The translations under genes were made by a program, and so were the position numbers. Positions 1 to 64,000 of a stretch of 64,000 bases of DNA are shown here, piece by piece (position 1 is the stretch's first letter; each line of letters begins with the position of its first letter). The stretch spans positions 1-64,000 of the forward strand of contig NZ_VDMB01000014.1 in assembly GCF_006175995.1 (NCBI RefSeq). Reading direction: 5' to 3'. Below the pieces are notes generated by a model. It searched no databases. It was not told where the DNA came from and saw nothing but the letters and a program-made list of their open reading frames with translations. The DNA comes from Desulfobotulus mexicanus (GTDB taxonomy: Bacteria > Desulfobacterota > Desulfobacteria > Desulfobacterales > ASO4-4).

Positions 1-2
1 GT

Positions 3-110
3 AATAAACTCGCCAGAGCTTCTTACTATATCATGAGAGATCAGGTCCCCTATGATGCAAATAAGCTTTTTAACACACAAGATGAGGATGGTTTCAGAAC
101 TCCCCGATGA
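3..110 (+). CDS. C-terminal end of a probable transposase (5' part outside window)
   Basis: The frame is open from the left edge and ends at the TGA at 108-110, giving about 35 residues. The segment NKLARASYYIMRDQVPYD resembles, from memory, the extreme C-terminus of IS110-type (DEDD) transposases, but so short a piece cannot settle the family. The 22-bp inverted repeat 16 bases downstream and the gene-free stretch up to 558 would fit the non-coding end of an insertion sequence. The start and the catalytic domain are outside the window. It could instead be the tail of another enzyme. Confidence 0.35.
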   Translation, partial: NKLARASYYIMRDQVPYDANKLFNTQDEDGFRTPR

Positions 111-125
111 TGAAGGTTTATCGAC

Positions 126-189
126 CCAAAGCTCCCGGAAGATGAATCTGGGATAATTTGGGTCCCCATTCATCTTCCGGGAGCTTTGG
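126..189. repeat. Perfect 22-bp inverted repeat (hairpin) with 20-nt loop
   Basis: Bases 126-147 are an exact reverse complement of 168-189; the loop is 148-167. There is no T-run after either arm, so it is not a typical intrinsic terminator. It sits 16 bases past the transposase fragment and may be part of the element's non-coding end or a REP-like hairpin. Confidence 0.85.
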
Positions 190-558
190 AGGACCCAGCC
201 TCCAGAGACATACTGAATAAATATCGTTTTGGGAACAGCAGTTAGCCGGTAAAGGGGTTGATTCAAACTCACTGGGTCTGATTGGGGGCTGTTGTTCCCT
301 TTAAATAACAGACTGGCTGCATTTGCAAAAGTTTGATTCGCCTGTGTCGTGAACCTATTTTGGGGCTGGTTATAAAAACCATATGGTCTGATAAAAACAA
401 CTGGACACGATACGGAACTGAAGATTTTCTGGTCCGCCTTCTGGCGGAGGGGGCTGCCGGTTCTGTACAACAGAACACAGCAAGCCTGGATCCCGATGGG
501 TGACTGGTGCGGATCATTATTCCGCCATCCCAATAAAATTGAAATTTCAGATGCGAAT
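190..558. other. Gene-free stretch beside the transposase fragment
   Basis: No coding region is convincing on either strand. Small hairpins are visible, for example TCCGCC/GGCGGA near 440 and TTCTGT/ACAGAA near 460. The stretch may be the remaining end of an insertion element, because the permease gene that enters it at 559 has an atypical C-terminal tail. Confidence 0.4.
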
Positions 559-1530
559 TCAGACAGGCCACCTGCACCATTCTGAGTTAACCGTAATCAA
601 GCAAAAAAAGAGGTGACGCTTGAACAGGAGAGGTGTTTTTTTACTTGACAGGTCCTTTAAATGGGCGACCCCTTTTTGGCCCATGGATCGGGCGAGGGCT
701 GCGGCCAGTATCTGGCAGATGAGAATGCCCGCAAGCCCCGCAGCCATGCCGGAAAGGGCTTCAGGAAGCAGGGGGAAGGGAAGGGTATAGTCTGGCATGG
801 GGGCGGTAAAGAGGGAAATGCCTTCGGGAAGGTGGAAGTTTTCCGCCACAAACTCAAGCCCGTCGGGATAGCCTGAGGCAAAGGGAGTCAGAAACAGTGC
901 CGCCGCCATGGGAAGGAGGAGTTTCGGCATCCGCTTTGCCAGGGCCACCATGGTCAGGGTGAGGACGGCTTCACCCACACCGATGAGGGCATGCACCTTG
1001 ACCATGGGCCAGAGAACGCCGGAAAGGGAGGCCTCGGAACCTGAGGCCAGAAAAAAGGAGCAGAGGCAGGCGGCGACAACCACGGAGCACCAGGCGGCAA
1101 AGGCCGTGGCAAGGTTCCGGAGAAGGGGATTTTCGGATTTCTGGATGAGAACATGCCTCAGAAGTCCGCCAAAGCCTGCGCCTGCACCGGACATGAGCAG
1201 AATATTGGCTCCGAGAACCGTGAGCCCGCCGTCTCCGAAGAAGACGGCCTGCACGAAGAGGACGAGGGACAGGGAGAGAACTCCCAGGGGAACACCCAGC
1301 AGCGTTGCGGCCAGTACACCGCCAATGAGATGCCCGGATGTGGCGGCACTGACGGGGTAGTTCAGCATCTGTAAGACAAAAATAAGGGCGGTTACGGCCG
1401 CAAAGCTTACGGGTCTCGTCTCTTCCTTTCCTTTTACGGCGGTGAAGACGGCGGCTCCTGCGAGGCCTGCTGCCAGAGCAGCGGTGACAGGACAGATGGC
1501 TCCTGTGATCATGGCGTCGGGTATGTGCAT
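559..1530 (-). CDS. nikM: CbiM/NikM-type energy-coupling-factor permease (probably nickel)
   Basis: Membrane S-component of an ECF metal importer. The protein starts MHIPDAMITG, the conserved CbiM/NikM N-terminus whose Met-x-His supplies the metal site, so the ATG at 1530 (preceded by AAGGAGAA) is chosen over an upstream in-frame one. Several hydrophobic segments fill residues 5-210. A PDGLEF stretch near residues 220-225 marks the fused NikN/PDGLE-type extracytoplasmic part found in NikMN proteins. The gene lies 56 bases after hypB, so nickel is the likelier substrate; cobalt cannot be excluded. Oddity: the last 30 residues, after the final hydrophobic segment, are unlike the family and run into the gene-free stretch at the IS end, so the native stop may have been lost. 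The ATPase and T components are not in the window. Confidence 0.8.
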   Translation of the reverse strand: MHIPDAMITGAICPVTAALAAGLAGAAVFTAVKGKEETRPVSFAAVTALIFVLQMLNYPVSAATSGHLIGGVLAATLLGVPLGVLSLSLVLFVQAVFFGDGGLTVLGANILLMSGAGAGFGGLLRHVLIQKSENPLLRNLATAFAAWCSVVVAACLCSFFLASGSEASLSGVLWPMVKVHALIGVGEAVLTLTMVALAKRMPKLLLPMAAALFLTPFASGYPDGLEFVAENFHLPEGISLFTAPMPDYTLPFPLLPEALSGMAAGLAGILICQILAAALARSMGQKGVAHLKDLSSKKTPLLFKRHLFFCLITVNSEWCRWPV

Positions 1531-1586
1531 GTGGGTTCTCCTTCGATGATGAGGATGGATGTAAAAACGGGAATCCAAAGAAGATT

Positions 1587-2261
1587 TCAGATTGTTTTCT
1601 GCTGAAATTCCAAAACTTTTTCCGCAAGAGCCTCTGCCCAGACATCCAGACCTTCCCCTGTCCTGCAGGAGACGGGAAAGATGGCTGCCTTCGCGTTAAC
1701 CCGGCGGACCGCGCTGGTGAAGCGTTCCAGACTGAAATCCGTTAAGGCCTGCATGTCCGTCTTGTTCACGAGAATGATGTCGCATACGGAAAACATCAGC
1801 GGGTACTTGAGGGGTTTGTCGTCTCCTTCGGGCAGGCTGATCACCATCATGTTCAGGTGGGCACCCGTATCAAATTCCGCAGGGCAGACGAGATTGCCCA
1901 CATTTTCCAGAATGACCAGATCATAATTGCCGCCAAGGGTGCGGAGTCCGTCCTCCACCATGGTGGCGTCCAGATGGCAGAATCCGCCGGTTTTCATCTG
2001 AATGGCGGGAATACCGGCTTCCAGCACCTTTTCCGCATCCACGGTAGAATCGATGTCCGCCTCCAGCACACCGATCCTGATCCGGTCTTTCAGGCGTGTG
2101 GCCGTGGCGATCACGGTGCTGGTCTTTCCCGCACCGGGCCCTGCCATGAGGTTCAGGAGAAAGGTTTTACTGGCCGTAAGCCGTGCCCTCAGATCTGCCG
2201 CCACCTTGTCGTTGTCGTCCAGAATGTTTTCCTTAACCTCGATGAGACGTACTTCTGTCAT
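1587..2261 (-). CDS. hypB: Hydrogenase nickel-incorporation GTPase HypB
   Basis: GTPase that drives nickel delivery into [NiFe]-hydrogenase large subunits together with HypA. Visible motifs are the P-loop GPGAGKT (41-47), the switch Asp region EADIDS, the metal site Cys95-His96 (TGGFCHLDA) with Cys126 (NLVCPAEFDTG), and the NKTD guanine-specificity motif in the C-terminal third. The length of 224 residues is normal for the short form; there is no His-rich N-terminal nickel store and no N-terminal CxxCGC motif. GGAGGG precedes the ATG. The start overlaps the hypA stop as ATGA, so translation is probably coupled. A 26-base piece of this gene (1853-1878) recurs at 6138-6164. Confidence 0.95.
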   Translation of the reverse strand: MTEVRLIEVKENILDDNDKVAADLRARLTASKTFLLNLMAGPGAGKTSTVIATATRLKDRIRIGVLEADIDSTVDAEKVLEAGIPAIQMKTGGFCHLDATMVEDGLRTLGGNYDLVILENVGNLVCPAEFDTGAHLNMMVISLPEGDDKPLKYPLMFSVCDIILVNKTDMQALTDFSLERFTSAVRRVNAKAAIFPVSCRTGEGLDVWAEALAEKVLEFQQKTI

Positions 2262-2608
2262 ATACCCTCCATACTTTTAATCACATATCCCCGTCCGCTC
2301 ACCAGAGTGCCGCCTGTGTTCAGGCACTCCGGGCAGACACTGGGGCTGTCGCCAGAAAGCTCTGGTTCAAATGTTGTGCCGCAGGCCGAACAGGCCAGAA
2401 CAACGGGCTTCCATTCCACGGAGAGAAAGGCACCTTCCGCGATGCTTCCTTTGGAAATCTGATCAAAGTAGCGGCGCATCCACTTTTCTTCGAGATCGGA
2501 AAGCCGCCCGACTTCGAGATCAATTTTGAGAATCCGCTGTATCCGGTTCATGCGGGCATGTTTTTCCGCCACAGCCAGAATCCGGTTCATTACGGGAAGC
2601 TCGTGCAT
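2258..2608 (-). CDS. hypA: Hydrogenase/urease nickel chaperone HypA
   Basis: Nickel metallochaperone of 116 residues that partners HypB in hydrogenase maturation. The N-terminus MHELPV carries the invariant Met-His-Glu nickel site. The zinc ribbon is formed by Cys73, Cys76, Cys92 and Cys95 (CSAC and CPEC). Length is typical. It starts 18 bases after the Fe-S protein gene and overlaps hypB by four bases, so the genes form one transcription unit. No hydrogenase structural gene is in the window. Confidence 0.95.
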   Translation of the reverse strand: MHELPVMNRILAVAEKHARMNRIQRILKIDLEVGRLSDLEEKWMRRYFDQISKGSIAEGAFLSVEWKPVVLACSACGTTFEPELSGDSPSVCPECLNTGGTLVSGRGYVIKSMEGI

Positions 2609-2626
2609 GGTTCTCCCCTTTTTGGC

Positions 2627-3709
2627 TCAGGCAAACCGGCTGTAGTCCACGCCCCGCATGGCGGCGCGCTGACGGTACCAGTCCGCTTCGTTTTCAGGCG
2701 GTTCCACGATGGCGGACTCGGGCCTGCGCTTAAGGGTGATGGATCTGGACGGGCAGGTGGAAACGCAGAGTCCGCAGCCGATGCAGAGATCCGGGTTCAC
2801 ATGATACGCATCTTCTGTTTTGGCGATGGCAGCGACGGGGCAGCGTTTTTTCTGGCAGATCCCGCAGTCGATACAGCTTTCCGCATCAATAAGGGCAAAA
2901 AAGTTCGTGCTGACCGCATTCCGGATGCCGTGTTCCGTAATGGAGCGCAGCACACCGCAGCAGCAGCTGCAACAGTTGCAGATGTAGTAATGCCCCTTGG
3001 CGAAGTTGTTGGTCATGTGAACCAGCCCCGCCTTTTCGGATTTTTTGAGGATGGCGTAGGCTTCCTCCTTGTCGATGGGGCGCAGCTCCATGGGTTGGTT
3101 CTCGAAGAAACCCGGAACCGGTGCAATGGAGAGACAGACCTCGACGGGTTTGGTGCAGGGGGCATCCAGCAGTTCGTGTTCCTTTTTGCAGATACAGTCC
3201 GCGACGGCAAAGCTCTGCCCCGCCTCGATGATGGCCGATACCTGCTCATAGGGCATGGACATCTGATCCGAGGGGATTTCCTCCTCAATGGGGACAATTT
3301 TCATGAGGGGAGGCTGGGTTTCAAAAAACTGCCGTCCGTAGGCAACCTCATAGTCCTTGCAGAGCTGGGCGAATTCCCGGGTCATGCGTTTTCTCTGGAA
3401 CTCAAAAATACCGAAAACCCAGGGAGCCATGCGGAAGATCCGGAACCCATGGTAATCAATGCCAAAAATCTGGCCCTTGTCCCACATGGTAAAGAGCATT
3501 TTTTCCAGGCCCTCCAAGGGGCGGCCCGTGCGTTTGGCGATCTGATCCGCAGACTCAAAGGTGAGCCTGAGATCGCAGAAGAGTTCCGCCTCTTCCGGTG
3601 TAAAGATCCATTCGAGGATCCGCAGTTCCACACCGCTTTCCGTTGCGGGGAATCCGTTGGGCAGGGTATCGAGTACCTCCTGCAGTTTGTGATACATGGG
3701 ATGGGTCAT
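2627..3709 (-). CDS. Cysteine-rich dicluster ferredoxin-like protein with N-terminal winged-helix-like region
   Basis: Predicted cytoplasmic iron-sulfur protein of 360 residues. Residues 1-100 look like a helical, winged-helix-like segment. Cys172/174/185 and a dense CNCCSCCCG stretch (244-252) could form an extra metal site. Two ferredoxin-type 4Fe-4S motifs follow: CIDCGICQKKRCP (279-291, one residue longer than standard at the last gap) and CIGCGLCVSTCP (309-320). The gene overlaps the tetR stop by four bases and precedes hypA by 18, so it probably serves the same hydrogenase- or nickel-related function. An electron-transfer role is inferred; no catalytic domain is recognisable. Related proteins are, to my knowledge, only annotated as 4Fe-4S binding. 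Confidence 0.75.
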   Translation of the reverse strand: MTHPMYHKLQEVLDTLPNGFPATESGVELRILEWIFTPEEAELFCDLRLTFESADQIAKRTGRPLEGLEKMLFTMWDKGQIFGIDYHGFRIFRMAPWVFGIFEFQRKRMTREFAQLCKDYEVAYGRQFFETQPPLMKIVPIEEEIPSDQMSMPYEQVSAIIEAGQSFAVADCICKKEHELLDAPCTKPVEVCLSIAPVPGFFENQPMELRPIDKEEAYAILKKSEKAGLVHMTNNFAKGHYYICNCCSCCCGVLRSITEHGIRNAVSTNFFALIDAESCIDCGICQKKRCPVAAIAKTEDAYHVNPDLCIGCGLCVSTCPSRSITLKRRPESAIVEPPENEADWYRQRAAMRGVDYSRFA

Positions 3710-4383
3710 GGGTTTTCCTTTCCCGATTCTTTTGTTCCGGCAGCCGTTTTGTACGGCAGCCCCTCTCCATCGGGACGGGTTCCCCGGTAAAAGGTCGTGA
3801 GAATCGAGCGTTTCATGTGGGTTATGGCCTGAAGATCCAGACCGGTGGTTTCCATGTGATTGCCGATGAAGAGGGTTGAAAATCCATGCACCATGGACCA
3901 GGCCCCACGGGTGATGGCGGCGGGATCTTCCCCCACCAGAACCCCCTTATCGTAGCAATCTGAAACAAGAGCTTGAAATTCTTTGAAGTAATGTGAAGAT
4001 TCCGGTCTCAGATCCTCGGACAGCGTCATGTCCTTTTCCGGAGGCGCAAACATAACCCGGAAATGGGCCGGATGGGCGATGGCAAAATCCATATAGGCCA
4101 TCCCCCAGGCCCCGAAGCGGGAAAGGGGCTCCCCATCCGTTTCACTCAGGCGTTTTCGGGTCCAGTCCATGAGAAGGTCGAAGCCCTGCCGGGCCACTGC
4201 GGCCAGCAGATCTTTCTTGTCCTGAAAATGACGGTAGGGGGCCGCATGGCTGACCCCGACACGGGAAGCGATCTTGCGCAGGGTAACGCCGTAGGCACCG
4301 CCGTTTTCCTGAATCATTTCCAGGGCGGCAGCCACAAGCTCTTCCCGCAGGTTGCCATGGTGATACGCTGTCTGTTCTGTCAT
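3706..4383 (-). CDS. TetR/AcrR-family transcriptional regulator (WHG-type C-terminus)
   Basis: DNA-binding repressor-type protein of 225 residues. The N-terminal helix-turn-helix is clear: LRKIASRVGVSHAAPYRHF followed by KDKKDLL-type residues, about positions 35-65. The C-terminal part contains AWSMVHGFSTL, the WHG-type ligand domain. The ATG at 4383 is preceded by AGGAGG at good spacing, so the longer in-frame start upstream is rejected. It is the first gene of the unit tetR-Fe-S-hypA-hypB-nikM. A palindrome inside the promoter (4431-4441) suggests that it controls its own operon. The ligand cannot be read from the sequence. Confidence 0.88.
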   Translation of the reverse strand: MTEQTAYHHGNLREELVAAALEMIQENGGAYGVTLRKIASRVGVSHAAPYRHFQDKKDLLAAVARQGFDLLMDWTRKRLSETDGEPLSRFGAWGMAYMDFAIAHPAHFRVMFAPPEKDMTLSEDLRPESSHYFKEFQALVSDCYDKGVLVGEDPAAITRGAWSMVHGFSTLFIGNHMETTGLDLQAITHMKRSILTTFYRGTRPDGEGLPYKTAAGTKESGKENP

Positions 4384-4419
4384 CCCTGCCTCCTCTTGGT
4401 CTCCTCTTGCATTGGGCGG

Positions 4420-4449
4420 ACTATAGGGCAGGAATGTTTCCAGTGTCAA
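4420..4449 (-). promoter_or_regulatory. Sigma-70 promoter and candidate operator of the tetR-hypAB-nikM unit
   Basis: On the minus strand TTGACA (4444-4449) is followed after 18 bases by TATAGT (4420-4425), 37 bases before the tetR start. The spacer holds the palindrome GGAA-N3-TTCC (4431-4441), a plausible operator for the TetR protein itself. Confidence 0.65.
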
Positions 4450-4571
4450 CAATAAACTGATTTTCAGATGTAATAGCTTGTTTTTTTATGTATTTTTAAG
4501 TTTTTTGCTCAGAGGCTGCAAGATGTCCGGTAGGGGAGAGGCTGGTTTTCGGGGATGGCGATCAGGACAGG

Positions 4572-4608
4572 AAAGCCCCCATCCGGTACGCTGGCGGAAG
4601 GGGGCTTT
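4572..4608 (-). terminator. Hairpin, probable terminator after the AlbA/Schlafen-type gene
   Basis: AAAGCCCCC (4572-4580) pairs with GGGGGCTTT (4600-4608), a perfect 9-bp stem. It lies about 40 bases past the stop of the minus-strand gene ending at 4650. T-tails are short on both strands, so strength is uncertain. Confidence 0.55.
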
Positions 4609-4649
4609 TGAGGGCGGTGTTGAAGTGCTTTTGTAAAAGCTCAAGCGGA

Positions 4650-6035
4650 TCAGATATGATCCCCTCCCTTGCCCAGCAGGGCCTTGCCTTTTGCGGTGAG
4701 GCGGTATTTTTGAGTCGGGCTTTTGGGGGAAGAGGGCTGCGTCATTTCTATAAATCCGGATTCAAGAGCAGGTTGCAAATAATTCTGTATAAAATTTCTA
4801 CGACCTTTTAACTCAAGGGAGGTCATTATTTCTGCTACAGACATTTCCCTTTCCAGTTTCAGCACTAAAACCTTTACTTGTTCCTTTACTTGTTCCTTTA
4901 CTTGTTCCTTTACTTGTTCCCCTGTTTTGCCGACTATTTTTGGCAAATCGTCTTCTTTTGGCAAGGGTTGAGCATAAGGGAAAACCACTCGCATGAAATT
5001 CCGGCTGATCTGAAAGCATTCCTGGCCATAAGCTTCTAAAATACGGGGGATTCCTGAGCCAAGATGTTCGACAATTTCAAGATCCCGGAATATCCGCATA
5101 ATTTCTTTATTGCGGGGGGCTGTATGGCCTGCAAAGAAATCTTCCATTTCAAGGCCATAGGGTAATCCCCCGGCAGAGGTGATTTCCAGTCTGTCAGAAA
5201 AAAATTCAAATTTGGGGATACTGCCATTGGAGTAGTCATTATGAACAATGGCATTGACGACCGCTTCCCGCAGGGCAATGGGGTGGATCATCGGGCGTTC
5301 TTCCCGCAAAGGAACACCAATTCTGGTATAAATGGTATTTTCGACATTCATTCTGTCCATGACATTTTTGTAGGCTCTAATCAGAGAACAGCGGCCAAAA
5401 TCAATATTTTCTACAAGATCAACCCGTGTCGTGTCCGCATATTTTGCTACCTGAACAGAAACCCCGTTTTCATCTGCTAAAAGATACGCGGCATAATTTG
5501 GCTTTCCTTCGGGAGTCAGCAGTTCCAGATTTTTCATGAAAGAGGCATTCAGGTGCAAGTCCCTTGTTTCATAGTAAATTTTAAGCTGTTCAAAGGTCAG
5601 GTTGTGGCGGGTTGATTCCATTTTCCCAATGGTATTGCGGATTCTTCTGCTGTAGAGAGAATCTATCATATCCTGGGACATGGGTTCGCTTGAACTGCCT
5701 ATCCGTATAAAACAGCCTTTTTCCGTCATGCCGTATTTGCGTAAATAATAGGGCTTTTCCATGCCACCGGCAACGATGATCCGAATAAGCTTTTTGTCTT
5801 CCTTTGTTTCCAGAATCACATCAAAAAGCCCCATGGCGGAGGGCTGGATATTGTTTTTGATCCTGTCTTTGATAATCAGCTGAACCTGATCGCTTTTATC
5901 TACGCCAACAGCCGTTCCCTTATCATCTATGCCGATAAAAATTACGCCACCGTCACGATAATTCAGAAAGGCGACAACTTCTTTTTCTAATGAATCCGTC
6001 AGCTCTTTTTTGTATTCAATGCGGTTTGATTCCAT
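4650..6035 (-). CDS. AlbA_2/Schlafen-type ATP-binding protein with C-terminal winged helix
   Basis: A 461-residue protein of the group often labelled RecG-like or putative DNA-binding. An AlbA_2/Schlafen domain covers about residues 1-125 (IEYKKELTDSLEKEVVAFLN, GGVIFIGIDDKG). A GHKL-type ATPase segment lies near 260-355 (ALREAVVNAIVHNDYS, then LEIVEHLGSGIPRI). After a low-complexity EQVK repeat near residues 370-390, a winged-helix segment ends the protein. Such proteins are common in accessory and defence islands, and this one stands at the edge of the restriction cluster; the biochemical role is unknown. Transcription appears independent, with a 150-base gap upstream that contains foreign gene fragments. 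Confidence 0.7.
   Translation of the reverse strand: MESNRIEYKKELTDSLEKEVVAFLNYRDGGVIFIGIDDKGTAVGVDKSDQVQLIIKDRIKNNIQPSAMGLFDVILETKEDKKLIRIIVAGGMEKPYYLRKYGMTEKGCFIRIGSSSEPMSQDMIDSLYSRRIRNTIGKMESTRHNLTFEQLKIYYETRDLHLNASFMKNLELLTPEGKPNYAAYLLADENGVSVQVAKYADTTRVDLVENIDFGRCSLIRAYKNVMDRMNVENTIYTRIGVPLREERPMIHPIALREAVVNAIVHNDYSNGSIPKFEFFSDRLEITSAGGLPYGLEMEDFFAGHTAPRNKEIMRIFRDLEIVEHLGSGIPRILEAYGQECFQISRNFMRVVFPYAQPLPKEDDLPKIVGKTGEQVKEQVKEQVKEQVKVLVLKLEREMSVAEIMTSLELKGRRNFIQNYLQPALESGFIEMTQPSSPKSPTQKYRLTAKGKALLGKGGDHI
4871..4918. repeat. Four perfect 12-bp tandem repeats inside the AlbA/Schlafen gene
   Basis: CCTTTACTTGTT occurs four times without a mismatch. On the coding strand it encodes repeated Glu-Gln-Val-Lys, so copy-number change would keep the frame and only alter the linker length between the ATPase and winged-helix parts. 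Confidence 0.95.
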
Positions 6036-6068
6036 GAAGAGCCTCCCAATGCCTGCATCAGCTTCCGG

Positions 6069-6134
6069 CAGGATGGCGTTTTTCAGGTTTTTTTGGTGAA
6101 GTTGCCTTTCAGGTCGAGGAAATCGAGAAGGTAG
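6069..6134 (-). pseudogene. Fragment of a YhcG/DUF1016 nuclease gene
   Basis: These 66 bases align with 17625-17691 inside the DUF1016 gene with roughly nine differences, including a 22-base exact match. Read on the minus strand it gives YLLDFLDLKGNFTKK and then a one-base deletion breaks the frame. It is a dead remnant of a second copy or of an exchange within the island. Confidence 0.75.
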
Positions 6135-6137
6135 TAC

Positions 6138-6164
6138 TCAGGTGGGGCACCCGTATCAAATTCC
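6138..6164 (-). pseudogene. Short hypB-like fragment
   Basis: These 27 bases match 1853-1878 in hypB except for one extra G. They encode the EFDTGA part of the HypB motif and directly follow the DUF1016 remnant. The piece is short, so chance or a different HypB-like source is possible, but both remnants lie in the same 100-base gap. Confidence 0.5.
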
Positions 6165-6182
6165 CCATGGCTGCTCCTCTGT

Positions 6183-6929
6183 TCACCGGGGCATCAGGGC
6201 AAACACCCCCCAGCCCAGATATTCACGGGTGTAGGTGGAATAGCGTTCGGGTTCCGAGGTCAGTCTGGCGCGAACTTCTTCAGCCAGCGCGTTTTCGGGG
6301 CTGGCGTCAAGCCACCTGCGCATGGTGAGCCATTTGGCGGCCTCGTATCTGTCCCATCCGTCCTGATCCGCCAGAACCATTTCAACCACATCGCAGCCCA
6401 GATGCCCGAAAGATGCGAGGAGTTCCGGAAGCATGAGAAAGTCGGATATCCCGCTGGCAAGGCAGCCCCTGGCAACTTCTTCCGTCGGCGGTAACTGCCG
6501 CCAGTAAGGCTCGCCGATGAGGATGATCCCCCCGGTGTGCAGGCTGCGTCTTAAAAGCGCGATTGTGCCGGAAACACCGCCACCAATCCAGGTTGCACCG
6601 ACGCAGGCTGCCACATGAACCTTTTCGGCAGCGACATAGCCTGCGGCATCATCATGGATAAATGTGACCTTATCGTTGACACCGAGTTCTTCAGCACGCT
6701 GCCTGGCCTGTTCAGTGAATAAGCGGCTCATGTCGATGCCGGTGCCGATGACTCCGTAATCGCGTGCCCAGGTACACAGCATCTCGCCGGAACCGCTGCC
6801 GAGGTCGAGTATCCGGGTTCCCGGTTCCAGACGCAGGGCTGCACCAAGGGTGGCGAGCTTTTCGGGCGTGAAAGGGTTATGGATGCGGTGGGCACTTTCG
6901 GTAATGGTGAAGATCCGTGGAATATCCAA
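6183..6929 (-). CDS. Class I SAM-dependent methyltransferase
   Basis: About 248 residues. The Rossmann motif I is ILDLGSGSGEM, followed by the acidic GTGIDMS strand end and DDAAGYV, a typical S-adenosylmethionine-binding order. Small-molecule methyltransferases of this group often begin DIPRIFTITESAHRIHNP, which supports the TTG start at 6929 with AAGGAG ten bases upstream; the in-frame ATG at 6959 has a poorer ribosome site. The substrate cannot be told. It lies between the gene-fragment region and the toxin-antitoxin pair, and it has no obvious partner in an operon. Confidence 0.75.
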   Translation of the reverse strand: MDIPRIFTITESAHRIHNPFTPEKLATLGAALRLEPGTRILDLGSGSGEMLCTWARDYGVIGTGIDMSRLFTEQARQRAEELGVNDKVTFIHDDAAGYVAAEKVHVAACVGATWIGGGVSGTIALLRRSLHTGGIILIGEPYWRQLPPTEEVARGCLASGISDFLMLPELLASFGHLGCDVVEMVLADQDGWDRYEAAKWLTMRRWLDASPENALAEEVRARLTSEPERYSTYTREYLGWGVFALMPR

Positions 6930-7001
6930 TGTGGGAAATCTCCTTACAAAAAGGTTCATTTCCTGCCATGTCCTAAAAGTTCTGTAATATTTCGGATTTA
7001 T

Positions 7002-7412
7002 TCAGGAAAGTAAAATTTCAAACTTTTTTATTCCTTCAATCCTGTAAACCGTAAAATCCCGGTCAATGGTTGCAATGGTATTGATGCCGAGTTGTTCAGC
7101 AGTATAGACAAGGCATGAATCCGCAAAATCCATTGGTAAATCCCGATATTTTTCTGTCAGCTCTTTCAGCCGGTGAAAATCCTTATTCTGGATGTCATGA
7201 ATCTGAACGCCTCCGCTGCCAATCCACTCCAAAAAATCGATTTGGGCATTTCTGTTGAAATCCAGTAAATGAAGTGTCTCGGTTATGGAGGCTATGGTTG
7301 TAACAAGGGGATATTTATTTTTCTTTATAAAATCAATGGATTCTTGATGGTATCTGTCCGATGAATCGAATAAGGCAATTAAAGGGCCGGAGTCTATCAG
7401 AATTTTTTTCAT
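7002..7412 (-). CDS. vapC: PIN-domain ribonuclease toxin (VapC-like)
   Basis: Toxin of a type II toxin-antitoxin pair, 136 residues. The PIN acidic residues are visible: Asp7 (ILIDSGP), Glu45 (ITETL), Asp98 (MDFADS) and Asp117/119 (TIDRDF), which coordinate Mg for RNA cleavage in this family. The ATG overlaps the antitoxin stop by four bases, the usual coupled order antitoxin-toxin. All residues needed for activity are present, so the toxin looks intact. Its RNA target is unknown. Confidence 0.85.
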   Translation of the reverse strand: MKKILIDSGPLIALFDSSDRYHQESIDFIKKNKYPLVTTIASITETLHLLDFNRNAQIDFLEWIGSGGVQIHDIQNKDFHRLKELTEKYRDLPMDFADSCLVYTAEQLGINTIATIDRDFTVYRIEGIKKFEILLS

Positions 7413-7651
7413 GTTCTTTTAGCCCGGATCTTTTCTTTTAATATGGTTTTCCGATCAACGGATAAATTTTTCAGGCCGCTTGCGTATCTGCCAAAATAAT
7501 CCTTGCCCAGCTCCCAGGCATTGGGGCTTTCAAGCTTTCCGAGATATTCAATGATGCTTTTACGAATCAGATCGGATTTTGTCAGGCCAAGATTTTTGGC
7601 AGCGGTACAGATCTCTTTTTCTAAATCCGGGTCCAGTCTTAATGTGATCAT
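7409..7651 (-). CDS. vapB: Ribbon-helix-helix antitoxin (VapB-like)
   Basis: An 80-residue protein beginning MITLRLDPDLEKEI, the beta strand of a ribbon-helix-helix DNA-binding fold, followed by GLTKSDLIRKSIIEYL. The C-terminal half (NAWELGKDYFGRYASG) probably wraps the toxin. The ATG at 7651 has a textbook GGAGGTGA five bases upstream, so a longer in-frame start is rejected. It is co-translated with the PIN toxin and presumably represses the pair. Confidence 0.82.
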   Translation of the reverse strand: MITLRLDPDLEKEICTAAKNLGLTKSDLIRKSIIEYLGKLESPNAWELGKDYFGRYASGLKNLSVDRKTILKEKIRAKRT

Positions 7652-7742
7652 AGTGTCACCTCCGTATGACAAGTCGTAATACGGGTGGGCTGGTGTGTCA
7701 AGCTTCTCCGGGGTATGACACTCAGCACAGGGGCGCGGCTTT

Positions 7743-10700
7743 TTACGCCCCCTGAGTTTGTGCCAGCTCATTGGCCAGCATCTCCGCCTGTCTCAGCACC
7801 GTTTCCGTGGCAAGCTTCTGCATGTCGGGCGGATACCCGAACTGGCGTAAGGTTCTTTTTACAATGACTTTAAGTTTTGCCTTTACGCTCTCTTTAATGG
7901 TCCAGTCTATGGAGGCATTGGCCTTTACCTTTTCAAAGAGGACAACGGCAAGCTCCCTCAACTGATCCTTCTGCATCAGCTCTTTTGCACTGTCGTTGTT
8001 GGCAACGGCGGTATAAAAGGCGTACTCATAATCGCTCATGCCCATATTTTCGGCCTCCTGATCGGACTTGACGATTTCCTTGCCGACCCGGATCAGCTCG
8101 TCCATCACCTCTGCTGCCGTGAGTACCTTGGCCTGATAACGCCGGATGGCGTTCTCCAGCATTTCCATGAGCGTCCGGCTTTGTACCAGATTCTTTTTGG
8201 CCCGTGCCTTTATCTCATCATTGAGCAGTTTTTTCAGCACTTCCAGCGCAATATTTTTGTGTTCCCTGTTTTTAAGCTCCTGTAGAAATTCTTCGGAAAG
8301 AATGGAAATATCGGGTTTTTTGATTCCGGCGGCATCAAATACGTCAATGACCTGTTCCGAGACAAGAGCCTTATCGATCACCTGCCGGATGGTGGATTCC
8401 ATCTCCTCGTTGCTCCGTCCTGAACCCCTGCTGTCGAACTTGGCAAGCCGCGCCTTCACCGCCTGAAAAAAGGAAATTTCATCGCTCACATCCATGGCCT
8501 GCTCGTGCGGAATGGCGATGGCAAAGGCCTGAGACAGGGCTGTGACCTGATCGATGTAGCGTTTTTTGCCATCCTCCAGCCCCAGAATATGTTCTTCGGC
8601 GGCCAGAATCATGGAGAGCTTGCCGGAAGTATCAGCCCCGAAATACTCTTCATAGGCAAAGCCGTGATACATGGCGGCCACCACTTCCATCTTTTCCAAC
8701 ATCACTTGTACGGCCTGCTCCTGGGCCAGCATGGGATCACCCTTGCCACCGGCATCGGCATAAAAGGACAGGGCCTGTTTAAGATCCGAGGCAATGCCCA
8801 GATAATCCACCACCAGCCCCGCAGGCTTGTCGCCGTACACCCGGTTGACCCGTGCTATGGCCTGCATCAGGTTGTGGCCCTTCATGGGCTTGTCGATGTA
8901 GAGGGTGTGCATGCAGGGCGCATCAAAACCGGTGAGCCACATATCCCGCACAATGACCAGCTTCAGGGTGTCATGGGGGTCTTTCATGCGCTCGGCAAGG
9001 ATTCGGCGCTGCTCTTTGGTGGTGTGATGGCCGGAGAGCTTCGGCCCGTCCGAAGAAGAAGCCGTCATCACAACCTTGATCGACCCCCCGGTAAGATCGG
9101 AGGAATGCCACTCTGGCCTCAGCTTGACAATCTCTTCATAGAGATCCGCCGCAATACGCCGGGACATGGCCACAATCATGGCCTTGCCCAGAAACACTTC
9201 CTGACGTTTTTCAAAATGCGCCACAATGTCCTGAGCCACATTCCGGATGCGCTGCTCTGAGCCGATCAGGGCTTCCATCTTCGTCCATTTGGCCTTGGCT
9301 TTCTGGGTTTCCGTCAGCTCGTCCTGCTCCAGTTCATCATCCAGCTCAGCAATGAGTTCCCTGCCTTCCTCGCTTAAGGATACCCGCGCCAGACGGCTTT
9401 CGTAATAAATCTTTATGGTGGCTCCGTCTTCCACCGCCTGAGCAATGTCATAGACATCCACATAATTGCCGAACACCGCAGGGGTGTTGACATCGGTCTT
9501 TTCGATGGGGGTTCCGGTAAATCCAAGGTAGGTGGCATTGGGCAGGGCATCCCTCAGATACTTGGCAAAGCCGTACACAATCTTTTTGCCGATGATGTTA
9601 CCCTCCGCATCCTTCTCATCCACGGTTTTGGCCTTGAAACCGTACTGGGTGCGGTGGGCCTCGTCTGCCACCACCACCACATTGCAACGACTGCTCAACT
9701 CCTCGTAGATATTGCCTTCTTCCGGCTGGAATTTTTGAATGGTGGTGAAGATCACCCCGCCGGATGCCACCTTCAGGAGCCGTTTCAGCTCTTTGCGATC
9801 ATCCACCTGCACCGGCTCCTGCCGCAGCACCTGAGTGCATGAGGCAAAGGTTTGGAAAAGCTGATCATCCAGATCGTTGCGGTCTGTGATGATGAGGATG
9901 GTGGGGTTATCCAGCGCCAGCACGATCTTGCCGGTGTAGAACACCATGGAGAGGGACTTGCCACTGCCCTGGGTATGCCAGACCACCCCGGCCTTGCGAT
10001 CCCCGGGCGGCTGGTTGCCGACACTGGCCAGCCCGAAATTCTCCGGTGCTTCCGCCACTGCCTCTGGGATTTCACTGGAAGCCCGCAGGGTGGAAGCCAC
10101 CGCCGCATTCACGGCATAATACTGATGATAGGCCGCCAGCTTTTTCACCGTAGAAATACTGATAATACCCGTTTCCGGGTCTTCCTTTCCGGATTTTTCA
10201 AACACGATGAAATGGCGGAGCAGATCCAGCAGGGTTTCTTGGTTCAGCATCCCTTTGATCAGGGTTTCCAGCTGGCTGATCAGGGCCGGTGCCTCCGTCC
10301 TGCCGTCTGCTGTTTTCCAGGCCATGAACCGGGAAAAATCCGCCGACAGGGAACCCACCCTTGCCTCCAGCCCGTCGGAGATCACCAGCATCCCGTTGTA
10401 GGTGAAGAGGGCGGGAATGGTCTCCCTGTAGGTCTGAAACTGCCTGTAGGCGGACTGGAGGGTGGCCTTTTCATCGGCGGCGTTTTTGAGTTCAATGACC
10501 ACCAGCGGCAGGCCGTTGACAAAGAGAATCACATCCGGCCGCCTGCTCTGGTGCCCCTGATTGCTGTGGTGGCCAACCACGGTGAACTGATTGAGAACGA
10601 GAAACTCGTTGTTCCGGGGGCTGGTAAAATCCACCAGCCACACCAGATCCCCACGCTCGTTTCCCCTGTCCTGATAGCTGACCTTGATGCCCTCGGTCAG

Positions 10701-10979
10701 CATACGGTGAAAGGCTTCGTTGTTGGCAATGGGTTCCGCTGCGTTGAGGCGCTGAATCCCTTTGATGGCTTCTTCCCGCACATCCGAAGGGAGGGCAGGG
10801 TTGATGCGGGCCACGGCCCTGCGAAGCCGTTCCAGCAGCAGCACATCCTCAAAACTCTCCCGCTCCGGGGTTTCGCTGTCAGGTGCTATGTCCGGGCCAT
10901 GGAGGCAGTGATACCCGAGTTTTTCAAAAAGCCCCATGGCGAAGGTTTCGATTTCGGATTCGCTGATTTTAGAAGTCAT
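7743..10979 (-). CDS. hsdR: Type I restriction enzyme, R (translocase/nuclease) subunit
   Basis: Motor and nuclease subunit of a type I restriction-modification complex, 1078 residues, normal length. The N-terminal PD-(D/E)xK nuclease shows Asp149 (RRPDVILF) and Glu163-x-Lys165 (VVIELKN). Superfamily 2 helicase motifs follow: TQGSGKS (336-342), DEAH (439-442), GFTGTP, and the motif VI region QAIARVNRVYGDKPAG. The C-terminus carries helical HsdM-binding segments. It is the last gene of hsdM-HEPN remnant-hsdS-rhuM-hsdR and touches rhuM by one base. No frameshift is seen. Confidence 0.95.
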   Translation of the reverse strand: MTSKISESEIETFAMGLFEKLGYHCLHGPDIAPDSETPERESFEDVLLLERLRRAVARINPALPSDVREEAIKGIQRLNAAEPIANNEAFHRMLTEGIKVSYQDRGNERGDLVWLVDFTSPRNNEFLVLNQFTVVGHHSNQGHQSRRPDVILFVNGLPLVVIELKNAADEKATLQSAYRQFQTYRETIPALFTYNGMLVISDGLEARVGSLSADFSRFMAWKTADGRTEAPALISQLETLIKGMLNQETLLDLLRHFIVFEKSGKEDPETGIISISTVKKLAAYHQYYAVNAAVASTLRASSEIPEAVAEAPENFGLASVGNQPPGDRKAGVVWHTQGSGKSLSMVFYTGKIVLALDNPTILIITDRNDLDDQLFQTFASCTQVLRQEPVQVDDRKELKRLLKVASGGVIFTTIQKFQPEEGNIYEELSSRCNVVVVADEAHRTQYGFKAKTVDEKDAEGNIIGKKIVYGFAKYLRDALPNATYLGFTGTPIEKTDVNTPAVFGNYVDVYDIAQAVEDGATIKIYYESRLARVSLSEEGRELIAELDDELEQDELTETQKAKAKWTKMEALIGSEQRIRNVAQDIVAHFEKRQEVFLGKAMIVAMSRRIAADLYEEIVKLRPEWHSSDLTGGSIKVVMTASSSDGPKLSGHHTTKEQRRILAERMKDPHDTLKLVIVRDMWLTGFDAPCMHTLYIDKPMKGHNLMQAIARVNRVYGDKPAGLVVDYLGIASDLKQALSFYADAGGKGDPMLAQEQAVQVMLEKMEVVAAMYHGFAYEEYFGADTSGKLSMILAAEEHILGLEDGKKRYIDQVTALSQAFAIAIPHEQAMDVSDEISFFQAVKARLAKFDSRGSGRSNEEMESTIRQVIDKALVSEQVIDVFDAAGIKKPDISILSEEFLQELKNREHKNIALEVLKKLLNDEIKARAKKNLVQSRTLMEMLENAIRRYQAKVLTAAEVMDELIRVGKEIVKSDQEAENMGMSDYEYAFYTAVANNDSAKELMQKDQLRELAVVLFEKVKANASIDWTIKESVKAKLKVIVKRTLRQFGYPPDMQKLATETVLRQAEMLANELAQTQGA

Positions 10980-12022
10980 TATTTTTTTCCGTCTTTATCT
11001 TTAGCGATCAGCTTTTTCACTTCCATGTCAAAGTCAGAGATGTACTCTCTGTCCTGTATGACCCGGAATTTATCGTATTCTGCCTCGGCTTTGATTTTGG
11101 CCTCTAAGGCGGAAACTTTTCCTTTATCCGTGAGAATCGGATAATCCGATAAGGTCAGGAACCTGTCCAAAAACTGAACCCAGTCTTTCATATTGGTTAC
11201 AATACCACGGCGCGCCCTATTTTCGGCCAGATCGAGGTAGGCGGACACGATCCTTTGCAGTTCTTTAAGATGTTCTTCATTGAGGTAGTTTTTGGCAATG
11301 ATCACATCGGATTTCAGGATTTTCCCGGCAGGGGCATTCTTCCAGCTTTTTAAACCCATAAAGATTTTCTGGGCATCGGCTTCGGTATAGATGATCTCTG
11401 CGGCGGTTTTACCCTGTATAGCCCAGTGCATTTTGTTTTGTACCATAGAGAAGAACGTTCTGGTGGTTTCATCGTTTCTGTCGTAATCAGCGGACAAGGC
11501 ATAAATATCCGTGATTTTCTGATAGAGCCGCCGCTCACTCAGGCGGATTTCATGAATGCGCTCCAGCAGCTCATCAAAGTAATCCTGCCCAAAATGCCTG
11601 ATCTGCTTTAGGCGTTCGTCATCCATGGCAAAACCCTTGATGATGTATTCATGCAGGATTTCTGTTGCCCATTTCCTGAATTCTGTGGCCCGATGGGAAT
11701 TGACCCTATAGCCAACGGCAGTTATGGCTCGAAGGTTGTAGTACAGCACATCTTTTTGCTGGGTTTTGCCTTCGATGGCACCGTGTTGGGTGGTGTGTCG
11801 GAATTTCCGACATACCAGTTGTTCCTGGAGTTCGCCATCCGCAAAAATATTTTTCAGGTGTTCGGTAATGGTTGAACGACCTTTTCCGAATAATTCGGCA
11901 ATCAGTTTTTGGGTAAGCCAGAGTGTATCGTCTTGGAAATAAACATCGATATTGACTTTGCCATCTGCCGTTTTAAAGATGACAAAGCTCTGAACTTTTT
12001 CGGGGAGAATGTTGTTACTCAT
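10979..12022 (-). CDS. rhuM: RhuM-family protein inside the hsd operon
   Basis: A 347-residue member of the virulence RhuM family. The N-terminal half includes a KilA/Bro-like DNA-binding region (LTQKLIAELFGKGRSTITEHLKN spans about 36-58) and the conserved YYNLRAITAVGYRVNS stretch. The C-terminal half has a Fic/Doc-like look (TAAEIIYTEADAQKIFMGL) without a clear catalytic HxFx(D/E)GN motif. RhuM proteins are recurrently found between hsdS and hsdR, but their role is not known to me. The stop-start contacts with both neighbours (one and four bases) show that it is a fixed operon member here. Confidence 0.85.
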   Translation of the reverse strand: MSNNILPEKVQSFVIFKTADGKVNIDVYFQDDTLWLTQKLIAELFGKGRSTITEHLKNIFADGELQEQLVCRKFRHTTQHGAIEGKTQQKDVLYYNLRAITAVGYRVNSHRATEFRKWATEILHEYIIKGFAMDDERLKQIRHFGQDYFDELLERIHEIRLSERRLYQKITDIYALSADYDRNDETTRTFFSMVQNKMHWAIQGKTAAEIIYTEADAQKIFMGLKSWKNAPAGKILKSDVIIAKNYLNEEHLKELQRIVSAYLDLAENRARRGIVTNMKDWVQFLDRFLTLSDYPILTDKGKVSALEAKIKAEAEYDKFRVIQDREYISDFDMEVKKLIAKDKDGKK

Positions 12023-13494
12023 ATTTCCACCCGCACTTCGCCACTCATGAGCTTGGGTAGGAGGGTGTCGCGGAGTTTTTCAAGTGTTTGGATTTGTACA
12101 CAATTTGTTTTTATCTTTGTGAAAGAGGGAGAAATTAACTTATTGAATTCAAAATTTGACTTATTGTCTGGTATGTTTACAGCTAATTCTCGGAATGCTG
12201 ACTTGCTTATTTCTTGAAAAGTGGAACCATTTGCATGGGATTTTACAAAATCCATATTCGTTTTTAACCATAGATAAACATACTCACGTGAAAAACCTTT
12301 ATCACATATAATTCCAGCATAACCTTGATTGATAGCTACGGGTATTTCTGCAAAAGCCAATGCCCCAACTGGTGCACGAGAAGACATTAGTAAACTACCA
12401 GAAGGAAGCAAGCCTGATCCTATTTGTTCAAGCCCTTCCTTTGTTATTTTTCTTTCGGTATCAAAAAGGAATAAGCCTTTTAAAGTCGTTATATCTCGGG
12501 GTGATGTCCAGTGATATTCCCCGTTCCAATATTCAGGTTTGCTTGTTTTTGGTGTTGTTCCGCTTACAACAGTAACAATATCTCCCATCTTTCCCTCCTC
12601 CCAATCCTCCTGCGCCTCTTCCACAAACCACTGCCGGAAGAGGGTTTCCGCCATGGCTTCGAGGGTTTTGTTCTGGCGGTGGAGCAGGTCGATTTTGTCG
12701 TCGAGGCAGGTCAGCACCGAGGCGATGGCTTTTTGTTCATCAATTGATGGATACGGTATTATTATTTTTCTAATATTGGCCATGCTTATTGTTGGTTGTG
12801 TTGAACCTCCTACAAGACCTTCTATTTGATTTCGAGCATCAGTACCTATTAAAAAATAAAAAATAAAAAAAGGATCAATTTTATTAGGAAGAAGCAGGGT
12901 AGTGTTTTGGCCAATACAAAATCTCTCTTCTTTTTTTACAATAGCTGAAAGACCAAAAGAACCCACCCTTGTAAATATAATATCGCCAATCTTTGGTTTA
13001 TAATCCTTGCTAAAAGCTTTAAAGACTTCTTCATCAACCAACAAACATTCACTTGTATCTAAGAATCCATTTTTTACATCTGTTACTCTGACCATAGGAT
13101 AGCCTGACCCAGAATATTTGGGTGTTTTGTGCAAACAATCCAAAAGAGTACAGACATCTCCTAATTCCATTTCCTTCCAATCGCTCTCCCCCCTCCTAAA
13201 AATCACAACCCCCTTCGTATCAATGTGCTTTCTGAGGGCCTCATTGGTAATGGTCGGATAGGCAATAAAATCAAAGATGAAAGGCAGGTAGCTGTCTTCT
13301 TCGATATTGAATTTCATTTTTGCGGCAAGGGCAAAGGTTACCCCTTCCCCCTGAAGGGCAATGTCCACATCCGAGGCTTCCCGGAAGGTTCCCAGAGCGC
13401 GGGAGCCGAAGAGCAGTGCGGTTTCCACTTCCGGGTATCCGGCGATGAAATCAATGATTTCCTCAAGCTGTTTTTCACTGAGTCCGTATTTCAT
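12019..13494 (-). CDS. hsdS: Type I specificity subunit HsdS with an N-terminal MNT nucleotidyltransferase domain
   Basis: A 491-residue fusion. Residues 1-101 are a complete minimal nucleotidyltransferase: GSRALG (30-35), the Asp42-x-Asp44 pair in ASDVDIAL, and a third acidic residue at Asp75 (FIFDF). From about residue 105 (DWKEMELGDVC) a full HsdS follows: target-recognition domain 1, the helical spacer near 250-295 (LHRQNKTLEAMAETLFRQWF), target-recognition domain 2, and a second helical repeat (LEKLRDTLLPKLMSGEV). The spacer resembles type IC HsdS proteins. MNT domains are normally separate antitoxins of HEPN toxins. Here a broken HEPN reading frame overlaps the start by four bases, which suggests that a HEPN-MNT pair entered the hsdM-hsdS junction and the MNT stop was lost. 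HsdS function looks intact; whether the MNT part is active is unknown. Confidence 0.9.
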   Translation of the reverse strand: MKYGLSEKQLEEIIDFIAGYPEVETALLFGSRALGTFREASDVDIALQGEGVTFALAAKMKFNIEEDSYLPFIFDFIAYPTITNEALRKHIDTKGVVIFRRGESDWKEMELGDVCTLLDCLHKTPKYSGSGYPMVRVTDVKNGFLDTSECLLVDEEVFKAFSKDYKPKIGDIIFTRVGSFGLSAIVKKEERFCIGQNTTLLLPNKIDPFFIFYFLIGTDARNQIEGLVGGSTQPTISMANIRKIIIPYPSIDEQKAIASVLTCLDDKIDLLHRQNKTLEAMAETLFRQWFVEEAQEDWEEGKMGDIVTVVSGTTPKTSKPEYWNGEYHWTSPRDITTLKGLFLFDTERKITKEGLEQIGSGLLPSGSLLMSSRAPVGALAFAEIPVAINQGYAGIICDKGFSREYVYLWLKTNMDFVKSHANGSTFQEISKSAFRELAVNIPDNKSNFEFNKLISPSFTKIKTNCVQIQTLEKLRDTLLPKLMSGEVRVEI

Positions 13495-13640
13495 ACTCTG
13501 TCCCTCAGATCTTCCCGGAGTCTGCGGGCCAGAGGAAAAAATTCTTCGGCAATGAAGGGCACGGTCTCCTGCAGGATTGTCTGGTGACAGGCATTTTCAA
13601 AATTCTGGAACCGCTGCTTCCACCTGATCTCGTTGTTCAT
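13491..13640 (-). pseudogene. Internally deleted HEPN (HI0074-type) toxin remnant
   Basis: A 49-codon frame whose first residues, IRWKQRFQNFENA, match the start of HEPN proteins that pair with MNT antitoxins, normally about 130 residues. After residue 17 it jumps to a C-terminal-like helix (FIAEEFFPLARRL), so roughly 80 residues with the RNase motif are missing. It still overlaps the hsdM stop (ATGA) and the MNT-HsdS start (ATGA), so it may now serve only to couple translation. Too short to work as a toxin. Confidence 0.72.
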
Positions 13641-15178
13641 ACCTTCACCCTCTTTAAATTCTCCGCAATCAGGGCATTCAGCCTTGCCTCTTCCTGCAAC
13701 TGGGCCTCAAATTCTTCCTTGAGCCGGGTGAAGCGTTCCTTGAAATCGAAATCGTCCTCCTCATCGGCAAGGCCCACATAGCGGCCCGGTGTGAGCACAT
13801 AATCCAGCTCCCGTACCCTTTCGATGGAGGCTGAGTTGCAAAAACCCTTCACATCTTCATAGTCACCGTCCAGCTTGCGCCAGTTGTGATAGGTGCGGGT
13901 GATGGTGGAGATGTCTTCCGCTGAAAACTCCTTGGTGCGGCGGTTAATGAGGTGGCCGAGGTTGCGGGCATCGATGAAGAGGATTTCTCCGGAGCGGTTG
14001 CGGAATCTGCCGTTACTCTTATTGCGGCTGAGAAACCAGAGGCTGGCAGGGATCTGGGTGTTCAGAAAGAGCTTGGCGGGCAGGTTGACAATGCAGTCCA
14101 CCAGACCGGCTTCGATCAGGGCTTTTCGGATGTCGCCCTCGCCGGAGCTTTTGGAGGTGAGGGAACCCTTGGCCAGTACGAAACCGGCCTGACCATTCGG
14201 GTTGAGGTGATAGAGAAAGTGCTGAATCCAGGCGTAGTTAGCATTGCCCGTGGGCGGCACCCCGTATTGCCAGCGGCCATCTGTGCGCAGCAGATCTCCG
14301 CTCCAGTCGCTGTCGTTGAAGGGCGGGTTGGCGATGACATAATCGGCCTTCAGGTCTTTGTGGGCATCATTGAGAAAGGAGCCTTCGTTGTTCCATTTCA
14401 CCTGAGAGCTGTCCAGATGACGGATGGCAAGGTTCATTTTGGCCAGCCGCCATGTGGTCTGGTTGCTCTCCTGCCCGTAGATGGAGATGTCACTGACCTT
14501 GCCCTGATGTCCGGTAACGAATTTTTCCGACTGCACAAACATGCCGCCGGAGCCGCAGCAGGGGTCCAGCACACGGCCTTTGTAAGGCTCCAGCATTTCC
14601 ACCAGCAGTTCGACCACACTGCGGGGGGTGTAGAACTGGCCGCCCTTTTTGCCTTCGGCCAGCGCAAATTCTCCGAGAAAATATTCGAACACATGGCCGA
14701 GCAGGTCAGCGCTGCGGGCCTTGGCACTGGTAAAGGCAATGTTGCCGATGAGATCAATGAGTCCGCCAAGGCTGGTGGGGTCGAGATTGCCCCGTGCGAA
14801 CACCTTGGGCAGCACGTCCCGAAGCGAGGGGTTTTCCTTTTCTATGGCATCCATGGCGGCATCCACGGTTTTGCCGATGTCCGGCTGCTTTGCCTGAGTC
14901 AGGAGATAGGACCAGCGGGCTGTCTCCGGAACAAAGAAGACATTCTCCGCCTTGTACTCGTCCTTGTCTTCCGGGTCGGCCCCGGCATAGTCGCCTTCAC
15001 CTTTTTGCAGCTTTTCGTACAGCTCATCAAAGGCATCGGAAATATACTTGAGGAAGATCAGCCCCAGAACAATGTGCTTGTATTCTGCCGCATCAATATT
15101 TTTACGCAGCTTATCCGCCGCCTTCCACATCTGTTTTTCTATGGGTTCTTCCTGTTTGGGTGCTGCTTTTTTTGCCAT
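13637..15178 (-). CDS. hsdM: Type I restriction-modification N6-adenine methyltransferase subunit
   Basis: Modification subunit, 513 residues, normal length. The N-terminal HsdM helical domain ([20 protein letters not shown]) is followed by the catalytic domain with the AdoMet motif DPCCGSGG (205-212) and the adenine-methylation motif NPPF (284-287). [15 protein letters not shown] is also typical. First gene of the hsd unit. Its last 30 codons are repeated at 18249-18335 in front of the DUF1016 gene. Upstream lies a 130-base gap and then a cassette-like gene in the same direction. Confidence 0.95.
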
Positions 15179-15308
15179 GGTCTTCCTTATTATGCGTAGA
15201 ACTGGGTGGGGTTTTTTCTTGGATAATACCCGCCTTAGGGGCGAGCAGGTTGTTGCGTGTCCAGCGGCTGAAAATCACGATCTTTCAGGTGCCTGCCATA
15301 CGAATGAC

Positions 15309-15671
15309 TCATGTATTATCGCCTAACAAAAACAACGCCATTTTTTTAAAGGTCCTTTCGTCGGTATTGAAGGACACATCGAAACGAAAACCATTTTTGA
15401 GAACCAGCTTCAGCTGATTTCTGGTAATCTCGATGTGTCTGATTGATTCTCCACCATCGAAATCATTTCCATCACACCATTCGACAAGCTTCTCACTAGA
15501 AAATTCGTAATTTGCCGAAATAGCAACATATTTTATTGCTGGCGGTAAGAGTGTTCCTCGCTTGCTGTAATCAATATCAGGGTCTGGCTCTTCTTGAAAA
15601 GACACTTGTACAATGTCGCCTCCAAGTGCTTCAGAATAAATAACTTCTTTGGCATGGAACATAAGGTTCAT
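15309..15671 (-). CDS. Small cassette-like protein, possibly Imm10-type immunity protein
   Basis: A 120-residue soluble protein without membrane segments. I do not recognise it securely. Its pattern, with an aromatic strand YVAISANYEF, then IRHIEITRNQLKLVL and FDVSFNTDERTFKKM, is reminiscent of Imm10-like proteins, but this is memory of a weak profile. It starts ten bases after the attC-like site and is more AT-rich than the hsd genes on its left, so it has a cassette-like origin. It could neutralise the neighbouring HEPN-like protein or be unrelated. Confidence 0.55.
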   Translation of the reverse strand: MNLMFHAKEVIYSEALGGDIVQVSFQEEPDPDIDYSKRGTLLPPAIKYVAISANYEFSSEKLVEWCDGNDFDGGESIRHIEITRNQLKLVLKNGFRFDVSFNTDERTFKKMALFLLGDNT

Positions 15672-15680
15672 TTCGTCACC

Positions 15681-15738
15681 ATATAACGCTCGCCATAACC
15701 GGCGCTTTTGCTCGTCCTAGTTAATGCTACTGTTAGGC
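15681..15738 (-). other. attC-like recombination site between two cassette-like genes
   Basis: On the minus strand the site begins GCCTAAC and ends GTTATAT, the R'' and R' type core sites of integron cassettes. In between is an imperfect hairpin with CGCC/GGCG around GGTTAT. It fills exactly the gap between the stop at 15745 and the next start at 15671. The inner symmetry is weak, so it is a candidate only. Confidence 0.4.
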
Positions 15739-15744
15739 TATTTA

Positions 15745-16911
15745 TTACCAATCCATGTTTGCAGCACGATCGTGAACCTCAATCAAATAATCAACGAAAC
15801 TTTCCATATCCTTAGTTGAAACCATAGCATTGTTATAGGTAGAGTCAGATGCATAAGTAAGAATGCTTGAGAGTGAGCTTTTTATGTATATCACCTCTGG
15901 AAAGTTATTTGACTCCCAATAAAACTGCATGAATTCTTCGATGGCGCTTATTGCCTCATCTTCTTGAAACTCTGTTCCGTTCTGCATAGAGAACCTAGAA
16001 CTTCCTTTCTGATGAGGCATAAGCAACGGCACGGCACCTGCTCCAGAGTGTATCTGAAAAGCCTCACCATTTTTTCCAAACGCCCCGTGAGCCATGTAAT
16101 TTCTTATTTGCCTCTTTATTTCAACCAATCGGTCATAGTGTGGCTTTATTGAATTATCATGAATATCGAGACATTCTTTAAACTTTGACGCCCAATCCTT
16201 ATCAGCGAAGTTCGCTACATCTTCACCAGTTATTAAACTTCCCTTCAAAATACCCGCATGAATAAAAACATGTTCAGTAAAGCTATAAAATGCATCAATT
16301 GCTGAAAGTGCTAGCCATTCCGCTTCCCTTGTTAGTTCGTAATACGGAATGCGCTCTCTCCAAGAGCTTTCAGAATGCTGCACCCTGATTCTTTCATCTT
16401 TTCTAGAAATTGCCTCTTCTGACTTTCTTTTTGCCTCCCTCGCAAGAAAATCATATCTCTCATGAAGCCTCAAGCTGTGATTTAGAACATTCAGAGCTGA
16501 TTTCTTTGATGCCTCGTTTGCAACCCACTCAAAGTAAGGTTGAGCAACTTTAACTGCTTTTTGAATTTTTCTGACTATCTCTTGGCAATCAGATTCTTGA
16601 TTTTCTTTATCTGAAGCGAATAGGCCCACGCCAAATTTTCTATGTTCCAGAAGATAGGCCGTTCCTTTGTAATCTATCGGAACGGACCAAGAAATTTTTT
16701 CAAATTGTCCCAGATTTTTGTAGCCAAGTAGATCCACGAAAAGGAAATACATTAAGTAGTAAGGTGGTAAATTTTTTCCTGCATCCGTTCGATTTACGGT
16801 AAATAAAAAGTGTTTTTCAGCTTTGGTGCCTTTGTCTACCGCCGAGGCAATAGGATTGAGAACCGCATGAACCCGCTCTCTCAAGCTATCAATCTCTTCT
16901 GGAAGCTTCAT
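15745..16911 (-). CDS. Uncharacterised protein with a HEPN-type R-N-x3-H motif
   Basis: A 388-residue soluble protein. Residues 195-300 are helical and contain RNYMAHG at 270-276, the R-N-x3-H signature of HEPN ribonucleases, followed by a strand-like tail (AGAVPLLMP) seen in larger HEPN proteins. The N-terminal 130 residues are not recognised. GAGGAGA precedes the ATG. It is AT-rich compared with the hsd genes and is followed at once by the attC-like site, as for a mobile cassette. In such a setting an RNase role in abortive infection is plausible, but this is inference from one motif. Confidence 0.55.
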   Translation of the reverse strand: MKLPEEIDSLRERVHAVLNPIASAVDKGTKAEKHFLFTVNRTDAGKNLPPYYLMYFLFVDLLGYKNLGQFEKISWSVPIDYKGTAYLLEHRKFGVGLFASDKENQESDCQEIVRKIQKAVKVAQPYFEWVANEASKKSALNVLNHSLRLHERYDFLAREAKRKSEEAISRKDERIRVQHSESSWRERIPYYELTREAEWLALSAIDAFYSFTEHVFIHAGILKGSLITGEDVANFADKDWASKFKECLDIHDNSIKPHYDRLVEIKRQIRNYMAHGAFGKNGEAFQIHSGAGAVPLLMPHQKGSSRFSMQNGTEFQEDEAISAIEEFMQFYWESNNFPEVIYIKSSLSSILTYASDSTYNNAMVSTKDMESFVDYLIEVHDRAANMDW

Positions 16912-17171
16912 CGCGCTTCTCCTCGCCTAAAAAGTTACTGTCCTGATCCGTACAACCTCCACCGTTTTTTAAAATCCGATAATACAGAAGCACCTAAAAA
17001 CAGCTTTTCCAGCCAGATAATCCGCCATGGATCAGGATAAGCCAAAAACCCCATGTCTTCGTTTTCAGCTCCCGTGAGAAAACCTCTTCCAGAAATTATG
17101 GCTCCTGCACACCCAAAAAAACGATTCTGCTTTCATAGGACACCCCGTCTTTCATGGCAAGTGCTTTTGCC

Positions 17172-18251
17172 CTATTCCTTTTCCTGTGATGCCTCAGGCC
17201 CTCTTTCATGCAGCAGATCCAGTCTTGCCCTGGCTTCGGTCATGGCTTTGTGGAGTTTGGCCTGAAGTACCTTTTTCGGTGGCAGTTTCAGCCAGTATTC
17301 ACCGATATGAATGTTGTCCGGCTCCAGATCCATCAGTTCGACAACTTCGGTATCTTTTCCGCTGCACAGGATGATGGCGATGGGGGAGTGTTCGCCCTGT
17401 TGCTGTTCGTATTTGGCCAGCCATTTGAGGTACAGTTCCACCTGACCTTTATACTCAGGCCTGAAGTCGCCGAGTTTCAGCTCAATGAGCACCAGCCGCT
17501 TGAGTTTGCGGTGATAGAAGAGGAGGTCGAGGTAATAGTCGTTGCCGCCGATCTGAATGCGTTTCTGGCGGCCCATTAAGGCAAAGTCGCTGCCCAGTTC
17601 GAGAAGAAAGCGCTCCAGCTCCATCAGGATGGCGTTTTCAAGATCCTTTTCGGTGAAGTTGTCTTTCAGGTCGAGGAAATCGAGCAGGTAGGGATCTTTG
17701 AGAAAGAGTGCCGGGCTGGCATTTTCTGGTTTCTGTTGCAGCTGCGCCAGCTCCTGCTGAATAAGGGCTTCGGGCTGTTTAGAAATGGCCGTGCGTTCAA
17801 ACAGCATGCCGTCCATGCGCTCTCTCAGGGTACGCACAGACCAGCGGCCATCGGTGGCCATCCGGATGTAAAAGGCCCGTTTGATGGCATCTTCAAACCT
17901 GATGATTTCGACAAAATGTGACCAGCTCAATTGTGCCGACACTGTCGTCACAATTTCGATATTGGGAAAATGCTGGTAGAATTTTGTCATCCGAAAGAGG
18001 TTACGCCGACCATAGCCTTGTCCATATTCCACCACCAGCTTTTCAGCCAACACATCCATTGTGGCTGCGCCATATTGTGCCCGGCCATCATTCATTACCT
18101 CTGTTGTAATCGTCTTGCCTATCTGCCAGTAGGTGAACACCAGCGCCTGATTCACCTGGGTAACGACATGGGATCTGGCGGATTCAATGAGATACCGGAT
18201 ATCCTTATAAAGCCTGTCAACCGGAACTACTGGCGGATCTGTTTGTGTCAT
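17172..18251 (-). CDS. YhcG/DUF1016-family PD-(D/E)xK nuclease
   Basis: A 359-residue protein with the two-domain YhcG structure. The N-terminal domain (about 10-165) contains VNQALVFTYWQIGK and GYGRRNLFRMTKFYQ. The C-terminal PD-(D/E)xK nuclease domain has Asp242 (YYLDLLFYH) and Glu257-x-Lys259 (VLIELKL), so the catalytic residues are present. The family is frequent in defence islands and near type I systems; its exact action is not known to me. The start forms an ATGA overlap with a leftover hsdM 3' end, as if it once stood directly behind an hsdM gene. A 66-base fragment of a second copy lies at 6069-6134. Confidence 0.85.
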   Translation of the reverse strand: MTQTDPPVVPVDRLYKDIRYLIESARSHVVTQVNQALVFTYWQIGKTITTEVMNDGRAQYGAATMDVLAEKLVVEYGQGYGRRNLFRMTKFYQHFPNIEIVTTVSAQLSWSHFVEIIRFEDAIKRAFYIRMATDGRWSVRTLRERMDGMLFERTAISKQPEALIQQELAQLQQKPENASPALFLKDPYLLDFLDLKDNFTEKDLENAILMELERFLLELGSDFALMGRQKRIQIGGNDYYLDLLFYHRKLKRLVLIELKLGDFRPEYKGQVELYLKWLAKYEQQQGEHSPIAIILCSGKDTEVVELMDLEPDNIHIGEYWLKLPPKKVLQAKLHKAMTEARARLDLLHERGPEASQEKE

Positions 18252-18335
18252 ACCTTCACCCTCTTTAAATTCTCCGCTATCAGGACATTCAGCCTTGCCT
18301 CTTGGCCCTCAAATTTTTACCTGAGTCGGGAGAGC
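18249..18335 (-). pseudogene. 3' end of a second hsdM copy
   Basis: Bases 18249-18303 match the hsdM end at 13638-13692 with only two differences in 55. The similarity then continues with a 10-base deletion and scattered changes to about 18335. The stop codon overlaps the DUF1016 start exactly as the intact hsdM stop overlaps the HEPN remnant. Everything upstream of it is gone. Confidence 0.85.
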
Positions 18336-18338
18336 AAT

Positions 18339-18548
18339 TCAGCGGCACAGGTTTTTCCAATCCACTGCAAAAGCCTTAATGTATTTGCCAAGCCTGCCTT
18401 GTGCTGACATGGAAACCAGCTCGATAAATCGTAGCAAATTTGATTTACCTGTTCCATTAGGGCCAATAATGACATTGAGATCTCCTGGCAACCAACTGAC
18501 ACTCCGAAGGGAACGGAAACCTTCTATCTTCAATTGTTTGATTTTCAT
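18339..18548 (-). pseudogene. Truncated AAA-type ATPase (N-terminal 70 residues only)
   Basis: The frame begins MKIKQLKIEGFRSLRSVSWL, the first strands of an OLD/RecF-like ATPase, and has the Walker A GPNGTGKSN. AAGGAA precedes the ATG at 18548. It stops after about 70 residues at the junction with the hsdM remnant, where a family member would continue for 300 or more. The gene was cut by the rearrangement that left the hsdM tail. Confidence 0.75.
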
Positions 18549-18617
18549 TCTATATATTTCCTTAAATTCTGATTTTTTCAGCAACTATTCAACACATTTT
18601 CTTATGCAAGATTGTGT

Positions 18618-18731
18618 ATTAATTTCAAAGCATTGGTTCCAGCAAAAGACAATCGGGCTGTTTGTGAGTGACATTGCAATCGTTTCGGATTGCGTCACGA
18701 ACAAATGGTCCGGTTGTCTATGCACCTGATT
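18618..18731. repeat. Hairpin repeat, uninterrupted copy (second copy near 52.7 kb)
   Basis: The arms 18648-18672 and 18694-18718 are 25 bases each and pair at 19 positions. The loop holds a smaller perfect stem GCAATC/GATTGC. The whole block, including flanks such as ATTAATTTC and CACCTGATT, recurs inverted at 52645-52829. No coding frame is present. Confidence 0.8.
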
Positions 18732-18923
18732 ATAGGCATTCGATTTACCAAAGGAAAATAGTTATGAATCATTACATTTTTTATACCCTGTGGGGCAGCA
18801 GATCAGCCGCAAAAACGACCGTCCTTTAATCTTTCGCTGTGGGATTTCAAAAAATCCCATAGGCTAAACAGCATACCTCTGTAGAAAAACTTTTCAAACA
18901 GAAATACCCAAAATGAGAGATAA
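18732..18923. other. Non-coding stretch between the hairpin repeat and the queD terminator
   Basis: No gene is seen. A small hairpin, TGGGATTT paired with AAATCCCA, lies at about 18840-18860. Confidence 0.5.
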
Positions 18924-18966
18924 AAAAAGGTGCAAAAACCATCCGCCGATGATTCTGCACCTTTTT
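18924..18966 (-). terminator. Terminator of the dnaJ-queD unit
   Basis: AAAAAGGTGCA (18924-18934) pairs with TGCACCTTTTT (18956-18966). Read on the minus strand the hairpin ends in seven T residues, 45 bases after the queD stop. Confidence 0.8.
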
Positions 18967-19008
18967 ATATTTTCAGGAAGCCATGCCTCCTTAAATCTTC
19001 ACAAAGCC

Positions 19009-19383
19009 TTATGGATAATAGGCCGCACTGGCTCTGGCGGATTCCCAGACCCTTACCCTGCGGACCCGGACGCCTCCGCCAAGGGGCAGAAGACGTTCAC
19101 TGAGATTTTCTGCTATAAAACGGGCAATATTTTCTGAAGAAGCATTTTTCCCGGCAAAGGCAGGGTGTTCATTTAAAAAGCAGTGGTCAAGGGATGCAAG
19201 GATTTCCCTCAAATGTTTTTTAAGCAGTCCGAAATCCATGAGAACATGGGCCTCGTTCAGCTCTTCTCCTTCCACAGCGGCTTCCACATCAAAATTATGA
19301 CCATGGAGATTTTCACATTTCTCCGTCACATTGTGGAGCTGATGCGCAGCAGCAAAATCCCCTGTTACCCGAAGTTCATACAT
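19009..19383 (-). CDS. queD: 6-carboxy-5,6,7,8-tetrahydropterin synthase QueD
   Basis: Second enzyme of queuosine (7-deazaguanine) synthesis, which converts dihydroneopterin triphosphate to carboxytetrahydropterin. The 124-residue length is typical. The zinc histidines are seen in FAAAHQLH and LHGHNF, the catalytic Cys in EKCENLHGH, the catalytic Asp-His in LDHCFLNE, and the pterin-anchoring Glu in VWESARASA. It follows dnaJ with a one-base gap, so the two are co-transcribed. Other QueCEF genes are not in the window. A 6-pyruvoyl-tetrahydropterin synthase role is less likely in this organism type. Confidence 0.9.
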   Translation of the reverse strand: MYELRVTGDFAAAHQLHNVTEKCENLHGHNFDVEAAVEGEELNEAHVLMDFGLLKKHLREILASLDHCFLNEHPAFAGKNASSENIARFIAENLSERLLPLGGGVRVRRVRVWESARASAAYYP

Positions 19384-19384
19384 A

Positions 19385-20482
19385 TTAAAGGCCCTTGAAA
19401 AGGTTTTTCAGCTTGTTGGTGAATTTTTCCTCATCCAGCTTGGCAAATTCCCTAAGGAGCTTTTCCTGTTTTTTATTCACATGGGTGGGGGTTTTCACAT
19501 GCACCTGAATAATCTGGTCTCCCCTTTGTCCGGTACGGAGGGAAGGAATCCCTTCTCCCTTGAGCCGGAAGGTATCTCCGTACTGAGTTCCCTTAGGTAT
19601 TTCCAGCTCCTTTTCCCCTTCAAGGGTTTCCACACGAAGGGTATCCCCCAGTGCTGCCTGAACCATGGAAATATCCACAAAACAAAGAACATCACTGCCT
19701 TCCCTCTGGAAAAGCTTGTGGGGCTTCACATGGATGAAGACATAAAGATCCCCCTGGGGCCCGCCATTAGGTCCGGGTTCTCCTTCTCCCGTCAGCCTGA
19801 GGCGGGAGCCATTGTCCACCCCTGCGGGAATACGCACGGAAACCTTTTTCTTTGCAGGCATCCGACCCCGGCCATGGCATTTGGAACAGGGATTGCGGAT
19901 GATTTTTCCGGCACCCTTACAATAGGGACAGGTGCTGCGCACTGTGAAAAAACCCTGGGTCTGGGCATACTGACCAGTTCCCCGGCAATGGGGGCAAACT
20001 TCCGGACCGGAGCCCGGCTCACAGCCGTCTCCACCGCAGGTTCCGCAGCTTTCCAGCTTTTCGAACTCAAGCTCCCTTTCGGAGCCAAAGGCCGCCTCAC
20101 TGAATTCTATCTCCAGATCATAGCGGAGATCCGAACCCCTGCGGCTGCGCTGACCACCGCCCCTGCGTCCGCCAAAACCGAAAAAATCCTCAAAGATATC
20201 CCCAAAATTGGAAAAAATATCCTCAAAACCACCGGCTCCGGAAAAACCGGAATTTTCAAGGCCTCTGTGACCAAACTGGTCATAGACACTACGTTTTTCC
20301 GCATCGGAAAGCACCGCATAGGCTTCAGAAGCTTCCTTGAAACGATCTTCAGCCTTTTTATCCCCCGGATTTTTATCCGGATGATATTTCATTGCCAGTT
20401 TGCGGTAACTCTTTTTTATACTGTCCGCATCCGCATCCCGGCTGACGCCGAGAACCTCATAGTAATCCCGTTTTTCTGCCAT
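19385..20482 (-). CDS. dnaJ: Chaperone protein DnaJ
   Basis: Hsp40 co-chaperone of DnaK, 365 residues. The J domain with HPD in KYHPDKN is followed by a Gly/Phe-rich linker (about 70-110). The zinc region has four CxxCxGxG motifs ([32 protein letters not shown]). The two C-terminal substrate-binding barrels complete a normal type I DnaJ. dnaK and grpE are not in the window, so this copy stands alone with queD. The gap to the divergent menG (about 140 bases) must hold promoters for both directions; I see no CIRCE element there. Confidence 0.96.
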
Positions 20483-20624
20483 AACCTACCCGTTTTTGCA
20501 CCGGAAATTAATTCCGGCTCCGTTTATTTTGCATATCCATAAAGAATGTGATAGTCGAAGCTTTTACGGATTTTGAGTTTACTTAAACAACGACGCAAAA
20601 CTAATACCTGTGACGGCCTTGTCA

Positions 20625-21335
20625 ATGAAAAATAAAGAAATTCCCTTTGTCCAGAGCATGTTCGATGCCATTGCACCGAGATATGATTTCCTTAACCGCC
20701 TCTTAAGCCTGCGTCAGGACACACTCTGGCGGCGCAGGGCCGTCCGCTCCCTCAGGCTGCCCAAAAAGGCCAGGGTACTGGATGTGGCCTGCGGTACTGC
20801 CGATGTGGCCATGGAAGCTATCCGCCAACATCCGGATGCCTTTGTGCTTGGCGTGGATTTTTCCGAAAAAATGCTTGAAATCGGACGGGAAAAAATCAGA
20901 TCCTGCGGAATGGAAGATTCCATTGAACTGAAGCCAGCCAATGCCCTGCACCTGCCCTTTGGGGATAACAGCTTTGAGGCCATCACCATTGCCTTTGGCA
21001 TCCGAAATATTCAAGACAGGGAAAGGGCCCTTGAAGAATTCCACCGCTGCCTGAAACCCGGTGGAAGACTTGCCGTGCTGGAGCTGGCCACACCTCCGGA
21101 AGGAATACTCAGAAAACTTTATCTTCTTTATTTTCAGAGCATTCTTCCCTTTATCGGCGGACTTTTTTCTAGCAACTTTGCCTATACCTATCTTCCCGAT
21201 TCTGTCATGGCCTTTCCACGGCCTGCAGAATTTTCAGAAATCATTGAAGGTCAAGGTTTTCAGAAGGTTGCCTTCAGCCCCCTGACCTTTGGCGTTGCCA
21301 CCCTGTATACAGGGCAAAAACCGCCCGCAGCATAA
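20625..21335 (+). CDS. menG: Demethylmenaquinone methyltransferase (MenG/UbiE)
   Basis: SAM-dependent C-methyltransferase, last step of menaquinone synthesis. The family signature MFDAIAPRYDFLNRLLS opens the protein. The AdoMet motif VLDVACGTADVA follows, and the second signature is near FGIRNIQDRERALEEFHRCL. Length is about 236 residues. The ATG at 20625 places eight residues before VQSMF as usual; a GTG at 20610 is possible, and neither has a clear ribosome site. Menaquinone is the expected quinone in a sulfate reducer. It is convergent with nadB, with only a five-base gap between the stops. Confidence 0.9.
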   Translation: MKNKEIPFVQSMFDAIAPRYDFLNRLLSLRQDTLWRRRAVRSLRLPKKARVLDVACGTADVAMEAIRQHPDAFVLGVDFSEKMLEIGREKIRSCGMEDSIELKPANALHLPFGDNSFEAITIAFGIRNIQDRERALEEFHRCLKPGGRLAVLELATPPEGILRKLYLLYFQSILPFIGGLFSSNFAYTYLPDSVMAFPRPAEFSEIIEGQGFQKVAFSPLTFGVATLYTGQKPPAA

Positions 21336-21340
21336 ACCCT

Positions 21341-22954
<1,614 letters not shown>

Positions 22955-22970
22955 CTTTATTTTCCTTAAA

Positions 22971-23615
22971 TCAATAAAATGAGCTTTTCTTTTTTTTACG
23001 CATGGAGCCACCCAGCAGCATACCCACCAGAAGAACCCCTGCACCAAGGGCAAACATCTTGATGTTACGCTCCAGCAGTCTGGCATCCATTTCTTTAACC
23101 AGCAGATCCTGTGCTTCCAGCTCTTCCCGCATCCTGATGGATTCTTCCTTTAAAGCCAGAAACTCCGCCGCATCTTCCTTAAGCTGTTTATGGGCGGATT
23201 CCATCATTTCAAGATTAGTCTTTTTTTCCGTAAGAATGGTTTTTAGATTCTTATTTTCTTCACGAAGCTCTGCTGCTTCATTTTCCAGACTGCTGAAGCG
23301 CTGTTTCAGCCTTTCATGCTCCCGCTCAAAGGTAATCATGCGCACCTTGCCCGGAGGATCCGGAACCAGAAAACGCCCCAGCATCCAGCCCTCTTTGCCA
23401 TCAGCCAGTTTCACGTAAGTCCAGTCTCCGTCCGTTTCCACTGCCTGTACCCTGTCCCCGGAACGGGCAATGGAAACAATCTTATTATCCGTACTTTTAC
23501 CGGTACGTACCATAAACTGGAGTTCATCAGTCACATAGGCAGTCTGCGCCTGAACGCTGGCTGCGACAAAACATAAAAAAGAAAATAAGATTAAAAATTT
23601 AAAATAATATTTCAT
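22971..23615 (-). CDS. SH3b domain protein with coiled coil and C-terminal membrane anchor (TIGR04211-like)
   Basis: A 214-residue envelope protein. The signal peptide (YFKFLILFSFLCFVAASVQA) is followed by a bacterial SH3 domain (about 25-90, with VQAVETDGDWTYVKLADGKEGW). A Glu/Lys-rich coiled coil spans about 100-180. A C-terminal membrane helix (MFALGAGVLLVGMLLGG) ends in a lysine-rich tail. This is the organisation of the SH3-and-anchor family, whose function is unknown. Probably in one unit with nadB. Confidence 0.8.
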   Translation of the reverse strand: MKYYFKFLILFSFLCFVAASVQAQTAYVTDELQFMVRTGKSTDNKIVSIARSGDRVQAVETDGDWTYVKLADGKEGWMLGRFLVPDPPGKVRMITFEREHERLKQRFSSLENEAAELREENKNLKTILTEKKTNLEMMESAHKQLKEDAAEFLALKEESIRMREELEAQDLLVKEMDARLLERNIKMFALGAGVLLVGMLLGGSMRKKKKSSFY

Positions 23616-23700
23616 GTATCATCCCCAATTGCAGAAGCCATTATTCATAAAAAAAAATCCCTCAGTCCGACAGCAGATTCTTTAATGAATCATAATCCCC

Positions 23701-23728
23701 TTGAAAAAAGTTTTCATATCATTATGCT
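23701..23728 (+). promoter_or_regulatory. Promoter-like sequence for the NUDIX gene
   Basis: TTGAAA (23701-23706), 16-base spacer, TATGCT (23723-23728). It is followed by two CCATGG palindromes (23731 and 23744) that could pair or be bound by a regulator, just before the start at 23775. Confidence 0.4.
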
Positions 23729-23774
23729 GACCATGGTTTCTTACCATGGCTTTTATGAAAAATAAGGATAATCT

Positions 23775-24470
23775 ATGTTTCCCTTTGAACAGCTTGCAGC
23801 GAAACTTCCCCTCAGGCCGGGGTTCCATTATGGACGAAAATATAAAAACACGGCCGTTCTGCTGCCACTTATCGAAATGGAAGACGGTGTACACCTGCTC
23901 TTTGAGGAAAGGGCCGATGGTATCCGTCAGGCCGGAGAAATCTGCTTTCCCGGTGGTATGATGGATCCGGAAGATGCCAATCCCTGTGAGACGGCCATAA
24001 GGGAAAGCGAAGAAGAGCTTGGGATATCTCCTGAAAACATAGAAGTTATTGGAAGAATGGACATCCTCATGACCGTCATGGGTCTTACCGTAGCTCCTGT
24101 TGTGGCCCGTGTGCAAGTGAAAAACCTTGAGGAGATGAAACCCAACCCCGAAGAAGTCTCCCGGATTTTCACCCTGCCTCTTTCATGGTTTTCTGACCAT
24201 CCTCCTGAAATACATACCATACAGATCATGGCCCACCCTGTAGTGACAAAAAAAAACGGGGAAAAGGAAGTTCTTCTGCCCGTGGAAAAACTGGGGCTTC
24301 CGGAACACTATGCCCGTCCCTGGGGCGGTGTGCGTCATCCCGTTCTTTTCTGGTTTACTCCCAAAGGCCTTATCTGGGGCATAACTGCTGAGATAATTAA
24401 AAGCCTGCTGGAAATTACAGAAACACTTCATCCCATCTCAGAGGGTATCAAGACGACGGGAAAGATCTGA
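23775..24470 (+). CDS. NUDIX hydrolase, CoA pyrophosphatase-like
   Basis: A 231-residue NUDIX protein. The CoA-type signature is visible: LLFEERADGIRQAGEICFPG directly before a NUDIX box running GGMMDPEDANPCETAIRESE then EELGI, with the extra residue typical of CoA diphosphatases. The expected activity is hydrolysis of CoA or acyl-CoA to 3',5'-ADP and phosphopantetheine. Its 3' end overlaps the 3' end of recD2 by 33 bases on the opposite strand. The C-terminal 40 residues are less conserved. Confidence 0.82.
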   Translation: MFPFEQLAAKLPLRPGFHYGRKYKNTAVLLPLIEMEDGVHLLFEERADGIRQAGEICFPGGMMDPEDANPCETAIRESEEELGISPENIEVIGRMDILMTVMGLTVAPVVARVQVKNLEEMKPNPEEVSRIFTLPLSWFSDHPPEIHTIQIMAHPVVTKKNGEKEVLLPVEKLGLPEHYARPWGGVRHPVLFWFTPKGLIWGITAEIIKSLLEITETLHPISEGIKTTGKI

Positions 24471-26609
24471 ATACCTGCGGGTGGGCCGGTCATTGCGTAT
24501 GGCCATATCCAGAGCCTGGGACATACCCACAAAAATAACCAGTCTTTTCCCACGGGTCATGGCCGTATATATAAGATTGCGCTGAAGAAGAGGCGCATGC
24601 TCCGGCATCAGAGGAATAATAACAGCAGGATATTCCGACCCTTGAGATTTATGAACACTGATGGCATAGGCCAGAGCCAGCTCATCCAGTTCTTCAAGGG
24701 TATAGCCTACCTGTCTTTCTCCCTCGCCTTCGCTGTAATCCACCAGAAGAAGACCTTCCCCTTCCTCAATATCGCAGACCTGACCTATATCACCATTAAA
24801 AACTTCTTTTTTATAATTATTTTTCAAATGAATGACCTTATCCCCCACCCGGAAAGAGCCCATTTTCTTTTTTTTACCGGGCTTAAGAGGGTTTAGGGCA
24901 TTCTGCAGCACCTGATTGAGAAAGAGGGTCCCCACCTCGCCCTTATGCATGGGAGTCAGTACCTGTACCTCTTTTAATGGATCAAAACCGAAACGTTCAG
25001 GAATCCGCTGAGAACAGAGGGCAACAATGGTTTCCACCACCTTTTCCGGGCTGCCCTGACGGATAAAATAAAACTCCGACAGGCAACCATCCCCCACCGG
25101 AGTAAAATCCGGCATCCTGCCCTGATTCACAAGGTGGGCATTCAGAACTATGGGACTTTCAGCAGCCTGACGGAAGATGGTGGTCAGGATAAAAGCCGGA
25201 ATTCTTCCGGAACTGATCAGATCTGCCAGCACATTGCCGGGACCTACGGAAGGCAGCTGGGAAACATCTCCCACAAAAATAATTTTTGCATTAACGGGTA
25301 CGGCACAAAGCAGATGAAACATCAGAAGAATATCCACCATGGAAGCCTCATCCACGATGAGCATATCCAGATCCAGAGGATTATCCCTGTTCATTTCAAA
25401 GCGGCTTTCCATCTGATTGTATTTCAGCAGACGGTGCAGGGTCAGGGCCTTGCGCCCTGTAACTTCGGCAAGTCTTCTGGCAGCCCTTCCCGTAGGTGCG
25501 GCCAGAAGAATTTTTGCTCCCCTTTCTCCCATAACGGCACAGACACTACGTATCAGAGTGGTTTTACCCGTACCCGGCCCCCCCGTGAGGATGGCCACCC
25601 TATGATCCAGAAGGCGGGAAAGGGTATCCAGCTGCTCTTCGGAAAGGCGTATGGCCAGACCTTTCAGAACCGAAAGCTCAAGGGATGACAGATCCGGCCG
25701 CATATTTTCAGGAGAAGGAATACTGAGCATGGCGGAAAGCCTCAGGCCTATACCCGATTCAGCACCATGCATTTCTGAAAGATAAACGTGGCGCTGCTCT
25801 TTTCCCTCCTCTACTACAATAACCTTTTCCTTTTCCATATCAAAAAGGGCTTCCGCCAGCTTTTCACGGTTTCCTCCCAGAAGACGAAAAGCCTTGTTTA
25901 AAAGCTCCTTTTCCGGCAAAAAAACATGGCCTGAGTATCCGGCCCTTTCCAGAACATGTAAAAGACCGGCACTGATTCTGGAATAGGCATCCTTTTCCAT
26001 TCCGGCAGCCAGCCCCAGACGGTCGGCCACCTCAAAGGGAACCTCGGGGATTTCCCTGCAGATACGGTAGGGATCTTCCTGTACCAGCTGCAGGGCTTCG
26101 CTTCCGTAGGTGTGCAGAATCTTGGCACCGGAAGAGGGAGAGGCACCGATTCTGGCCATAAGGGCCATGAGAGTTCTTATGGAATGATAAGATTTCCAGG
26201 CTTTTGCAATGACTTTAACTTTGGACTTTCCTATACCCGGAACTTCCTGAAGACGCTCAGGGCTGCTGTCCAGTATTTCAAGGGTGTGGGTACCAAAATA
26301 GGCTACCAGCTTTTCCGCCATGCCGGCTCCAACACCGGGAATAATCCCGGATGCCAGATAACGGCGGATTCCCCGGGCCGTATCCGGAAGAATCACTTCA
26401 AACTGAAGAATCCGGAATTGTTCACCAAATTTTACATGCTTTTCCCACTCACCTTCAATGCGCAGGGTTTCACCGGCACGCACACCCGAAAGAACACCCA
26501 CAATGGTTATTTCAGCCTGATAACCATCCGGTGTATAACGGGCCACAGTGTATCCGTTCTCAGGATTTGAGAATCGTATACTGTCCAGTCTTCCCTGAAG
26601 AACAATCAT
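24438..26609 (-). CDS. recD2: RecD2-type SF1 helicase
   Basis: ATP-dependent 5'-3' DNA helicase of the RecD2/TraA type (not the RecBCD subunit), 723 residues. An N-terminal OB-like region and helix-hairpin-helix repeats (GIIPGVGAGMAEKL, EVPGIGKSK) lie in the first 130 residues. The motor has Walker A GPGTGKT (344-350), LIVDEASMVD, GDVSQLPSVGPG and the final motif SVHKSQGSEYPAVIIPL with TAMTRGKR. These are complete, so an active enzyme in DNA repair is expected. The 3' end overlaps that of the NUDIX gene. Confidence 0.93.
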   Translation of the reverse strand: MIVLQGRLDSIRFSNPENGYTVARYTPDGYQAEITIVGVLSGVRAGETLRIEGEWEKHVKFGEQFRILQFEVILPDTARGIRRYLASGIIPGVGAGMAEKLVAYFGTHTLEILDSSPERLQEVPGIGKSKVKVIAKAWKSYHSIRTLMALMARIGASPSSGAKILHTYGSEALQLVQEDPYRICREIPEVPFEVADRLGLAAGMEKDAYSRISAGLLHVLERAGYSGHVFLPEKELLNKAFRLLGGNREKLAEALFDMEKEKVIVVEEGKEQRHVYLSEMHGAESGIGLRLSAMLSIPSPENMRPDLSSLELSVLKGLAIRLSEEQLDTLSRLLDHRVAILTGGPGTGKTTLIRSVCAVMGERGAKILLAAPTGRAARRLAEVTGRKALTLHRLLKYNQMESRFEMNRDNPLDLDMLIVDEASMVDILLMFHLLCAVPVNAKIIFVGDVSQLPSVGPGNVLADLISSGRIPAFILTTIFRQAAESPIVLNAHLVNQGRMPDFTPVGDGCLSEFYFIRQGSPEKVVETIVALCSQRIPERFGFDPLKEVQVLTPMHKGEVGTLFLNQVLQNALNPLKPGKKKKMGSFRVGDKVIHLKNNYKKEVFNGDIGQVCDIEEGEGLLLVDYSEGEGERQVGYTLEELDELALAYAISVHKSQGSEYPAVIIPLMPEHAPLLQRNLIYTAMTRGKRLVIFVGMSQALDMAIRNDRPTRRYSDLSRRLDTL

Positions 26610-26743
26610 TAAAATCCAACCGTTTTAATATTTTTAACACTGCAGGGCATATCCGGATATAGTCCGTGTAATCCTGATTAATGAAACCATACCTGTCCAG
26701 AAAAACAAGCACTTTTTCATGGCTTTATTCACCATAAAGTCCT

Positions 26744-27454
26744 TCATTCAGCAACCGTCATGGCACCCTCATATCCCTTGTTGCGGAAATGATTCTCCGC
26801 ATTTTTTGCCTCAGAAAGATCCGTATATCCTGTTACACGGACACGGTAAAAAAAAGTACCGTCCTGTCTGTGGCTAAGGATACGGGTACGGTATCCTTCT
26901 TTTTTCAAATTTAATGCAAGACGATCTGCATTATTTTTTTCAGTGAATGCACCCAGCTGAACGGCAAAATTACCCTTTTTTAAATCTACGGGCCTTCTGT
27001 TTTCCGAAGCCAGTGCCCTTACATCCACAGGCCCCACCCCCTTTTTATCCAGACCGATAGCCTTGGCAGCGGCGTAGGAAAGATCAATTATTCTTCCCCG
27101 GACAAAGGGCCCCCTGTCATTAATGCGGACCTGAACTTTTTTTCCTGTTTCTGTACATCTAACTTCAACAAGGGTACCAAAGGGCAGGGTTTTATGGGCT
27201 GCCGTCATGGCATGCATGTTATATTTTTCTCCATTTGCCGTGGTTTTTCCATGGAATTTAGAACCATACCAGGAGGCTATACCTTTTTCCCGGTAACCTG
27301 AAGCGTCAGGAATAGGATAATACCATTTCCCGAAAACCTTATAAGGTTTTTGCACCCCGGTCCGGGAAGAAGGTTCCGGAGCCTTTGTTGCACAGGAAGC
27401 CAGCAGGAAAAGCACAGCAAGGATCATCAGGCCATATTTTCTAAAATATATCAT
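26744..27454 (-). CDS. rlpA: RlpA-like lipoprotein (septal lytic transglycosylase) with SPOR domain
   Basis: Outer-membrane lipoprotein that cleaves peptidoglycan lacking stem peptides at the division site. From the ATG at 27454 the protein starts with a signal sequence and lipobox (LFLLASCATK). The double-psi beta-barrel RlpA domain (about 45-135) has GIASWYGSKFHGKTTANGE and INDRGPFVRGRIIDLSYAAA, including the catalytic Glu and Asp. A SPOR domain (FAVQLGAFTEKNNADRLALN) targets it to septal peptidoglycan. Length is 236 residues. A longer in-frame start at 27544 would bury the signal peptide and is rejected. Confidence 0.9.
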   Translation of the reverse strand: MIYFRKYGLMILAVLFLLASCATKAPEPSSRTGVQKPYKVFGKWYYPIPDASGYREKGIASWYGSKFHGKTTANGEKYNMHAMTAAHKTLPFGTLVEVRCTETGKKVQVRINDRGPFVRGRIIDLSYAAAKAIGLDKKGVGPVDVRALASENRRPVDLKKGNFAVQLGAFTEKNNADRLALNLKKEGYRTRILSHRQDGTFFYRVRVTGYTDLSEAKNAENHFRNKGYEGAMTVAE

Positions 27455-27685
27455 ATTATACCCCATTTTTTTTCTTATCAAAGGTAAATACAGTCTTATA
27501 TTGAGCTTTACTATAAATCCTAAAGCTTTCAGAGCAGCATGCACAAGCCACTGTTTTTATTAAAACAGAATACCTACAATAAATAAAACAGCGTGTACGG
27601 CAGAGTTCCGGATAAATTATAATCACGGAAGATGACTGCTTTATGCATGGAAGACTAGATGCAAAGGCCTAAAAAAACAAGGTCT

Positions 27686-27714
27686 TTGACTTATTTTTCC
27701 ATTAGGAATAAATA
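27686..27714 (+). promoter_or_regulatory. Sigma-70-type promoter of the VOC gene
   Basis: TTGACT (27686-27691), a 17-base spacer and TAAATA (27709-27714), about 50 bases ahead of the start codon. Confidence 0.6.
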
Positions 27715-27764
27715 GAAAGTGGTTCATAATATGCAGTTTAACAGTATAAAAAAAGGAGTTATCC

Positions 27765-28145
27765 ATGGGTGCATTTACCTGGCTTCACGCCAACCTCACC
27801 GTTTTTGACCTTGAAAAAAGTCTGGATTTTTACAAAAAAGCGCTGGATCTTGAAATTGTCAGAGAATATGCGCCGGAAGACGGGAGTTTTAAGCTGGTTT
27901 ATCTCGGGGACAAAACTACACCCTTCCAACTGGAACTCACATGGTTAAGGGACAGGGAAAAACCCTATAATCTTGGAGATAATGAAATTCATTTGGCCCT
28001 TTCCGTAAAAGACTACGAAGCCGCCCTTGCAAAACACAGGGAAATGGGATGTGTGGTCTTTGAAAATACGGAAATGGGCATTTACTTTATTGCAGATCCT
28101 GATGGATACTGGACAGAAATTCTGCCGGAAAATCACAGTCTTTAA
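27765..28145 (+). CDS. VOC-superfamily protein (glyoxalase I-like)
   Basis: A 126-residue metal-dependent enzyme fold of two beta-alpha-beta-beta-beta modules. The likely metal ligands are His8 (WLHANLTV), Glu56 (FQLELTW), His76 (EIHLALSV) and a Glu in DGYWTEILPEN near the end. This pattern matches lactoylglutathione lyases, but anaerobes use related folds for other substrates, so the substrate is open. AAGGAG precedes the ATG. Monocistronic between its own promoter and a strong terminator. Confidence 0.8.
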   Translation: MGAFTWLHANLTVFDLEKSLDFYKKALDLEIVREYAPEDGSFKLVYLGDKTTPFQLELTWLRDREKPYNLGDNEIHLALSVKDYEAALAKHREMGCVVFENTEMGIYFIADPDGYWTEILPENHSL

Positions 28146-28194
28146 AAAAGAAGGCAGCTTTTCCTTCAGATACGGATAAGCTGCCTTCTTTTTT
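28144..28194. terminator. Bidirectional terminator between the VOC gene and asnS
   Basis: A perfect 17-bp stem (28144-28160 with 28178-28194) includes A6/T6 ends on both sides, so it can stop transcripts from the VOC gene on the plus strand and from asnS on the minus strand. Confidence 0.9.
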
Positions 28195-28201
28195 ATAAAA
28201 T

Positions 28202-29548
28202 CTAAAATTCAATATTTCCGGGTGTTCTTGGAAAAGGAATAACATCCCGGATATTGGACACTCCCGTTACCAGCATAAGAAGGCGTTCAAATCCCATACC
28301 AAATCCAGCATGGGGAACCGAACCCCAGCGTCTTGACTCCAGATACCAGTGATAACTTTCCCGTGAAAGATTCTGGGCATCCATCCTCATGGCAAGAATA
28401 TCCTCCCTTTCTTCCCTCTGACTTCCTCCCATCAACTCTCCAATGCGGGGTACCAGAAGATCCATAGCTGCCACGGTTTTTTTATCGTCATTGAGGCGCA
28501 TATAAAAAGGTTTGATATTCTTTGGATAATTATAAAGAATAACTGGCTTTGAAAAAATATTTTCCGCAAGAAAACGTTCATGCTCCGATTTCAGATCTTC
28601 CCCCCATACCACGGGAAACTCAAAATCAGATCCCTTTTTCAGGAGCAGATCCACAGCTTCAGTATAAGTAATACGGGCAAAATCTTCGCTGATAATGCGC
28701 TCCAGAACCCCTTCAAGATCCTTATCCACAAAACGGGTAAAAAGGGAAAGATCCTCCCTGCAATGCTCCATCACCCATGACACAAGAAATTTCAGAAAAT
28801 CTTCCGCAAGATCCATGGCGTCATCAAGATCCGCAAAGGCCATCTCAGGCTCCACCATCCAGAATTCTGCAGCATGTCGGGATGTATTGGAGTTTTCTGC
28901 CCGGAAAGTAGGGCCAAAGGTGTACACCCTGCCAAGAGCCAGGGCAAACATCTCCGCGGATAATTGCCCTGATACGGTGAGATTGGCAGGTTTCCCGAAA
29001 AAAGCATCACCTTTTTCACCCGCAGTTACGGAAAAAAGTTCTCCTGCACCCTCGCAGTCCGAACCCGTAAGAATGGGGGTATGGAGAAGAAAGAAACCTT
29101 TTTCTCTATAATAATGATGAATGGCAAAGGCCACCTCAGAACGGATACGAAACATGGCCCCGTATTTGTTGGTTCTGGGACGAAGGTGGGCAATACTGCG
29201 CAAAAACTCATCACTGTGGCGTTTTTTCTGCAGAGGGTAGGATTCCGGAGCCTTCTGATAAATCTGCACTTCCCTGGCTTTTAATTCAAAGGCCTGTCCT
29301 TCAGCTGGTGATGATACAAGATCGCCAGTCACACAGACAGAACTACCAGTTGTTATACGGCTTATTTCTTCATAATAGGGAAGGGAAGTCTCCACCACAA
29401 CCTGAAGACTGGCAAGACAGGAGCCATCATTGACTTCAATAAAAGAAAGCTCCCGCCCGGTTCTCCGAGTCCGGACCCATCCCATCACACGGATTTCCAT
29501 CCGTTCGTCCTTTAAAGACAGAATTTCCTGAACCGTCATTTTTTTCAT
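28202..29548 (-). CDS. asnS: Asparaginyl-tRNA synthetase
   Basis: Class IIb aminoacyl-tRNA synthetase that charges tRNA-Asn, 448 residues. An N-terminal OB-fold anticodon domain (about 15-105, VMGWVRTRRTGRELSF) is followed by the catalytic core with motif 2 (FRAENSNTSRHAAEFWMVEP) and motif 3 (GFGMGFERLLMLVTGVSNI then RDVIPFPRTP). AAAGGA stands six bases before the ATG. It is the last gene after the yibQ-like gene, ten bases apart, and ends at the bidirectional terminator. Having AsnRS suggests direct charging rather than reliance on the amidotransferase route. Confidence 0.97.
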   Translation of the reverse strand: MKKMTVQEILSLKDERMEIRVMGWVRTRRTGRELSFIEVNDGSCLASLQVVVETSLPYYEEISRITTGSSVCVTGDLVSSPAEGQAFELKAREVQIYQKAPESYPLQKKRHSDEFLRSIAHLRPRTNKYGAMFRIRSEVAFAIHHYYREKGFFLLHTPILTGSDCEGAGELFSVTAGEKGDAFFGKPANLTVSGQLSAEMFALALGRVYTFGPTFRAENSNTSRHAAEFWMVEPEMAFADLDDAMDLAEDFLKFLVSWVMEHCREDLSLFTRFVDKDLEGVLERIISEDFARITYTEAVDLLLKKGSDFEFPVVWGEDLKSEHERFLAENIFSKPVILYNYPKNIKPFYMRLNDDKKTVAAMDLLVPRIGELMGGSQREEREDILAMRMDAQNLSRESYHWYLESRRWGSVPHAGFGMGFERLLMLVTGVSNIRDVIPFPRTPGNIEF

Positions 29549-29558
29549 TTTTTATCCT

Positions 29559-30671
29559 TTACTCCACAAAGGCGACAAATTCAGAGGCATAAACAAAGCG
29601 ATACCTGTCCTTTGCCTCGGGAAGTATACGCTGAAGTCCTTCCAGGGTAACCCTGTGGGGATGACCTATACCCAGAGCATTACCATGCTTGTCTGCTATG
29701 CGTAAAAGCCGGTCCAGCTCCAGTTTTACGGCATCCTTATGCTGTATATGATCCAGAAAAACATCCCTTTCGGCAAAGGGAAGCTGAAACATTCTGGCAG
29801 CAGAACGGCCACGGCTGTCTGCTGCTGTTCTGCTGTCTATAAAAAAGAAATTTTCTTTTTTTAAAACAGTAAAAATCTGATTTATATGGGGTTCCGATGC
29901 CGTAAGGGCAGAACCCATATGGTTATTTACTCCCCGGATATGGGGAATGGCCGAGAGATTATGTCTTAAAGCAGCTATCACTTCATCAGGGTCCATGGAA
30001 AGGAGCAGGGCACCCGGTCCCGGATGAATACGGGGATATTCCACAGGCTGCATTGGAAGATGCAGCATCACTTCATAACCCCTTTCATGGGCCCTGTTTG
30101 CTATTCTCACACCATGGGGACTGTGGGGAAGAACGGAAAAGGTCAGGGGAATATCCAGAGCCATAAAGGCTTCGGCAATTCCTGGATCATAACCCATATC
30201 ATCTATAATAATGGCCAGTACCGGTTTATCAGGATGTTTTTCCTTTACAGGCCGAAGCCTTTCCCTTTCCAATTCCTTTTTGGGAAAAACCTCATAGGTG
30301 GGAATTTTTATTTCATCCTGGGTGGGTATTTCCGGTATTTTTACTGTTTTTTCAAGAACTGCAACGGCTTTTTCCGGTTTAATTACCCTTGGTTCTTTAT
30401 GAATCCTCGGAACAGGAGAACTGATCTCTTTATTTCCTGCAAGGGATATATCTCTCTGGAATGGCTTAAAAAAAAGATGGGCTGCCACCCCTGTTCCCAC
30501 CACCAGAAGCAGAAGAATTAAAAGCGCAATGGGGCCCTGATTTATTTCAGAAGGAGGGGAGGTGTTTTTACCCTTGGAAGCGGATGCAGACTTTGCAGGA
30601 GCTTTTCTGGTACCTGATTTTCGCGTGGTTTTCTTTTTTTCATTGGTTTTTGTTTCTTTTTTTTTTGTCAT
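29559..30671 (-). CDS. Divergent polysaccharide deacetylase family protein (YibQ-like)
   Basis: A 370-residue envelope protein. The N-terminus is Lys/Thr/Ala-rich (residues 1-45), then one membrane helix (IALLILLLLVVGTGVAAHLFF, residues 48-68), a proline/lysine linker, and the divergent deacetylase domain from about 145 (LAIIIDDMGYDPG, EVMLHLPMQP, GVNNHMGS, FFIDSRT, GHPH). The paired Asp and His residues of a NodB-like metal site are in place. In enterobacteria the homologue yibQ stands next to envC; here the order envC-like, ctpA, yibQ-like agrees, pointing to a cell-wall role. The substrate is unknown. Confidence 0.85.
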   Translation of the reverse strand: MTKKKETKTNEKKKTTRKSGTRKAPAKSASASKGKNTSPPSEINQGPIALLILLLLVVGTGVAAHLFFKPFQRDISLAGNKEISSPVPRIHKEPRVIKPEKAVAVLEKTVKIPEIPTQDEIKIPTYEVFPKKELERERLRPVKEKHPDKPVLAIIIDDMGYDPGIAEAFMALDIPLTFSVLPHSPHGVRIANRAHERGYEVMLHLPMQPVEYPRIHPGPGALLLSMDPDEVIAALRHNLSAIPHIRGVNNHMGSALTASEPHINQIFTVLKKENFFFIDSRTAADSRGRSAARMFQLPFAERDVFLDHIQHKDAVKLELDRLLRIADKHGNALGIGHPHRVTLEGLQRILPEAKDRYRFVYASEFVAFVE

Positions 30672-30716
30672 ACAAAAATCACTTTAAATAATTGAATAGG
30701 CCCTTTACGGGTACAC

Positions 30717-30750
30717 AAAAAACCGCCGCAGATAATGCGGCGGTTTTTTA
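30717..30750 (-). terminator. Intrinsic terminator after ctpA
   Basis: AAAAAACCGCCGCA (30717-30730) pairs with TGCGGCGGTTTTTT (30736-30749). It lies between the ctpA stop and the yibQ-like start, so it may end or attenuate the ftsEX-envC-ctpA transcript. Confidence 0.85.
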
Positions 30751-30823
30751 TCCGTGCCATCCTGATCCATAAGAACCAGTATATTTATTTACTAAAAAAA
30801 ATGTGGGTGACATTCAAGCTATC

Positions 30824-32146
30824 TTATTTTTTTTCAAAAATACTATAACCAATCAGAATATCCAGAGCTCTCTGCACCTGTTGATCTCTCATGAGCTTTT
30901 TAAAATCCAGGCCCGAAGAAACTGTTTCCTTTTTTTCTTCTGAAACTCCTTTAAGGTCTGAAGATCCCTTCCCTTCAATATGGTTTTTCAGATCCCGTTC
31001 ATGGAAAAAACGATCTTTTTCTTTTTTATCTTCTTCAAGGATCAGATGGGCAACCCGGATATCGGGTACAATACCTTCTGCCTGAATGGATCTGCCAAGG
31101 GGTGTATAATAACGGGCAATGGTATATTTAAGAGCATATCCGTCTTTTAAAGGTCTTACAGTCTGTACGGAACCTTTACCAAAGGAAGTTGTGCCCAGAA
31201 TAACCGCCCTTTTATGATCCTGAAGGGCTCCGGCCACAATTTCTGAGGCACTGGCACTGCCGCCATTAATCAGAACAACCATGGGATAAGCCGGTTCAGT
31301 CCCCCTTTTTCTTGCCCTGAAAACCTGGGGGTTAGCTCTTTTTCTTCCCTGTATGGAAACAATATCTCCTCCATCAAGGAAGAGATCCGCTACGGAAACA
31401 GACTGATCCAGAAGCCCACCTGGGTTAGCCCTTAGATCAAGTACGAGACCCTTTAAATTATTTTCCTGCTTGATTATTTCAAGGGCTTTTTTCAGATCAT
31501 CCGTTGTATTTTCACGGAAATTAGTTACCCATACATAACCGTATCCGGGCTTAAGAACAGCATAACGGACACTTTCTATGGGAATCATATCCCTGACCAG
31601 AGTGAACTCAAGGGGATCGGAAACTCCTTTACGAAATATCTTTATCTCTACAGATTCTCCCTTGGGCCCACGCATCCGCTTAACAGCTTCCCAGAGCATC
31701 ATGTCTTTGGTAGACTCACCATCCACCTCAATAATAACATCTTCTGCTTCTATGCCAGCCTTAAAAGCCGGAGTCCCATCTATGGGAGAAACAACCGTAA
31801 GAAGTCCATCTTTAGTGGTAATAACAATGCCAATACCGCCAAACTCACCCTTGGTATCGGTCTGTAATTCCTCAAAAGCTTCGGGGGGAAGAAATGCCGA
31901 GTGGGGATCAAGGCTGCCAACCATACCCTGAATGGCTTTTTTAATAAGGTCTTCAGTTTTTATTTCATCCACATAATTGGCTTCGATTTCTTCAATAACA
32001 TCACTGAAAACCTTAAGCCCTTTATATGTTTCTGCACTTCCCCTTGCAAAAACTGTTTTGTGAAAACCGGCAGAACCCAAAATTATGAAAACGACAAGAC
32101 CTGCTGCCGCCAGAATATAACCTGCTCTTGACATTTTAAAAGGCAT
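30824..32146 (-). CDS. ctpA: S41-family carboxy-terminal processing protease
   Basis: Periplasmic, membrane-anchored serine protease of 440 residues. An N-terminal membrane helix (about 10-28) precedes a PDZ domain (about 100-180, FGGIGIVITTKDGLLTV). The catalytic Ser lies in GGSASASEI (295-303) and the Lys is Lys324 (SFGKGSVQ), so the Ser-Lys dyad is intact. A charged C-terminal tail follows. Proteins of this type trim or degrade envelope enzymes, and its place behind ftsE-ftsX-envC suggests control of wall hydrolysis. The gap from envC is 65 bases. Confidence 0.93.
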   Translation of the reverse strand: MPFKMSRAGYILAAAGLVVFIILGSAGFHKTVFARGSAETYKGLKVFSDVIEEIEANYVDEIKTEDLIKKAIQGMVGSLDPHSAFLPPEAFEELQTDTKGEFGGIGIVITTKDGLLTVVSPIDGTPAFKAGIEAEDVIIEVDGESTKDMMLWEAVKRMRGPKGESVEIKIFRKGVSDPLEFTLVRDMIPIESVRYAVLKPGYGYVWVTNFRENTTDDLKKALEIIKQENNLKGLVLDLRANPGGLLDQSVSVADLFLDGGDIVSIQGRKRANPQVFRARKRGTEPAYPMVVLINGGSASASEIVAGALQDHKRAVILGTTSFGKGSVQTVRPLKDGYALKYTIARYYTPLGRSIQAEGIVPDIRVAHLILEEDKKEKDRFFHERDLKNHIEGKGSSDLKGVSEEKKETVSSGLDFKKLMRDQQVQRALDILIGYSIFEKK

Positions 32147-32211
32147 GAGAACTCCTTGGGTAAATACCTGACTTTAAAAAAACCAGATTTTTTATCCTGC
32201 TTTATTATAGT

Positions 32212-33564
32212 TTAACCGCTTTTAACCCACAGCATAGGGTCTATGGGTTTTCCTTGTCTGCGTATTTCAAAATGCAGCATGGATCCGGAAAGGGAGCCCG
32301 CATCCCCTACAGTGGCAATGACTTCATTGCGATTAACACTGTCCCCTGTTTTTTTAAAAAGCTCTTCCGCATGGGCATAGACTGAATAATAATGATCTCC
32401 ATGGTCAATAATCATCATATTTCCATAGCCTGTGAACCAGTCTGCATAAATAACTGTACCGGAAAAAAAAGCCTTTATCGGTTCTCCACGATCTGAACGT
32501 ATACCTATACCGCTATGAAAGGTCTGCACATTGAGTTCCGGATTTCTTCTGTATCCAAAACGGGAAATGATTGTACCGTTCACAGGCATATCAAGCAAGC
32601 CCTTGAATTTTTCAAAGGGTCCTGATGGCTGAGAAGGAGTTGCTCTTCTTCGGGAAAGCCTTTCAATGGCCTGATCCAGCTTTCCTTTTACTTCTTCCAG
32701 TGCTGCAACGGCAGCAAGACCATGCTGCTGTTTTGTACGAATATCACTTAAAAGATTTTTACGTTTTTCCTTTTCCATTCTCTGGATACGCTGCTGATCA
32801 GCAGCCCTCTGTGCGGCATCAGCTATGCGTTCTTCTTCTTTATTCAGTCGTTCAGATAAAAGATTAAGTTCCTGAATTCGCTGAACCTGCTCCATAAGAA
32901 TGCGATCATCCATCTGCAGAACTTTTTCCAGAGCTTTTTTATGGACAGAAAATTCATAGATATTATCAGTTGAAGTGAGCAAAGCCATACGGCCTGTTCC
33001 TTCAAGCTTGTAAAGGGCTGTCAGACGCTTTGAAACAAGCTCTTTTTTTTCCATATTATCTTTTTTAAGTTCAGCAATAATTTCCCTTGTCTGCCTGCGC
33101 TGCTCAAGGAGTTTTTCCTGTTCTTTGCGTATGGAGGCAAGTCTTCTGTTCACCTCATTCAGGGTTTTATCAATGGCATTAAGCCCTGCAATAACATTGG
33201 TTTCCCTTTCCCTGTAACGAGTCAGAAGGCTCTGCTGTTCCTGTATTCTTGAAAGGACCTCTTCCCTTTCCTTTTTTACACTGTCTACTTCCTGATTAGC
33301 AGATGATATTCTTTTTATATAAATAGGCCTGTCCCTCAGATAACCTTCACGGTTTCCGGAAATAACCCTTACCCATCCATCCACTTCACCCAGAATACGT
33401 ACCCTTTCACCTCTGGACAGAACCATAACAACGGAAGCATTTCTGTCCGGTGCACTGCGCATATTCAGACGATCCACTTCCACTCTAACCATTTCATGGG
33501 CAAGTACAGCAGATGGGCTTATCAAATATATAAGAAAAATAAAAAGACATATCCGGGCCATCAT
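32212..33564 (-). CDS. envC: EnvC-like murein hydrolase activator (SH3b, coiled coil, degenerate LytM/M23)
   Basis: A periplasmic protein of 450 residues. A signal peptide (1-22) is followed by an SH3b domain (25-85, VRVEVDRLNMRSAPDRNASV), a long coiled coil (about 95-310), and a C-terminal M23/LytM domain. The zinc site is incomplete: the usual HxGxD reads HSGIGI and the first His of HxH is Met (SMLHFEI). E. coli EnvC also lacks the zinc ligands and activates amidases instead of cutting wall itself. The four-base overlap with ftsX fits the known FtsEX-EnvC partnership. The N-terminal SH3b domain is not part of E. coli EnvC. Confidence 0.88.
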   Translation of the reverse strand: MMARICLFIFLIYLISPSAVLAHEMVRVEVDRLNMRSAPDRNASVVMVLSRGERVRILGEVDGWVRVISGNREGYLRDRPIYIKRISSANQEVDSVKKEREEVLSRIQEQQSLLTRYRERETNVIAGLNAIDKTLNEVNRRLASIRKEQEKLLEQRRQTREIIAELKKDNMEKKELVSKRLTALYKLEGTGRMALLTSTDNIYEFSVHKKALEKVLQMDDRILMEQVQRIQELNLLSERLNKEEERIADAAQRAADQQRIQRMEKEKRKNLLSDIRTKQQHGLAAVAALEEVKGKLDQAIERLSRRRATPSQPSGPFEKFKGLLDMPVNGTIISRFGYRRNPELNVQTFHSGIGIRSDRGEPIKAFFSGTVIYADWFTGYGNMMIIDHGDHYYSVYAHAEELFKKTGDSVNRNEVIATVGDAGSLSGSMLHFEIRRQGKPIDPMLWVKSG

Positions 33565-34451
33565 TCAACAACTTCCTGTCGAAAGGAAAGGTAGGCCCCC
33601 ATCCAACCAATAAGGGTAGAAACACAAATCATTATCGCAACTGTCTTCAGCGGTAAAAAAGAGAAATCAAAGGCCAGAGCCGTAAAAGTTGCATCCATCC
33701 TGAAGGTAAGGGTAATGTAAGTAAGAAAAAGGATAAGCATCCCCATAAGGCCTCCGGAAAAGCCAAGAATCAGACCCTGAATATAAAAAGGTGCCTTGAT
33801 AAAGCCCTCTTCAGCTCCCACAAGACGCATAATTTCAACCTCTTCCTTACGGGAATAAAATGCAAGTCTGATGGTGTTGGCCACAATAAAAACAGAAATA
33901 AGAAAAAAAAGCCCTCCCATTCCCAGAGCAGTAAGGCGAAGCATGGCAATAACCTTGAGAAAGCGGCCCACCCACTGACCACCATACTCCACATCCTCAA
34001 TACTTTTAATTTTTTCAACATACATAGCCACTTCTTCCACTGTTTCCCAGCTGTTGCCTTCCACCCTTACCCTGAGTTCAAAGGCATCGGGAAGGGGGTT
34101 TTCGGGCAGATTCTGAAATACGGCGGAATGTCTTTGCATACGGCTTCGTAAGGATTCAAGGGCTTCATTTTTTGATATAAAACGTATATCCGATACCAGA
34201 TTATTTTCTTTCAGGGTATTATGGATACGTAAACGATCCTGCTCAGTATAGCCTTCTTCCAGATAGGCCAGAATACGAACTCCGGCTCTCCAGGAAGAAA
34301 TAACATCAGCTGCATTGGAAGCAAAAAGCGTAAATGTACCTGAAAGAATTACAGATAATATAATAGTAACTACGGTTATTCCATGTAAAAAACGATGACT
34401 TCTTATATCCTTAAGGGCATGGCGGAAATGCCTTATCCACAGATCCTTCAT
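33561..34451 (-). CDS. ftsX: Cell division protein FtsX
   Basis: Membrane subunit of the FtsEX complex at the septum, 296 residues. The first membrane helix (HGITVVTIILSVILSGTFTLF, residues 24-44) is followed by a periplasmic domain (about 50-165) that binds EnvC-like activators. Three further helices near 175-200, 225-250 and 265-285 complete the MacB-like fold. It overlaps ftsE and the envC-like gene by four bases each, so the three proteins are made in step. No membrane helix is missing. Confidence 0.92.
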   Translation of the reverse strand: MKDLWIRHFRHALKDIRSHRFLHGITVVTIILSVILSGTFTLFASNAADVISSWRAGVRILAYLEEGYTEQDRLRIHNTLKENNLVSDIRFISKNEALESLRSRMQRHSAVFQNLPENPLPDAFELRVRVEGNSWETVEEVAMYVEKIKSIEDVEYGGQWVGRFLKVIAMLRLTALGMGGLFFLISVFIVANTIRLAFYSRKEEVEIMRLVGAEEGFIKAPFYIQGLILGFSGGLMGMLILFLTYITLTFRMDATFTALAFDFSFLPLKTVAIMICVSTLIGWMGAYLSFRQEVVE

Positions 34452-35161
34452 CCTTTTTCCTCCATTCCATTATCAGAGGAAATTGCCTGTTTTTTTACAG
34501 ACCCGCTTTCAAGGCGGATTTCTCTGCCTTTAAGCCGGGAAATAATGCGCCGGTTATGGGTTGCTATGACAAGGGTGGCCCCCCGAGCATGGAAGGTTTC
34601 AAGAAGCTGCATTATCTGTTCCGCAGAGTCAGGGTCCAGACTGGCTGTGGGTTCATCGGCAAGAATCAATCTGGGAGATCCCACTACCGCCCTTGATACA
34701 GCCACCCGCTGCTGTTCACCACCCGAAAGGGAAGGGGGGAAAACCCTGGCCTTTTCTTCAATACCCGCGGTTCTTAAAACACTCATGACTTTTTTTTCTA
34801 TTATTTTAGGTTTTTCACCAGCGGCTTCCAGAACAAGAGCAATATTATCAAAAACACTGCGTCCGGCAATGAGTTTGAAATCCTGGAAAATAACCCCAAG
34901 ACGTCTTCTCAGTTCTGGAAGCTGACGGGATCCTATACGTGAAAGATTCATACCATCCACAATAATCTGACCCTGACTGGCCACTTCTGCTTTGTATATA
35001 ATTTTTAAAAGTGTTGATTTTCCTGCACCGCTGGGTCCTGTAATAAAGACGATGTCCCCGGAAGCCACCTCAAGGGACACACCTCTAAGGGCAGAGGTTT
35101 TCCCATAAGCCTTATAAACATCAAACATCCGGACAATCATATTTCTGGAAGGATCTGTCAT
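34448..35161 (-). CDS. ftsE: Cell division ATP-binding protein FtsE
   Basis: Cytoplasmic ABC ATPase partner of FtsX, 237 residues. Walker A GPSGAGKST, Q-loop FQDFKLI (the FtsE-type Phe-x-Asp), signature LSGGEQQRVAVSRAVV and Walker B LILADEPTASLD are complete, then the His switch ATHNRR. First gene of ftsE-ftsX-envC-ctpA. The upstream 665-base AT-rich gap must hold its promoter. FtsEX uses ATP to switch periplasmic wall hydrolysis through EnvC. Confidence 0.95.
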   Translation of the reverse strand: MTDPSRNMIVRMFDVYKAYGKTSALRGVSLEVASGDIVFITGPSGAGKSTLLKIIYKAEVASQGQIIVDGMNLSRIGSRQLPELRRRLGVIFQDFKLIAGRSVFDNIALVLEAAGEKPKIIEKKVMSVLRTAGIEEKARVFPPSLSGGEQQRVAVSRAVVGSPRLILADEPTASLDPDSAEQIMQLLETFHARGATLVIATHNRRIISRLKGREIRLESGSVKKQAISSDNGMEEKG

Positions 35162-35826
35162 GGAGGGAAATATCCCTTTTTCACGAGGTTTGATAAAAAA
35201 GAGAGCAGATCATCATTTTGCAGCATAAATCAATTGTTTTTTTCAACTTAAAAAAAAAATTCACATTCATCTGCCTGATTTTTTATACCTGACATGTATT
35301 TTTCCAAAGGTATAATTTTTTTCAAAACAACAAAAAAAGGCTTATAAATTCTTTTGGATAATACTATTTTGATGATTCTACAAAAGATCAGATGCACCAA
35401 GAGACAAAATAACCCTGTATATTTTTTATTATCATATTTTTATTTTCAATTCTACAACCCCTTTTTTATACCCTAACCCAACTTAAATCAAAAGTTTTTC
35501 AAATACTTCCATTTTTCATTCTATTATAAAAATATTTAAAATCCTTTTCAATTTAAAAATATCCTTAATAAAAACAAAACCCATAGACCCTTTATTGACC
35601 CTTCTCAAATCTTCATGGTATAAAAAAATCTGCGGGAAGTGCTGACCAACAGTTTTTTCTGCCGCAAACCACTGCCGGATCCCCAAACCCCAAGACTTCT
35701 TTCAATCCGGCAGAGGTTTGGCGTTATGCTGCTTAGCCTTTATTTTTTGCTGACTTTTTTCATGTTTTCAGTCATAACAAACTGAATTCAAATAACAAAA
35801 TCAAAATACACGGAAAAAGACGTCCC
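35162..35826. other. Long AT-rich intergenic region between ftsE and pyrE
   Basis: No coding frame is convincing. The stretch is very AT-rich with A- and T-runs, and it must hold divergent promoters for ftsE and pyrE. The only clear structure is the hairpin at 35661-35723. Confidence 0.6.
35661..35723. repeat. Hairpin with 8-bp perfect core and extended arms
   Basis: Arms 35661-35680 and 35705-35723 pair over most of their length, with TGCCGGAT/ATCCGGCA perfect at the loop side. There is no T-tail. It is GC-rich against a very AT-rich background and could be a REP-like element or a leader structure for pyrE, which starts about 100 bases on. Confidence 0.65.
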
Positions 35827-36417
35827 ATGAATCCAACAGAGTTGTCCAAAAGTCCTTCTGACATGAAAAAAGCACTGATCGATCTTTTATGTCAAAAATC
35901 CGTTAAGGTATCAGAAACGGACAGTTTTACCCTTGCTTCAGGAAAAAAAAGCAATTTTTACATCAATTGCAAACCAACGGCCCTTGATCCCCACGGAATG
36001 TATTTAATTGGCCATCTTATTATGGAAGAATTAAGGAATATTTCCGTTCATGCCATAGGCGGACTCACCTTTGGCGCAGATCCCGTAGCCATGGCCACAG
36101 CCTTTGCCTCGGGCCTGAAGGGTAAACCACTGCAGGCTTTTTCCATACGTAAAGAACAGAAAGATCACGGTCTTATCCGTTGGGTTGAAGGGGATGTAAA
36201 TCCCGGTGACCGGGTTGTAATCATAGATGATGTTGCGACAACTGGTGGATCTACCATAAAAGCCATCAGCAGAGCCATGGAAACAGGCCTTGATGTCTGC
36301 AAGGTTATTGTATTGGTGGACAGGGAAGAAGGTGGTATGAATAATATACGTCAGCATATCTCCGATGCTTCCGCCATACTGACAAGATCTGAACTGATGG
36401 AACATTTTTTAAAATAA
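35827..36417 (+). CDS. pyrE: Orotate phosphoribosyltransferase
   Basis: Pyrimidine synthesis enzyme that joins orotate and PRPP to OMP, 196 residues. The PRPP-binding motif [14 protein letters not shown] is clear. The flexible-loop lysines lie in [10 protein letters not shown], and the orotate-binding start [18 protein letters not shown] is typical. Monocistronic; it ends at a convergent terminator shared with the MFS gene. The start lacks a strong ribosome site. Confidence 0.95.
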
Positions 36418-36422
36418 AAAAA

Positions 36423-36467
36423 TGCCCGGTAAAACTTTAATATTTTTTAAAAAATATTTACCGGGCA
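36423..36467. terminator. Convergent terminator of pyrE and the MFS gene
   Basis: An 11-bp perfect stem, TGCCCGGTAAA (36423-36433) with TTTACCGGGCA (36457-36467), begins six bases after the pyrE stop and covers the last codons of the convergent MFS gene. Confidence 0.75.
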
Positions 36468-37627
36468 CTGCTTTGACTTGAATGGATTTTCAGAGAATGT
36501 AAACCCATAGCCAGTACCCCCCCTGAAAAAGCCATTCCCGCACTGATCAGAAACATATCTGAGCCTAAAACGGCAAACCCCATGCCTCCAACCAGATATC
36601 CGACCATAAGTCCAAGCCCATAGGAACTGGCATTCAGAACTGTCTGGCCTATGGTTTTAACACCAGAATCCACAAGAAGATCCATATAAAGAATCGTTGT
36701 CATATGAAAAATGCCATAAGTAACAGCATGCAAAATCTGACTGAAAATAATAACAACTGGATCAATGGAAAAAGCCAGCAGGCACCATCGAAGAACAGCT
36801 GCTGCAAAAGAAAATAATATGAGATTTTTTAAAGAAAAATAATAAAATAAATATCTTGAACCAATCATCACAAAAATTTCCGCGATGGAGGCCACTGCCC
36901 ATACAAACCCTATAAAACTACCTGAAAACCCTGCTTTTGAAAGATGAATGGAAAAAAATCCATAATAAACACCATGGCTCATGAGCATAATAAAGGTAAT
37001 AAGTAAAAATAAAATACTGTTACCTGAAAAAAGACGGATTATATCTTTTTTATAAATACGGGCGGCAGTTTTCTTTTTTACCGGTGTATATACAGCAAGC
37101 CATGCCCCTGCAATACTTCCTGAAAAAACAAGCCAGAGTACAATTACGGGGGATAAAAAATCCAGAGCAATACCACAACCCCATACGGCAAGAATAAAAC
37201 CAACGGACCCCCATAAACGAATATTACCGTATCCTGATTTTTTTCCTCCGAGAAAGCCTACTGTAAATGCTTCCGTAAAACCAATAATAGGTGAATGAAA
37301 AAGACCATAAATGAACATAATAAGCATCATCATTACAAATGATTCTGTAAAAAAAAAGAAACACCATAAAAATGCGGCTAAAAAATGACAAAGTAAAAAA
37401 ATATTATGGTGAATATTAAAACGATCAGCAAGCCATGCCCATGCCAGAGGAAAAAGAATGGCAGAAAATGTTTTTAAAGCCGTTATCATACCTATCTGAT
37501 TTTCAGAAAAGCCAGCATAGTGACAATAGAGAGGAAAATATGGGAAATAAACACCAAGAACCAGAAAATAAAAAAAATAATTGCCGGAAAATAAAAAAAT
37601 ATTATTTTTAAAAAAATAAAGCTGCAT
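36458..37627 (-). CDS. MFS transporter (HcaT/MFS_1-like)
   Basis: A 389-residue membrane protein with about 12 hydrophobic helices. WAWLADRFNIHH after the second helix is the MFS-type loop motif. The sequence YGNIRLWGSVGFI near residue 133 is characteristic of the HcaT/PPP-like MFS_1_like group. The substrate cannot be deduced; relatives are annotated as phenylpropionate permeases without strong proof. The stop lies inside the terminator shared with pyrE, and no operon partner is seen. Confidence 0.85.
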   Translation of the reverse strand: MQLYFFKNNIFLFSGNYFFYFLVLGVYFPYFPLYCHYAGFSENQIGMITALKTFSAILFPLAWAWLADRFNIHHNIFLLCHFLAAFLWCFFFFTESFVMMMLIMFIYGLFHSPIIGFTEAFTVGFLGGKKSGYGNIRLWGSVGFILAVWGCGIALDFLSPVIVLWLVFSGSIAGAWLAVYTPVKKKTAARIYKKDIIRLFSGNSILFLLITFIMLMSHGVYYGFFSIHLSKAGFSGSFIGFVWAVASIAEIFVMIGSRYLFYYFSLKNLILFSFAAAVLRWCLLAFSIDPVVIIFSQILHAVTYGIFHMTTILYMDLLVDSGVKTIGQTVLNASSYGLGLMVGYLVGGMGFAVLGSDMFLISAGMAFSGGVLAMGLHSLKIHSSQSSAR

Positions 37628-37835
37628 ACATTACTATCCCATGTTATTATTTTACTGAAGCTATGGACGTAAAAAACAATCATATAATGTTACCAGACAC
37701 GGTATGTTTTTAATTTTAAATAATATTTTGTCAATATTACATAGAGTTACTGTGTAATCCTGGCCTTTATAATCATCTGACCTGACAAGAAAATCAGACC
37801 TTCCATATTTTATCCATTATATTCCAGGAGCAACC

Positions 37836-38114
37836 ATGAAAATAAACATAACCATTGAAGCAACACCCGAAGAAATCCGTGAAGCCATGGGGCTTCCTGA
37901 TTTGAGACTTTTTCATGAAGAAGTTATGAAGGATCTTCAGGCAAGAGTCAAAGCAGCTCAGGATCCTAAAGAGCTTATGAAAATTATTTTTCCTGGTGGT
38001 GATGTTGGAAAAACTCTATGGGAACAGACCATAAAAAACATGAGTCTTCTCAAGCCGGAATTTTCCATAAGGCCGGAAAAAACAGACCCTGACAAACAAA
38101 AAAACAAGTCATAG
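37836..38114 (+). CDS. Small DUF6489-like protein
   Basis: A 92-residue soluble protein. It begins MKINITIEATPEEIREAMGLPD, a pattern I associate with the DUF6489 family (unknown function, often near fatty-acid or CoA genes). The C-terminal 20 residues are charged and disordered. Its stop lies eight bases before the selenoprotein start and overlaps that gene's ribosome site, so the two are co-expressed. No catalytic motif is seen. Confidence 0.75.
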   Translation: MKINITIEATPEEIREAMGLPDLRLFHEEVMKDLQARVKAAQDPKELMKIIFPGGDVGKTLWEQTIKNMSLLKPEFSIRPEKTDPDKQKNKS

Positions 38115-38122
38115 GAGTTATT

Positions 38123-38473
38123 ATGAACATTATTTCATGGGCTTATATTCGCAAAGGCTGAAAAACATGTCAGAAAGCCCTCGACGTGATCGAGGATAAA
38201 AAAATGACTTTCATGGAAATTGAGGACGCCCGAAAAAATAAAATAGAAGATGAAAAATTAGAAACAATTCTTGCTTCAGTAGATACCATTGTAGTTTCTT
38301 CAGGGAAAAAAATTTTAATTTTCAATAATACACTATCAGAAAAACAGCTTTTTACAGACAAAATTAAGGGTCCTGGAGGTAATCTGAGAGCTCCGGCTCT
38401 TTCTTTTAACAACACACTTATTGTTGGTTTTCATGAAGAAATGTATGATCGTTTTCTTTTTTTAAGTAAATAA
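38123..38473 (+). CDS. ArsC-family selenoprotein (UGA codon 13 read as selenocysteine)
   Basis: A 116-residue thioredoxin-fold protein whose frame is open from the ATG at 38123, with AGGAG six bases before it, to the stop at 38473 apart from one in-frame TGA at 38159-38161. Read as selenocysteine, this gives YIRKGUKTCQKA, a Sec-x-x-Cys redox motif right after the first beta strand. The C-terminal part GPGGNLRAPALSFNNTLIVG, followed by FHEEMY, matches my memory of the ArsC family (seleno)proteins of sulfate reducers. A 6-bp hairpin starts 17 bases after the TGA (bacterial SECIS position). A start-codon search alone would begin at 38186 and lose the active site. The redox substrate is unknown. 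It needs selA, selB, selC and selD elsewhere in the genome. Confidence 0.87.
38179..38195 (+). promoter_or_regulatory. Bacterial SECIS-like hairpin
   Basis: CCTCGA (38179-38184), five-base loop CGTGA with a G near its start, and TCGAGG (38190-38195). The loop begins 24 bases after the TGA, in the range needed for SelB recognition. Confidence 0.75.
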
Positions 38474-38635
38474 ATATAGTGTTATTATTTTTTTAAAAAA
38501 TAACTTTCATCTAAAAAAATATTCAAAAAAACTTGCTCCATAAGCAGCCTTGTGTTTAATATAGAAAACATCATTTTCCCGCCCGGCGCCGTTCCGGCAC
38601 CCATCAAAAATACCCTTCACAAGAAAGAGGTCCAA

Positions 38636-39025
38636 ATGACAAATCCTGCCGAAGAAAAAAAACTGGAAAAACGCTTTCACTATGATCCTGTAAAAAATCG
38701 TTTTTATGTAAATTTTGAAAATTATAATATTGATAATGAAAGGGATATTCACCGCATTGAATTTCTTGTTGCAGAACAGCTTTCCCATCTTGGCAAACGT
38801 GTCGATGCTATTGTAAACTATGAAAACTTTAATATAAAACAAGATCTTATGCAAAATTACACCAATATGGTAAATAGACTGATGGAACATTTCTATGCTG
38901 GTGTAACCCGTTATACCACCAGCGCTTCCCTAAGAGATGAACTTGGGAAAAGTTTACAGCAACAACAGGTAAAACCTAATTTTTACAGTAGCAACGAAGA
39001 TGCAGAGCGTGCTTTGCAATCTTGA
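38636..39025 (+). CDS. Free-standing domain like the C-terminus of acyl-CoA:acetate CoA-transferases
   Basis: About 129 residues from the ATG at 38636 (AGAGGT upstream). VDAIVNYENFNIKQDLMQNY, then YAGVTRYTTSASLRDELGKS, closely recall the last 120 residues of propionate/acetate CoA-transferases, where the sequence reads VTRYTTSAF near the end. The catalytic Glu and CoA-binding core of those enzymes are absent. It could be a regulator or partner of a CoA-transferase, or a repurposed domain. A strong terminator follows at 39077, so it ends its own transcript. Confidence 0.65.
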   Translation: MTNPAEEKKLEKRFHYDPVKNRFYVNFENYNIDNERDIHRIEFLVAEQLSHLGKRVDAIVNYENFNIKQDLMQNYTNMVNRLMEHFYAGVTRYTTSASLRDELGKSLQQQQVKPNFYSSNEDAERALQS

Positions 39026-39076
39026 TTTTTTAACTGTTTTTTTAAAAAAAACAGTATATTTTAAAATTACAGTACC

Positions 39077-39113
39077 AAAAACGGCTAAATCCCTTCCGGA
39101 TAAAGCCGTTTTT
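39077..39113 (+). terminator. Terminator after the CoA-transferase-like domain gene
   Basis: AAAAACGGCT (39077-39086) pairs with AGCCGTTTTT (39104-39113), and the T-run continues for one more base. Confidence 0.85.
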
Positions 39114-39432
39114 TATATGAAGTTAATAAAAACACAGATAAAAATCTTCTTCTCAAAAAGCAGATTTTTTTTGTTATTTTTCAATTTTTTATTTCAAATA
39201 AGATCAGGATTTATTAAGGTCTTTGGGCATCCAGCTTGTGCTGTAATAAGCATAAAAAGTGCCAAGGAAGACATACATGTTAATTTAAATACAATATAAT
39301 ATTAATTTTATTCATCATGATTACATGATAAAGAATAATCTTGTTTTAAATATCACCCGACAACCAATTTGACTGGGTTAACAATACACATATTCCAGTA
39401 TTCTTTTAAAAGATTAAAAAGGAAAAACAGTA
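39114..39432 (+). promoter_or_regulatory. AT-rich gap with a promoter-like sequence for the YqeY-like gene
   Basis: No gene is seen in this stretch. TTGACT (39369-39374), a 16-base spacer and TATTCC (39391-39396) lie 36 bases before the next start. Confidence 0.4.
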
Positions 39433-39921
39433 ATGGAAAAAAAATACGGATGGACTCCTCAATGTCCTTTAAGGCTGCCTGAAAAAATCAGAGAAGACAT
39501 CAAAGTAGCCATGAAACAAAAAGACGATCATATTCGTGACGCACTTCGAATGGTTATCAGCGAGTTTCCAAAAATTACAGTCCCAATAACCCTTGAATCC
39601 GGAAAAAAAAGTTTTAGATGTAAAAAAACGGAAGAAATTAGTAATGAAGATGTAACAGGCCTGATACGGGGTCTTATAAAGTCAGAAAAAATTCTGCTTG
39701 ATGCAAAAAAAGAAACAACTTCTGCTTTTCTTGAAATTTTACAGGAATATATCCCTAAGCCTGCAGATGAATATGAAATTAAAAAATGGATTGAAGATAA
39801 TCTGGATATGGGATCTTTAAAAAATCCATCATCCGCCATAGGAGCTGTCATGAAACATTTTGGTGCACGTGCCGATGGTATGCTTGTTAAACAAATCCTG
39901 GGTGGTATGGTTTCTTCATAA
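39433..39921 (+). CDS. GatB/YqeY-domain protein
   Basis: A 162-residue YqeY-like protein. MKQKDDHIRDALRMVISEF and the C-terminal GAVMKHFGARADGMLVKQIL are the recognisable ends of the domain that also closes the GatB subunit, where it binds tRNA. Free YqeY proteins have no firmly known function. The first 20 residues (YGWTPQCPLRLPEKI) are an extension compared with typical YqeY. The next gene starts 48 bases downstream and may share the transcript. Confidence 0.75.
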   Translation: MEKKYGWTPQCPLRLPEKIREDIKVAMKQKDDHIRDALRMVISEFPKITVPITLESGKKSFRCKKTEEISNEDVTGLIRGLIKSEKILLDAKKETTSAFLEILQEYIPKPADEYEIKKWIEDNLDMGSLKNPSSAIGAVMKHFGARADGMLVKQILGGMVSS

Positions 39922-39969
39922 AAACCATGATGCAAGTTTAAAAATTTAAGCTTGAGCAAGGACAGATCA

Positions 39970-40698
39970 ATGAAAGACCTTATTTCTGAAAAATATCGAA
40001 TAATACTTTTTTTTATAATTCTGACTGCTATATGTGTTTCTTTTCTTTTGGTTTTTTTAAATCAATCCAGCATAAAAATACAAAGAAATGCTGAACAGAA
40101 AAAATCAGAAAGCTTTACCTTTTTTGATGTTGGAGAAAATACCGTCCTTACAAAAACAAAATTAAAGGATTTAAGAAAAATTCTTGGCCAGCACAGACTG
40201 GAAAATCTGACACCTGTGTATATGGATTTTGTTCATAAAGGCTGGCTTGCAAAATATTTTCCATCTCTGGAATCCTATGATGTTTTTTTTGAAAAACCCA
40301 GACTTAGAGACCCCATAGCAAGCAATACGCTTAAATTGCATTATCGCTATGCACATCAGAAGAATATTCCTTTTAATAATATTCGTTTTGTTTTTTCAAG
40401 ATATACAAATAAGCCACTTTCTCTTTTTTTAAGGCTTCCTGGAGACGGAAGTATTGTTATCAATAATCTTAAAAATACTCATGGAACACCACAAACAATT
40501 GAAAACGTAAAAATATCAGGTCCGGGGCCTGTATATTTCTGGAAAAGGGGCAAAGACATTCTAGTTACAGCTGTTTTATTTGATCGTTATGGAAAACCGG
40601 AAACTCATATATTTATTTTATATGGTGAAAATACAGAAAACTTCAAAAAAACAATAATGGAAACATATCCTGAACCTGATATCAAAACAGGTTTTTAA
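39970..40698 (+). CDS. Membrane-anchored protein of unknown function
   Basis: A 242-residue protein with one N-terminal membrane helix (about residues 9-31) and an exported, beta-rich remainder (FDVGENTVLT, PGDGSIVINN, GPGPVYFWKRG). I do not recognise a family. AAGGA stands eight bases before the ATG at 39970; a TTG at 39952 is less likely. No cysteine pairs or catalytic motifs stand out. It ends four bases before a strong terminator and probably shares a transcript with the YqeY-like gene. Confidence 0.65.
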   Translation: MKDLISEKYRIILFFIILTAICVSFLLVFLNQSSIKIQRNAEQKKSESFTFFDVGENTVLTKTKLKDLRKILGQHRLENLTPVYMDFVHKGWLAKYFPSLESYDVFFEKPRLRDPIASNTLKLHYRYAHQKNIPFNNIRFVFSRYTNKPLSLFLRLPGDGSIVINNLKNTHGTPQTIENVKISGPGPVYFWKRGKDILVTAVLFDRYGKPETHIFILYGENTENFKKTIMETYPEPDIKTGF

Positions 40699-40702
40699 AC
40701 AA

Positions 40703-40736
40703 AAAAGGGGACTCCTTGAAGAAGGAATCCCCTTTA
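40703..40736. terminator. Terminator after the unknown membrane protein
   Basis: AAAGGGGA-CTCCTT pairs with AAGGA-ATCCCCTTT with one small bulge, and a T-rich end follows. It could also end a minus-strand transcript from the small frame at 40796-40864. Confidence 0.75.
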
Positions 40737-40795
40737 TTATATATGAACTGATCTTCTTTTATTCCTAACTGTTATTTCACAGTGAACGTAAAAAA

Positions 40796-40864
40796 TCAGA
40801 AATTAAAATGCTCTTCTATAAACTCATTTCGGGTAATAATCCCTTTTAAAAAATTAATAATCAT
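40796..40864 (-). CDS. Candidate 22-residue small protein
   Basis: On the minus strand AAGGAGG stands five bases before an ATG at 40864 that opens a 22-codon frame reading MIINFLKGIITRNEFIEEHF and two further residues. A TTGACA box lies about 95 bases upstream of the start and a hairpin terminator 60 bases downstream, so a complete short gene is possible. The peptide has a hydrophobic first part and an acidic second part. I do not recognise it. It might be a leader peptide or a small membrane-active protein, or it may not be used at all. Confidence 0.4.
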   Translation of the reverse strand: MIINFLKGIITRNEFIEEHFNF

Positions 40865-40934
40865 TTTATCCTCCTTCTTATATGTAAAAAAGTTTAAATC
40901 TTTTTTTGCGCTGCACCAAAACCAGCCTGAGCAC

Positions 40935-40962
40935 AAATTAAAACCTTTTCTCTTTATGTCAA
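40935..40962 (-). promoter_or_regulatory. Promoter-like sequence upstream of the small frame
   Basis: On the minus strand TTGACA (40957-40962), a 16-base spacer and TAATTT (40935-40940). The -35 box is perfect, the -10 box weak. Confidence 0.35.
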
Positions 40963-41001
40963 GACAAAGAAATAAACGATAGACTAAAAAAAGAATTATA
41001 C

Positions 41002-41715
41002 TTGAATATTATTCTTATAAAAAAAGAAGATTTTATATCCAAAAATACGATTCGCATTTCTGATTCAAGACTTCTTCATATAAGAAATGTATTGAAAATA
41101 CAGAAAGGCGACAGTATCCAGACTGGAATCATCAATGGCTCCATTGGTGAGGCTATCCTGTTAGAAAGAGAAGAACATGCAGATTTGTTTTCCATCAACT
41201 GCTCTGCTCCTCCGCCTCCACCGGTTCCGGTTACACTTGTTCTGGCACTTCCCAGACCCAAGGTACTCAGACGTATCCTTCAATCCATAACTACTATGGG
41301 AATAAAAAAAATTATAATTATAAATACTTATAGAGTTGAAAAAAGTTACTGGCAAACCCCGTTTTTGTCTGAAACAGCCCTTCATGAACAACTTATTTCA
41401 GGTCTGCAGCAGGCAAAAGATACTGTTTTACCTGAAATACAGACAGAAAAGAGATTCAGACCTTTTGTGGAAGACCGTCTTCCTCTCATATTGCAGGATA
41501 AAAAAGGTTATATTGCCCATCCCTATACGGATTCATCACTGAGCATATGCCACAATAAAGCATCTGTACTTGCCATCGGTCCCGAAGGTGGTTTCATTCC
41601 CTTTGAAATAAATCTTCTTGAAAAAGCAGGAATGTCTTCTTTTTCCATGGGTCACCGCATTTTAAAAGTTGAAACAGCCGTGCCTGTTTTAGTCTCCAGA
41701 TTTCTTTCTTTTTAA
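41002..41715 (+). CDS. rsmE: 16S rRNA (uracil-1498-N3)-methyltransferase RsmE
   Basis: SPOUT-class methyltransferase of 237 residues that modifies U1498 in 16S rRNA. An N-terminal PUA-like part (about 15-70, SRLLHIRNVLKIQKGD) leads to the knotted domain with VTLVLALPRPKVLRRIL and the AdoMet-binding LAIGPEGGFIPFEINLL, then FSMGHRILKVETAVPVLVSR. The start is taken as TTG at 41002 because no ATG with a ribosome site precedes the first conserved residues; this start is uncertain. Monocistronic. Confidence 0.9.
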   Translation: MNIILIKKEDFISKNTIRISDSRLLHIRNVLKIQKGDSIQTGIINGSIGEAILLEREEHADLFSINCSAPPPPPVPVTLVLALPRPKVLRRILQSITTMGIKKIIIINTYRVEKSYWQTPFLSETALHEQLISGLQQAKDTVLPEIQTEKRFRPFVEDRLPLILQDKKGYIAHPYTDSSLSICHNKASVLAIGPEGGFIPFEINLLEKAGMSSFSMGHRILKVETAVPVLVSRFLSF

Positions 41716-41742
41716 TTTTAAAACCAATTTTTTTAAACCTGC

Positions 41743-41770
41743 TTGCAAAACGAACAAAACTAACTATATT
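41743..41770 (+). promoter_or_regulatory. Promoter-like sequence for hsp20-lon
   Basis: TTGCAA (41743-41748), 16 bases, TATATT (41765-41770), 100 bases before the hsp20 start. I see no clear heat-shock sigma-32 match. Confidence 0.45.
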
Positions 41771-41869
41771 TTTTTAAGTTTAAAGATGTTATTTTTAATC
41801 CTAACTATATATTTCAACATCTACTGCTTGTTTTATATTTATGTGTACCAATTGATGAAGGAGATCTCC

Positions 41870-42313
41870 ATGAATTACATTAAAATTCGTTTTGGTACGG
41901 GATTTGACCATTCCCGTACCTGCGGAAGATCCGTTTCTGACATGTTTGGTTCTGTAAATCCCATGTTTGCTATTGGTCAGCGCAGGTGGAATCCTCCCAT
42001 GGATATATACGAAACGGAGGAAGAAATTATTATTCTTGCGGAAATAGCCGGAGTTGAAAAAGAAAATCTTGAAATTGAAATCAGCCATAAAGCTATCCGT
42101 ATCCATGGCACCCGTAACTGCAATATAGGCATGAAAAATGCCACCTACAGGCTGGCAGAAATTTTTTACGGCTGCTTTGAGCGTATTCTCTTTTTGCCGA
42201 CAACCATTGATACTGAAAAAGTAAATGCTTCATACAGTAACGGATTTCTTGAAATACACTTAAGCAAACAGGATCATACAGCTATTTACAAAGTGGAAAT
42301 TCAGTCAGACTAA
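41870..42313 (+). CDS. Small heat-shock protein (Hsp20/alpha-crystallin)
   Basis: ATP-independent holdase chaperone, 147 residues. The alpha-crystallin domain covers about 45-140: PPMDIYETEEEIIILAEIAG, then IRIHGTRN and the closing strand VNASYSNGFLEIHLSK. AAGGAG precedes the ATG at 41870, so the longer hydrophobic in-frame start at 41786 is rejected. The A-x-x-x-G-V-L motif common near the end is replaced by SYSNGFLEI. lon starts 34 bases later, so chaperone and protease are probably made together under stress. Confidence 0.88.
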   Translation: MNYIKIRFGTGFDHSRTCGRSVSDMFGSVNPMFAIGQRRWNPPMDIYETEEEIIILAEIAGVEKENLEIEISHKAIRIHGTRNCNIGMKNATYRLAEIFYGCFERILFLPTTIDTEKVNASYSNGFLEIHLSKQDHTAIYKVEIQSD

Positions 42314-42347
42314 TCTAAAATACTTAAAAGATATCCGGAGGTGAGCG

Positions 42348-44771
42348 ATGCAGGAGCAGCAGCCGTCACTGGAGTTAAGCCAGGAAAAATTACCAGCCAG
42401 ATTACCCATACTGCCCCTTCATGATGTCGTTCTTTTCCCCAAAATGGTTTTGCCCCTCATTGTCCGTCAGGAACAATCCATCCGTCTTATTGATGAAGTG
42501 ATGGGAAAAGACCGTATGGTTGGTTTTGTTGCCGTAAAAAAGAACAAGGGTAATACCTTTACAACCCCAGATGAACTTTATGAAATGGGCTGTGGTGCCA
42601 TTATTCTTAAAATGGCCAAAGGTGAAGATAACAAAACCCAGTTACTGGTACAGGGAATCAGTCGTTTTACCATTAATGAATACCAGTCTGAAACTCCTTA
42701 CCTTGTTGCTGGTATTAAACAGATTGAAGAACCTGAGACAAAGAGTAAGGAAATTGATGCTCTGATGTCCAATCTCATGGATCTTTACATACAGATTGTT
42801 GAATTATCCCCGGGTCTTCCCCAGGAAATGCTTCAGATGGCAAAAACCATCGATGAGCCGGGTATACTGGCGGATATGGTCACTTCCACCATCAATACCA
42901 CCCATGAAGAAAAACAGAAAATCCTGGAAATAACAGATCTTAAAAAAAGACTCCGGGAAGTTACAAAAATTGTAAATTATCAACTTGAAATATTGAAAAT
43001 AGGTTCCAAAATTCAGACCCAGGTTAAAGAAGATATGGGGCAGAAACAAAAAGAATTCTACCTCAGGCAGCAGTTAAAGGCCATCCGTGATGAACTGGGT
43101 GAAACAGATGAAAGCACTGTGGAAGTTGATGATTACCGAGCAAAGATTGCTGAAAAAAATCTTACAGATGAGGCCAGAAAAGAAGCTGACAGAGAATTGA
43201 AACGGCTTTCAAGGATGCATCCATCTTCTGCAGAATATAATGTAGTAACAACTTATCTGGACTGGATGATATCCCTTCCATGGAATAACTCCACCGAAGA
43301 TACAATAGACATAAAAAAAGCCCGAAAAATCCTGGATGATGATCATTATGGCCTTGAAAAAGCAAAAAAACGTATCCTTGAATATCTTGCTGTACGTAAG
43401 CTGAAACCTGATTCAAAAGGACCCATCATCTGCTTTGCAGGTCCTCCCGGAACAGGCAAAACTTCCCTTGGCAGATCCATAGCCAAAGCCCTTGGTCGTG
43501 AATTTGTCCGCATGGCCCTTGGCGGCGTAAGGGATGAAGCAGAAATAAGGGGACACCGCAGAACCTATGTGGGTGCACTTCCAGGCAGGATTATTCAGGC
43601 TCTCCGGAGGGCAGGTACGGATAATCCGGTTTTTATCCTCGATGAAGTAGACAAGCTGGGTAATGATTTCAGGGGAGATCCATCCTCAGCCCTTCTTGAG
43701 GTCCTTGATCCTGAACAGAATAATTCCTTTGTGGACCATTATCTGGATGTATCTTTTGATCTTTCCAAGGTAATGTTTATCACAACAGCAAATGTGATTC
43801 ACACCATTCCACCGGCATTGAGGGACAGGATGGAGGTTATTGATCTTTCTGGTTATACCCTTGATGAAAAAATTAAAATATCCAATAAGTATCTCATACC
43901 CAGACAGAGAAAAGCCCATGGCATCACATCCAGCCAGATTACTTTTACCAATGGTGCCGTGCGTCATATAATTGAAGATTATACAAGGGAAGCTGGCTTA
44001 AGAAATCTGGAAAGGGAAATAGCATCCCTGTGCAGGGGGGTGGCCAGTCGTATAGCCGAAGGAGAAACAGAGACGGTTTCCATCAATGTCATGAACATTC
44101 CCCGTTACCTGGGACCTAAAAAAATTCACAATGAGGTTAATACCAATATAAAAGTTCCAGGAGTTGCCGTTGGCCTTGCATGGACACCAGCAGGCGGAGA
44201 CGTCCTTGTGGTGGAAACAAAGGCTATGAAGGGTAAGGGCAAGCTTACACTGACAGGACAGCTTGGTGACGTAATGAAGGAGTCTGTGTCTGCCGCCATG
44301 AGCTTTATAAGGTCTGATGCTGCTCAGCTAAATATACCGGAAGATTTTTTTGAAAAAAATGATCTTCACATTCATGTTCCAGCAGGAGCAATTCCAAAAG
44401 ATGGCCCATCAGCCGGAGTCACCATGTTGACGGCCATCACTTCCCTTGCAACGCAGAGAAAGTTAATCCCGAACCTGGCCATGACAGGTGAAATAACATT
44501 AAGGGGCGAGGTGCTTCCCGTAGGCGGTATAAAGGAAAAAGTACTTGCAGCCCACAGGGCAGGAATGAAAACTCTGATTCTTCCAAAGTGGAATGAAAAG
44601 GATATTGATGAAATACCTAAAAAAATAAAAAAAGAAATACAATTTCATTTCGTGGATAAAATGATGGATGTTCTTAATATTGCGCTGGAACAGGAAACAA
44701 CGGATAAAATAAATGTTTTAAAAGAGAAAAAAACAGTAGCAAAAAAGACCAAAAAAATGGATATAGTTTAA
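42348..44771 (+). CDS. lon: ATP-dependent protease Lon
   Basis: LonA-type protease of 807 residues. The N-terminal substrate domain (LPILPLHDVVLFPKMVLPL) is followed by a coiled coil, the AAA+ module with Walker A GPPGTGKTS (about 365-373) and Walker B PVFILDEVDKLG, and the Ser-Lys protease domain with PKDGPSAGVTM (Ser near 688) and VGGIKEKVLAAHRAG (Lys near 730). All elements are complete. It ends with a lysine-rich tail. The gene follows hsp20 closely and stops at a convergent terminator with gyrB. Confidence 0.97.
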   Translation: MQEQQPSLELSQEKLPARLPILPLHDVVLFPKMVLPLIVRQEQSIRLIDEVMGKDRMVGFVAVKKNKGNTFTTPDELYEMGCGAIILKMAKGEDNKTQLLVQGISRFTINEYQSETPYLVAGIKQIEEPETKSKEIDALMSNLMDLYIQIVELSPGLPQEMLQMAKTIDEPGILADMVTSTINTTHEEKQKILEITDLKKRLREVTKIVNYQLEILKIGSKIQTQVKEDMGQKQKEFYLRQQLKAIRDELGETDESTVEVDDYRAKIAEKNLTDEARKEADRELKRLSRMHPSSAEYNVVTTYLDWMISLPWNNSTEDTIDIKKARKILDDDHYGLEKAKKRILEYLAVRKLKPDSKGPIICFAGPPGTGKTSLGRSIAKALGREFVRMALGGVRDEAEIRGHRRTYVGALPGRIIQALRRAGTDNPVFILDEVDKLGNDFRGDPSSALLEVLDPEQNNSFVDHYLDVSFDLSKVMFITTANVIHTIPPALRDRMEVIDLSGYTLDEKIKISNKYLIPRQRKAHGITSSQITFTNGAVRHIIEDYTREAGLRNLEREIASLCRGVASRIAEGETETVSINVMNIPRYLGPKKIHNEVNTNIKVPGVAVGLAWTPAGGDVLVVETKAMKGKGKLTLTGQLGDVMKESVSAAMSFIRSDAAQLNIPEDFFEKNDLHIHVPAGAIPKDGPSAGVTMLTAITSLATQRKLIPNLAMTGEITLRGEVLPVGGIKEKVLAAHRAGMKTLILPKWNEKDIDEIPKKIKKEIQFHFVDKMMDVLNIALEQETTDKINVLKEKKTVAKKTKKMDIV

Positions 44772-44790
44772 AGTTTATTTTTTTATATAA

Positions 44791-44828
44791 AAAAATCCCT
44801 GTACCTTTTTCATGGTACAGGGATTTTT
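44791..44828. terminator. Convergent terminator of lon and gyrB
   Basis: AAAAATCCCTGTACC (44791-44805) pairs perfectly with GGTACAGGGATTTTT (44814-44828), so it can act in both directions. Confidence 0.9.
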
Positions 44829-44840
44829 ATTTTTTATTTT

Positions 44841-48399
<3,559 letters not shown>

Positions 48400-48751
48400 G
48401 TTTTTCTCCGTTTTTTTGATGCTTTTTTATCAAATGGAAGATTATTTTAAGCCCTGCAAAAAAACCTTTTCTTTTTACCAGCCTTTTTTATGTTTTACAA
48501 TTTTTTGTTTTTTATTCTTTTTTAAATATATAAAACCAATAATAAGCAGACTGATTTTTTGTTTGTAACTAAAGTATCTTTTTGTTTTTTTTAGTAAATT
48601 TTTATTTTTTCCTGTTGTTTTCTTTCTCTTGTAACTGTTTAAAAAAGGGCTTTTATGTCTGTTTTTTTTTAGTTGTTCAAAATCAAGGTTTTTATAAAAA
48701 TGTTATTTTACCTTTTTTTCAGGTTATGTTCATGTCTTGTTAATAACTTTT
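48400..48751. other. AT-rich gap upstream of dnaN with strong T skew
   Basis: About 350 bases without a gene, very rich in T-runs on the plus strand. It must hold the dnaN-gyrB promoter. I looked for DnaA boxes (TTATCCACA) on both strands and saw none, so I do not call an origin. Confidence 0.5.
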
Positions 48752-49300
48752 TCAGGCATTTTTTTTATCTGTAGTAGATTTTTTTACCCATTCCTTCATG
48801 AGCTGAAGGGTATTGTTCCATGTTTCTCCTGTTCTTGTTTTTATAAAATAAATAAAAAGCTTATCAATAATTTCATAGGTTTTATTAATTAAAAAAAACT
48901 TTTCGATGACAGCACCTTCTGTTTCTTCGATTTCTTTTATGGAGGCTGTTTGCGGAGTTTTTAATCCGGAAAACCCTAAATGTTCTCCTTTTAATGCAAG
49001 GCTCCATTCATGCTCTCCTGATGTGAAAATAATCTGCATCTCAGTTACAACAGCTCCCTTTTGCAATGCTACCATGGCCTCTTCCAGTCCTGCTGTATCT
49101 CCTTTTATGGTGAGGGTTTCAATGCGGTCATCTCCGTAGCGGTTCTGAAGAACCATCCTGTTTCCAAGACGCAGGTCCGAAATTTCTTCATGAATCTTTT
49201 GAAAAATATCATCCTGGTTTTCAGATATAAACCAGAGCCAGGTTAAAAATTCCTGACCAACAAAACTATAACGATTATATGCAACGGCAATATCAAGCAT
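48752..49300 (-). CDS. Conserved partner of the RdgC-like protein, function unknown
   Basis: A 182-residue soluble protein starting MLDIAVAYNRYSFVGQEFLTWLWF. It begins four bases after the RdgC-like gene and on the same strand, so it belongs to the same unit. Its strands (RIETLTIKGDTAGLEEAM, TEMQIIFTSGEHEWSLALKG) and the C-terminal helix suggest that it supplies the part missing from the short RdgC-like protein. I know no experimentally defined function; the assignment as a partner rests on position. Confidence 0.65.
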   Translation of the reverse strand: MLDIAVAYNRYSFVGQEFLTWLWFISENQDDIFQKIHEEISDLRLGNRMVLQNRYGDDRIETLTIKGDTAGLEEAMVALQKGAVVTEMQIIFTSGEHEWSLALKGEHLGFSGLKTPQTASIKEIEETEGAVIEKFFLINKTYEIIDKLFIYFIKTRTGETWNNTLQLMKEWVKKSTTDKKNA

Positions 49301-49304
49301 TTTT

Positions 49305-49919
49305 TTACTCCGAAAAACGAACAGGGCTTAAGGTTGTAAAACGGTCTTTTTCCATATCACTGAGTTCATTGCTGAACATGGCTGCGGTATAGGGGAATAT
49401 CCGGATAAGATGGATGCCGAATGTTTTTAAAAAAAGAGTTTCCACTTCTTCGCAGGCGGCTTTCTGGCTGGAAAAAAAGTAGACTTCTTCTGCTTCCATA
49501 TTCCATAGAAAATCGTAAATATTTGGTGTTGCAGGAATTCTGAGAAGAAGAGATGCTTCTATATCTTCTTTTAATGCTTTTTTTTCATTTTTTGACAGAA
49601 ATTCCTTTCCGGATTCCTTGAGACGCTTCTGTGTTTCTATGGCGACCATTTTTTTCAGTATCCTGGAAGGTACTGTTTTTTTGTCAATGCGCAGGCAGAA
49701 AAGAAAATTATTGCCAAAAACTATTGTTTTTTCTGAAAAATCAGATAAATAATGAGATTCGAAAGGTGTCCATCCGCTGGTAAAAAAGGATGCGGGATCT
49801 TCAATTTCCGGGAATCTGTTATTGTTAATTTTTTCCCTTATGGTCTCAAGGGATAAGGTTTCTTTATTGCCCTCGACACGGTATCTTGTGAGGGCTGTGG
49901 ATGAGGAAAGCAGGGCCAT
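49305..49919 (-). CDS. RdgC-like recombination-associated protein (short form)
   Basis: A 204-residue protein with the order of RdgC N-terminal features: LTRYRVEG at the start, GWTPFESHYLSDF, then IVFGNNFLFCLRIDKKTVPS, EFLSKNEKKALKEDIEASLL and YDFLWNMEAEEVYFFSSQK. E. coli RdgC is about 300 residues and forms a DNA-encircling dimer that limits RecA loading. This version is shorter and is followed by a second small gene, so the function may be split across two proteins. It is divergent from the gene at 50071. Confidence 0.65.
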   Translation of the reverse strand: MALLSSSTALTRYRVEGNKETLSLETIREKINNNRFPEIEDPASFFTSGWTPFESHYLSDFSEKTIVFGNNFLFCLRIDKKTVPSRILKKMVAIETQKRLKESGKEFLSKNEKKALKEDIEASLLLRIPATPNIYDFLWNMEAEEVYFFSSQKAACEEVETLFLKTFGIHLIRIFPYTAAMFSNELSDMEKDRFTTLSPVRFSE

Positions 49920-50070
49920 GGGACTCCATTTATAAAATCAGAGGTTATTGTAGAAGTTTTAAAGGGTGTTGTTTTCAGCTGATAAACTTTAAAGATAAAG
50001 CAGAAAATAACTATATATTATTAGCACGGATTCGATAAAAAAGCATCTGTGAAAAAAAACAGGAAAAATA

Positions 50071-50535
50071 ATGAATATAAAGCATTGTCTTATTCCGGGT
50101 AAGGGTGTCAATGGGCTTGTTTTCGGTATGTCGGAACCTCAGGTGGAAGCTTTGTTTGGAGAAGCGGATTTTAAAGATATTCTTAATGATGCAGGAACAG
50201 GAAAAACAAGGGTTCTTTATTATTTTGATCAGGGCCTGACCCTTTATTTTGATGAAGAGGATGCATGGCGGTTTGGATGCTTTGAGGTGGATTCCATGCA
50301 ATTTGATCTCTTTGATCAGAATATTGCGCGTTTATCCAAAACACAGTTGAAAAATTTCCTCCAGAAAAACAATATAAATGAAATTATTGAAGAAAAAGAT
50401 GAAGAACAGGACTGCCTTGAGGTGGATGATTTATCTGCGTCTTTTTATTTTGAGTTTGATACGCTGATTTCAGTTCAGATGGGGTTCTATACGGATGAGA
50501 TGGATCAGCCCATCTGGCCTGCGGAGGAATCCTGA
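50071..50535 (+). CDS. Unknown small acidic protein
   Basis: A 154-residue, strongly acidic soluble protein. The opening PGKGVNGLVFGMSEPQVEAL, followed by FGEAD, resembles a domain often annotated only as hypothetical, in which a strand is followed by GMS-x-x-x-V and a Gly-Glu/Pro turn. The middle contains LYYFDQGLTLYFDEEDAWRF. No catalytic motif is seen. It ends four bases before the EndoQ-like start, so the two are probably co-translated. I cannot name a family. Confidence 0.65.
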   Translation: MNIKHCLIPGKGVNGLVFGMSEPQVEALFGEADFKDILNDAGTGKTRVLYYFDQGLTLYFDEEDAWRFGCFEVDSMQFDLFDQNIARLSKTQLKNFLQKNNINEIIEEKDEEQDCLEVDDLSASFYFEFDTLISVQMGFYTDEMDQPIWPAEES

Positions 50536-50539
50536 ACAT

Positions 50540-51808
50540 ATGAGATATATAGCGGATCTGCACATCCATTCAAAGTTTTCCATGGCAACGGCTTCTTCGC
50601 TGGATCTGGAGCATTTGTATATTTCAGCCCAGTATAAGGGGATTTCCCTTGTGGCAACGGGTGACTGTACCCATCCCGGATGGTTTGTGGAGCTAGAAAG
50701 TAAGCTTTTGCCTGCAGAAGCAGGATTTTATAAGCTTCGTCCGGAAATTTCTGGGAAACTGGATGTTCTGGTTCCTTCTGTCTGCAGACGTGAGGTCCGC
50801 TTTATTCTTTCCTCTGAAATAAGCTGTATTTATAAAAAAGATGGCAAAGTCCGTAAAAACCATAACCTTGTCTATTTTCCGGATCTTGAAAGTGTAAAAA
50901 AGTTCAATCTGCGTTTAGGTCGCATAGGAAATATTGTTTCCGACGGAAGACCTATTCTGGGGCTGGACAGCCGGTATCTCCTTGAGATGGTTCTTGAAAC
51001 CCATGAACATGCCTTCCTGATCCCTGCCCATATCTGGACACCATGGTTTTCACTTCTGGGGTCAAAATCTGGTTTTGACAGCGTGGAGGCCTGTTTTGAG
51101 GATCTTACGCCCCATATTTTTGCTGTGGAAACGGGCTTGTCATCGGATCCTCCTATGAACAGGCGCGTTTCCTTCCTTGATAATCTGACCCTTGTTTCCA
51201 ATTCAGATGCCCATTCTCCCGGAAATCTAGGAAGGGAAGCCAATATTCTTGATACGGAATTTGATTATATGGGCTTGTACCATGCCCTTAAAAATCAGAA
51301 TTCCAAGAGTTTTCTTGGGACCTATGAGTTTTATCCTGAAGAGGGGAAATATCATCTGGATGGACATAGAAAATGCGGTGTACGACTGACACCTGAAGAA
51401 TCCATGAAGCTTGGGGGGCTTTGTCCTGTATGTGGAAAAGCTCTTACCCTTGGAGTTTTATACAGGGTTTGTGAACTATCTGACCGTAATCATCCTGAAG
51501 AAAAAAGAAAAATACCTTTCCACAGCCTGGTACCCTTAAAGAATATCCTCTCTGAAATTCTGGGAGTTGGACCCAATACTAAAAAAACAGGAAAAAGTTA
51601 TGAACAGATTATAAACGGCCTGGGCCCGGAATTTTCCGTTCTGTGGGAAATGGAAATAGATAATATTAATACGTTGGGGATTCCCATTCTTGGGGAGGCA
51701 ATCCTGCGGGTCAGGGAAAATCGTATAACTATTGAAGGAGGATATGACGGCGACTATGGAAAGGTTGAAATTTTTTCAAAGGAGGAAAAAAAAGAACTGT
51801 CTATTTAG
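50540..51808 (+). CDS. Endonuclease Q-like PHP-domain protein
   Basis: A 422-residue PHP-type metal-dependent phosphoesterase of the group that includes archaeal endonuclease Q, which nicks DNA at deaminated bases. Metal motifs are DLHIHSKFS (residues 5-13), ATGDCTHP, SSEISCIY, PAHIWTPWFSLLGSKSGFD and SNSDAHSP. A zinc-finger-like part follows with CGVRLTPEE and CPVCGK. The ATG at 50540 has GGAGGA upstream and starts directly with the PHP strand. It probably forms an operon with the preceding gene. A role in repair of uracil or hypoxanthine is inferred from the family only. Confidence 0.8.
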   Translation: MRYIADLHIHSKFSMATASSLDLEHLYISAQYKGISLVATGDCTHPGWFVELESKLLPAEAGFYKLRPEISGKLDVLVPSVCRREVRFILSSEISCIYKKDGKVRKNHNLVYFPDLESVKKFNLRLGRIGNIVSDGRPILGLDSRYLLEMVLETHEHAFLIPAHIWTPWFSLLGSKSGFDSVEACFEDLTPHIFAVETGLSSDPPMNRRVSFLDNLTLVSNSDAHSPGNLGREANILDTEFDYMGLYHALKNQNSKSFLGTYEFYPEEGKYHLDGHRKCGVRLTPEESMKLGGLCPVCGKALTLGVLYRVCELSDRNHPEEKRKIPFHSLVPLKNILSEILGVGPNTKKTGKSYEQIINGLGPEFSVLWEMEIDNINTLGIPILGEAILRVRENRITIEGGYDGDYGKVEIFSKEEKKELSI

Positions 51809-51978
51809 TAATGTATTTTTTGCACTAAAACAGTAGCTGTTTATTATAATAAGAATAAACATGAAATATATTTACTTGTATTTATTTGATAAAGTATCTT
51901 TTTGTCATACTTTTGATCAAAGATATGAACAATAAATATACTGTCATAACAGATTTTGATAAGTCCATTGATTGAGTC

Positions 51979-52593
51979 ATGGGAAAGGGCAGAATAAAAG
52001 AAATGATGATAAATAAGATAGATTTAAGCATTATTTCTGTTTTTTTGTTATTTTTTTACTTTGTTTTTCCATGCTTATCGGTGGCGGATATTTATATGCA
52101 TGTGGACGAAAATGGTATTGTTCGTTTTACCAATACACCAACATCATCCAGCTATAAATTTTTTATGAGTGAGAGAGGTGAGAAAAAAGGGAGTGAAATT
52201 GGAAAGCTGACTTTTTATGATGAAAATATCCGGGTGGCGGCAAATTATCATGGGGTGGATCCGTTTCTGGTTAAGGCGGTCGTCCGGGCAGAATCATCAT
52301 TTAACCCGAAAGCCCTTTCACCTAAAGGCGCCAAAGGGCTTATGCAGCTGATGCCTGCTACCATCAAGGATCTTGGTGTAAGAGATCCCTTTAATCCAAG
52401 GGAAAACATTATGGCAGGAACCCGTTATCTGCGAATGATGCTGGATATGTTTGAAGGTGATGTGGAGCTTGCCCTTGCCGCTTATAATGCAGGTCCATCC
52501 AATGTCAAAAGATATGGTGGTGTACCGCCTTTTTCTGAAACTGTGAATTATATAAAAAGGGTTTTACAATTTCGTGAAGAATACATAAATTGA
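51979..52593 (+). CDS. SLT-type lytic transglycosylase with DUF4124-like N-terminus
   Basis: An exported 204-residue cell-wall enzyme. A signal peptide (about 12-36, VFLLFFYFVFPCLSVAD) is followed by a DUF4124-like strand (IYMHVDENGIVRFTNTP) and the transglycosylase domain: VDPFLVKAVVRAESSFNPKA with the catalytic Glu, KGAKGLMQLMPATIKDLGV, and ALAAYNAGPSNVKRYGGVP. All family motifs are present. The exact start may be at 52003 or 52006 instead of 51979. It stands alone between AT-rich gaps. Confidence 0.9.
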   Translation: MGKGRIKEMMINKIDLSIISVFLLFFYFVFPCLSVADIYMHVDENGIVRFTNTPTSSSYKFFMSERGEKKGSEIGKLTFYDENIRVAANYHGVDPFLVKAVVRAESSFNPKALSPKGAKGLMQLMPATIKDLGVRDPFNPRENIMAGTRYLRMMLDMFEGDVELALAAYNAGPSNVKRYGGVPPFSETVNYIKRVLQFREEYIN

Positions 52594-52644
52594 AAAGTTT
52601 TTTTGAAGGATAAAGGAGTCAGGATCTGCCTGCATGCCCTGATG

Positions 52645-52829
52645 AATCAGGTGTATAGACAAGCGAGCTATTTGTTTGTGACTCAATCCGGCACTCAAGC
52701 TTGCAAAAACCCATTGTTTTCATCGCAGGCTTTGGGTTTATGGCTTGAGTGCCGGAATCCGAAACTATTGCAATGTCACTTACAAACAGCCCTGTTGTCT
52801 TTTTCTGGAATCAGAGTTTTGAAATTAAT
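52645..52829. repeat. Hairpin repeat, second copy, split by an insertion
   Basis: An inverted copy of 18618-18731. Arms 52658-52682 and 52775-52799 pair as in the first copy. The loop is interrupted by the mini-element at 52690-52755. It lies between the lytic transglycosylase and ilvE genes and has no coding frame. Confidence 0.8.
52690..52755. mobile_element. 66-bp MITE-like hairpin inserted in the repeat, with 5-bp direct repeats
   Basis: The insert is absent from the copy at 18.6 kb. It is bordered by AATCC at 52685-52689 and 52756-52760, the look of a target duplication. Its ends form the inverted repeat TCCGGCACTCAAGC / GCTTGAGTGCCGGA (52687-52700 and 52743-52756) and an inner pair AAACCCA/TGGGTTT. 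The exact borders are uncertain by two or three bases. Confidence 0.7.
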
Positions 52830-52871
52830 GAACAATTTTTTTAAGATAAAATGTGCTGAACAATTAAAATT

Positions 52872-53933
52872 TTATATGATTTCAGTCCATTGGAAAGAAT
52901 CTTCCTTTTCACCATATTGAATGCCTGTAATTTCATCAAAAAGCATGGTTGATATGGGACCGGCAACCCCATTTTTTATGGTGAGAACCTGATCTTTATA
53001 GCGAATGGTACCCACAGGAGAAATAACAGCGGCTGTTCCTGAGCCAAAAGCTTCACTTAATTCTCCATTTTCATGGGCCTTACATATATCATCAATGGAA
53101 ATCCGTTTTTCAGAAACAGACAATCCTTTTTTTCTGGCTACCTGAATGACGGTATTGCGGGTGACACCGGAAAGAATGCTGCCATTGAGTTCTGGTGTAA
53201 CAATGGCGTTGTTTATTACAAAGAAGATGTTCATGGACCCAACCTCTTCTATGTAACGGTGTTCTTTCCCATCCAGCCATAAAACCTGAGTGTAACCTTC
53301 CTTCTGGGCTTTTTCTGAGGCATAAAGACTGGCTGCATAATTACCAGCAGTTTTTGCTTCACCTACGCCACCGGGCACGGCACGGACATAATCACTGGTG
53401 ACCCATATTTTTACAGGATTAAAACCTTCTGGGTAGTAAGCTCCCACAGGAGACAGGATGGTAAAAAAACGATAGTTATGGGAAGCACGTATTCCGAGGA
53501 AGGGATCGGTTGCAATAATGGTGGGGCGGATGTAAAGAGAGGTACCCCGACTGGAAGGAACCCAGTCTTCTTCTATGCGGATAAGTTCTTTCAGGGCTTC
53601 AAGGATAGAATCATTATCTATTTCTGGGATACACATGCGTCTGGCTGAACGATTGAATCGTTCGAAGTTGTCCTTTGCACGGAACAGCTGGATTTTATTA
53701 TCCTTGCGTTTGTAGGCTTTAAGGCCTTCAAAAATTGCCTGTCCGTAATGAAAAACCGTTGTGGATGGTGGAAGTGAAAAATTATCATAGGGAACAATGC
53801 GCAGATCATGCCAGCCTTTTTCTGGGTTGTAATCCATCAGAAGCATGTGATCTGTAAACTGAGTACCGAAACTGAGCTCATGGTCTTCTGGTTTTTTTTT
53901 AAGATTACTGCTGGCGGTAAAAGAAATATTCAT
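52872..53933 (-). CDS. ilvE: Branched-chain amino acid aminotransferase
   Basis: PLP enzyme of fold type IV, 353 residues (the longer eukaryote-like form). FHYGQAIFEGLKAYKRKDNK is the N-terminal family mark. The PLP lysine lies in GEAKTAGNYAASL, and EVGSMNIFFVINN, SGVTRNTVIQVA and EAFGSGTAAVISPVG complete the signature. It interconverts Val, Leu and Ile with their keto acids. GGAGA precedes the ATG. Monocistronic; the 170-base leader shows no clear T-box or attenuator. Confidence 0.94.
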   Translation of the reverse strand: MNISFTASSNLKKKPEDHELSFGTQFTDHMLLMDYNPEKGWHDLRIVPYDNFSLPPSTTVFHYGQAIFEGLKAYKRKDNKIQLFRAKDNFERFNRSARRMCIPEIDNDSILEALKELIRIEEDWVPSSRGTSLYIRPTIIATDPFLGIRASHNYRFFTILSPVGAYYPEGFNPVKIWVTSDYVRAVPGGVGEAKTAGNYAASLYASEKAQKEGYTQVLWLDGKEHRYIEEVGSMNIFFVINNAIVTPELNGSILSGVTRNTVIQVARKKGLSVSEKRISIDDICKAHENGELSEAFGSGTAAVISPVGTIRYKDQVLTIKNGVAGPISTMLFDEITGIQYGEKEDSFQWTEII

Positions 53934-54102
53934 GGGGGTCTCCAGATTTTGAGGGACTTTAAAAAATATCAGGGTATGTTTTATACCTTGTTTCCTTTTT
54001 TATACAGGTGTTTTTTCCTTACGGAATAAGGATAGTTCTGTTTTTTTTATTAATACCAGATAAAATTTGAAAAAAATTCAATTGTATGGAAGGAAAAATT
54101 TT

Positions 54103-54918
54103 ATGAGTGATCAGGAGTATGTTAACGAGGCTGTTCCCGTCCAGTTAACCAGATCAAGCCGTTTTTGTTTTGACTGCCATCCCGGTGTTCCATGCTTTAC
54201 GGATTGCTGCCGAAAAATTAATATCATGCTTACTCCCTATGATATTATCCGAATCAAAAATCGTATGGGAATTCCTTCAGATGAATTTCTGGCTGTTTAT
54301 ACGGAACCTCAGATTCTTGAAAAAACAGGATTGCCCGTACCGGTAATGCGTCTTCTGGATGATGAAAAACAGTCCTGTCCCTTTGTCCGGGATGGTGAAG
54401 GGTGCATTATTTATGCAGACCGCCCAAGTGCCTGTCGTTATTATCCCATAGGCATGGCTACAAGAAGTCACATGGAAGATGTGGTTGAGGGTACACAGGA
54501 TGATTTTTTCTTTATGATCAATGAAGAACGCTGTAAGGGGCATCAGGAGAACAAAGAATGGTCAATAGCAGAATGGCGCATGGATCAGGGGGTTGATCTT
54601 CAGGACAGAATAAATGAGGGATGGACGGATCTGATTGTAAGGAAGAAAAGTTTTGGTTTTACCATGGATATGACGGAAAAGAGCAGAAAACTGTTTTTCA
54701 TGGTCTGTTATAATATTGACGGTTTCAAAAGATTTGTATTTGAGTCGGATTTTTTAAAAATGCATAATATTTCCGATGAAATTATTAAAAAAATAAGTGA
54801 AGATGAAATTACATTGTTACAGTTTGGTTTTGACTGGCTTCAGGCTATTCTTTTCAAGCGGGATCCGGAAGGACGTTTTTCCGTAAAGGATGAGTTTGCC
54901 GGAGCAAGAAAAAAATAA
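54103..54918 (+). CDS. YkgJ-family cysteine-cluster protein
   Basis: A 271-residue soluble protein with the YkgJ (Fe/Zn-chelating) cluster: FDCHPGVPCFTDCCRK (about residues 19-34), then CPFVRDGEGCIIYADRPSAC and RYYPIG around 90-120. Together these cysteines probably bind one metal or Fe-S centre. The family has no settled function, although members are linked to flagellar or methylation functions in some bacteria. GGAAGGA precedes the ATG at 54103; a TTG at 54067 is less likely. Monocistronic with its own terminator. Confidence 0.8.
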   Translation: MSDQEYVNEAVPVQLTRSSRFCFDCHPGVPCFTDCCRKINIMLTPYDIIRIKNRMGIPSDEFLAVYTEPQILEKTGLPVPVMRLLDDEKQSCPFVRDGEGCIIYADRPSACRYYPIGMATRSHMEDVVEGTQDDFFFMINEERCKGHQENKEWSIAEWRMDQGVDLQDRINEGWTDLIVRKKSFGFTMDMTEKSRKLFFMVCYNIDGFKRFVFESDFLKMHNISDEIIKKISEDEITLLQFGFDWLQAILFKRDPEGRFSVKDEFAGARKK

Positions 54919-54947
54919 TTTTTTCAGGCCCTATGTCTTAACTGTCT

Positions 54948-54992
54948 CTGTGGCAGGATTCACCATGAAGGGAATTCTGCCACAGTGTTTTT
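54948..54992 (+). terminator. Terminator after the YkgJ-like gene
   Basis: CTGTGGCAGGATTC (54948-54961) pairs with GAATTCTGCCACAG (54972-54985) with one mismatch, followed by TGTTTTT. It may also serve dapA on the opposite strand. Confidence 0.75.
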
Positions 54993-55002
54993 GTACTGTT
55001 TA

Positions 55003-56055
55003 TTATCCGGGAGTGTCAGTGTATTCTTCCGTATAATAGAGATCTTTCCAGTATTCAGGATTTTTAAGTCTTTCTTCTATATCCACATCAAAAAACTTTG
55101 CAGCTGAGCCAAATACATCAGGATTTTTCTGATGGATTTCTTTTGCTGTGGCCAGAACAAATTCAAAGCCTTTGTGGGTCATTTTTCCTAAGGGTTTTCT
55201 ACAGGAGCCAGATGGCATACCGATGAGCTGCATCAGTGTTTTCAGAGCCAGGGGATTTCTGGCACGACAGGCAACCGGGCCATAGGGCGTTTCTTCCTGG
55301 GTGGTGACGGTGACCAATCGGAAAAGGGGCTCTATATCAGAAAGAATCTGCTGTGCTCTCTGTGTTTCTCCCTTTTTCAGACAATAGGTCATTTCTGTTA
55401 TAAGTGCCGGTACTATATTGGAAGCTACGGATATGATACCTGAAGCTGCGATATATGGATCTGTCATCATGGGAAAGGTGAGGGCATCATCCCCGGAAAA
55501 AATCATAAAATCCTGACCACAGCATTCACGTGTACGGCGCATATTATCGAGATCACCCGTGGCTTCTTTGACACAGCGTATGTTTTTATACTGCTGATGC
55601 AAAACAGCGAGGTCTTCTGGAAACATCTGGGCACCGGTGCGGCCTGGAATTATATAGGGTATAATATCTATGTCAGGAACTGCTTTTGCAACGGGAGCAA
55701 TATATTCCCTGCGTATTTCAAGGGAGCTTGGACCATTATAATAAGGGTCTACCAGCAAAATGGCATCAACTCCGCAATCTGCGGCATGGATGGCGGCATT
55801 CATGGACTCTGCGGTATTATTACTGCCGGCACCGGCAATGCAAAGGGCTTTATCCTTACATTTCGAAGCAACGGTTTTAATGACTGTATTATGTTCTTCC
55901 CAGTTAAGGGTGGGGCTTTCTCCCGTTGTTCCCACGGCAAGAATACCCGTAACCCCGGATTGAAGTTGAAAATCCACCAGTGCTTCAAGGCCTTTGTAAT
56001 CAACGGTGTTGTTGGTCATGGGGGTGACCAGCGCAGTATAGCAGCCTGTGCGCAT
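55003..56055 (-). CDS. dapA: 4-hydroxy-tetrahydrodipicolinate synthase family protein
   Basis: TIM-barrel aldolase of the DapA type, 350 residues. The Schiff-base Lys163 is in RCVKEATGD, the catalytic Tyr134 in IIPYIIPGRTG, and TTGES (43-47) binds the keto acid, so lysine/diaminopimelate synthesis is expected. It is about 55 residues longer than usual DapA (near 290). The extra C-terminal part (PDVFGSAAKFFDVDIEERLK and beyond) is not recognised. A related N-acetylneuraminate lyase or dihydrodipicolinate synthase-like role is possible. AAGGGAG precedes the ATG. Confidence 0.85.
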   Translation of the reverse strand: MRTGCYTALVTPMTNNTVDYKGLEALVDFQLQSGVTGILAVGTTGESPTLNWEEHNTVIKTVASKCKDKALCIAGAGSNNTAESMNAAIHAADCGVDAILLVDPYYNGPSSLEIRREYIAPVAKAVPDIDIIPYIIPGRTGAQMFPEDLAVLHQQYKNIRCVKEATGDLDNMRRTRECCGQDFMIFSGDDALTFPMMTDPYIAASGIISVASNIVPALITEMTYCLKKGETQRAQQILSDIEPLFRLVTVTTQEETPYGPVACRARNPLALKTLMQLIGMPSGSCRKPLGKMTHKGFEFVLATAKEIHQKNPDVFGSAAKFFDVDIEERLKNPEYWKDLYYTEEYTDTPG

Positions 56056-56488
56056 ATAAAACTCCCTTCCTGTGGTGTATTCTAAAAAAAGTAACAGAAA
56101 ATATCAGATATTTTTTGTCTGGTAGTATCGGAGTGCAATTAAATAAAATATAAAAATATTTATAGTTTATGGTGAAAAAATATTGAAATGTCACCATTAA
56201 AGTTTTTTATATTCCAGTTGTCGGCCTACCATATATTTTATAATTTGACAATATTTAACCCTTTGGGAATACAGGAAAGACAAATATCCTTGACAGAATG
56301 GGACGGCCCATATTAACGGAACACCTTAAGAATTTTTTGTTGTTTTATGATAAAGACACATGGTTTTTTTGATTATCCTTCATTCATTGTTTTTATGGAT
56401 GATATGAAATGGCTGTATAGCAGTAAGAAATATTTAAGTATCCATAGATTTTTTTTTAAAATTTACACTTTAAGGGGATGAAAAAAAT
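56056..56488 (+). promoter_or_regulatory. Intergenic region with promoter-like sequence before the TPR gene
   Basis: No gene is seen in this stretch of more than 400 bases. TTGACA (56290-56295), 15 bases, TATTAA (56311-56316) on the plus strand; the spacer is short. The rest is AT-rich. Confidence 0.35.
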
Positions 56489-57118
56489 ATGCAGAAAGCA
56501 CAGAACGCCGATGAATATATAGCACAGCAGCGGATGGCACTGGCATCCAATTCCGAGTGCGGTGCCACGCACTATAATCTGGCCGTAGCCCTGATGGGCC
56601 AGAAAAAATATGAGGAAGCGGAATCCCATTTGCATGAAGCTATTTCCTGCAGCCCAAACCTTGCGGAAGCCTTTGTACAGCTGGGCGCCATCTGTCTCCA
56701 GAGGGGAGATACTGAAGGTTGTCTGCATTATAATAAAAGATCCATCAAGGCACGGGCAGGTTTTTCTCCTGGATATGCCAATATCGGATATCTTGAGTTG
56801 CAGAATGGAAACATTGAAGAAGCTGTTAAACATCTCAGAAAGAGTATTGTTTTTAATTCAAAGAACATTCAGGCTTTCACAACACTGGCAACCGCCTATC
56901 TGATGCAGGGTCTTCTGGATGAAGCCATTGAAGCCTGTAGGGAAGCCATAGAAATCAATCCTGATTTCCCCATTTCTTATAATAATCTGGCGGTAGCTTA
57001 CCTTGAAAAAGGGGACTATGAAAAAGCCGCTGAAAATGCAGATAAATCCGAATCCCTTGGTTATGAAGTGGCACAGGGTTTGAAGGATGAGCTGGAAGCC
57101 CACAGAAAAAAAATATAA
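56489..57118 (+). CDS. Tetratricopeptide-repeat protein
   Basis: A 209-residue soluble protein made almost wholly of about five TPR units. The consensus W/G/Y-A-F-A-P spacing shows in THYNLAVALMGQKKYEEAES, AEAFVQLGAICLQRGDTEG, GYANIGYLELQNGNIEEA, QAFTTLATAYLMQGLLDEA and SYNNLAVAYLEKGDYEKAAE. It has no signal peptide, so it is probably a cytoplasmic scaffold or partner-binding protein. It stands in front of an unknown gene and the dsr cluster with a 48-base gap; a link to sulfite reduction is only positional. Confidence 0.85.
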   Translation: MQKAQNADEYIAQQRMALASNSECGATHYNLAVALMGQKKYEEAESHLHEAISCSPNLAEAFVQLGAICLQRGDTEGCLHYNKRSIKARAGFSPGYANIGYLELQNGNIEEAVKHLRKSIVFNSKNIQAFTTLATAYLMQGLLDEAIEACREAIEINPDFPISYNNLAVAYLEKGDYEKAAENADKSESLGYEVAQGLKDELEAHRKKI

Positions 57119-57166
57119 AGAAGATAAAAGGCCCCATACCCGGCAGCAATGACAGCCCGTAATTGA

Positions 57167-58291
57167 ATGGAAAAGATAATGACCGTATATTCTTATGGTA
57201 TTTCAGGAATGGGGGATCTCGTATTTCCTTCAGATCCTATGTATTCCCATCCGCTGCCGGCAGATACAGATAAGGATACGGATATTCAGTGCGGAGCTTT
57301 TCTTAAGGGCGTGGGTATTTTTCTGGATGAAAATATTAACGAAGTTGAAAAAATTTACAGTGAAAAGATAGAAAAAATTCACATCATTCTTGAAAAACAT
57401 GGTGCTTTTTACCACCCATGTAAAGTTGTTATTAATGGGAGGAACAGCCAGCCTATGGTTGTGAACGGGGCTGTCAGTGCGGAAGCTATCCGTACCATGG
57501 GTAAGGAAATAAAGGCTCTTGGTAAGCTTAAGAATAAGTCCGCAAGGGATATTCCTGAAGTGTATTTTTCCGGTGAATACCTGCTGGAGTCAGGAAAGGC
57601 CGCCTCATTTTTCTCAGCCCCATGGTTTGAGGGTTTCTGTGAATTTCACTGGTCCTGTCTGGAGGATGGTTCTCTGGGGATAAAGGTCTGGGAGGATGAT
57701 GGAAGCAGATCTGTTATGCAGGAAAAAGAGGTTTCTGATTTTTTCCGTAAAGCAGCTGCCATCCTCAGCCGGTCCTATGATTTTGATACCTTTGATCAGA
57801 TTTTCCCATGGCACCATGCTGCTGGAGATTTTGTGGTCTGTCGGGATTTGGAAAAAGTGGATGTCCGCCTGATCACCGTGCGTCAGTATACCAGTCTTTT
57901 ATCCATGGATTCAGAAGAGACGGATCTTTCGGATAAGCTTGAATGCCTTTTTCATTTTTTATGGAATATGCTGATGCGGATGCGGCTGGATCGCTTAGAT
58001 GGTGTGGGAGAGCTGGTATGGGCTCCGGATTATGTAATTGCGCCATGTATAGCCGGATTTTTTGAAGGATTATCTGAAAAAGCCCCGGACAGCAAAGAAA
58101 TGCTAATGATTATCGAGGCAATTCCTGAAATTGTACGTTCCATGGGCAGTGACCATCTTTTTTCTCTGCATGAGGAAATTATGTCTGCCTGTAATCCCAT
58201 GGCTTCGGATATTGTTCTGATAAAAAAACATATGAGGGCCCATTCAGACAGTGTTTTTGAAGTGATATGTGATTGTTCAAAAAATATGTAA
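57167..58291 (+). CDS. Unknown conserved-looking protein directly upstream of dsrAB
   Basis: A 374-residue soluble protein. I do not recognise it. Notable parts are VYFSGEYLLESGKAASFFSA, PWFEGFCEFHWSCLEDG and the helical C-terminal third. Cysteines are scattered (CGAF, HPCKVV, CEFHWSC, CDCSKNM) without a clear CxxC cluster, apart from the last residues ICDCSK. No membrane segments. It may be co-transcribed with the TPR gene 48 bases upstream. A hairpin at 58391-58415 separates it from the dsr promoter, so it is probably not in the dsr transcript. Confidence 0.6.
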   Translation: MEKIMTVYSYGISGMGDLVFPSDPMYSHPLPADTDKDTDIQCGAFLKGVGIFLDENINEVEKIYSEKIEKIHIILEKHGAFYHPCKVVINGRNSQPMVVNGAVSAEAIRTMGKEIKALGKLKNKSARDIPEVYFSGEYLLESGKAASFFSAPWFEGFCEFHWSCLEDGSLGIKVWEDDGSRSVMQEKEVSDFFRKAAAILSRSYDFDTFDQIFPWHHAAGDFVVCRDLEKVDVRLITVRQYTSLLSMDSEETDLSDKLECLFHFLWNMLMRMRLDRLDGVGELVWAPDYVIAPCIAGFFEGLSEKAPDSKEMLMIIEAIPEIVRSMGSDHLFSLHEEIMSACNPMASDIVLIKKHMRAHSDSVFEVICDCSKNM

Positions 58292-58390
58292 ATGTTTTTT
58301 CCTAATAAAAATACAAGATGGAGATGTTTTTTTTGTTGTGTAGGCAATATAGGGTATTGAGGGAAAAAAGGTTGATAAATAAGAGCTATT

Positions 58391-58415
58391 GGTTTTTAAG
58401 AAAAAACCCTTTTTT
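58391..58415 (+). terminator. Terminator ahead of the dsr promoter
   Basis: GGTTTTT (58391-58397) pairs with AAAAACC (58402-58408), and CTTTTTT follows. It would end the transcript of the unknown gene before the dsr promoter. Confidence 0.55.
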
Positions 58416-58416
58416 A

Positions 58417-58445
58417 TTGACAATGGAGCGTTCACATCCTATATG
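58417..58445 (+). promoter_or_regulatory. Strong sigma-70-type promoter of the dsr cluster
   Basis: TTGACA (58417-58422), a 17-base spacer, TATATG (58440-58445). It leaves a leader of about 125 bases. Two more TTGAC motifs lie at 58480 and 58533; the latter forms the small palindrome TGACG-AAA-CGTCA (58534-58546), a candidate operator or leader hairpin. Confidence 0.6.
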
Positions 58446-58578
58446 ATCCATCTTTGAATAGATAGAAATAAAGGGTTTTTTGACAGCTATAGTAAAGCAT
58501 TGCGAATGTTTTGGTTTTACGGTGAGTTCCCCTTGACGAAACGTCAGGATTGTAAATCTTTCACATGGAGGTAAGGTA

Positions 58579-59898
58579 ATGGCAAAACACGAAACTCCGT
58601 TGTTGGACCAGCTGGAGTCTGGCCCCTGGCCGAGCTTCGTCTCCGACATGAAGCTTGAAGCTGAAGTCCGCGCCAAAAATGAGGCCGGCATTGAATTTCA
58701 GGTTCCGGTAGATGTTGTAGATGACCTGCTGGGTGTTCTGGAACTTTCTTATGTACATGGCCGTACCCACTGGAAACACGGTGGTATCGTTGGTGTATTC
58801 GGTTATGGTGGTGGCGTTATCGGTCGTTACTGCGACCAGCCGGAAATGTTCCCCGGTGTTGCTCACTTCCACACCGTCCGCGTGGCTCAGCCTGCGGGTA
58901 AGTATTACAAGGCAGATTATCTTCGTCAGCTCATGGACATCTGGCAGATGCGCGGTTCCGGCATGACCAACATGCATGGTTCCACGGGTGACATTATTTT
59001 CCTTGGTACCCGTACAGAGCAGCTTGAAGAAATTTTCTATGAACTGACCCACAACCTGAACACAGACCTTGGTGGTTCCGGCTCCAACCTGAGAACCCCT
59101 GCAGACTGCATCGGTTCTTCCCGTTGTGAGTTTTCCTGCTACGACACCAACGGCCTGTGCCACTTCCTCACCAATCTGTATCAGGACGAACTTCACCGTC
59201 CCGCCTTCCCCTACAAATTCAAGTTCAAGTTCGACGGATGTCCCAATGGCTGCGTTGCTTCCATTGCCCGTTCTGACATGAGCTTCATCGGTACCTGGAA
59301 GGACGATATCCGCATTGATCAGGAAGCTGTTCAGGCTTATATAGGTGGAGAGATTGCTCCCAACGGTGGTGCTTTTAAAGGCCGCGACTGGGGTGCCTTC
59401 GATATTCAGAAGGAAATAATTGATCTCTGCCCCACCGAATGTATGTGGATGGAAGGCAAAGAGCTGAAAATCGACAACAAAGAGTGCAACCGCTGCATGC
59501 ACTGCATCAACGCCATGCCCCGCGCCCTTCGCGTAGGTAAGGATACCGGTCTTTCCATTCTGGTTGGTGCCAAGGCTCCCATCCTTGATGGTCAGCAGAT
59601 GGGTTCCCTTCTGGCTCCCTTTGTGGAAGTCAATCCCGAAGATGATTATGCTGCTGTTACGGAAGTTATTGAGTCTATCTGGGATTGGTGGATGGAAGAA
59701 GGCAAGAACCGTGAGCGCCTTGGCGAGCTTATCCGCCGCGCTGGCTTCCAGAAAATGCTGGAAGTTACCGGTATCAAAGCGGACGCCCGCCACGTCAGTG
59801 AACCCCGCTGCAACCCCTACATCTTCTGGAAAGAAGATGAAGTACCTGGTGGCTGGGAGCGTGACGTCAAGGAATACAGAAAACATCATAAGCGCTAA
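58579..59898 (+). CDS. dsrA: Dissimilatory sulfite reductase subunit alpha
   Basis: Catalytic alpha subunit of the siroheme enzyme that reduces sulfite in sulfate respiration, 439 residues. Siroheme/4Fe-4S cysteines are Cys177 and Cys183 (CIGSSRC) and Cys221/Cys225 (CPNGC). The inserted ferredoxin domain has CNRCMHC (303-309) and Cys284/288. GGAGGTAAGG precedes the ATG. The codons are noticeably more GC-rich at third positions than in the neighbouring AT-rich genes, as expected of a very highly expressed gene. First gene of dsrABDN. Confidence 0.98.
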   Translation: MAKHETPLLDQLESGPWPSFVSDMKLEAEVRAKNEAGIEFQVPVDVVDDLLGVLELSYVHGRTHWKHGGIVGVFGYGGGVIGRYCDQPEMFPGVAHFHTVRVAQPAGKYYKADYLRQLMDIWQMRGSGMTNMHGSTGDIIFLGTRTEQLEEIFYELTHNLNTDLGGSGSNLRTPADCIGSSRCEFSCYDTNGLCHFLTNLYQDELHRPAFPYKFKFKFDGCPNGCVASIARSDMSFIGTWKDDIRIDQEAVQAYIGGEIAPNGGAFKGRDWGAFDIQKEIIDLCPTECMWMEGKELKIDNKECNRCMHCINAMPRALRVGKDTGLSILVGAKAPILDGQQMGSLLAPFVEVNPEDDYAAVTEVIESIWDWWMEEGKNRERLGELIRRAGFQKMLEVTGIKADARHVSEPRCNPYIFWKEDEVPGGWERDVKEYRKHHKR

Positions 59899-59916
59899 GA
59901 AGGGGAGGGATATTCC

Positions 59917-61065
59917 ATGGCTTTTGTATCCTCTGGTTATAATCCGGCAACTCCGATGGAAAACCGGATCACAGATATAGGTCCTCGTCACTTTGAAGAG
60001 TTTTATCCTCCGGTCATCAAGGCCAATAAGGGTAAATGGCTCTACCATGAAATTATTGAACCCGGTGTTCTGGTGCATGTTGGCGAAAGCGGAGATGAAG
60101 TTTATACCGTTCGCTGCGGTGGTGCCCGTCTTATGTCCGGTACCCTGATCCGTGAAATCTGCGACATTGCAGATAAACACTGTGACGGTTACCTGCGCTT
60201 CACTACCCGTAACAACATCGAGTTCATGGTGGATTCCAAGGATAAGGTTGAAGCCCTCAAGGCAGACCTGAAAGACCGCAAGTTTGCAGGCGGTTCCTTT
60301 AAGTTCCCCATCGGTGGTACGGGCGCTGGTATTTCCAACATCGTTCATACCCAGGGCTGGATTCACTGCCACACCCCTGCCACGGATGGCTCAGGTACAG
60401 TTAAGGCCACCATGGACGAAATGTTCACGGATTTCCAGGACATGCGTCTTCCTGCCAAGCTGCGTATCGCCATGGCCTGCTGCCTGAACATGTGCGGTGC
60501 CGTACACTGCTCTGATATTGCCATCCTCGGCTACCACAGAAAGCCGCCGATGATTGACCATGAGTATCTGGACAAGCAGTGTGAAATTCCTCTGGCAATT
60601 GCCTCCTGCCCCACGGCGGCCATTAAGCCAGCCAAACATGAGCTGCCCGACGGCACCAAGGTGAACAGCCTTGCCATCAATAATGAGCGCTGCATGTACT
60701 GTGGTAACTGCTACACCATGTGTCCTTCACTTCCCATTTCCGATACCGAAGGTGATGGTATTGTTCTTATGGTGGGTGGTAAAATTTCCAACCGCATCAA
60801 CCCGCCCAAGTTCTCCAAGGTTGTTGTGGCCTTCATTGATAATGAAATGCCCCGCTGGCCAACTATGACTCAGACTATCCGCCGTATGGTGGAAGCCTAT
60901 GCCAGTGATGCCAGAAAGTATGAGCGTGTTGGTGACTGGGCTGAGCGTATCGGCTGGGAGCGCTTCTTTGAGAAGTGTGAAATTGAGTTTACGCACCACC
61001 TGATCGATGATTTCCGCGATCATGCATATTACACTTGGCGGCAGTCTACCCAGTTCAAGTTTTAA
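59917..61065 (+). CDS. dsrB: Dissimilatory sulfite reductase subunit beta
   Basis: Beta subunit of the alpha2beta2 reductase, 382 residues. The siroheme/4Fe-4S cysteines are Cys151 and the CCLNMCG stretch (Cys188, 189, 193). The ferredoxin domain has Cys231 (SCPTAAIKP) and [12 protein letters not shown] (259-270). The beta subunit carries the catalytic siroheme in studied enzymes. It starts 18 bases after dsrA and is followed by a hairpin before dsrD. Complete, no frameshift. Confidence 0.98.
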
Positions 61066-61088
61066 GAACTGAGTCTTTTGCTTCAAAA

Positions 61089-61128
61089 GGCCGGCACCTA
61101 CAAGGGTGTCGGCCAAAACTTTTTTTTT
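61089..61128 (+). terminator. Hairpin and T-run between dsrB and dsrD (possible attenuator)
   Basis: GGCCGGCACC (61089-61098) pairs with GGGTGTCGGCC (61104-61114) with one G-T pair. A run of nine T residues (61120-61128) follows after five bases and ends at the dsrD ribosome site. It looks like a partial terminator or a 3' stabiliser of the dsrAB message. Confidence 0.65.
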
Positions 61129-61140
61129 ATGGAGGCGTAC

Positions 61141-61383
61141 ATGGCTCTTCCGGACAATGCAAAAGAAATGGTTTTGGATTATATTGAAAGTAAGGCCAAA
61201 TCCAAATCCAAGTTTTATCTGAAGGATTTTTATACAATTTTTCCCGATGAAGGACCCAGAACCGTAAAAAACTTCATCAATAAAATGGTGGGTGAAGGAA
61301 TTCTGGAATACTGGTCTTCCGGTTCTTCCACCATGATCGGCCGTAAAGGTGCAGGCAAGCAGGCTGGCACTGAAGGTGAATAA
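61141..61383 (+). CDS. dsrD: DsrD, allosteric activator of sulfite reductase
   Basis: An 80-residue winged-helix protein that always accompanies dsrAB in sulfate reducers and has been reported to stimulate DsrAB. MALPDNAKEMVLDYIESKAK starts it; KFYLKDFYTIFPDEGPRTVK and NFINKMVGEGILEYWSSGSS complete the fold. GGAGG precedes the ATG at 61141, so an upstream in-frame start is rejected. The C-terminal tail is Gly/Ala/Lys-rich. It stands behind the hairpin and before the cobB-type gene. Confidence 0.96.
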   Translation: MALPDNAKEMVLDYIESKAKSKSKFYLKDFYTIFPDEGPRTVKNFINKMVGEGILEYWSSGSSTMIGRKGAGKQAGTEGE

Positions 61384-61416
61384 ATAATATGCTTTTTGAA
61401 CGGAGCAACCGGCTTC

Positions 61417-62820
61417 ATGCGTTATGATATACCCCGCATTGCCATTGCCGCCTTAAGGGGTGGGTCAGGCAAAACCATTCTTTCCATTGGTCTTGCAGCG
61501 GCCTGGACCCAGGCAGGTATAAGTGTCGCTCCCTTTAAAAAAGGTCCGGATTATATTGATGCCGGCTGGCTGGCTTTTGCCACAGGTCGGCATTGCTATA
61601 ATCTGGATACTTATCTGTGCGAACCCGATGTGGTTCGCACTTCTTTTTTTCGGCACAGTCAGGGATCGGATATTGCCCTTATAGAGGGAAACCGGGGTCT
61701 TTATGATGGCATTGATCTGGCGGGTAATACATCAACGGCAGACATTGCCAAGCTGATTGATGCGCCTGTTCTTTTGTGTCTGGATGTGACCAAAACCACC
61801 AGAACCATGGCAGCTCTGGTACTTGGCTGCCTGCACTTTGATCCTGATGTACGTATCTGCGGTGTTGTGCTGAACCGTGTGGCAGGTACCCGTCATGCTG
61901 GAATTCTGACCAGGACCATAGAGCATCACACGGGTGTTCCTGTTCTTGGGGCCATTCCAAAATTAAGGGATCAGGACTTTCCAGAGCGCCACATGGGCCT
62001 TGTTCCTACCCAGGAACATGGATGGGCCTCCCATTCCATCCGAACCTCGGCAGCTGTTGTAAGTGAGAATGTGGATATGCACCGTGTTTTCAACCTTGCA
62101 CAGCCTGTTTCCATTCAAGCCGATCAAGGGAAAGATTCCTTTATTCTGGATTCTTCTTTCATCAAAAAAGATTCTGTAAAAATAGGTTTTTTAAAGGATG
62201 CGGCCTTTCAGTTTTATTATCCTGAAAACCTTGAAGCCCTTGAAGCGGAAGGGGCCGAACTTATACCAATTCACAGTCTTGAAGATAAGGTTCTTCCGGA
62301 AATTGACGCCCTTTACATTGGCGGAGGATTTCCTGAAACCCATGCAGCTTCCCTTACCGCCAATGCCAGCTTAAGAAAAAGCATCTTTGAAGCAGCCCAT
62401 GCAGGTCTTCCCATCTATGCGGAATGTGGTGGACTTATGTACCTTGGGGAGGCATTGATTCTGGATGGTACATCCTATCCCATGTGTGGTGTTTTCCCTG
62501 TTCGTTTCGGTTTCAGTGATAAACCCCAGGGACATGGTTATGTGCGGGTGAAGGTGGAAGCAAAAAATCCATTTTTTCCAGAAGGACTTTCCATTCTCGG
62601 CCATGAATTCCGCTATTCCAGAGTTGAATACCTTAAGGAAGATATCCCTATGGTGTTTTCCATGGGAAGGGGTACTGGAATTGCAAAGGGTATGGATGGT
62701 CTTATTTTTAAAAATACCCTTGCCGCCTATACCCATATCCACGCCCTTGGAACACCCCAATGGGCTCCTGCCATGGTGAATCAGGCCCGTATTTTTAAAG
62801 AATCAGGGAAGAGACATTAA
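61417..62820 (+). CDS. dsrN: Cobyrinate a,c-diamide synthase-type amidase (DsrN/CobB/CbiA)
   Basis: Glutamine-dependent amidotransferase of 467 residues. An N-terminal ATP-binding domain (LRGGSGKTILSIGLAAAW, with Walker A GGSGKT) and CobB motif FKKGPDYIDAGW are followed by a glutaminase domain with the nucleophile Cys in YAECGGLMYLG and the late His of YTHIHALGTP. In dsr clusters this protein is called DsrN and is thought to amidate siroheme for DsrAB. A cobalamin role is an alternative, but no other cobalamin genes are nearby. ATG at 61417 with GGAG upstream; a TTG at 61396 is possible. Confidence 0.9.
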   Translation: MRYDIPRIAIAALRGGSGKTILSIGLAAAWTQAGISVAPFKKGPDYIDAGWLAFATGRHCYNLDTYLCEPDVVRTSFFRHSQGSDIALIEGNRGLYDGIDLAGNTSTADIAKLIDAPVLLCLDVTKTTRTMAALVLGCLHFDPDVRICGVVLNRVAGTRHAGILTRTIEHHTGVPVLGAIPKLRDQDFPERHMGLVPTQEHGWASHSIRTSAAVVSENVDMHRVFNLAQPVSIQADQGKDSFILDSSFIKKDSVKIGFLKDAAFQFYYPENLEALEAEGAELIPIHSLEDKVLPEIDALYIGGGFPETHAASLTANASLRKSIFEAAHAGLPIYAECGGLMYLGEALILDGTSYPMCGVFPVRFGFSDKPQGHGYVRVKVEAKNPFFPEGLSILGHEFRYSRVEYLKEDIPMVFSMGRGTGIAKGMDGLIFKNTLAAYTHIHALGTPQWAPAMVNQARIFKESGKRH

Positions 62821-62826
62821 TAAAAA

Positions 62827-62860
62827 AAGGGTGCCGCACCTTCCCGTGCTGACACCCCTT
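62827..62860 (-). terminator. Terminator of the cytochrome c3 gene
   Basis: On the minus strand AAGGGGTG pairs with CACCCTT, the inner GCAC/GTGC pair extends the stem, and seven T residues follow. It may also act on the dsr transcript from the other side. Confidence 0.6.
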
Positions 62861-62943
62861 GATACTTTACACGCCCTGATCCCCTCGTTTTCCCCGTTTC
62901 CCCCTCAGGTCGTGTTTTTGGTTTTATCCTGTTAAATTTCTTA

Positions 62944-63384
62944 TCAATTGGTATGGCACTGGTTGCACATGATGGGAGCTATGCGCTCACCTTTTTCCCT
63001 GTTGAACTGGGCATGGCAGCTGCGACAGCTGTCGTGCATGGCCTCGGCATGGAAGTCCAGCTTGGGTGTTTTGTCTCCCCTTGGTCTCTGGCCGGGAATA
63101 CTGTGGCATGCCGCACAGGACTGTACAGGATCACCCATGACCAGTTCCAGGGGCTGCCCCTTGTCATCATGGTGGCATGTGCCACAGGAAATGCCATAAT
63201 CTTCTGAGTGCAGCTTATGGGTAAAGGTTACAAGGGGCCGTTCGTGTTCTTCATAAATCGGTGTTTTCATTTGAATGACATCATCGACCTCTGTTTTGAT
63301 TGCACCTGCCAGTGCAACGGCAGCAGCAAACAAAAGAAGGGCAGCACCTGTTACCGCCAGGAAAAAACCTTTTTTCTTTTTCAT
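62944..63384 (-). CDS. Periplasmic tetraheme cytochrome c3 family protein
   Basis: Electron carrier of 146 residues. A signal peptide (residues 1-27, FFLAVTGAALLLFAAAVALA) exports it. Four CxxCH heme sites are seen: CGTCH, CAACH, CRSCH and CNQCH, with further His (THKLHSE, FHAEAMH) as sixth ligands. The class III pattern is that of a periplasmic partner of hydrogenases and quinone or transmembrane redox complexes in sulfate reducers. AGGAGG stands six bases before the ATG at 63384. A terminator follows at 62827-62860. Confidence 0.9.
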   Translation of the reverse strand: MKKKKGFFLAVTGAALLLFAAAVALAGAIKTEVDDVIQMKTPIYEEHERPLVTFTHKLHSEDYGISCGTCHHDDKGQPLELVMGDPVQSCAACHSIPGQRPRGDKTPKLDFHAEAMHDSCRSCHAQFNREKGERIAPIMCNQCHTN

Positions 63385-63464
63385 GGAAACCTCCTGCATT
63401 TGGGGTGGGATAAGAGAGCTTTTCGGCGAGGGGGCCAAAAAACCCTTATGATCAACAGCATATT

Positions 63465-64000
63465 TTATGGATCTGTCAGATCCATGGGTTTTCTTTGAAA
63501 AACACGGGCACCGATAATGCTGACTTCATAAAGCAGCACCAGGGGAATGGCCATCATGACCTGGGTAACCACATCAGGGGGCGTAAGTATGGCTGCCAGT
63601 CCGAAAAAAAGTAAAAGTGCGTATTTCCGGTTTTTTGCCAGAAAATTGGGTGTGACAAGTCCCATTCGGGCCATGGCCGTGAGTACAAGGGGCATTTCAA
63701 AGACCAGCCCGAAGGCGAGAAGCATTTTGCTTGAAAAGGACAGGTATTCTTTCATCGCTGGCAGGGCATGGATATTTTCCGTTGCAAATCCAAGGAAGAA
63801 TCTAAAACCCCATGGAAAAACAACAAAATATCCAAAAAGAGCACCTCCAAGAAAAAAGAAGACCGAAAGAAAAATAATGGGAATCAGCAGTTTCTTTTCT
63901 TTCTTATACAGTCCCGGAGAAACAAAAAGCCAGAATTCCGTCAGTATATAAGGGGATGCAAGAAGAAGGCCGCCGAGAAGGGCTACTTTAAGATAGGTAA
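63465..64000 (-). CDS. tatC: Twin-arginine translocase subunit TatC (5' end outside window)
   Basis: The frame is open from the right edge to the stop at 63465, about 178 residues. It has several membrane helices and the TatC marks FWLFVSPGLYKKEKK, GALFGYFVVFPWGFRFFLGF, and later FGLVFEMPLVLTAMARMGLV and ILTPPDVVTQVMMAIPLVLL, followed by YEVSI. TatC is the receptor of the Tat export route for folded, cofactor-bearing proteins such as hydrogenases. The N-terminal part is outside the window. The cytochrome gene lies 80 bases downstream in the same direction. Confidence 0.92.
   Translation of the reverse strand, partial: TYLKVALLGGLLLASPYILTEFWLFVSPGLYKKEKKLLIPIIFLSVFFFLGGALFGYFVVFPWGFRFFLGFATENIHALPAMKEYLSFSSKMLLAFGLVFEMPLVLTAMARMGLVTPNFLAKNRKYALLLFFGLAAILTPPDVVTQVMMAIPLVLLYEVSIIGARVFQRKPMDLTDP

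Follow-up and report, generated by a model that had tools for sequence, protein, structure and literature searches.

Comparative evidence for a UGA-encoded selenocysteine in an ArsC/Spx-like gene of Desulfobotulus

A TGA at codon 13 of an otherwise open frame may mark a broken gene or may encode selenocysteine (Sec), and the locus described here raises the question of which. It lies in the window, by which we mean the whole 64,000-nucleotide stretch of Desulfobotulus DNA that was analysed (Table 1). Read directly with UGA as Sec, the frame runs from an ATG at 38123 to a TAA at 38471-38473 and gives a product of 116 residues, the TGA being its sole interruption. The surrounding residues read ...RKG-U-KTCQKAL..., which places a U-K-T-C active site at positions 13 to 16, in agreement with the U or C followed by xxC of the NF041106 family. 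The frame, the TGA, the ribosome-binding site and the hairpin were all found where a first-pass annotation had placed them, and the GNLRAP and VGFHEE-x-Y motifs that it listed are present at conserved family positions. It had also warned that a plain start search would begin at 38186 and lose the active site. The mechanical open reading frame call did exactly this, starting at a GTG. A putative selenoprotein gene can be read here from raw sequence, and a plain open reading frame search truncates such genes. Scans for promoters and terminators gave results near chance level.

Table 1. Coordinates of the features at the locus, numbered from the first letter of the window.
Feature	Position	Strand	Remarks
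Predicted ArsC/Spx-like selenoprotein CDS, NF041106 family	38123..38473	+	116 aa, Sec13-Lys-Thr-Cys16
In-frame TGA read as Sec13	38159..38161	+	TGA conserved in relatives, TGC in the remainder
Ribosome-binding site AGGAG	38113..38117	+	direct reading
SECIS-like apical hairpin CCTCGA-CGTGA-TCGAGG	38179..38195	+	within the CDS, 17 nt after the UGA
DUF6489-like gene, 92 aa	37836..38114	+	upstream neighbour; DUF6489 21.8 bits, just under the cut-off of 23.6

Searching protein families with UGA translated as Sec, as the first-pass annotation had advised, returned NF041106 ('ArsC family (seleno)protein', ArsC_rel_Se_1) at 105.4 bits against a curated cut-off of 85. The match covered profile positions 1-107 of 107. 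Identity to NF041106 members outside the genus was 32-42%, and W6, Y8, R10, U/C13, G83, G86, L88, R89 and P91 were among the invariant columns of a 37-sequence profile. The gene had been presented as hidden, and this part of the annotation did not hold: the gene is neither hidden nor of a new kind, as both NCBIfam and the selenoprotein literature already contain the family. An ArsC-like selenoprotein in Desulfotalea psychrophila was published in 2006 (PMC1794560), UxxC arsenate-reductase-like selenoproteins were reported from the GOS survey (PMC2398784), a 2022 review gives an 'Arsenate reductase-like protein, UxxC' (PMC9312934), and a 2026 review includes NF041106 itself (PMC13188914). Because the family is already catalogued, the Desulfobotulus gene counts as one more member and not as a discovery. 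Our literature search found no paper joining Desulfobotulus with a selenoprotein. With this locus, a widespread but biochemically uncharacterised family gains a representative in Desulfobotulus, and nearly all such selenoproteins are described as largely uncharacterised in function (PMC13188914).

The TGA proved to be conserved well beyond this genome. All 13 full-length matches (12 relatives and the window's own) contained exactly one TGA in frame. When the order was surveyed, 50 of 389 genomes had a member above the NF041106 cut-off, with one in-frame TGA in 45 of the 50 and no stop in five, each of which carries TGC (Cys) in its place upon translation. One TGA was likewise present in 28 of 28 phylum members above the cut-off, and wherever the locus could be parsed it lay at the same place. 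The two congeners have it as well. The closest named relative, Desulfobotulus alkaliphilus (79% identity), was the only one reached by a single-sequence pattern scan of genome contigs, since such patterns reach close relatives only. The first-pass annotation had named homologues that begin at the later start and lack the U/C-x-x-C site as evidence against recoding; instead, homologues start at the equivalent early position and have U or C at residue 13, and the Cys homologues it suggested looking for are the five with TGC. Small frames can in general be disrupted, but pseudogene decay with a premature stop, or a TGC or TGT misread during sequencing, has next to no chance of explaining the locus and is in practice refuted by a TGA that recurs in independent genomes of many families, including both congeners, with a conserved frame downstream.

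Variation at the active site was confined to particular members. A few of them (L009 in G014, L012 in G019 and L097 in G439) have Ser or Thr in place of the second active-site Cys (UxxS or UxxT) while Sec is kept, so the resolving Cys is not universal and position 13, with Sec or Cys, is the better conserved of the two. Separately, a further ArsC-like group, divergent and likewise carrying a single TGA in frame, scored below the NF041106 cut-off (G111, G237, G252, G454, G722 and G630), and may correspond to the 'distant ArsC homolog' described from Desulfuromonas.

The genome (3.83 Mb, 98% complete) belongs to a Desulfobotulus-related sulfate reducer and encodes the full set of genes expected of a bacterium that recodes UGA. 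We found tRNA-Sec (selC) at 75.4 bits with the anticodon TCA (UCA), together with SelB at 379 bits, SelA at 631 bits and SelD at 381 bits. All four had been proposed for checking, and the lack of selB or selC would have counted against recoding. The conserved TGA, the Sec machinery and the family match support the earlier proposal that the UGA is recoded and not a premature stop, and this comparative evidence supports 38123-38473 as a genuine selenoprotein gene of the NF041106 family. The SelD gene of the same genome (L022, G000:C12:40864-41781) itself has one in-frame TGA, so SelD is probably a selenoprotein too.

A recoded gene is further expected to have a stem-loop shortly 3' of its UGA with a G in the apical loop, and the hairpin has this form. 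Its 6-bp stem (38179-38184 paired with 38190-38195) closes a five-base loop, CGUGA in the transcript. The hairpin was present in the minimum free energy structure, with a z of -2.55 relative to dinucleotide shuffles. Measured against synonymous recoding, it had a P of ~0.008 by hydrogen-bond score and 0.08 by stem length alone. Across 26 distinct order relatives, 89% of cells were paired at the hairpin position, and compensatory cells, in which both sides had changed, numbered 17 versus 5.7 in shuffles (0 of 500 shuffles were as high). Covariation peaked at a slide of 0 and was lower when the partner was slid by 1-3 bases. Weighing the other way, the Desulfobotulus stem is displaced two bases from the order's commonest register, with pairs from 18-34 to 23-29 after the UGA, and its loop retains GU despite the shift. 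The Rfam SECIS model (SECIS_1) gave no match, which says little because it also matched 0 of 14 control genomes; the model is evidently narrow.

The five Cys forms (L025, L029, L035, L042 and L047) all occur in one genus of a single family (f35). In a midpoint-rooted tree they form a single, fully supported clade that lies within the Sec forms, and their genomes keep SelA and SelB. The hairpin is lost in the three that were tested, where the best stems had 3-4 pairs and were no better than synonymous recoding. The simplest reading is one Sec-to-Cys change in organisms still decoding Sec, a type of event previously reported for other families (PMC1794560). A single replacement with the Sec machinery kept provides a natural comparison for what selenium gains the enzyme.

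The neighbourhood of the gene is conserved within the genus. The DUF6489-like gene stands beside the selenoprotein gene in three Desulfobotulus-genus genomes, and its TAG stop (38112-38114) overlaps the ribosome-binding site, as the first-pass annotation had observed. A shared pathway, which it also suggested, was unsupported outside the genus: a search of 146 related genomes located the DUF6489-like gene in only two beyond the genus, one with the two genes on different contigs (G011) and one with no selenoprotein match (G022). When the flanks of 18 loci were clustered, no gene family proved to be a constant neighbour of the selenoprotein gene beyond the genus. The two genes are possibly translationally coupled, and their close spacing suggests co-expression in Desulfobotulus, which does not imply a common pathway. 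A downstream gene of 129 aa (38636-39025 of the window) is also kept in three Desulfobotulus genomes and had no Pfam match.

The AlphaFold2 model of the product had a pLDDT of 93.7. Its top structural matches, with a Z of 8.2-9.3 and an rmsd of 2.5-3.2 over 86-91 residues, were to Spx and ArsC-family proteins, and Foldseek ranked Spx first (E 5e-4). The 37-sequence profile matched Spx and YffB in the PDB, Sec13 aligning with the leading Cys of CxxC in Spx. The protein is accordingly modelled with a predicted ArsC/Spx fold and Sec at the position of Spx Cys10. Profile scores place it outside both named families, as PF03960 matched weakly (12.6 bits against a gathering cut-off of 24) and TIGR01617 (Spx/MgsR) reached 32.3 bits against 75.05. 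We are almost certain of the explanation as a whole, namely an NF041106 selenoprotein gene with a hairpin read by SelB and a Sec13 thiol-type oxidoreductase as its product. SelB carrying Sec-tRNA(Sec) would bind the hairpin and insert Sec at UGA13, and the product would fold as a small thioredoxin-fold oxidoreductase of the ArsC/Spx type. Sec13 would be the nucleophile, with Cys16 usually the resolving thiol of the Sec-x-x-Cys pair. The substrate reduced is most likely a disulfide or other oxidised thiol, and arsenate is less likely. This role is proposed from the fold and active site.

Other readings of function were weighed against these data. In classical ArsC, an Arg directly before the cis-Pro helps bind the oxyanion. 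This residue (the RP in Spx LLRRP) is Ala in nearly all family members (GNLRAP), the best PDB sequence and fold matches are Spx/YffB-type proteins, and no ars operon context was seen in the flanks of the 18 loci, where no gene family recurred outside the genus. We consequently consider it unlikely that the protein acts as a detoxifying arsenate reductase rather than a general thiol-disulfide oxidoreductase, even with its distant ArsC-family similarity in profile and structure and the literature label 'arsenate reductase-like' (PMC9312934, PMC13188914). The long Desulfobotulus branch, the shifted SECIS register and the fixed upstream DUF6489-like partner could together indicate a specialised function, distinct from the remaining NF041106 proteins, and a SelB that recognises the hairpin in a slightly different way, which we hold to be quite improbable. 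It is very improbable that the protein regulates transcription in the manner of Spx, binding RNA polymerase and employing its Sec-x-x-Cys as a redox switch. Its best solved-structure relatives and weak TIGR01617 match do point towards Spx, but the score is well under the cut-off, a highly reactive Sec would be unusual for a slow switch, and Spx is known as a regulator of Gram-positive bacteria.

The thiol-type selenoprotein that we favour can be placed among known systems by degrees of likeness. Spx (PDB 3gfk, 1z3e) and YffB (1rw1) have the same fold and align over nearly the whole length, but at 18-23% identity and below family cut-offs, with LRRP in Spx where the Desulfobotulus protein has LRAP. 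ArsC (PF03960, TIGR00014) has the thioredoxin-like ArsC fold in common with it and differs in having Arg before the cis-Pro, while the selenium-containing arsenate reductase has UxxS (PMC13188914) rather than UxxC. The ArsC-like selenoprotein of Desulfotalea psychrophila (PMC1794560), likened here by description, comes from the same phylum and shares the ArsC-like label and a UGA-encoded Sec. With NF041106, the 'Arsenate reductase-like protein, UxxC', the protein shares the same full-length profile, the UxxC site, and the existence of Sec and Cys forms, and it differs from members generally only by sequence divergence and a SECIS stem shifted by 2 nt.
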